Source: a virus | Virus record (IMG/VR): IMGVR_UViG_3300028607_001047 | Location: 1 to 28,159 of that record | DNA length: 28,159 nt | Strand: one strand, 5' to 3' | Shown: positions 1 through 28,159 of the stretch, one piece after another | Numbering within the stretch: position 1 is the stretch's first letter | How the letters are laid out: each line of letters begins with the position of its first letter | Notes under the pieces: model-generated | The model's input: only the letters and a program-made list of their open reading frames with translations | Databases searched by the model: none | Told to the model about the DNA's origin: nothing | Program-made: the position numbers and the translations under genes

Positions 1-22
1 CACCACGATTAAGGCATTATAT

Positions 23-106
23 TCAGCTAGTTAGGAAGTGTTTGCCGGGCTTGTCAAAACAGGATACAAACACGGAACGCAGCATTTTAGCGGCATCTTT
101 GTTCAT
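23..106 (-). CDS. Possible 27-aa small protein overlapping the methyltransferase stop
   Basis: A short frame starts with an ATG that overlaps the TGA of the methyltransferase gene (ATGA overlap) and encodes MNKDAAKMLRSVFVSCFDKP followed by GKHFLTS and a TGA. I recognise no family. The only support is the start-stop overlap, which is the same kind of coupling used elsewhere in this operon, and the lack of any other use for this stretch. It is basic with one Cys and has no clear membrane segment. It could equally be chance; the remaining bases to the left edge show nothing else I can support. Confidence 0.3.
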   Translation of the reverse strand: MNKDAAKMLRSVFVSCFDKPGKHFLTS

Positions 107-816
107 GCGGCGTTCTCGCTAAACCGCCCCACCTGATCGCCCCAAGCATCCCAGCCGGCGCGCTCTTGCCGTGCGAACAGTTCAAGATACGGCCCGTCTG
201 CATATTGCTCGATGCGGTCATGTGTTTCGTCAGGCTTGTGGCTATGCTCGCGGCGCGGTGCGATAATGATTTGATGAATTGACTTGGACAGACGGCGCGG
301 CTTGCCCTTGCGGCCTAGCAATAAAAACTCTGCATTCTGTCTTGTCGTGAAGCCCATGCCCATTGCAAAGCAACTTTCATCGACCCAACCATGCAAGATG
401 CCCTGCCGCGCGATTTTCTTTTTGCACTTCAACCAAACAAACGCCAGGGATGACGGCTCAAAACCCCAAGCCCGCATGACGCCGATATGATCGCCGCGCA
501 CAAGATTGGGACCAGTGACCCACATAAACAGGTGGCAGTCCTTGGCCGCAAGATCCACGATCGGCAATGCCTTGATGTCCGCCATGGACATTGTGTTGTA
601 ATGTTGCGACGGACTCCGACCATCCCCTTTGGGTGATCGCAAGGCGAAACTCCAAGGCGGGTCCGCCAGGATGACGCCATACCGCCCGCGCGGAACGGCA
701 GATATGTCGGTGTAGGCGGTCAAGCCACAGATGGCCTCCCGCTTCGCCGCAATCGCCACGTCGTAGCACCCCGCCGAATCCGCGCGCTTTTCATCGGCAG
801 TCAGTTCATCCGCCAT
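103..816 (-). CDS. MT-A70 family adenine N6-methyltransferase
   Basis: Predicted S-adenosylmethionine-dependent adenine N6-methyltransferase, probably acting on phage or host DNA. From the ATG at 816 the protein has 237 residues. The catalytic DPPW motif lies at residues 52-55, inside the typical context VILADPPWSF. The C-terminal half carries the other MT-A70 hallmarks: an LLLGRKGKPRR segment, APRREHSHKPDE, then LELFARQERAGWDAWG. I prefer the ATG at 816 because it lies 1 bp after the upstream stop and gives a natural MADELTADEK N-terminus; in-frame starts at 861 (ATG) and 867 (TTG) would overlap the upstream gene by about 45 bp. It is the last clear gene of the leftward operon. Phage enzymes of this family commonly modify DNA, which can protect it from host restriction; that role is inferred here. 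Confidence 0.9.
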   Translation of the reverse strand: MADELTADEKRADSAGCYDVAIAAKREAICGLTAYTDISAVPRGRYGVILADPPWSFALRSPKGDGRSPSQHYNTMSMADIKALPIVDLAAKDCHLFMWVTGPNLVRGDHIGVMRAWGFEPSSLAFVWLKCKKKIARQGILHGWVDESCFAMGMGFTTRQNAEFLLLGRKGKPRRLSKSIHQIIIAPRREHSHKPDETHDRIEQYADGPYLELFARQERAGWDAWGDQVGRFSENAA

Positions 817-817
817 A

Positions 818-1054
818 TCAGATCGAGTTTTTGCCCAGCTTGTGATCGCCGCACCAATCATCCTCAAAGACGACAGGATACCCGCTCATTGTTGGGGCGC
901 GCCGCCGGCAACGGCCCACCTTGGACTGGGTTGCTGGATAGAGAGTGTCAGGGCCAGCTTTTACGTCAGGCTTGTCCGAAGCCTTCACAACAAACCACAT
1001 GCAAGTGCGGCACCGCATCTCGGCACTTTGGTGCGCCCACGGATCGCTTGTCAT
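818..1054 (-). CDS. Cys-rich zinc-ribbon-like phage mini-protein (78 aa)
   Basis: A 78-residue protein with an MRCRTCMWF knuckle (CxxC) near residues 13-21, a second Cys in VGRCRRRAP, and a C-terminal DDWCGDHK. The Cys/His spacing resembles a small zinc-binding fold seen in short phage proteins, but the function is unknown. The start ATG is 2 bp after the hydrolase stop and is preceded by a strong Shine-Dalgarno (GAAGGGG, about 7 nt upstream), so it is very likely translated. It sits between the hydrolase and the methyltransferase. Metal binding is inferred from the Cys/His pattern only. Confidence 0.8.
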   Translation of the reverse strand: MTSDPWAHQSAEMRCRTCMWFVVKASDKPDVKAGPDTLYPATQSKVGRCRRRAPTMSGYPVVFEDDWCGDHKLGKNSI

Positions 1055-1056
1055 AA

Positions 1057-1797
1057 TTAGACCCCTTCGATGTCTTTGAAAAAGATGTGATTGCCGATAG
1101 TGACTTCGACATCTCGCCCCTTCGCCCAGTCAGGTTCGCGAGTCCCGCTCCGGTAATAGTGTGTGCATCCGTTGGTGGGGTCCGAGTCATCTTCGGTCAG
1201 AACCGTCATTGCGGCGGAGAGGCAGTCTGTAAGCCGAATATCTCGATAATCTACCGCTTTGATAGCCGCTCTGTTCGGGTCGTCTTTGTTCCAGCAGGAA
1301 AATTGCCAGGGCTTATGACAGACGGCGAAATATCCCTCGCCCCACCAGTCAGGCCGGTTATCGCGCCACAGATCGGCATCAACGCGATTGCGAACGACCC
1401 ATCCCACCGCCATAAGAGGCAGGCGTCCGCTTTCACCTCGCGCTTCGCCGTAGATCGTTCGGGCCAAGGCGTCAAAATCTCCGGGGGTCATGTCTGTTCC
1501 TTTTGGGTTGGATGGCTGCGCGTCGCGGTCAAGGATCATGGCGATAGTCCGGGCATAGCCGGAAATGTCGATTACACTTTCAAGGTGATCGGGGGTTTCA
1601 GTAAGGCGCGCCATTTTCACGCCGATCATTTCCAGGGCGTGCCGCACTAGATGGTGCGGACAGTCGCTAACGGCCTGCTTGATAAGCGCAGCGCGAGCAA
1701 AGTCCGTTGAAGGGTGTCCGTAGACGCTCCCTCTACGCTCGGTGATGTTGGCGACTTCGCTATCGAATGTTTTAAGTTTGTTTGTGATGGCTGTCAT
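1057..1797 (-). CDS. DUF6378-SleB fusion; cell-wall hydrolase (probable endolysin)
   Basis: A 246-residue fusion. Residues about 17-90 match the small phage domain DUF6378 (RRGSVYGHP, LKxxRLT-type helix MIGVKMARLTETPDHLES, VIDISGYA). Residues 103-246 match the SleB/Hydrolase_2 cell-wall hydrolase family: LARTIYGEARGE with the expected catalytic Glu, AVGWVVRNRV, PWQFSCWN, the CTHYY segment, and a terminal IGNHIFF. The hydrolase half should cleave peptidoglycan during lysis; the role of DUF6378 is unknown. The two parts are joined by a short polar linker (residues 91-102). The hydrolase half begins at an in-frame ATG (1491) with its own good Shine-Dalgarno, so a free 144-aa enzyme may also be made. 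The ATG at 1797 has no good Shine-Dalgarno but lies 7 nt after a -10-like box. There is no signal peptide, so release through the holin encoded at 27.5 kb is the likely export route. Confidence 0.85.
   Translation of the reverse strand: MTAITNKLKTFDSEVANITERRGSVYGHPSTDFARAALIKQAVSDCPHHLVRHALEMIGVKMARLTETPDHLESVIDISGYARTIAMILDRDAQPSNPKGTDMTPGDFDALARTIYGEARGESGRLPLMAVGWVVRNRVDADLWRDNRPDWWGEGYFAVCHKPWQFSCWNKDDPNRAAIKAVDYRDIRLTDCLSAAMTVLTEDDSDPTNGCTHYYRSGTREPDWAKGRDVEVTIGNHIFFKDIEGV
1489..1504 (-). promoter_or_regulatory. Internal ribosome-binding site and start for stand-alone SleB hydrolase
   Basis: Inside the fusion gene the minus strand reads AAAAGGA, then 6 nt, then ATG. This is among the best Shine-Dalgarno elements in the window. 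The ATG is in frame and falls exactly at the start of the hydrolase domain (MTPGDFDALA). This suggests an internal start giving a 144-aa hydrolase, or the remnant of two genes fused by loss of a stop codon. Confidence 0.6.
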
Positions 1798-1804
1798 GCA
1801 GCCA

Positions 1805-1833
1805 CTTATACCGACACATTGTATGCGTGTCTA
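1805..1833 (-). promoter_or_regulatory. Putative sigma70-like promoter before the hydrolase gene
   Basis: The minus strand has TAGACA (1833-1828), exactly 17 bp of spacer, then TATAAG (1810-1805). The -35 box overlaps the stop codon of the upstream gene. The element fills a 33-bp gap in an operon where gaps are usually 0-5 bp. A GACAC-N9-GTGTC inverted repeat spans the -35 box and the spacer and could be an operator. Transcription would begin about at the ATG (1797), giving a leaderless or nearly leaderless mRNA. Seen: the boxes and spacing. Inferred: activity. Confidence 0.4.
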
Positions 1834-2268
1834 GCGCCTGGGGCCGAATAACTGAAAGCGAATATTCGAGGACCGATCTTTTGCGGCGCGTTCGGCGCTT
1901 TCAATGTTCGCAAACCCAGGCAGACGACGACCAGTGATTGGATCTACAACCAGACCAGCGGATTCAGACGAGCCGGCTATTCTACCGTTTTCCAGAATGA
2001 ACCTAACCGCGTCGTCTTCTCCCGATTGCTGCGGCACACCAGTTCCCAGGATGTCAAAAAGAGTCGGAATATTTGTGGGACGACCGCGATTGATGGCTGG
2101 GTTTAGAACTGTGACTGACCGTTCGGTCGATAGCGAGTGGTCGAGATTCTGCACCACGGGGCGACCGTCACTGGTTCTCCCCACAACAAGATTTCCCAGC
2201 GGTGGCAGGGATTGGCGCTTATCCCGACCGCGCAGTAGGGATGCGAATATTTCAGCGATATGATCCAT
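1831..2268 (-). CDS. Hypothetical protein (145 aa), downstream of the ejection protein
   Basis: A 145-residue protein that I cannot assign to a family. It begins 3 bp after the stop of the giant ejection protein and has no evident Shine-Dalgarno, so reinitiation after that gene is likely. Visible features are a polar, moderately basic N-terminal third, an acidic GEDDAVRFILENGRI stretch near the middle, a DPITGRRLPGF segment, and a C-terminal helix-like ANIESAERAAKDRSSN ending in FQLFGPRR. There are no membrane segments or cysteines. Its location suggests a small virion or morphogenesis protein. It is followed by the putative promoter of the hydrolase gene. Confidence 0.7.
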   Translation of the reverse strand: MDHIAEIFASLLRGRDKRQSLPPLGNLVVGRTSDGRPVVQNLDHSLSTERSVTVLNPAINRGRPTNIPTLFDILGTGVPQQSGEDDAVRFILENGRIAGSSESAGLVVDPITGRRLPGFANIESAERAAKDRSSNIRFQLFGPRR

Positions 2269-2271
2269 CGT

Positions 2272-5200
2272 TTAGAACCGTGATTGCTGCGCTTTGAACC
2301 GCGACTGCCGCGCACGTCGGGGCACATAGCGGCGTGGACCGCTTCCCTTGGGCTTCCTGGTCTTCCAGCCCGGCTTGCCGGCCACCTCGCTTACAAGCCC
2401 CTCGCGCACCGCCGGATGCCCCGCGCCCTGTATTATGCCGGCACCGATGAAGGACCGACTAGTTTTTGTGCCGGGTATGCGCGATCCAATCATATTCAGC
2501 AGAGGATTAATGGCTACATCATAGACAAGTTTTGACATGCGCCGTTCGGCTGTGTTGGTTTTGTCTGAATTTGACAAAATTGCCGCGATAGTCGAGCTAA
2601 ATAATTCGGAAAGAAGTCCCAGTTCTGGCCCCAATAAAGCGGTTGCCGGGTCTTTGCGGTATTTGATGCCCGTCACCAAGTTAATCGGTAAATCAGCTAC
2701 ACCAAGTGCCCCTGAGCGACTCGTTGCCAGCCACCATTTTGAAGCATCAGTGCGTTTCTTTTTCTTCGGATCGCGCGCGGGATTGTCGAGCATCCAATCA
2801 CGCAGATCCACCAAGGGAACCTGTGCCAAGACAGCCAGAGAAAGCAATGAAAGTGGGGCCAGCATCCGCAGACGATCAGCCGCATTTAGCTTGCCCTTGG
2901 GATTAAGCGCCTTAAAAGTACCACGCACAGACCGATTAACCACATTAACTTGGAAGGCGTAAAGGAACCCGGTCAACTGATAGAACAATCCAAAATACGG
3001 GTGTGTCGCCATCCGTGGTTTGTTCGATCCTGTCGGCCCCATTATAACTTGAGAGACAAACCGCATGACCGCCGTGCGGTAGAACTGCCCCATTTCGCCG
3101 TTGACATTGATGGCGTCAATATCGGGTGAGCCGTTATTGTCTAGCACCCACTTGGCAAATTCAGCCTGCCTATCGGTTGGGATGCCGAGTTCTTTTGCCA
3201 GCACATCCGCTGACTTTTTGCGGTCAATCCTTGTCTCGCCAACAATGTCTGTTGAAATGCGCTTTAAGAACTGCTGACCGATCCGCATGGACGCAATTCG
3301 CGTTGCCTCGGTGAAATCATGCAGACCAATACCCTTAAAAAACCCGCGCAAGATTTTCTGTGCGAACCGCCCCTGCGTTTCGCCGTCCACACGCTGCTCC
3401 AGAAGCATGTCTGTCTGCAAACCTGGAATTAGATTTAGATCCTCCGCAAGCGCGGTCGCCGCCGCCACCTTATCGTCAGGATTAACGCCGAATATTCCCT
3501 CATTCAGACGCGCGACGATGGATCGAATCGTCCAGGCATATGCTGTAAGGGCGTCTCCGGCATTGCCCGTCCGTGACGCCGCTACTGCTGGCTCGGACAG
3601 TGATGAAATAGTGGCATGATCGAGGAATGTCAGAGAATTTAAGGTTCTAAGAAAACTCGAAAATGTCAGGAATCTACTGGTTGGCGATGGCAGGGATCCC
3701 GTAGAAGACTGAAGCGCGCGGACAACATCGTGAATATCCATAGCTGTCGCGCCGGCTTCCATCATTTCAGCCTTGATTTCCTTCCAGACCTCAAGGTTTG
3801 GACCCATCCTGCGCGACCATTCAGACCGCCGCGCGGCCCGCCGGAAGTAAAGCGGCAACGCTTCCGCGAGGTTATTGATGTAAAATTCTTCCATTACCGT
3901 ATCAGCCGCCGGGGGCAGCTTACGAAGTTTCTCAAAGTTCGCACGCTGACCGGCTGAGACACTTACAAAATCATTTCCGTTCGGGGCCGAAAATCCAAGA
4001 TCGGACAGAGTGATTTGCTCAAGCCACGAATCGGCAAATGCCTTCGCCTCTGTTAGCGTCATATCCATGTGCCGCTGCGCCAGTTCCATCGCCTTCTGTC
4101 TAAATTTTTCAGGTGCCTTCAGGACACGCCCCATGTCCATCACGCGAGGAAAGTAATTTTTAATTTTTCCAATTTCGATCCCAGCCTTACGCATGTATTC
4201 AAGCTGATCATTCAAAATATCACGAATTGCAGCAGCGGCCTTATCAATCGAACCGCCGTCTTTCAAAATGCGCCCGCTACGGATTTTTCGGATGATTTGC
4301 TTATGAGCCTCCCTTATCTCCTTTGATGTAAGATTCTCGAAAGGCTCAAGGGCTTTGGCCAGACGTGCCGATGTCCCATAAAATTCGGCCTGAACCGCTT
4401 CCTGATAGGTCTGGGGAACCGCGTTCTCGGATCGACCGAGCGCGGTTGCAAAAAACATATCCGCAAGACGTTGAACCACTGGGTGTATTTTCTCGCCTGC
4501 GCGCGCAATTTTAGAGCCAACGGCGCGGATTACAGCGTCATTCGTCCACGCCGTTATCCTAACCAGACGGGCAAGGCCCCTGCCTATGGATGTCCCGGCA
4601 CTGCCGGCATCCCGCGCCATACCTGATGCGGTATCTTTGTCCGTGAATGACTTAACATCTTCACGGATCCCGTCTGCCCACCGATCAAGTGAATTTTTAT
4701 CAACGCCGATAATCCGGGCAATGGTTTCGCCAAGATTCTTCCAGACACGCGGATCTGAAATCGGGTTGGAATAGAACGTGTCGCGGACAGCGGACGCCGC
4801 GCGCTCGTCCGGGGTTTGATTGAACCAGCCTAGCGCGTCGATATGCCGGGCGATTTCAGTTTCCAGGGATTCGAGTTTTTCAATCGTGGCGTCTGAAGGC
4901 TCCCTGTCAATATCTTCGTGAATCGCCTCGCGTTCGCTAAGAAGCGCGTCCATGGAAAACCGAACATCGTCTTCGGTCTTCGCGTTAGTCTCATCAAGCA
5001 ATGTCTGGACGTGTTCGGGCGGGGTGTTCAGGCGTTTCTGGCGCGCGGCGGCTTCCTCGGCTGCGGTCTCGGCGCGCTCGGTCGTGTCTTCAAGGAAGGG
5101 GCTTTGCTCGTCTTCTATATCCGTCTGCCGGCTGTCGTCTTTAGCATCGAACAGACCACCTGGGCGTTCGTCTCCGCCGCGCAGGGGGCGTCTGCCGTCC

Positions 5201-8200
5201 GCCGCGACCCGGTCGCGGTCTTTTACTTCTTGCCCTTCAAAAATGAACTGTTCTCCCTGGTCAGTCTGTTCTGTTGTTGACGAACGATTTCGAGTGCGCG
5301 CGCCAGCTTCTTCTTCCCTGCTTGTTTGGCTGGCACCTTCAGCATCTTCTCCAGCAGGGCGATCCTCTTGTCGTTCATCTCGATTCGTTTCCGCCGCGAC
5401 ATTTCCACTGTAAATATCCTCCATGTCCAAGAAGGGATCAAAAAACTCCCCATACGTTTCGGGGTCATCCTCAATCACCTCGCGCGCCAGACGATCTGCT
5501 TCCTCGTTTTCGCGTGCCGTTTGGTCTTCTTCGGCACGGCGCTGTGCATCAAATTCAGGACTTCTAGCACGCGCCTCAAGGTCTTCCAGACGAAAACGGT
5601 TGTCTTCGGTGATTCCAGCGTTTTGATCTGCGATAGCCTGGTCGTCAACAGTCCTTTGAATGTCGCCACGCGAATGACTGTCGAGAAGGTTTATAAGATC
5701 GTTTACGGTCGGACCATCAACGGGCAGTTGGTTGGTTCCGGGGCTGTAAGCGTCAACCCCCGGAAAAGTATAACCAGCCACCCACGCATCGAAGGCGGCA
5801 AGGTCAAGCTGAACGCCATCCTTCCTAACTAAGCCTGGAAAGGCTCCGTCGAGCGTTTTAGTCACACTGTTGTCGAGGTCTTTAATCCCCAACTTGCGGA
5901 GAAATCCAAGAAGCGTCGGCTGACTGGTTTTGCGAAGTGGGGTGGGCTTGAAGGCGGTAAGCCTGTCCTCGGCGCTGTCTGTCTGGTCTCGCGGCCCAGG
6001 AATCCCTAATAGCGGTTTCCGGGGGGTTTCTGCCTGACCTGTCTGGTCCGCTTCGTTCGCCTGTGCTTGGTCATCCGCACGGTTAATTTCCTGAACCGTA
6101 AAAGCATCTTGACCAAACGGATGATTGGCAATGTCGAAAACCTGTCGCTTGGATCCGCCTTTGTTCAGGACATCGACAATATATCTGGCGGCTTTGATTT
6201 GACTTGCGAACCGAACCGGGCCGCCCCGGTCTGACCGCACATATCCAAATTCGTCTGTATCGTATATCCCGTCCTGATCCGGGTCGGCAGCATTCTCGCC
6301 AAATACGCTTTCGTCTGCCGCGCGGGAATACTTGTCTTCGGCCCGGCGGGAACTACTTTCGGCGCGCGCCTTTGCTTCCTCCCTGGCGCGGGCGTTCTGC
6401 TCCCAACGGCTCATCAGGTCGTCGATTTGCTCATCGCGCGCCGCGTTGGCCTGCTCGTTTGCGCGGCCCTCGAAAAATTCAGCCTGGGTCTGTGGGTCGC
6501 GGTCACTATCCGAACGCACGCCCTGATCCACGGTCTGATCGCGGCCTTGCTCAAAGTCGGCCTTGAAGGGTCTGTCTGAAGTCCCTGTAGCTATCGTGGC
6601 GTCATCCTGGGGCCGCGTGGGTGAGCTTGTCGGGCCTACCGGGGCCACGTCTCCTTCACGAACAGGGACGCCATCAGCATCAACGCGAGGGCCACTCTCG
6701 GTTAGGACGGGGGTGGTGTCCTTGCCTTCAATGCGCCGGTCTTCTTGAGCGCGCAGCACATCTCGTAACCGCCGCTGATGCTCAAGCGACTCCGGCAAAA
6801 CCCCTAACTCATCCTGAATCGCCCGGCGTTCTGCGTCGGTAAGGTCTGCGTTCTGCGCCCGCCCAGCTTCCGTGCCTCGGCTCGCGCTGTCCCGCCCTTC
6901 AACGGCGGTAAGTCCGGTCTGTGTGGCCTGACCCTGCTCGATGACATCGGGCCGTGTAACTTTCTGCGGCAAGTCCTTAGCAAAGGACGGGTCAATAAAG
7001 GGATCCCCAAATTCTCCCGTTGGCTCAAGAGACATGCCCTCTACAATTTTTGCAACGCGCTTTTCTTCGGTGATAGCAGGACCGTCTTTGCGCTCCTGTT
7101 TTAAGCGTTCCCTACGCGCTTTAGGGTCAGCCACGCGGGGCGCACTCGGCGGCGGATTCAGCCCGGCAGCGTTGAGCTCCCGTTGCCGGGCTTCCTCGAC
7201 TCGCTCGGCCACGAACGCTCGCCGTTCTGGCGTCATTGCCGCCAGTTGCTCGTCTGTCATACCTAGAGATTGCAGAATTTCATTTATCGACGGGTCTTCC
7301 TGAGCCGCGTCCTGAATGTCCTTTAGAAGGATTTCTTCTTCCGGTTTGCGAACGCGCGCCGCAACCTTTTTTCTGGCCCTTTGAACGCCAACAAGAACTT
7401 CAACCGGCGCACCAAACGCACCGCCGATCATTTCCATGGCAACTTCACCGCCATCCGCCTTGCCGGTGGAAGCTATGCCGGCAGTAGCCTCTCCCGCGCC
7501 TTCATAGAGACTCTGGACAGCTATCTGCGTGGGGGCGTTTACAGCTTGCTGCGCCACCCTGGATTTCAGGCCGGGGGTAAACACCTTGCCAAAATTCACA
7601 CCACCGGTTTTCATTCCAAGCATTTGAAAAAGAGTTATTGCCGCACCGCGCGCCATACCGAACTTTTCCAACTCACGAATTGAGTCAGGGTTTTGCAGCG
7701 CCGATAAAATTTGTTCTGTATTTTGAGGATCAACTCCAATCGACCTAAATCCCTCGCTAAGCGACGCAGCTTTTTCGGTTCCAAACGTAACCCCAGCCCC
7801 CAAGACAGGGTTGACAAGCCACGCCAAGAACGCCGGCGCGAACGTCATAAAGCTAGGGATGCCGATTTCAGCGGCAGTCCGCGCCATGTCTCCAGCAGGA
7901 GCCTTAAAAACCTCCCCAAGGCCACTGGCCGCAGACTCGAAAAACCCCTGTTCAACGCCCTCCGGGTTATCCTCGGTGAAATCCACGGGAGCATAGGCTT
8001 TTTCAAGAATCCCCTTGGTCGTATCGCTGCGCGGAACCGCCGTAGCGGATGAACGCGCGGCGACAGACAAGGACATAGCCTCGGCAAGGCGTTCTTGGCT
8101 GGTCTGAATAAATTGTGCGCGCTTCTCCCGGTCGAGAACCCGCCCGCGTGTCAGTGTTCCGCCTGGATCACGTTGATGTAGCCGTTCCATTGCACCTTGC

Positions 8201-8424
8201 ATGTCAAAGGCATCTGCAATATTTCCAACCTCATTGGCAATATTGATACCCTTCGCCAGCGGCAAAATCTGCGCGTTATTAAATATTTCGACGACCTGAT
8301 CCACACCGACGCCGGCAAACGTGCTGAAAAGGTCGCCAATGCCACCGGCAGACGATGAGGGCGGGCCGGCTGGCCCGCCCATAAGCAAATCCACCTTGGC
8401 TTGAAGATCGTCATCAAGTTTCAT
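2272..8424 (-). CDS. Giant internal virion / DNA-ejection protein (2050 aa, gp16-like position)
   Basis: A 2050-residue protein in the position of T7 gp16, last of the internal-virion series. Residues about 155-350 are Gly/Ala-rich and weakly hydrophobic, including a QSLYEGAGEATAGIAS segment of the type seen in large phage ejection or polyvalent proteins. Residues about 400-1240 are highly charged, rich in Glu/Asp/Arg/Gln/Ala, and probably coiled or disordered. From about 1240 the sequence becomes globular and resembles the C-terminal regions of giant podophage proteins, with KNYFPRVMD near residue 1423 and a hydrophobic stretch around 1850-1872. The C-terminus is basic with a small repeat (RQSRF, QQSRF). 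I do not see a lytic transglycosylase or polymerase motif. The inferred role is to be packaged in the capsid and ejected to help form the DNA channel across the envelope. The ATG lies 5 bp after the upstream stop, with AGGCGG about 13 nt upstream. Confidence 0.8.
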   Translation of the reverse strand: MKLDDDLQAKVDLLMGGPAGPPSSSAGGIGDLFSTFAGVGVDQVVEIFNNAQILPLAKGINIANEVGNIADAFDMQGAMERLHQRDPGGTLTRGRVLDREKRAQFIQTSQERLAEAMSLSVAARSSATAVPRSDTTKGILEKAYAPVDFTEDNPEGVEQGFFESAASGLGEVFKAPAGDMARTAAEIGIPSFMTFAPAFLAWLVNPVLGAGVTFGTEKAASLSEGFRSIGVDPQNTEQILSALQNPDSIRELEKFGMARGAAITLFQMLGMKTGGVNFGKVFTPGLKSRVAQQAVNAPTQIAVQSLYEGAGEATAGIASTGKADGGEVAMEMIGGAFGAPVEVLVGVQRARKKVAARVRKPEEEILLKDIQDAAQEDPSINEILQSLGMTDEQLAAMTPERRAFVAERVEEARQRELNAAGLNPPPSAPRVADPKARRERLKQERKDGPAITEEKRVAKIVEGMSLEPTGEFGDPFIDPSFAKDLPQKVTRPDVIEQGQATQTGLTAVEGRDSASRGTEAGRAQNADLTDAERRAIQDELGVLPESLEHQRRLRDVLRAQEDRRIEGKDTTPVLTESGPRVDADGVPVREGDVAPVGPTSSPTRPQDDATIATGTSDRPFKADFEQGRDQTVDQGVRSDSDRDPQTQAEFFEGRANEQANAARDEQIDDLMSRWEQNARAREEAKARAESSSRRAEDKYSRAADESVFGENAADPDQDGIYDTDEFGYVRSDRGGPVRFASQIKAARYIVDVLNKGGSKRQVFDIANHPFGQDAFTVQEINRADDQAQANEADQTGQAETPRKPLLGIPGPRDQTDSAEDRLTAFKPTPLRKTSQPTLLGFLRKLGIKDLDNSVTKTLDGAFPGLVRKDGVQLDLAAFDAWVAGYTFPGVDAYSPGTNQLPVDGPTVNDLINLLDSHSRGDIQRTVDDQAIADQNAGITEDNRFRLEDLEARARSPEFDAQRRAEEDQTARENEEADRLAREVIEDDPETYGEFFDPFLDMEDIYSGNVAAETNRDERQEDRPAGEDAEGASQTSREEEAGARTRNRSSTTEQTDQGEQFIFEGQEVKDRDRVAADGRRPLRGGDERPGGLFDAKDDSRQTDIEDEQSPFLEDTTERAETAAEEAAARQKRLNTPPEHVQTLLDETNAKTEDDVRFSMDALLSEREAIHEDIDREPSDATIEKLESLETEIARHIDALGWFNQTPDERAASAVRDTFYSNPISDPRVWKNLGETIARIIGVDKNSLDRWADGIREDVKSFTDKDTASGMARDAGSAGTSIGRGLARLVRITAWTNDAVIRAVGSKIARAGEKIHPVVQRLADMFFATALGRSENAVPQTYQEAVQAEFYGTSARLAKALEPFENLTSKEIREAHKQIIRKIRSGRILKDGGSIDKAAAAIRDILNDQLEYMRKAGIEIGKIKNYFPRVMDMGRVLKAPEKFRQKAMELAQRHMDMTLTEAKAFADSWLEQITLSDLGFSAPNGNDFVSVSAGQRANFEKLRKLPPAADTVMEEFYINNLAEALPLYFRRAARRSEWSRRMGPNLEVWKEIKAEMMEAGATAMDIHDVVRALQSSTGSLPSPTSRFLTFSSFLRTLNSLTFLDHATISSLSEPAVAASRTGNAGDALTAYAWTIRSIVARLNEGIFGVNPDDKVAAATALAEDLNLIPGLQTDMLLEQRVDGETQGRFAQKILRGFFKGIGLHDFTEATRIASMRIGQQFLKRISTDIVGETRIDRKKSADVLAKELGIPTDRQAEFAKWVLDNNGSPDIDAINVNGEMGQFYRTAVMRFVSQVIMGPTGSNKPRMATHPYFGLFYQLTGFLYAFQVNVVNRSVRGTFKALNPKGKLNAADRLRMLAPLSLLSLAVLAQVPLVDLRDWMLDNPARDPKKKKRTDASKWWLATSRSGALGVADLPINLVTGIKYRKDPATALLGPELGLLSELFSSTIAAILSNSDKTNTAERRMSKLVYDVAINPLLNMIGSRIPGTKTSRSFIGAGIIQGAGHPAVREGLVSEVAGKPGWKTRKPKGSGPRRYVPRRARQSRFKAQQSRF

Positions 8425-8429
8425 TTGAA

Positions 8430-10157
8430 TTACTGACCGCCTGCTTTACTAAAATTCCTCGCCGTTTGCTCTGCCCACTGCTCAAAAAGTTTACTTAGAC
8501 GGGGCACCCACTTTGGATCAATCCCGATTTCATTCGTGGTTAAATAGCCAGGGTCGGAAAAAACCCCACCTTCTTTAAGGTCTGAAACAGCCTTCCTGAC
8601 GGCTTGCTGTGACGTCATATCGGTGCGGCGCAGATAGGCTTCGGCAAGCTCTGCCACTACTTCGAAAACAGCGGGTTCGATTTCGTCTTCGTCGCCGGGG
8701 AATTGCTGTTTGATTAGTTCCTTAACGCCCTCAACAACCATCCCCGTCTTGGTATCGTGAAGAAAAAGAACATTGCCCGGATCGACATATCTGCGAGGAT
8801 TTTCCGCCCCCTCCTCCACGGTCATTAACACAATCTCGCCCGTTCTCCGGTCATGAAATTCATGTCGCTTGGGACCGGCCCCGGATCTTTTCTGGCTTGG
8901 AGTCATCGGCGCGGCTGCATAAACTGAAGCCACCGTGTTAGCCGGCGGAATGTCCGCGCGCGGTCCCGGCAGAAGCGCTTCACCCGGTACTGGAACGGTT
9001 GGGATGGGCTGAAATTCCGGGGCGAGGTACTGCACATGGCCAGGGGCGAGGTTCGGATTGTTAAGGCCCAGGACAGCTAATTCATGGGCGGCGGCATTGT
9101 CTGCCGCATTGGTCGCAAACGACCCGGCAATCGAAGCATCGTTGCGTTCGCCTTCGGCGGCTAGGCTCAGATTATGCCGCTCCCCAAGCCCAACAATAGA
9201 AGCGGCATGGCGAGTGGCCTCGGCGGAAAGGCTAAAAGCGTGCCGCTCCCCAAGCCCAACAATGGAAGCGGCATAGCGAGTGGCCTCGGCAATAATCTTA
9301 GCGGTGTCGCGTTCACCCTCTCCGACTATCGAGGCGGCATGGCGAACGGCCTCGGCGGCTAGAGATTCAGTTTGCCGCGCACCAAGCCCGGCGACACTGG
9401 CGGCGTGGCGTGCCGCCTTGGCGGCTAGACTGACGATACTACGTTCGGCCTTTCCGACATTATCGGCGGAGTTAGTCGCAACAGCCCTGATGTTATCAGC
9501 CGTATTCGTTGTGACAGCCCTGATGTTATCAGCGGCGTTTCGCTTAAACAGCCCGACTATATCGGCGGAGTTAGTCGTAACAGCCCTGGCGTTATCAGCC
9601 GTATTCGTTGTGACAGCCCTGATGTTATTGGCAATATTGGTCGTAACAGCCCTGGCGTTATCAGCGGCGTTTCGCGCAAACCGTCCCGCAATACCAGCAT
9701 CATTCTCTACCGCAGATGCCGCATAATAATTTCGGTTCAGCCTGTCATGACCTTCGAGAGAAATCGCATTCCCGCGTGGTACGGCCTTCCCCGCGCCGGC
9801 AAACGCCCGGAATCGCGCGTCCTCTGAAGTGCCGGGGGTGTTTTGTACGAGCGAATTGAAGATCGCCCCAATCTTGGACCCGTCACCGCCGCCCTGTATC
9901 CGATTCATTAAAAGCGAAGACAGTGCGTTCTGAACCCCCTCCGGCATCGAAAAATCAAACGCATCAACGACACCACCAAAGTTGTTGCGCGCGTCCGCGT
10001 ATCCCCTCAAGTCAGATGTCTTCTGATCCAGCCATGCGGCGCGCGCGTCGTTGGCCTTATCTGCCGCAGACGGGCCTCTGATCGCACCGGTAAGCGACTG
10101 AAAGGCGTCTGCGATTCTTTCGTTCAAGAAGAACGGCGATGCAAAATGCGATGCCAT
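8430..10157 (-). CDS. Internal virion protein with 11/22-residue helical repeats (575 aa, gp15-like position)
   Basis: A 575-residue protein between the gp14-like and gp16-like genes, so it is positionally equivalent to T7 gp15; I see no sequence proof of homology. Residues 1-160 are a mixed N-terminal domain. Residues 164-240 are copies of an 11-residue unit (ADNIRAVTTNT type), and 242-352 are about five copies of a 22-residue unit (SLAAEATRHAASIVGLGERH plus two residues). Both periods are multiples of 11, the hendecad of right-handed coiled coils. A Pro-rich linker (about 366-405) leads to a C-terminal domain (about 415-575) with no recognised motif. The start overlaps the upstream stop as TAATG, which implies translational coupling. 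The likely role is a component of the internal core or ejection tube. Confidence 0.8.
   Translation of the reverse strand: MASHFASPFFLNERIADAFQSLTGAIRGPSAADKANDARAAWLDQKTSDLRGYADARNNFGGVVDAFDFSMPEGVQNALSSLLMNRIQGGGDGSKIGAIFNSLVQNTPGTSEDARFRAFAGAGKAVPRGNAISLEGHDRLNRNYYAASAVENDAGIAGRFARNAADNARAVTTNIANNIRAVTTNTADNARAVTTNSADIVGLFKRNAADNIRAVTTNTADNIRAVATNSADNVGKAERSIVSLAAKAARHAASVAGLGARQTESLAAEAVRHAASIVGEGERDTAKIIAEATRYAASIVGLGERHAFSLSAEATRHAASIVGLGERHNLSLAAEGERNDASIAGSFATNAADNAAAHELAVLGLNNPNLAPGHVQYLAPEFQPIPTVPVPGEALLPGPRADIPPANTVASVYAAAPMTPSQKRSGAGPKRHEFHDRRTGEIVLMTVEEGAENPRRYVDPGNVLFLHDTKTGMVVEGVKELIKQQFPGDEDEIEPAVFEVVAELAEAYLRRTDMTSQQAVRKAVSDLKEGGVFSDPGYLTTNEIGIDPKWVPRLSKLFEQWAEQTARNFSKAGGQ
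9102..9668 (-). repeat. Coding tandem repeats, 33-bp and 66-bp periods
   Basis: The DNA encoding residues 164-352 of the 575-aa protein is a tandem repeat array. One part (about 9440-9668) has a 33-bp period around ACTAACTCCGCCGAT/GTTATCAG-type units; the other (about 9102-9435) has a 66-bp period around CTCCCCAAGCCCAACAAT. Neighbouring copies are very similar at the DNA level, which suggests recent duplication. The reading frame is preserved throughout. Confidence 0.85.
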
Positions 10158-10918
10158 TATGGCACCAGGAAGCTGGAAAAATTAGGACGGAGCGGCGGCA
10201 TAAAGCCTCCGAAGTTGGTATAAGGATTAAACCCAGGCCCACCGGCAAAAATCTTCCCGAAGCCAAATTCATCCCCCGCGCCTAGTGGCCCCAAGACGCT
10301 TGGTGTAGCAATCGTACCTACCGTAGTGGGGGCAGACACCGGCATACCGTATACCGCGCTACCCAGTTTCAGTAGATCGCCCAAAGCCCGCAGACCGGCA
10401 CCTCTCTTTGAAGCCGCCTGAAGTTCAAGCGGGACAATCCCCGCAGATCCGCGCGCAAAATTCCCCTGCTGCTGAACAACATTTCCTGTGCGGACCAGAT
10501 CACGATTGCGGCCCATAAGGGTATCGTTGAAGGCATTCGCAATACCAAACCGCTTCGTGTCTCCGGCGCTGTCGATTGCCTGTTCGCTTCTTTCGCGGTT
10601 GATGTCGGACGAAATCACCTTGGGCGCGCGATTCAATCCGGTCGGCTCCTGTGCCGCAGTGGATGGAGTCTCGTCCTGAATCTTCTGTGCGTTGTTCCCA
10701 ATGCGCCGCGCGCGCTCGGAAGTCGCGGTCTTGAAGACATTGGCGTCAAAATCTTCGATATTTTCGTCAACAAAAGACCGCCCCGTGTCCTCGTACCCAC
10801 GCCGGCGGATGCCCTCGGCTGTGATGACGCCGCGCCGGGCTTTCTCGGCCTTGCTTTGCCCCATCTGTTGCAACGCAAAACCGCCGAGAGACATAGCTAT
10901 TGAAACTGGATCACACAT
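10157..10918 (-). CDS. Internal virion protein, gp14-like (253 aa)
   Basis: A 253-residue protein starting MCDPVSIAMSLGGFALQQ, an N-terminus typical of gp14-like internal core proteins of podophages: a short hydrophobic, small-residue-rich segment followed by a charged helical region. Residues about 20-150 are rich in Arg/Asp/Glu/Ala and probably helical. The C-terminus is rich in Gly, Pro and Phe (GFNPYTNFGGFMPP). The ATG is preceded by GTAGGA at a good distance. The upstream stop is only 10 bp away and the downstream gene overlaps as TAATG. The inferred role, from known T7 biology, is ejection into the outer membrane region as part of the DNA channel. The assignment rests on N-terminal character and gene order. 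Confidence 0.75.
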   Translation of the reverse strand: MCDPVSIAMSLGGFALQQMGQSKAEKARRGVITAEGIRRRGYEDTGRSFVDENIEDFDANVFKTATSERARRIGNNAQKIQDETPSTAAQEPTGLNRAPKVISSDINRERSEQAIDSAGDTKRFGIANAFNDTLMGRNRDLVRTGNVVQQQGNFARGSAGIVPLELQAASKRGAGLRALGDLLKLGSAVYGMPVSAPTTVGTIATPSVLGPLGAGDEFGFGKIFAGGPGFNPYTNFGGFMPPLRPNFSSFLVP

Positions 10919-10928
10919 TGTCGGTTTC

Positions 10929-11534
10929 CTACGCTACAATTCGAGAAGATCCGCCTGAAGATGGCGCAAACAAACGAGCGCCAAAATTTGTATTCCCATC
11001 ACGTCTTGCTTCGATTCCCTGACCAATACCAAAGGCAATGTCAGTGAAGGCCGCGCCAAGCGGACCAACTGTGGGGGCCAACGCTAATTGCTGTTGCCGG
11101 GCCGCAGCGGACGACGCTGCCGCGCCTGGATCAGCCGTCGCGGTCAATATTTGGATCAGGTTGGACCGGGCTGACTCAACGGCGCTGCGCGCTGCGTTGC
11201 CAGCTTGCCTGCCGCGATCAGCCACCGCCAAGCGCGCGCGCGCGTCTTCACGATCCAGCCGGGCGAACCGCTTTCCGCGCGTACTGGAATTAAGTTGGCC
11301 GGCGTTTGCCAGGGAATAAATCAGTCGGCGAGTCGCGTCAGCCTTCTGTTCATTTAGCTGCGGTAACAGGAAATCGACAGTAGCATTTTCACGCTCCAAA
11401 TAAAACTTGTCATCAAAGCCAGCGAAATTAGTGTTGATCTGATCTGTGCCTGTTTTAATGCGGCCTTGCCGCGCCATTTCTTCAGCGCGCGCCTCGCCTG
11501 CGCCGCCATCTCCGCCGCCCAATCCGATACACAT
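10929..11534 (-). CDS. Internal virion protein (201 aa)
   Basis: A 201-residue protein starting MCIGLGGGDGGAGEAR, followed by a helical Glu/Arg/Ala-rich region with a TNFAGFDDKFYLERE segment (about residues 34-49) that I recognise as typical of small internal proteins in environmental podophages. The centre (residues about 55-130) is strongly helical and basic-acidic mixed. The C-terminal third is rich in Ala/Gly/Ser. The start overlaps the stop of the GNAT gene as TAATG. Like the next gene it begins with Met-Cys and a Gly-rich stretch, so the two may be distant paralogues. It is likely carried within the virion; the exact role is unknown. Confidence 0.7.
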   Translation of the reverse strand: MCIGLGGGDGGAGEARAEEMARQGRIKTGTDQINTNFAGFDDKFYLERENATVDFLLPQLNEQKADATRRLIYSLANAGQLNSSTRGKRFARLDREDARARLAVADRGRQAGNAARSAVESARSNLIQILTATADPGAAASSAAARQQQLALAPTVGPLGAAFTDIAFGIGQGIEARRDGNTNFGARLFAPSSGGSSRIVA

Positions 11535-12040
11535 TAGAAGCCCTTTCCGAATTTAAGCGCCCCGTCACGGTCCCTGAACCAAGAGAAAACGATGAAATCC
11601 TCGCCGCCCTTGCCGAAACCTTCAAGCCTGACCCTGTTTCTCATTCCCAAGAACTCAATCCACTTATGCGCTGTATGATGACCTTCGATAGATCGGCACT
11701 CAATGCGCCTTGCTCCAATACGATTGAGCATTGGAATTATAGCAGAGCAGATCACCTTTGTCAGCGGTGTAGATATGTGTCTGAAATCGTCTGTCGCTAT
11801 CATCATTACAGACCAGACAGACGGCCAAACCGGGATCCAGCCAACAATTGCAATGGGCACATCATTCATTTTTGCGATATACACGCTGTCAGGCTTTTCA
11901 CCCCACCGGGCCGCCATGTCTTCAGCAATTTCGCGGCGATCATCGCTCCATGAGAGCGCGCAAACCTCTCGAAAATCAGCATCACGCATGTTTAATGCGA
12001 CATCGTACACGCTGTCTGGCGTGGCGCTATCCAGAATCAT
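11534..12040 (-). CDS. GNAT-fold protein, T7 gp13-like position (168 aa)
   Basis: A 168-residue protein resembling the phage GNAT-type acetyltransferase-like family found between the tail nozzle and the internal proteins, the location of T7 gp13. The C-terminal region has the characteristic pattern ARRIECRSIEGHHTAHKWIE, then LGM, then EGFGKGGEDFIVFSW. The middle is hydrophobic and Trp-rich (IVGWIPVWPSVWSV). I do not see a clear Q/RxxGxG/A acetyl-CoA loop, so catalysis is uncertain. In T7, gp13 is needed for virion morphogenesis; the same is inferred here. The gene starts 14 bp inside the end of the nozzle gene. Confidence 0.7.
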   Translation of the reverse strand: MILDSATPDSVYDVALNMRDADFREVCALSWSDDRREIAEDMAARWGEKPDSVYIAKMNDVPIAIVGWIPVWPSVWSVMMIATDDFRHISTPLTKVICSAIIPMLNRIGARRIECRSIEGHHTAHKWIEFLGMRNRVRLEGFGKGGEDFIVFSWFRDRDGALKFGKGF

Positions 12041-13193
12041 CTTTTGCGTAGTGCATAGCTATTGTTGATATTTTTGCCGCACCATCGGCGGTGCTGACAA
12101 ACTGCAAACTGCCATGGCTTGAGCGACCGGCGGTGCTTACGCGCTGGTCTGGAAAGGTTGTTCGCGTAATAACGGCAATCGTTTCAAGATCCGTCTGGTC
12201 TGCTGGATCAAGCCCCAATTTAACAGTCCAGGTGCCTTCAATTGCCGCATCTAATCCTGTCCACGATTTCAGCGCAGCGGGATCGTCGGCGTCCAGAAAC
12301 GGGATCTCCACAGTGACCGTCGTGGAATCATAGGTGGTGCTATTATCCCCTCCGTACAAATACACCGTGTTGTCACCGCGAATATAAATTGCATCATTCT
12401 GTGTCACCATTTCATCAACATCGAACCCCGGCTTATAAGTTGACCAAGCTGAAATTTTTGAAGCGGGGAAGAACGAGAAAACGTAAATTGTATCCTTGAT
12501 TGCAAGCCAGAATCTTCCATCAACCGGCTCAACCGCCGAAACCGCAGCCTTGACCTGGGCCGCTGTCAGACTTTGCATGTGCGGGACGATAATCTCGTCG
12601 ATTGCGCTTCCAACATCAGACACATGGGCCGAATTTGAACTATCTCTAGCGCGCAGACTGCGAACGCCACTATCAGACAGATAAAAGACATCGGTATCAC
12701 CGAAACTTTTAACCGACTCTGCCGCTACTGTGCCGGTGTTGTTTAAGATCTGAAGTTGCGTGTTGGTTGATTCGTCGGCATCGACAAACCATATCTGGAC
12801 CGCGCGCCTGGAAAACACTGCGAGACGGTCAAAATATGTGGCAAGACTTACAAGAACCTCCGCCCCGGCGGCCTGATTCGCCATGTAGATCGAGCCGGCC
12901 CCAGTGTCGAGCGTGTTCCATTTGAGCGGCGCATCGACGCCGGAAAAATACAAGATTGATCCAGAGATGACGTAGACTTTGGATTTATACGCCAGCGCGA
13001 AAACGCCGGGAGGGACAGGATTGCCACCGGCTCCATACCGCGAACGGGCATCATTGCTGCCAAGCGTGATCGTAAATCTATCGCCAACCTCAAATGTCCC
13101 AGCGATCGTGACAGTATATTTCTGCGCGACGCCGGTAATCGCGTCCTTACCGTCCATCATGTGCGAGACAACTGAGCCTGTTACAACTGTCAT
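12027..13193 (-). CDS. Tail nozzle protein, C-terminal part (gp12-like; 388 aa)
   Basis: A 388-residue protein matching the distal portion of podophage tail nozzle proteins (T7 gp12, tail tubular protein B). Recognisable segments are AYKSKVYVISGSILYFSGVD (about residues 68-87), FDRLAVFSRRAVQIW, FGDTDVFYLSDSGVRSLRARD and WLAIKDTIYVFSFFP. It normally continues from the N-terminal part encoded just upstream; the two ORFs meet at an ATGA overlap. The combined length, 838 residues, is close to that of single-chain nozzle proteins. An in-frame stop sits 8 codons before the ATG, which leaves little room for read-through or frameshifting. The first 60 residues resemble a repeat domain (KYTVTIAGTFEVGDRFTITL). 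It probably forms the lower part of the tail tube and contacts the fibre. Confidence 0.8.
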   Translation of the reverse strand: MTVVTGSVVSHMMDGKDAITGVAQKYTVTIAGTFEVGDRFTITLGSNDARSRYGAGGNPVPPGVFALAYKSKVYVISGSILYFSGVDAPLKWNTLDTGAGSIYMANQAAGAEVLVSLATYFDRLAVFSRRAVQIWFVDADESTNTQLQILNNTGTVAAESVKSFGDTDVFYLSDSGVRSLRARDSSNSAHVSDVGSAIDEIIVPHMQSLTAAQVKAAVSAVEPVDGRFWLAIKDTIYVFSFFPASKISAWSTYKPGFDVDEMVTQNDAIYIRGDNTVYLYGGDNSTTYDSTTVTVEIPFLDADDPAALKSWTGLDAAIEGTWTVKLGLDPADQTDLETIAVITRTTFPDQRVSTAGRSSHGSLQFVSTADGAAKISTIAMHYAKDDSG

Positions 13194-14542
13194 CCGAAGT
13201 CCGCCGCCTCTAGAGCTTCACGAACCTGTCGTTCAAACGGATCTTCAGTTTTTTCCGGCGGCGGATCGGCTGAAACAGGCGTTTCAACCGGCGGTGTTTC
13301 GGTTGTTGTTTCAGTGTCGTCATTTTGGAAAACCGCCTCCACGACATGCCCATTAGGATCGCTCCCGGTGCCGGCTATGGCTGAAATTACAATCGTACCG
13401 CCATCTGTCACGGCAGTATAATTTGGCGACGAAGTATTATTATTCACATTGTCTTTAATAGCCGTCGCCGTGCCAGAGTTCGACACTGTATACCCAACAG
13501 GGCCAGACAAAATATTGATTCCATCGACCAGGAAACGCTGGAGCCGCCGGGTGATTCCCCCGCTCATATTGACTTTATTTCCAAGTGTAATCGTGGTCGA
13601 AGTTCCATCGACGGCAAGCGCGTTCGCATCTGCGCCATCAACCTTTTCCGCTGTGATTGTGATTACTGCGCCTGCCGCCGCAGCGTTGTAATTTGGCGTG
13701 GAAGTATTTGCCGTGATTGTCGCCGCAACATTGGTAGCCGTAGTGGAAAGATCCGTATTGAACGCCTCGCTTCCACCGAGAATATCTATGCTGTTGACTG
13801 TAATCGTATCGACGCTGCCAGACGCCCCAGCGGTAAGGTCGATTGATCCGGTGGCAGCGGTAGGCTCCTCTCCGCCCGTGATCTGAATCTTCCCAACCGC
13901 CAAAACTTCAGGCTGCCCAGCGATTGCTGTCTGTGTCTTCAAGGCCGTCGCTGTCTGATCGTCAGTCGCATTGCCCGTGCCATTGTCTGCGTCAGATGTC
14001 ACCGAGAAAGTTTCCCCGGCGGCCCCTTCAATCGTCACAACATTAGTGGTCGAAGTCCCCGTTACGTTGGGGTCGGCATTAACTAAGGTGGCCAGAGCGG
14101 TTGCAATGCCGTCATTGTCTGTATCGGTTGAACGGACAATCCCATCAAGCCAGTCCGTTACCAGCGCGCCGTCAAAAAACGCATACTCGGTTCCATCGGA
14201 GTATTTGGCGATGGCATAAATTTTTCCGCCGAATACCTCGGAATGAGTGATAGATGACATTGCCAAGGCGTCTGGATGCTGCAATCGTTGGTAGGTCAGG
14301 CCGGATGGCACGCCAGGGTCAGTGCCGCTGCCAAAGACATACAGGGCGGACGTTGTAGCTTGAAGGCCAAATGTACCAGTCGGGATGGTATATTTGCTGA
14401 CGAAGGAGAGCCGCTTTTCGATTTCACCGCCGCGATTTATGTGCGCGTTGATTAGAGTCGTCAAAGATCCTGGGGTTGCTGCTTCCGGCAGGCGACGAAC
14501 ATCAAGCCCGGCCTTGAAATCTGTTATCAAGATATATGGCAT
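13190..14542 (-). CDS. Tail nozzle protein, N-terminal part (gp12-like; 450 aa)
   Basis: A 450-residue protein whose first 130 residues look like the start of a podophage nozzle: LITDFKAGLDVRRLPEA, then INRGGEIEKRLSF and SEVFGGKIYAIAKY. Residues about 145-410 are Thr/Ala/Asn-rich beta domains in at least two related copies, marked by ITVNSIDILGGSEAF with STPNYNAAAAGAVITITA, and by LVDGINILSGPVGYTVS with SSPNYTAVTDGGTIVISAIA. These are probably inserted decoration modules. The last 40 residues are a Pro/Thr/Glu linker plus a short amphipathic helix (FERQVREALEAADFG). The start follows directly after the TAA of the adaptor gene (TAAATG). The downstream nozzle part starts within its stop codon (ATGA). 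Confidence 0.78.
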   Translation of the reverse strand: MPYILITDFKAGLDVRRLPEAATPGSLTTLINAHINRGGEIEKRLSFVSKYTIPTGTFGLQATTSALYVFGSGTDPGVPSGLTYQRLQHPDALAMSSITHSEVFGGKIYAIAKYSDGTEYAFFDGALVTDWLDGIVRSTDTDNDGIATALATLVNADPNVTGTSTTNVVTIEGAAGETFSVTSDADNGTGNATDDQTATALKTQTAIAGQPEVLAVGKIQITGGEEPTAATGSIDLTAGASGSVDTITVNSIDILGGSEAFNTDLSTTATNVAATITANTSTPNYNAAAAGAVITITAEKVDGADANALAVDGTSTTITLGNKVNMSGGITRRLQRFLVDGINILSGPVGYTVSNSGTATAIKDNVNNNTSSPNYTAVTDGGTIVISAIAGTGSDPNGHVVEAVFQNDDTETTTETPPVETPVSADPPPEKTEDPFERQVREALEAADFG

Positions 14543-15253
14543 TTAAGGCGTCCATCGGGCCTGAAGATTGTGGACTCCTGGTCGATACGACTGCAATTCT
14601 CGACCGTTCATTATCCGAATTTGGCGTGAGCCGAGCCGCCCCTTCAGGCGTTCGAACAGGGCCGCCGCTTGCTGGGAAACAATAGGTGCGCGCCTGTCTT
14701 TTTGCCCGGTAAGAATTTCGGCCTTGGCAAACAAAAGCAAAAGATCGCCATCTATGTCTGCCGTGTCTGCGTCATCCACGAAAACAGACAGATCGCGGAT
14801 CCCCGTCAAGCGTATAGAATCTTCTTCGGTCGGCGTTATGCCATTGTTTTCCGGCAGCGGCCATATCTCGAATTGACCGTCGATGTAGGGATCCCAATGC
14901 GTAACCGGAGAACTTCGTTCGTCCGCAACCGGGTCATATTGATTGTATTGCGCGGTCGAAATCCCTTGATAGACCGTGCCCCATTTGCCGTTGAATTTGT
15001 ATTCGACCGTCTCAACGCGCTCCAGAACAAGACCAGCCGGGACATCGTAATAACGCGACCCGGCCTGTGCGTTAACATTGTATGAGTTCCGCAAAAATGG
15101 CCAATCGTATTCATTCCAAAGAAACCGCTGGTGGCGTTGCAATGTTTCTTTGAGGAACGTCAAAACGCTCACACCCAGCGCCGCGCTGGTACTTTGATTG
15201 GTCGCCGCCCGAAGGTCAGCGATCAGCGCGCCAAGCTGCGTCCCTCGCGCCAT
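14543..15253 (-). CDS. Tail-tube adaptor, gp11-like (236 aa)
   Basis: A 236-residue protein placed between the head genes and the nozzle, as T7 gp11 (tail tubular protein A) is. The sequence fits podophage adaptors: LIADLRAATNQSTSAALG, then a FLKETLQRHQRFLWNEYDWPFL helix with aromatic residues, then AGSRYYDVPAGLVLERVETV, then HWDPYIDGQFEIWPLP, and a C-terminal helical LFERLKGRLGSRQ. The role is to bind the portal dodecamer and connect it to the nozzle. The ATG lies 2 bp after the previous stop. The assignment is strong by gene order plus sequence character. Confidence 0.8.
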   Translation of the reverse strand: MARGTQLGALIADLRAATNQSTSAALGVSVLTFLKETLQRHQRFLWNEYDWPFLRNSYNVNAQAGSRYYDVPAGLVLERVETVEYKFNGKWGTVYQGISTAQYNQYDPVADERSSPVTHWDPYIDGQFEIWPLPENNGITPTEEDSIRLTGIRDLSVFVDDADTADIDGDLLLLFAKAEILTGQKDRRAPIVSQQAAALFERLKGRLGSRQIRIMNGRELQSYRPGVHNLQARWTP

Positions 15254-15255
15254 GG

Positions 15256-15669
15256 CTATGCCTCAAGTACCTGGGGCGCAGGGGGGGGCGTGAGATCTAC
15301 GACATCCGGCTTGGCCTTCTTGGCCGCCTTGCTGCGCCGTGCGGGCAATGTAACGTCGCGGTGGAAATCCTCGTCGGCGATCTGAATGTCCTTCAGCTTT
15401 ACTGGAAGCTGCGGCGCAATGCCGGGGAACATCTGGCCGACAATATCTTTCTTACCCTCGTCTTGAAAGCGTGGCGCGTAAATACTCCGCAACCGTTCAA
15501 GTTCATCTGCATGAGGGCGCTTGTCCGTATCGCCCGGTTGAACATTGAAAACCGAACCTTGTCCGTGGATGGCCCGCAGGACAAGAATTTCCGCCGGAGT
15601 AACGCCGATTTTCACCACCGTATTCCGCATGTCGCCCGATAGCCTTAGTTCGATTGTGGAAATTTCCAT
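15256..15669 (-). CDS. Conserved-type head-region protein of unknown function (137 aa)
   Basis: A 137-residue protein between the major capsid and the tail adaptor. The pattern VTPAEILVLRAIHG, then a DELERLRSIYAPRF helix, then FPGIAPQLPVKLKDI, is one I have seen in podophage small proteins at this position, but no function is known to me. The C-terminus is basic then Pro-rich (ARRSKAAKKAKPD, PPPAPQ). It is preceded by AAAGGA about 10 nt before the ATG and by a strong hairpin after the capsid gene, so expression may be lower than that of capsid. Candidates are a head-completion or minor decoration protein. Confidence 0.75.
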   Translation of the reverse strand: MEISTIELRLSGDMRNTVVKIGVTPAEILVLRAIHGQGSVFNVQPGDTDKRPHADELERLRSIYAPRFQDEGKKDIVGQMFPGIAPQLPVKLKDIQIADEDFHRDVTLPARRSKAAKKAKPDVVDLTPPPAPQVLEA

Positions 15670-15679
15670 GACAAGATAA

Positions 15680-15694
15680 TCCTTTATGGTGGTT
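15680..15694 (-). promoter_or_regulatory. Ribosome-binding cassette shared with the 22.2 kb gene
   Basis: The minus strand reads AACCACCATAAAGGA about 10 nt before the ATG of the 137-aa gene. The same 15-mer with one change (T to C) stands at 22239-22225 before the 109-aa gene. Only the AAAGGA portion is needed as a Shine-Dalgarno, so the conserved upstream half may have another role or reflect duplication. Confidence 0.45.
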
Positions 15695-15703
15695 GATGAG
15701 AAG

Positions 15704-15729
15704 TAGGGCGGGACCGAAGCCCCGCCCTA
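15704..15729 (-). terminator. Strong UUCG-capped hairpin after the capsid gene
   Basis: A perfect 9-bp stem (TAGGGCGGG with CCCGCCCTA) is extended on the minus strand by a G-U and a C-G pair that close a UUCG tetraloop, giving an 11-bp stem with the extra-stable cUUCGg loop. It starts 11 nt after the capsid stop codon. The following bases are CTTCTCATC, not a U-tract, so it may act as a partial terminator, an attenuator or an mRNA 3'-end stabiliser rather than a full terminator. This would fit high capsid expression relative to downstream genes. Confidence 0.7.
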
Positions 15730-15740
15730 GCAAGCTCCTG

Positions 15741-16787
15741 TTAGGCGATTTCGTAAACGCCCGATGAGTTGGCGCGACGGCAAACAAGACCGCCGGTCCA
15801 GGTCATCGCACGGTACATAACGTACTGATCGGACGGACGCGCCGGCGCGTGCTGCTTCATGTCCTCGCCATCCATCGCATAAAGAGAAATATGCTTGGTA
15901 TCTATGACGTAACACCGCTTGGCATAACCGATGTCATCCAAGGTTGGATCATACTGGAAGATTTTGCCATGCCAGGAAATTTCCGCCATGGAGAAATCCG
16001 TGGCCTTGCGCGCCGAAAATCCGGTATCGGTCATGTTGCCCTTAGCAAACAATTCCTTTTCCAGAGCCTCAAGGAAATCAGCCCCCGCCAGAATCAACCA
16101 TTGTGGCGAACCCTCATAACGGCGAAGCTGCCTAAATTCAGTGCGAAGTGCGTTGATTAAAGCGGATGAGGATGTGCTGGACGTGACCTTGCTTGTGCCG
16201 ACCAACTGACGATTCCGCCAGAAAGTGTTTGAAGACCGCGCTAACCCACCGAGCGTCCCGGTCGCGGGAGCATCCACAATAATCGACTGTATGCCGGCAA
16301 CTTCCTTGGAGTCCTGCGACCCGTCTTCCCAGCACATATTGTTGAAGCCCTGCGCCCAACCTTCGGCCATATCTTCCAGCTTGTCATCGAGCAGCCCAGT
16401 GAGGCGGGTCAGTTCGGCGTCGGAATGTTCGGTCGTGTTTTCGGAGTTCAGGCTATCGACGACTGAGATTCCGTCGTGCTTGAGTTCAGTCAAGGTAAGT
16501 TGAATGCCGGCGTGGATTTCTTTCCACGGATAGACAACCCGCTTGATGTTGGCTGGATTCGCGTAAGTCACGGTATCGTCGTGCGTAAAGCCCGAAATAT
16601 CCGTGGTGTACGCACCCTTGATGGGAACGGAAATATCCCCTTTGCCGCCGGGGAAGGTTCGCTGCCCGGCGCGCAAGCCGTCATAAAGCGGACGTGCCTG
16701 GATTAGCTGGGAAAGCGCCTTGCCTTTGATATAGAAATCGAGCGCGGCGTTTGCAATATTGTCGAGTTGTGCTGTCGTAAAAGCCAT
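15741..16787 (-). CDS. Major capsid protein (348 aa)
   Basis: A 348-residue protein located after the scaffold and before the tail adaptor, in the classic place for the major capsid protein. It begins MAFTTAQLDNIANAALDFYI, and the region around residues 25-115 (GAYTTDISGFTHDDTVTY, then KEIHAGIQLTLTELKHDGIS) is consistent with the N-arm and E-loop part of an HK97-fold capsid of the environmental phage type. The C-terminal half includes WLILAGADFLEALEKELF and an aromatic MYRAMTWTGGLVCRR near the end. There are two cysteines or more and no signal peptide. The ATG is preceded by CGAAAGGAC at a good distance; the identical 9-mer precedes the scaffold ATG, consistent with high, matched translation. 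Confidence 0.85.
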   Translation of the reverse strand: MAFTTAQLDNIANAALDFYIKGKALSQLIQARPLYDGLRAGQRTFPGGKGDISVPIKGAYTTDISGFTHDDTVTYANPANIKRVVYPWKEIHAGIQLTLTELKHDGISVVDSLNSENTTEHSDAELTRLTGLLDDKLEDMAEGWAQGFNNMCWEDGSQDSKEVAGIQSIIVDAPATGTLGGLARSSNTFWRNRQLVGTSKVTSSTSSSALINALRTEFRQLRRYEGSPQWLILAGADFLEALEKELFAKGNMTDTGFSARKATDFSMAEISWHGKIFQYDPTLDDIGYAKRCYVIDTKHISLYAMDGEDMKQHAPARPSDQYVMYRAMTWTGGLVCRRANSSGVYEIA

Positions 16788-16818
16788 AACGAATGTCCTT
16801 TCGCAATGTCCCCGTCAC

Positions 16819-17859
16819 TCATGCCGCTTCCCTGCCTGCCGCCAAACGAACGGCTTCAAGCAGGGTTGTTGGCTCTGGTGAAGGGACGCCATTTTGCGAA
16901 CGCCCCGTATTGATCGTTTTCGGCTCTCGTTTTGGGAGACTGGCACGAAATTCTTCCGTAACTTCAACCAGCGCCCTTTGAGACATGCTCACCGCGTCGG
17001 CTGGCGTCTTTGGCTGGCCTTCCTCTACGGTGATCGCCCGAATACGATCTCTCACGAAACGTCGCTTCATTGCGAAGTCCGGGTCTTTTGACGATGCGGA
17101 TTCCTCCCATCCCGTAACTGCCTCGACCACGGAAGCGATGTGGTCGCTTTGCGCCTGGGCGGCTTGCGCCGCCTGGGCGTCCTGGCTTTGCTGGTCTGTG
17201 CGTGCGGCGTCGAACTCATTACGGTTGCGCGACGCCGCCAATTCGGATGCAGTGTCCTTGTCGACCATCCCGACATCGACTTTTTCCTGAAGGTCTGTCG
17301 GCAACGTGTCGCCAAGAAACTCTTTCAGTCGGTCGATGGTGGGTTGAATACGCTTGAGCGCCTCGGCGGGGTTGTTTTTTAGCAACGCGGCAACAGTGAA
17401 CAACTCCGCCATCTCATCATGGTTGATTCGATTCTCATCCAGAAATGATGTGATGTTGTCGTACTGCTCCGCACGAGGCTTTAACGCTTCGACTTCGGCC
17501 TGCTTTTCCTTCCAGCGAGGATGTTCATGGAAAGGAGGAAGCTCGTCATCGTCCGCCTTGGCATCTGCCTTGGCATCCGAATCTTCGCTCTTGGACGAGG
17601 AGGACGATTCCTCGCTTTCGCTTTCGTCTGGCCCGGCTTTGGCTTCAGGTTCATTGTCTTCCTGCGACTTCTCTACGACTACATCGCGTAGAACTTCAAG
17701 AAGTGAATCCTTGCTTTCTGCATCGGGCGCAGCGTTGGCGGCTGCATTAGCGTCCTGGGATTGCGATTTGGACGAATCTTCGCTGGCTTCATTAGCGTCC
17801 GTGGTGGTTTGGTCCGCGTCAGTGGTGGACGAAACCGCTGTGACTGATTTCTCGGCCAT
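16819..17859 (-). CDS. Scaffolding protein (346 aa)
   Basis: A 346-residue, strongly acidic, helical protein directly upstream of the capsid gene. Residues 1-125 are low-complexity and rich in Asp, Ala, Ser and Glu, including poly-Ser/Glu runs. Residues about 125-260 are helical with heptad-like hydrophobic spacing (IQPTIDRLKEFLGD, LQEKVDVGMVDKDTA) and an Ala/Gln-rich run. The C-terminus is more basic and ends LLEAVRLAAGREAA, in keeping with a capsid-binding helix. Size, charge and gene order (portal, scaffold, capsid) support the scaffold assignment, although scaffolds share little sequence. The gene has its own 94-bp leader and a strong CGAAAGGAC Shine-Dalgarno. Confidence 0.8.
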   Translation of the reverse strand: MAEKSVTAVSSTTDADQTTTDANEASEDSSKSQSQDANAAANAAPDAESKDSLLEVLRDVVVEKSQEDNEPEAKAGPDESESEESSSSSKSEDSDAKADAKADDDELPPFHEHPRWKEKQAEVEALKPRAEQYDNITSFLDENRINHDEMAELFTVAALLKNNPAEALKRIQPTIDRLKEFLGDTLPTDLQEKVDVGMVDKDTASELAASRNRNEFDAARTDQQSQDAQAAQAAQAQSDHIASVVEAVTGWEESASSKDPDFAMKRRFVRDRIRAITVEEGQPKTPADAVSMSQRALVEVTEEFRASLPKREPKTINTGRSQNGVPSPEPTTLLEAVRLAAGREAA

Positions 17860-17953
17860 TTAGCGTCCTTTCGATCTAGCGATAGGCGTCGCTTCACAGC
17901 GATGCCGTCTTGTCTGTTTGTCTATTAAAGTTTGTCTGTTTTGTCAAGCTCTC
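17860..17953 (-). promoter_or_regulatory. Leader between portal and scaffold with repeats and hairpin
   Basis: This 94-bp gap is the longest within the leftward operon. On the minus strand it holds a consensus TTGACA (17947-17942) without a convincing -10 at 16-18 bp; two near-identical direct repeats (GACAAAACAGACAA and GACAAACAGACAA, 22 bp apart, 17945-17910); an 8-bp hairpin with one A-C mismatch and a TGTGAA loop (17906-17885); and the scaffold Shine-Dalgarno. It probably contains a promoter or regulatory site that boosts scaffold and capsid transcription, possibly recognised by a phage factor. Confidence 0.4.
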
Positions 17954-20083
17954 TCAACTCTGCGGACGGCGCTGAAGCGGACCACCCGCCTGATCGCCCG
18001 ATCCAAACGCTGCTTCAGGCGCTGCTGTCTGCGGCCCGGAAGCTACAGGTGCATTATTTGCGCCCTGACCGCCCTGCGCTGCGGGATCCGAGGCCGCGTC
18101 CCCCGTGCCGGGCTGCTGATTCGCGTTCTGCGATACAATGCTTGGCAGGCCGGACGTAAACGCATCGGTCAAATCAAGATTGTCATCGAGCCGGTTCAGA
18201 ACCGTTTCAGCCAGCCAACGCGGAGTAATGCCCGGCATCTGTAGCAAAAATGGCAAGACTGTCTGAAGATTGTTCAGATCCATCGCCTTGTTTGGCCTGC
18301 CGGTTGAGCCGGCTTCGATTTCGAGGAAAATTTCCGATGCGATTTCAGACCTTGAAAGTTCCGGCCAGACAGCGCCGGGACCAATCAGACGCTTGACCGT
18401 TACTGCATCCATTTCCATGAGCAAGATTTGGCCGGCGTCGCGCGCCAGAGCGGTAAAGAAATCATCCACGTCATCAATGCTTGACGATGCCGCAGACGTG
18501 CGTGAACCCTCGGCAATGCTTGTCTCCGTTGCCGTGCCGCCAGAGATTGAACCGAAATTTGCTTCCTGACTGCCAGAGACAAGCTGCATATCCTCGAAAA
18601 TATGATTCGTCGAATACAAATTCTGGTCAATTGGAATTGTCGGGATGGCCTGGATAAAGTCGCTGATCTTTTGCCCCGTCAGCATCGACTGAAATTTGAT
18701 AATCGCAAAGGCAGGATGGGTTTCGAGTTTTTCCAAATCTTCATCCTCAAGCTGCCCCGCAACGCCAAACTTAGGCCGGCTGGCCCGGCGGTGTTCGCGT
18801 AGCGCCTGCCTGGAACGATTGTGTTCTTCTTGCATATCCCGAATCAACGAAACATCAGATGGCGGAATCAGTTCATTTTCATGCTCAACCTCATTAAAGG
18901 TCAGCGCATAAATTGGGAAAAATCGTTCAACCTTGACAGATGGCGCTTTAGGCTCCTCCAGAAAATCTGGATACCCTTCCGCCAGCGTATACATCGTGCC
19001 GGTTGGTTTATCGTAATACTCGATCACACGGACAGTCCGCTTATCTTTAACCTTGGAATCTCGGTGCGAATTGCCGCTCTTGGTTTGAGTGTTGTTCTGG
19101 TTGTAGTGGGTGAATCTTTGACCAACATCCACCTGATAAAATTTCTTCACCTTTTCAGGCGACATGAACATTTCAACCGCAATCCAATTCGCCCCGATAA
19201 ATCCGGTCATCAGGGTACAATCAGGGTCAATAATAACGCTGGTAGACTTGATAAAATCAAAAACAAGTCCCTCCCTAACGACAACTTCTTCTTCTTCTTG
19301 AAGGCGCGCCAAGGCGATTCGCAACTCCTCGGCCTCCTTGTCGTCTGGCGACGTTATGCCGTCCTGCATGTCTGCGGCAATTTGCTCGATTGTCGCAAGC
19401 TGCGCTGAAATGTCTGCAATTTGAGAGGTAGTCTCTGGGGTTTTCTCCATCGCCCGGTGATAGCCGAGCTTCACATAGCCGACACCATTGATGACCGTGC
19501 GCCGAATAAGCTGTTTCATCTGAAGTTTGAAGCCCGGTGTCTGTTCAGACAGTTGGTACGCAAACAGCAGTTCCAGCGTCCGCGCTACTCCGGCCAGCAT
19601 GTCTTTCCGCGCACGGCCAGTATTGAAATCCTCAAGAATTGCCGCCGCCTGCTGGATTGCCGGATCCTCTGCCATCCCAGCGATAGCATTGCCGCCGGAC
19701 TGCTGCATGGCCTGCGTCAGCGTGTCCTGGGCCATAGAAATTGTGTCTGGATTCTCGTCCCAAACTTGGAAAATCATTCGCTCGCGCGGGCGGGCAATGG
19801 CTTTAGGGTTTTTCGCATATAGTGTTGCAACGCGATTCTGAACGTGACGGTGCGTGATGTTTGCAACGTAACTGTCCTTCGGCCAGTTGGCTTTTTCATA
19901 CCCATACCGAGTCAAATCCTGGTCGGCCCGCATCTGCTTAAACTGCTTGGCAAACCTTGATTTTTTAGTGCTATCAACCCGTGAGAAGATGTCCTTGACC
20001 AAGGCTTCGCGCGCTGTCGAAATGTCGGGGTCAACCTCCCGGCGCACCCCTGAATCCTGCACTTCTTCAGACTCATGTTCCAT
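17954..20083 (-). CDS. Portal protein (709 aa)
   Basis: A 709-residue protein between terminase and scaffold. The sequence fits podophage head-tail connector/portal proteins: an N-terminal helical region with MRADQDLTRYGYEKANWPKD, then a membrane-free mixed core (LIRRTVINGVGYVKLGYH, FDFIKSTSVIIDPDC, GANWIAVEMFMSPEKVKKFY), a helical LIRDMQEEHNRSRQALREHR stem-like segment, and a low-complexity Gln/Ala/Gly/Pro C-terminal tail (about residues 640-709). It should form the dodecameric ring for DNA packaging and tail attachment. The ATG overlaps the terminase TAA (TAATG) and has a strong GGAGG 6 nt upstream, inside the terminase coding region. Confidence 0.88.
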   Translation of the reverse strand: MEHESEEVQDSGVRREVDPDISTAREALVKDIFSRVDSTKKSRFAKQFKQMRADQDLTRYGYEKANWPKDSYVANITHRHVQNRVATLYAKNPKAIARPRERMIFQVWDENPDTISMAQDTLTQAMQQSGGNAIAGMAEDPAIQQAAAILEDFNTGRARKDMLAGVARTLELLFAYQLSEQTPGFKLQMKQLIRRTVINGVGYVKLGYHRAMEKTPETTSQIADISAQLATIEQIAADMQDGITSPDDKEAEELRIALARLQEEEEVVVREGLVFDFIKSTSVIIDPDCTLMTGFIGANWIAVEMFMSPEKVKKFYQVDVGQRFTHYNQNNTQTKSGNSHRDSKVKDKRTVRVIEYYDKPTGTMYTLAEGYPDFLEEPKAPSVKVERFFPIYALTFNEVEHENELIPPSDVSLIRDMQEEHNRSRQALREHRRASRPKFGVAGQLEDEDLEKLETHPAFAIIKFQSMLTGQKISDFIQAIPTIPIDQNLYSTNHIFEDMQLVSGSQEANFGSISGGTATETSIAEGSRTSAASSSIDDVDDFFTALARDAGQILLMEMDAVTVKRLIGPGAVWPELSRSEIASEIFLEIEAGSTGRPNKAMDLNNLQTVLPFLLQMPGITPRWLAETVLNRLDDNLDLTDAFTSGLPSIVSQNANQQPGTGDAASDPAAQGGQGANNAPVASGPQTAAPEAAFGSGDQAGGPLQRRPQS

Positions 20084-21666
20084 TAGAATCCTCCTGCCGC
20101 CTTTGCGTGCCCTGCTATCTTTTTGCGCTGCTCGCTGTCAAACTTCACCCACGCGAATGTGCCCACCGGCGGGATTTCCTGCGTGCGTGGCATCCTGAAG
20201 CCAGGGGCAGCTATTCTGTCCAGACCAAGACCGATCCAAGACAACACATCGACGAAATCATCGAACGTACCATATGGAAATTTCATCAATTCGTGGATCG
20301 CATTTCCAAGCCAGGGCGCGCCTCTGGGAAACCGCACCTTTTTCATCGACATGCGAGCGCGAATCGACTGCGCGCGGGTCATCTTGTCCTTTACAGGGGT
20401 CACTTCTTCGATAGTTGCGTAAACTCTTTCTTCACGCATCCGCTTTCGCAAAAACGGACCAATCGACTTGGATATATGGCCCTTTTCCGCCCACCAGATT
20501 ATCGGCTTGCGGCGGCGAATAATGTTGATTATTGCCTCGACCGCCACGTCTGCCGGCGCGCGCTCCCACCAGACATCGAGAATCCAAATATCGTCATTCG
20601 CGTCAACACCGACGATCATAAATACCGAGGCATCGTTGGTTTGCTTGGTTCCGACCGCGTGATCGCTGGCGGCGTAAAGACGCAGATCAGACATGGCCGG
20701 CCTTTGATTCGGCGTATACAACGCCACCATGTCTCTGGTGAAAAAATCGCCGTCTTCCGGTGTCGGATTTTGCTGATAGAGCGCCGAAAAACCGCGTGGG
20801 TTTAGACCGCGCTGCGCCAACCCAAAAGCGGCGGGGAATCTCTCCGGCCACAAAACACTTGCGTCTGTCTCTCCAACCGGACGACCAAGGGGGTCATCCT
20901 TGCTGTCTGCGAAAAATGGCAAATTGATGATCTTCCATTTGCGCGCCTCAGCTTCGCTGTAGTGAGGATTTTCAGGATCCGTCAGACGCCCAACAATGTC
21001 ATCCTCATGCCACCGGGTCAGAACGATAATAACCGATGCGCCAACCGTCATAAGCCGCGTCATGGCAACGCGGGTGAACCACTGCCACGCACTCTCGCGG
21101 ACAGTCGGACTGTCTGCTTCAGCCGCGTCTTTTATTAAATCATCAAGCAATAGAAGGTCTGCTCCGCGACCTGTTGCCGCCCCGCCCCGCCCCACAAAAA
21201 CCGCAAGACCGCCTTCTGTGGTCTGAAGCGCGGTCGCACTTGCCGCGCCTTTGCGAAAGGCAATGCCGGGGAAAATCTGCTTATAGACCGGCATCTGCAT
21301 AATGCTTCGAACGTCGCGGCCGAAGTCGCGCGCGAAGTCCTCGCTATAGGTACCGAAGATCAGGGAGCGATACGGATTGCGGCCTAAATACCAAGCCAGG
21401 AACCGCTTGGAGCAAAGCTCCGACTTGCCATGCCGGGGCGGCATTGTAACTATCAGGCGTGGGATGATGCCCTTATCGACCCCTTCCAAGGCCGCCGCTA
21501 GGACACGGTGATGCCGGACAGGCACATATCGGCTGCGGGACACGTCCTCGACATCATCGGGATGCGGCATCGTAATGTGCGTGAACGCAAGAAGATCCTC
21601 CCGGCTCTCCTGAACCTTCAGAAGATACGTCGCAGCCCGCCGAAGTTTTTCATTTGATGTCGCCAT
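20083..21666 (-). CDS. terL: Terminase large subunit (527 aa)
   Basis: A 527-residue packaging ATPase-nuclease. Motifs in order: Walker A PPRHGKS at 76-82, Walker B LLLLDD at 171-176, coupling motif LTRWH at 216-220, then a C-terminal RNase H-like nuclease with probable catalytic acids D335 (AASDHA), E394 (WAEKG) and D469/D470 or D473 (FDDFVDVLSW). It pumps DNA into the procapsid through the portal and cuts the concatemer. All key motifs are present and the length is usual for the family. The start ATG lies 4 bp after the preceding stop. The small subunit is not in the same operon; a partial ORF at the right edge is one weak candidate. Confidence 0.95.
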   Translation of the reverse strand: MATSNEKLRRAATYLLKVQESREDLLAFTHITMPHPDDVEDVSRSRYVPVRHHRVLAAALEGVDKGIIPRLIVTMPPRHGKSELCSKRFLAWYLGRNPYRSLIFGTYSEDFARDFGRDVRSIMQMPVYKQIFPGIAFRKGAASATALQTTEGGLAVFVGRGGAATGRGADLLLLDDLIKDAAEADSPTVRESAWQWFTRVAMTRLMTVGASVIIVLTRWHEDDIVGRLTDPENPHYSEAEARKWKIINLPFFADSKDDPLGRPVGETDASVLWPERFPAAFGLAQRGLNPRGFSALYQQNPTPEDGDFFTRDMVALYTPNQRPAMSDLRLYAASDHAVGTKQTNDASVFMIVGVDANDDIWILDVWWERAPADVAVEAIINIIRRRKPIIWWAEKGHISKSIGPFLRKRMREERVYATIEEVTPVKDKMTRAQSIRARMSMKKVRFPRGAPWLGNAIHELMKFPYGTFDDFVDVLSWIGLGLDRIAAPGFRMPRTQEIPPVGTFAWVKFDSEQRKKIAGHAKAAGGF

Positions 21667-21670
21667 GAGC

Positions 21671-21877
21671 CTAGAAGAATTTGTCTATCAAAAGAAACCC
21701 CAGAATGCTACCCATACCGGCAATCAGGCCGACAATGTTAAGCGCCATGAATCGCGTTACTGTGGCCCACCGGACCGTGCAAATTTTCTCATGCGACTCG
21801 ATCAAAGTTAGCGCTCTGGTCCCGGCCTCAAGGGCATCAAGTGCGATCTTGCTGACGTTTACTGGATCGACACCCAT
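21671..21877 (-). CDS. Small single-membrane-span protein before terminase (68 aa)
   Basis: A 68-residue protein with a C-terminal transmembrane helix (about residues 44-66, MALNIVGLIAGMGSILGFLL) and a soluble N-terminal helix containing ESHEKICTVRW. I chose the ATG at 21877 because it is 10 nt after the upstream stop and has AAGAG 7 nt before it; a TTG start at 21937 would overlap the upstream gene by 50 bp. The family is unknown. A single tail-anchored span could belong to a lysis-related or assembly protein, but nothing in the sequence proves this. Confidence 0.65.
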   Translation of the reverse strand: MGVDPVNVSKIALDALEAGTRALTLIESHEKICTVRWATVTRFMALNIVGLIAGMGSILGFLLIDKFF

Positions 21878-21887
21878 TGCGATGCTC

Positions 21888-22217
21888 TTAGGGTTCAGTG
21901 ATTTCTTCGACGGCTTCTGCCGCCTCGATGTCGTCAATGAAGTCCAAAACCACCCTGTCTGCTATGCGAAAACGCAGGCCCGTTTCCATGCGCGCGCAAA
22001 CAAGTTTCCACTCGTCGTCTGAAAGGACAACGGAATCTCCAGAGCGAGCAATTGCGTCGATCACCGGGACAAGCTGTTTAATGTCCGCCACAGACAGGCC
22101 TGCGTGATCCAGCGGCGACCGCAGGAAACCCAGAATCGTATCGCGGTAGCAGAACTGTATATCCTCACCGTCGTCTGTGGTTATGGTCGCGGTCTTCATT
22201 TCGATCTTACGAAACAT
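21888..22217 (-). CDS. Hypothetical protein (109 aa)
   Basis: A 109-residue acidic protein that I do not recognise. It looks like a small alpha/beta protein: an N-terminal beta-like KTATITTDDGEDIQFCYRD, then LGFLRSPLDHAG, an amphipathic VADIKQLVPVIDAIARSGD, SDDEWKLVCARMETGLRF and a Glu-rich end. The ATG at 22217 is preceded by AAAGGA at 7-8 nt, within the 15-nt cassette shared with the 137-aa gene. An alternative ATG is six codons downstream. No membrane segment or signal is seen. Confidence 0.7.
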   Translation of the reverse strand: MFRKIEMKTATITTDDGEDIQFCYRDTILGFLRSPLDHAGLSVADIKQLVPVIDAIARSGDSVVLSDDEWKLVCARMETGLRFRIADRVVLDFIDDIEAAEAVEEITEP

Positions 22218-22224
22218 TGAGTTT

Positions 22225-22239
22225 TCCTTTGTGGTGGTT
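22225..22239 (-). promoter_or_regulatory. Ribosome-binding cassette shared with the 15.7 kb gene
   Basis: AACCACCACAAAGGA on the minus strand, 14 of 15 bases identical to the element before the 137-aa gene at 15.7 kb. It provides the Shine-Dalgarno of the 109-aa gene. Confidence 0.45.
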
Positions 22240-22250
22240 AAATGGCTGTT

Positions 22251-22526
22251 CTAGCCAACATATGTCTTGCCGACGGTAACTGCGTCAGTATAGGGCGTCT
22301 TGCTTTTGCTGGAATCGGAATACCAGACTTTAGCTGCTTGGATCTCAAGATGGTCTGTGTTGCGCGTGACCATCAATTTAACGCCGTCAGCGCCGTCTGG
22401 ATCATCAGCAACAAAATCAGCGTCGTCTGCCATTATGGCTGTGATTAGGGCCACGCTATCGTCCATCGCGGAGAAGTGCGAAGCGATTTCTTCTTCGGTT
22501 GGGATGTCGTCCATTGTATCGTCCAT
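22251..22526 (-). CDS. Acidic hypothetical protein after the tail fibre (91 aa)
   Basis: A 91-residue protein, acidic in its first two thirds (MDDTMDDIPTEEE, then ADDADFVADDPDGADG) and ending in a beta-like segment (KLMVTRNTDHLEIQAAKVWY). It begins 15 bp after the fibre stop with AAGGAC 8-9 nt before the ATG; a second ATG four codons in is possible. No family recognised. Its position beside the fibre suggests a fibre-associated or chaperone role, but this is only inference. Confidence 0.7.
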   Translation of the reverse strand: MDDTMDDIPTEEEIASHFSAMDDSVALITAIMADDADFVADDPDGADGVKLMVTRNTDHLEIQAAKVWYSDSSKSKTPYTDAVTVGKTYVG

Positions 22527-22541
22527 TGTATGAGTCCTTGG

Positions 22542-25500
22542 TTAGTGGGTTGTAACTGCTTTCAACAAATTGACTTCGGCTGAAAGTTCTTGAACGGCCT
22601 TAACTAGCATAGGAACTAGCTTTCCGTAAGATGCTTCTAGCCTGTCTGGATTGCTCTTTAGTACGAGGTTCAGATAGTCTTCAGCATCCGCATTGATTTG
22701 AGCCTCGTCTAAATCTTGGGCGATAAAGCCAATCTCTTTGACGCCCTTCTTAGCGCCATCACGCATGTCCCAGACGAATTTGACGGGCTTCAGGTCGTTA
22801 ATGAAGTCCAGACCGACTGGCAGTTCCTCGATGTCCTTTTTATCCCGCTCATCTGACAGAGAGGATATGGTCTGAACTTGGCAACGGATGGCTGAGATAC
22901 TGCTGTTGCCAAATGTGATTTCATTGGATGCCGTGGCTGACGATGGATCAGCGCCGTTGCCCAAAGTTGTATTATTGTTCCCTGTTGTAGTTAGATAACC
23001 AGCACCATAACCAACGGCAGTATTAGCTAAACCCGTTGTATTAGACTTTAAAGATTGCTGGCCCAAGGCAGTATTGTTACTACCTGATGTATTTTCATAC
23101 ATGGCCATTCTACCAACAACAGTATTAAAGTTACCTGCTGTACTTTTAAATAAACTCTCTCTACCTAGAGAAACATTATACTGGCCATTTATATTAGCTT
23201 TAAGAGCGTGCTGACCTACCGCAATATTTTCGCTACCTGTCGTATTGGCTTGTAAAGCCTTAAAACCAAGAGCAACATTATTAGAGCCTGTTGTGTTGGC
23301 CTCAAGCGAATTAGCCCCAGCCGCTGTGTTGTATGAACCAATGGTGTTGGCTAGAAGCGCCCAACCCCCAGTCGCTGAGTTTTTTGTACCAGTAGTGTTA
23401 GCTTTAAGCGATTCAAACCCAGCCGCTACGTTGTCCGACCCAGTGGTGTTGTATCGAAGCGCATAAACCCCATTCGCTGAGTTGTGCGCACCAGTGGTGT
23501 TGGCATAAAGCGAACTCCCCCCAGTTGCTGTGTTACTCCAACCAGTGGTGTTGGAGTAAAGCGCATAATGCCCTAGAGCCGTGTTGACATCGGCAGTAGT
23601 ATTTGCAGATAATGCAAAATCGCCAAACGCGACATTGTTATCCCCGGCAGTATTGGCATCAAGAGCATAAGCGCCCATGGCTGTGTTGCTTGCGCCAGTG
23701 GTGTTGGCCTCAAGCGAATTAGCCCCAGTCGCTGAGTTGTTTGAACCACTGGTGTTGCTAAAGAGCGCGCTTTTCCCAGTCGCTGTGTTGCTTGCGCCAG
23801 CGGTGTTGTTATGAAGCGAAGAATCCCCAGTCGCTGTGTTGTACCAACCAGTGATGTTGTTAAAAAGCGCAGAATTGCCAGTCGCTGTGTTGTATGAAGC
23901 AGTGGTGTTGTTTCGAAGCGATCGATACCCAATAGCAGTGTTATACCAACCAGTGGTGTTGCTATAAAGCGATTGATACCCAGTCGCTGCGTTCGATGTA
24001 CCAGTGGTGTTGTTTCGAAGCGAATTAGCTCCAGTCGCTGAGTTGTATGAAGCAGTGGTGTTGGCTAGAAGCGCATAAGACCCAAATGCTGAGTTGTTTG
24101 AACCAGTGGTGTTGCTATTTAAAGCCTGTACACCTAAAGCAGTATTATTACTGGCTGTCGCGTTGGAATATAAAGAGTGATCGCCTATAGCAACATTATT
24201 AGAACCAGTTGTATTATTCCTTAAAGAGTCGTGCCCCATAGAAGCATTATAGCTACCCGTCGTATTAGCGTATAAAGCATAGCCCACAGCCATATTACGA
24301 ACGCCTGTAGTGTTATACCTTAAAGAGTACGCCCCCACAGCAGCGTTATGAGTGCCTGTCGTGTTATCAAATAAAGAGAAGTACCCCAAACCAGTATTGT
24401 TACTTACCGTAGTTTTATATAAAGCCGCCTCTCCTACGGCGGTATTACTACCTCCTGTCGCATTAAGTCGTAAAGCATTGCTGCCGACAGCAGTGTTGTA
24501 ATGGGCCGTCGTATTGCTATATGAAGCAGCAATCCCTATGGCAGTATTCTTAGTGCCTGTCGTATTATATCTTAGAGCGTCTCTCCCTGCGGCAACATTA
24601 CTGCTACCCGTTGTATTGTTCTTTAGGGCTTCGTAACCCACAGAACTGTTATCCTGACCAGTTGTATTAGCGTTTAAGGCTTGTTGCCCCACGGCGACAC
24701 TGTAACTGGCTGTAGTATTGCTAGCCATAGCCAATCTGCCGATGGCAACATTATAAGTACCTACCGTGTTACTTTCTAAAGCACTATAGCCTAAAGCAAC
24801 ATTGTAACCGCCTGTCGTATTATCATAGAGAGTTTTATAGCCAACAGCTATGTTACCAACACCTGTTGTGCTTCCAGACATAGCTAAATAGCCTACAGAA
24901 GTATTATTGTAGCCTGTTGTATTGGAGAGTAGGCTGTTATTACCGGCAGCAACATTACCATACCCCGATGAATTACCTTCTAGAGTTCTGTAACCCAAAC
25001 CAACATTCTGGTTACCAGTTGTATTATTCCTTAAAGAATAATAACCAAGAGCAGTACTACTGCCGCCTGTCGTGTTATATCTTAAAGAGTTATAGCCTAC
25101 GGCGGCATTATTTGCGCCCGTTGTATTCTTATTTAAAGCGTTTATCCCAATGCTAACATTTTTATTTCCGGTTGTGTTCTCATGCAAAGCCCCGCCACCT
25201 ATAGCAACATTATCACTACCTGAAATATTGTAATATAAAGCCATTCTGCCAGTAGCAACATTTCCGCCACCGGTAGTATTGAGGAATAAAGATTTATCAC
25301 CAACAGCAGTGTTAGAACCGCCTGTCGTATTATCTTTTAAGGCTTCATTGCCTATAGCAGTATTGTTGGTGCCTGTTGTATTGTCCTCTAAAGATTTATA
25401 ACCAGTAGCAGTATTTCGTTCGCCTGTAGTGTTCGACCTTAAAGCAGAACCTCCTATAGCAACGGTATAATTAACCGTCGTATTAGATTTTAGGGCCTGA

Positions 25501-27425
25501 TAACCTAGCGCAACATTCCTATAACCCGTTGTATTAGAATTTAGTGCAGCGCTCCCTATAGCAACATTTCTATAGCCCGTTGTATTATCCTCTAAAGAAC
25601 CACTTCCTGTAGCAATGTTGCTATAACCTGTCGTATTGTTTTTTAACGCATATTGTCCAATAGCGTAATTGGTGCCACCTGTTACATTGAATCTCATAGA
25701 CTCAGTGCCTATAGCAATGTTACCAGAACCAGATGTATTATCTGCTAAAGTTAGTGGGCCTATGGCAATGTTATCACTAGCGGTATTATTGAGCAAAGCT
25801 ACTCTACCAATAGCAACATTGGAATGGCCTATTACATTAGCGTTTAGGGCCTGTTTGCCTATAGCGACATTGTATTGCCCTGTTGTGTTATATTTTAAAG
25901 CAGAGTGACCTACAGCAACATTATCAAAACCACCTGCATTGTTCTGTAAAGATAATTTACCTACGGCGACATTACCATAACCTGTCGTGTTATATTTTAA
26001 GGCTAAATAACCTACCGCAACATTACCTCCAACTGTAGTGGCGCTGTACAATGCTTCATATCCAATAGCAACATTATCACGAGATGTCGTATTGGCGTAT
26101 AAAGCACTCCGGCCTACGGCAGTATTCCAATTACCTGTCGTATTGTTATATAAAGTCTCTCTACCTACGGCGACATTATCGCCTCCGGTTGTATTATATC
26201 GTAACGCACTCTGACCTACGGCGGCATTGTAATTACCTGTCGTATTGGAATATGAAGCGCCGTCGCCTATAGCAGTGTTGTGAGTGCCCGTGGTGTTAGC
26301 TGTTAATGCATAAGCACCAACGGCAACATTATTGCCTGTTATCGTATTATATAAAGCACTTTTACCGATAGCGGTATTACTAGAAGAAGTTGTAGCAGAG
26401 TAAAGAGCGGTATAACCAACGGCAACATTGTTATCCGACGTTGTACTGCTGTATAAAGCAGATTTACCTATAGCTACATTGTTATACCCTGTGGTGTGAA
26501 CTCTTAAAGTGCCGTAGCCTACAGCGGTATTGTCAATGCCCGTTGTATTATCTTTTAGAGCTTCTCTACCTACAGCAGTATTCCTATTCCCTGTCGTATT
26601 GTAGTATAAAGCCATTCGGCCTACGGCAGTATTGCTATTCCCTGTAGTGATCGCTGTGCCAGCTTCGTCACCAATTGCCACGTTGTAGTTGCCACCAGAT
26701 ACAATGGAAGCACCGGCACCATCACCCAGCGTGAGATTTTTCGTACCAGCCGAGTTTGTCTTGAGTGTGGCGTTTGTGCCCGTTGCGCCAAGGGTGAGAG
26801 TTGTGAATGAGCCAGCAGCGGGTGTAGTGCCACCGATACTCGCGCCGTCTACCGTGCCGCCGGTAATCACAACCGCGCTTGCCGCCTGTGATGCGATGGT
26901 GCCGGCGTCTGAAATTGTCGCTAGGATCTGCGTGCCAGTGTGATTGGCGCGCGCCAGGAGCGTCGCGTTCGTACTGTTTGCGGTGGCCCCGTTCGCAACA
27001 TTCAGGATCGTCCTCACTTCTACCGCCGTCAGTGCCGCCGTATTGCCGGTAGATTTCCGGCCAACAATCGTCGATGCACCGATGGTTAGCGGCAGCGGCG
27101 TGTTGTTGGCCGCCGCTGCCAAAATCGTATTGGCGCTGAAGTCGGTTTCCATTACCGCGCCGGCGGCGTTTACATTGGCCGTGCCGGTAACGTCCCCCAT
27201 GAGATTCAAGGACGCGGCGGTGAACGCATCTACATGAACCGTGGCGTTCTTTAGCAGACCGTCATCGCGCTGGATCAGAGCAAGGCTCGTCCTGATCTGG
27301 TCTGTCGTCGTGACAAGGGCGTTTAATTCGGTGTCCAGATCCACGCCAGTGTGCGGCAGGGCCGGGAAACTCGACGAAAACGTGGTGAAGTCCGCTTGGC
27401 GGATATATGCGACTGGTTGGGTCAT
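22542..27425 (-). CDS. Tail fibre/spike with 74 17-residue repeats and C-terminal S74 chaperone (1627 aa)
   Basis: A 1627-residue fibre from the ATG at 27425; a TTG at 27452 would add nine residues. Residues 1-65 resemble the virion-anchoring N-terminus of podophage fibres (LDTELNALVTTTDQIRTSL, then ALIQRDDGLLKNATVHVD). Residues 66-247 are a Gly/Thr/Ala-rich linker. Residues 248-1501 are 74 tandem units of about 17 residues, consensus N-T/V-A-V/I-G-x-x-A/S-L-x-x-N-T-T-G-x-x, similar to the head repeats of YadA-like adhesins and expected to form a trimeric beta-roll. From S1524 (SDERDKKDIEELP) comes a Peptidase_S74 intramolecular chaperone with its Ser-Asp dyad, expected to cut itself off as a 104-residue piece after trimer folding. 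The fibre would recognise the host surface. It is the first gene of the leftward operon, and no Shine-Dalgarno is evident. Confidence 0.92.
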   Translation of the reverse strand: MTQPVAYIRQADFTTFSSSFPALPHTGVDLDTELNALVTTTDQIRTSLALIQRDDGLLKNATVHVDAFTAASLNLMGDVTGTANVNAAGAVMETDFSANTILAAAANNTPLPLTIGASTIVGRKSTGNTAALTAVEVRTILNVANGATANSTNATLLARANHTGTQILATISDAGTIASQAASAVVITGGTVDGASIGGTTPAAGSFTTLTLGATGTNATLKTNSAGTKNLTLGDGAGASIVSGGNYNVAIGDEAGTAITTGNSNTAVGRMALYYNTTGNRNTAVGREALKDNTTGIDNTAVGYGTLRVHTTGYNNVAIGKSALYSSTTSDNNVAVGYTALYSATTSSSNTAIGKSALYNTITGNNVAVGAYALTANTTGTHNTAIGDGASYSNTTGNYNAAVGQSALRYNTTGGDNVAVGRETLYNNTTGNWNTAVGRSALYANTTSRDNVAIGYEALYSATTVGGNVAVGYLALKYNTTGYGNVAVGKLSLQNNAGGFDNVAVGHSALKYNTTGQYNVAIGKQALNANVIGHSNVAIGRVALLNNTASDNIAIGPLTLADNTSGSGNIAIGTESMRFNVTGGTNYAIGQYALKNNTTGYSNIATGSGSLEDNTTGYRNVAIGSAALNSNTTGYRNVALGYQALKSNTTVNYTVAIGGSALRSNTTGERNTATGYKSLEDNTTGTNNTAIGNEALKDNTTGGSNTAVGDKSLFLNTTGGGNVATGRMALYYNISGSDNVAIGGGALHENTTGNKNVSIGINALNKNTTGANNAAVGYNSLRYNTTGGSSTALGYYSLRNNTTGNQNVGLGYRTLEGNSSGYGNVAAGNNSLLSNTTGYNNTSVGYLAMSGSTTGVGNIAVGYKTLYDNTTGGYNVALGYSALESNTVGTYNVAIGRLAMASNTTASYSVAVGQQALNANTTGQDNSSVGYEALKNNTTGSSNVAAGRDALRYNTTGTKNTAIGIAASYSNTTAHYNTAVGSNALRLNATGGSNTAVGEAALYKTTVSNNTGLGYFSLFDNTTGTHNAAVGAYSLRYNTTGVRNMAVGYALYANTTGSYNASMGHDSLRNNTTGSNNVAIGDHSLYSNATASNNTALGVQALNSNTTGSNNSAFGSYALLANTTASYNSATGANSLRNNTTGTSNAATGYQSLYSNTTGWYNTAIGYRSLRNNTTASYNTATGNSALFNNITGWYNTATGDSSLHNNTAGASNTATGKSALFSNTSGSNNSATGANSLEANTTGASNTAMGAYALDANTAGDNNVAFGDFALSANTTADVNTALGHYALYSNTTGWSNTATGGSSLYANTTGAHNSANGVYALRYNTTGSDNVAAGFESLKANTTGTKNSATGGWALLANTIGSYNTAAGANSLEANTTGSNNVALGFKALQANTTGSENIAVGQHALKANINGQYNVSLGRESLFKSTAGNFNTVVGRMAMYENTSGSNNTALGQQSLKSNTTGLANTAVGYGAGYLTTTGNNNTTLGNGADPSSATASNEITFGNSSISAIRCQVQTISSLSDERDKKDIEELPVGLDFINDLKPVKFVWDMRDGAKKGVKEIGFIAQDLDEAQINADAEDYLNLVLKSNPDRLEASYGKLVPMLVKAVQELSAEVNLLKAVTTH
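22923..26684 (-). repeat. 51-bp coding repeat array of the tail fibre (74 units)
   Basis: I counted 74 consecutive units: 70 of 51 bp and four of 48 bp (units 7, 18, 45 and 48 lack one residue). The total (1254 codons) fits exactly between residue 248 and the S74 linker. Most units use AT-rich codons (AATACGACAGG type), but the stretches about 23290-23570 and 23670-24110 use CAACACCACTGG-type codons and are far more alike, which suggests recent local expansion. Copies at 23305 and 24019 are 714 bp apart (14 units) and share 51 of 56 bases. Confidence 0.9.
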
Positions 27426-27501
27426 GCCGGGATGTATAGCAAAATATTTCAATGTTGGCTATAGTCGGCATACAAGACAATCAGATTGAAGGGAATACGT
27501 T
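27426..27501. promoter_or_regulatory. Divergent promoter region between fibre operon and lysis cassette
   Basis: This 76-bp gap separates the leftward late operon from the rightward lysis genes. Leftward: TATACA (27438-27433) with a weak TAGCCA 17 bp before it, ending 7 nt before the fibre ATG. Rightward: TATAGT (27460-27465) with a weak TAGCAA 17 bp before it and a leader of about 30 nt holding the holin Shine-Dalgarno AAGGGA. The -35 boxes are poor, so a phage-encoded or alternative factor could be used. Confidence 0.45.
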
Positions 27502-27693
27502 ATGGAATTTATCACTTCTGCACTTGAGGATTTTCCCGTCTGGCTCCAGGCCGTCCTGGCTGTTGTCACGGCGGCAACCGCGATTACCGCTCTGACGCCA
27601 ACCACGGTGGACGACAAGGCGATTGGTTGGCTGCTCAAGATACTCAACGTGCTGGCCGGCAACATCGGCAAAAACCGCAACAAGGATGCGTAA
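27502..27693 (+). CDS. Probable holin (63 aa)
   Basis: A 63-residue protein with a strong transmembrane helix at about residues 13-33 ([19 protein letters not shown]), a [13 protein letters not shown] segment, a second moderately hydrophobic helix ([13 protein letters not shown]) and a basic Asn/Lys C-terminus (KNRNKDA). This matches a family of short phage holins ending in a similar Lys/Asn motif. It would permeabilise the inner membrane and let the cytoplasmic SleB hydrolase reach the wall. It is the first gene of the rightward cassette, with AAGGGA 8-9 nt before the ATG, and it overlaps the i-spanin start as TAATG. Confidence 0.75.
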
Positions 27694-27896
27694 TGTGGGC
27701 TCTCCTCGGCTGGCTCCAGGCCATCGCGAAGCTAGGCAACTGGATCAGTCGCTATGTCGAGCGGGCGGGGATGCGGCGTGATGGCCGCAATGCTCAAATC
27801 GTCGATAGTCTCAAGGTCCGCAAGCGCCGCCGCCGCAGGGCTGCTGCTGCTGTCCCTATCCGCATGTCTGATGACCCCCAAAATCGGGATCGTTGA
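27693..27896 (+). CDS. Probable inner-membrane spanin subunit (Rz-like, 67 aa)
   Basis: A 67-residue protein starting at the TAATG overlap with the holin. It has a hydrophobic or amphipathic N-terminal helix ([18 protein letters not shown]), a charged central helix, a run of five or more arginines, and the ending MSDDPQNRDR, a common ending of short Rz-like phage proteins. The o-spanin gene is nested in another frame within its 3' half, the diagnostic Rz/Rz1 arrangement. It is short for an i-spanin and the membrane anchor is weak, so the call rests partly on this nesting. The inferred role is to fuse inner and outer membranes together with its partner at the final lysis step. Confidence 0.65.
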   Translation: MWALLGWLQAIAKLGNWISRYVERAGMRRDGRNAQIVDSLKVRKRRRRRAAAAVPIRMSDDPQNRDR

Positions 27897-28047
27897 CGAC
27901 TGTGATATATTTTCCACAATTACCTACTCCGCCAGCCTGGACACAGCCGAAACCGTGAGTCAGGTGCGGCGGCATAATGCACGGTATCTGGCGCTGTGTG
28001 GTTCGAAAAGCGCGACGGTCTTAAATCTTAGCAATGCTATTTTATAA
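27781..28047 (+). CDS. Outer-membrane spanin lipoprotein (Rz1-like, 88 aa)
   Basis: An 88-residue lipoprotein nested out of frame in the i-spanin gene. It has a signal sequence (hydrophobic run AAAAGLLLLSLSA) with a lipobox LSAC, so Cys29 would be lipidated and the mature protein has 60 residues. The mature part contains CDIFSTITYSASLDTAETV and QVRRHNARYLALC, which resemble a widespread type of small phage lipoprotein (W/YS-x-x-DT-x-x-TV-x-Q-x-R-x-HN). Two further cysteines may form a disulfide. The ATG at 27781 is chosen; an ATG three codons later and an upstream start at 27754 are possible. The gene extends 151 bp beyond the i-spanin stop. It should act at the outer membrane in lysis. Confidence 0.8.
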   Translation: MAAMLKSSIVSRSASAAAAGLLLLSLSACLMTPKIGIVDDCDIFSTITYSASLDTAETVSQVRRHNARYLALCGSKSATVLNLSNAIL

Positions 28048-28159
28048 TCGTGTTCATCTTGCTCTTGATCCTAATGCGCCCGCGCCGGCCAGAGTAAAAG
28101 CAGCAACCTATCTGGTCGATCTGTCTGGATTAAAAGATAGCGGAAATAAGACATTAGGC
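28034..28159 (+). CDS. Partial ORF at the right edge, unknown (at least 42 aa)
   Basis: An open frame starts with an ATG overlapping the end of the o-spanin gene by 14 bp and runs off the window. The visible 42 residues include NRVHLALDPNAPAPARVKAA and YLVDLSGLKD. The ARVKAATYLVDLSGL helix resembles a segment seen in some phage small terminases, and T7-like genomes place the small terminase beside the lysis genes, but the match is too short to claim. It is probably translationally coupled to the o-spanin gene. Confidence 0.5.
   Translation, partial: MLFYNRVHLALDPNAPAPARVKAATYLVDLSGLKDSGNKTLG

Follow-up and report, generated by a model that had tools for sequence, protein, structure and literature searches.

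A DUF6378–SleB-type hydrolase fusion gene in a virus fragment, with a probable internal start for the free enzyme

A gene that joins DUF6378 to a SleB-type cell-wall hydrolase in one reading frame is found in a 28,159-base IMG/VR virus fragment, the whole of which was analysed and is hereafter called the window. The likely origin of the gene is a recent in-frame merger, specific to this lineage, of two neighbouring genes, probably through stop loss, with the hydrolase start retained and the free 144-aa enzyme as the main product. A first-pass annotation had offered a recent fusion and a lysis timer as alternative readings, and the recent fusion is favoured here because no relative carries the fusion and because the junction falls on an old gene boundary.

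The fused gene and its setting

The fusion occupies a 246-codon single frame on the minus strand, running from an ATG at 1797 to a TAA stop at 1057, and the plus strand of the same interval is interrupted by stops. Its parts are as follows.

1057..1797, minus strand: fused ORF, DUF6378 and SleB-type cell-wall hydrolase, 246 aa (ORF with Pfam/PHROG matches)
1492..1797, minus strand: DUF6378 part (residues 1-102, with the C-terminal tail), predicted to form a four-helix bundle
1057..1491, minus strand: 144-aa hydrolase unit beginning at the internal ATG, with the fold of the SleB catalytic domain

Pfam profiles placed DUF6378 (PF19905) at residues 18-83 (1.1e-7, 32.4 bits against a cut-off of 27.1) and Hydrolase_2 (PF07486) at residues 129-240 (4.6e-13, 50.1 bits against a cut-off of 27). 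The description of one ORF with these two domains, previously given with the strand unstated, is thus borne out for the minus strand. PHROGs agreed with Pfam, the matched families being labelled phosphofructokinase and endolysins, and both domains are complete with their conserved residues present.

Among named phages, the window lies closest to Rhizobium phage RHph_N65 and Microcystis phage Mae-Yong1326-1, with 47-48% identity in the terminase and 41-45% in the portal protein; neither phage has a DUF6378 or hydrolase domain by profile. Shortly downstream of the fusion lies an MT-A70-type DNA methyltransferase gene (103-867, minus strand). Elsewhere in the window, a 1636-aa tail protein (22542-27452, minus strand) contains many short repeats of the form NTTGxxNTAVGxxAL, and its C-terminal end resembles intramolecular chaperone domains. 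Scanning with the C-terminal portion of a 2050-aa protein returned no relative, yet the sister phages found through the capsid do contain one.

Search for other fusions

Bioinformatic comparison covered 206 sequences. DUF6378 is present in 100 and the hydrolase in 106, both tallies including the window and its copy L001; only these two contained both domains. In all relatives found, the domains are encoded at separate loci, in agreement with the earlier statement that they are normally separate. Homologues with the same domain order, a check proposed at the outset, were found in none of the collections searched. Among phage records, no match covered more than 80% of the fusion, and no match spanned it in 385 alphaproteobacterial genomes. 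Scans of IMG/VR viruses with the fusion or either of its domains, together with one genome scan, gave no second fusion among the matches listed. Plasmids yielded matches to the hydrolase only and no second fusion; the long plasmid match H116 (H116 and H117 matched at 14-239) was rejected, its hydrolase lying within a TraG-like protein that has no DUF6378 by profile. Nine related viral records (capsid 50-62%, terminase 43% identity) showed no match to the fusion, and the sister phages with 50-62% capsid identity had none to the hydrolase either; this absence is weak evidence because several of the records are fragments.

One of these nine records has DUF6378 with an unrelated C-terminal part. 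In a related phage (L234:588-1364, minus strand), a diverged DUF6378 continues in frame into about 160 further aa, and the DUF6378 of L018 likewise has a long C-terminal extension. It seems that DUF6378 is prone to C-terminal additions.

The DUF6378 part

Residues invariant in a 31-sequence DUF6378 alignment are kept in the window, and the predicted structure of this part is a four-helix protein. Its fold gave no reliable match and none by Foldseek at E <= 0.001; the best MazG-related fold match had Z 3.4 over 49 residues, and comparison with one phage MazG-like protein gave no profile match. The domain and its conserved residues are shared with stand-alone DUF6378 proteins (PF19905; PHROG 474/1167), the nearest at 53-65% identity. 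In contrast to the window, those are separate short proteins or bear other C-terminal extensions (L018, L234), with no hydrolase attached among the sequences searched. PHROG 474 and PHROG 1167 are labelled phosphofructokinase, also in several actinophage records, and no support was found for this name. DUF6378 genes have been described near DNA replication or modification genes in two papers (PMC11836647, PMC13432834), in one case within a replication/modification module of a brucellaphage (PMC11836647).

The junction as a probable former gene boundary

At 53-65% identity, the close relatives of the DUF6378 part are separate proteins that stop after about 93-111 aa, and the hydrolase relatives are separate proteins of about 140-167 aa. 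In 79 of 88 hydrolase relatives, which are non-independent samples that nevertheless agree clearly on the start position, the start with the best Shine-Dalgarno (SD) site is 9-11 codons ahead of the ARTxxGEA motif; the window ATG lies at 9. The start position of stand-alone hydrolases is therefore conserved and matches Met103 of the fusion. On the other side of the junction, DUF6378 relatives mostly end 14-25 residues past D-x-GYA, and the corresponding distance to Met103 in the window is 20 residues. Since both the start and the end distances match those of stand-alone relatives, the linker resembles a typical DUF6378 tail that overlaps the hydrolase ribosome-binding site. The elements at the junction and at the two starts are listed below.

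1492..1518, minus strand: junction codons CAG CCA TCC AAC CCA AAA GGA ACA GAC
1498..1504, minus strand: AAAAGGA Shine-Dalgarno-like site, 6 nt 5' of the internal ATG
1489..1491, minus strand: internal ATG at residue 103, where the free hydrolase probably starts
1780..1831, minus strand: pair of predicted hairpins around the start of the fusion; the second hairpin (GUGGCUG CAUGA CAGCCAU) carries the start ATG in its loop, z -2.4

A single C-to-T change would turn codon 94, CAG, into TAG, and this codon may be the former DUF6378 stop. The stop-loss step was not directly seen, because no relative with both genes adjacent and a stop between them was found; this arrangement had also been proposed as a check, and the 206 loci compared contain no adjacent DUF6378-hydrolase pair. 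Two phage matches, H1 and H2, begin at query residue 72 and were rejected as candidates: their annotated endolysin genes start further in, near Met103, and the upstream extension of each match reaches into the preceding gene.

The same junction could be read as an assembly error, the real phage having a stop or frameshift between two genes and the join being a contig artefact. The fusion is known from one sequence only, a single IMG/VR fragment; one base (CAG/TAG) would split the genes, and the junction lies exactly on the expected gene boundary. However, the reading frames flanking it are otherwise both intact, and single-base errors in an assembled consensus are rare. An artefact is considered unlikely, although it is the most probable of the alternatives; were the junction a sequence error hiding a stop, the case would be fully ordinary.

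Internal start and fusion start

The first-pass annotation had noted an in-frame ATG at 1491 with AAAAGGA 6 nt upstream and a free 144-aa product, and these details hold exactly: the A of the ATG is at 1491, the codon is residue 103, and the order AAAAGGA-ACAGAC-ATG leaves precisely 6 nt of spacing. Its further claim that the internal signal is better than that of the fusion start was supported on two scales. By pairing with the 16S tail alone, the anti-SD duplex energy is -5.8 kcal/mol at 1491 and -3.1 at 1797. Duplex energy alone served poorly as a discriminator, as it ranks ATG 1491 only 10th of 150 internal in-frame ATGs, a good but unexceptional position; spacing and accessibility did separate it. 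With a simplified, home-made initiation score that combines SD pairing, spacing and RNA unfolding cost, and which is a model rather than a measurement, ATG 1491 scores -1.8 and ranks first of 148 internal in-frame ATGs (the next scores 3.8). On this score it also beats 18 of the 22 predicted gene starts, whereas the fusion start at 1797 is among the worst (12.3).

An AAGGA placed 4-9 nt upstream is found at only six minus-strand ATGs, four of which are predicted gene starts, and the capsid gene and several others also use an AAAGGA-type site. RNA folding placed the internal start in an open stretch (z +1.2). The folding at the fusion start, with z -2.4, was reached in 3 of 200 shuffles; its hairpins could be due to chance or serve to control DUF6378 translation. 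Internal-start prediction of this kind also picked out, in a published survey, 15% of portal genes, which have no known internal starts (PMC9430671), so prediction alone is no proof of an internal start.

The two domains are usually separate, and the internal start is both better and located where stand-alone hydrolases begin; therefore, two products, or chiefly the free enzyme, are predicted, and the earlier expectation of two products stands as a prediction. It is quite improbable that the full-length protein is a selected bifunctional product in which the internal start is incidental. Such a protein would fit the open frame and the two complete domains with their conserved residues, but it has no second example, its start at 1797 is weak while the internal start comes first among 148, and stand-alone hydrolases begin at the internal start.

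The hydrolase and the lysis genes

A confident structure model was obtained for the hydrolase part, in which residues 94-241 match the catalytic domain of SleB, with Z scores of 15.9 for 4f55 and 15.7 for 4fet. Glu118 of the fusion is the conserved glutamate of GE(A/S)RGE, present here as GEARGE. This glutamate and the fold are common to the window and the Bacillus SleB catalytic domain (4f55, 4fet) at 26-27% identity. SleB itself acts in spore germination and has a further N-terminal domain, and the cut-off of the SleB equivalog TIGR02869 (spore cortex-lytic enzyme; NCBIfam) was missed (36.4 against 236.5 bits). Judged by sequence and model, the protein is a SleB-type, endolysin-type enzyme predicted to cleave peptidoglycan.

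Closer counterparts are the SleB-type hydrolases (PF07486) of the Pseudomonas phages PAJU2 and vB_PaS_IME307, which have the same catalytic domain at about 38-42% identity. With about 138 aa they resemble the free 144-aa form in length and start at the same place; unlike in the window, the hydrolase is a separate gene without DUF6378. The PAJU2 protein is named endolysin, and the IME307 gene adjoins Rz, holin and terminase genes, whereas the window hydrolase is not beside lysis genes. Candidate lysis genes of the window are the following.

27502..27693, plus strand: small membrane-protein-like ORF, holin-like by inspection only; its best PHROG has no assigned function
27754..28047, plus strand: Rz-like spanin with lipoprotein-type signal LLLLSLSAC, PHROG 1275

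The Rz-like spanin and the membrane-protein-like ORF at 27502-28047 indicate that the phage carries lysis genes, away from the hydrolase. The spanin ORF overlaps a small ORF (27693-27896, plus strand) in another frame, like nested Rz/Rz1 pairs, and the small gene upstream (27502..27693) ends in a TAATG overlap with that same ORF. As the spanin and holin-like genes lie on the opposite strand from the hydrolase and at the far end of the contig, we infer its lysis role rather than observe it. The contig is a fragment, and another endolysin may lie outside it.

Comparison with two-polypeptide endolysins

Two-polypeptide endolysins with in-frame internal starts are known from CTP1L, LysIME-EF1 and others (PMC4777826, PMC7098653, PMC9430671). 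The window shares with the CTP1L/LysIME-EF1 type one frame, an internal SD and ATG, a shared stop and two predicted products, and its ATG 1491 and SD lie outside the conserved domains, between the two. In the CTP1L/LysIME-EF1 type, which belongs to phages of Gram-positive hosts, the short product is the C-terminal cell-wall-binding subunit. The C-terminal unit of the window, in contrast, is the catalytic domain, and the short product is predicted to be the whole enzyme, with no cell-wall-binding short subunit.

The lysis timer suggested initially would be a regulated two-product gene in which the fused form keeps the hydrolase restrained or tethered in the cytoplasm and the free form is released later. 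It could draw on the very different predicted strengths of the two starts, the weak one being hairpin-bound with its ATG in the loop, and on the existence of two-product endolysin genes (PMC9430671, PMC4777826). Nevertheless, the analysis gave it no positive support. The arrangement is conserved in no relative, and nothing found links DUF6378 to lysis, the brucellaphage copy lying in a replication/modification module (PMC11836647). Known examples of dual-start endolysins add a C-terminal binding subunit and make no free catalytic domain, and a stronger free start would supply active enzyme from the outset. With the stronger of the two starts serving the free form, and with no conservation, a timer is very unlikely. 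The least likely proposal is that DUF6378 acts as an N-terminal partner that checks a SleB endolysin while the internal start gives free enzyme; lysis would then be controlled by two products, the short one being the complete catalytic enzyme.

Proposed origin and implications

Under the favoured explanation of a recent in-frame joining, a DUF6378 gene followed by a SleB-type endolysin gene, adjacent and in the same frame, would have merged in this phage lineage. The simplest route would be loss of the DUF6378 stop codon, for example by a change from TAG to CAG. The hydrolase would keep its own ribosome-binding site and ATG 1491, now inside the merged frame. The main product would be the free 144-aa hydrolase, made by ribosomes entering at 1491, and the weak, hairpin-bound start at 1797 would yield a smaller amount of the fusion; we infer both the stop loss as an event and this ratio of products. 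DUF6378 in the fusion would probably be tolerated as a passenger or retain a function of its own, and no new DUF6378 function would be needed. Once released, the hydrolase would cut peptidoglycan at the end of infection.

Internal starts in endolysin genes are already well known, and what the window adds, judging from sequence, is at most one example in which the short form would be a complete enzyme, different from those described. If the two products are real, the gene represents a snapshot of gene fusion in which a downstream translation start survives inside the new frame, and its internal start would give a complete catalytic domain where the studied endolysins give a binding domain. The case also cautions against annotating such a gene as a single 246-aa bifunctional protein.
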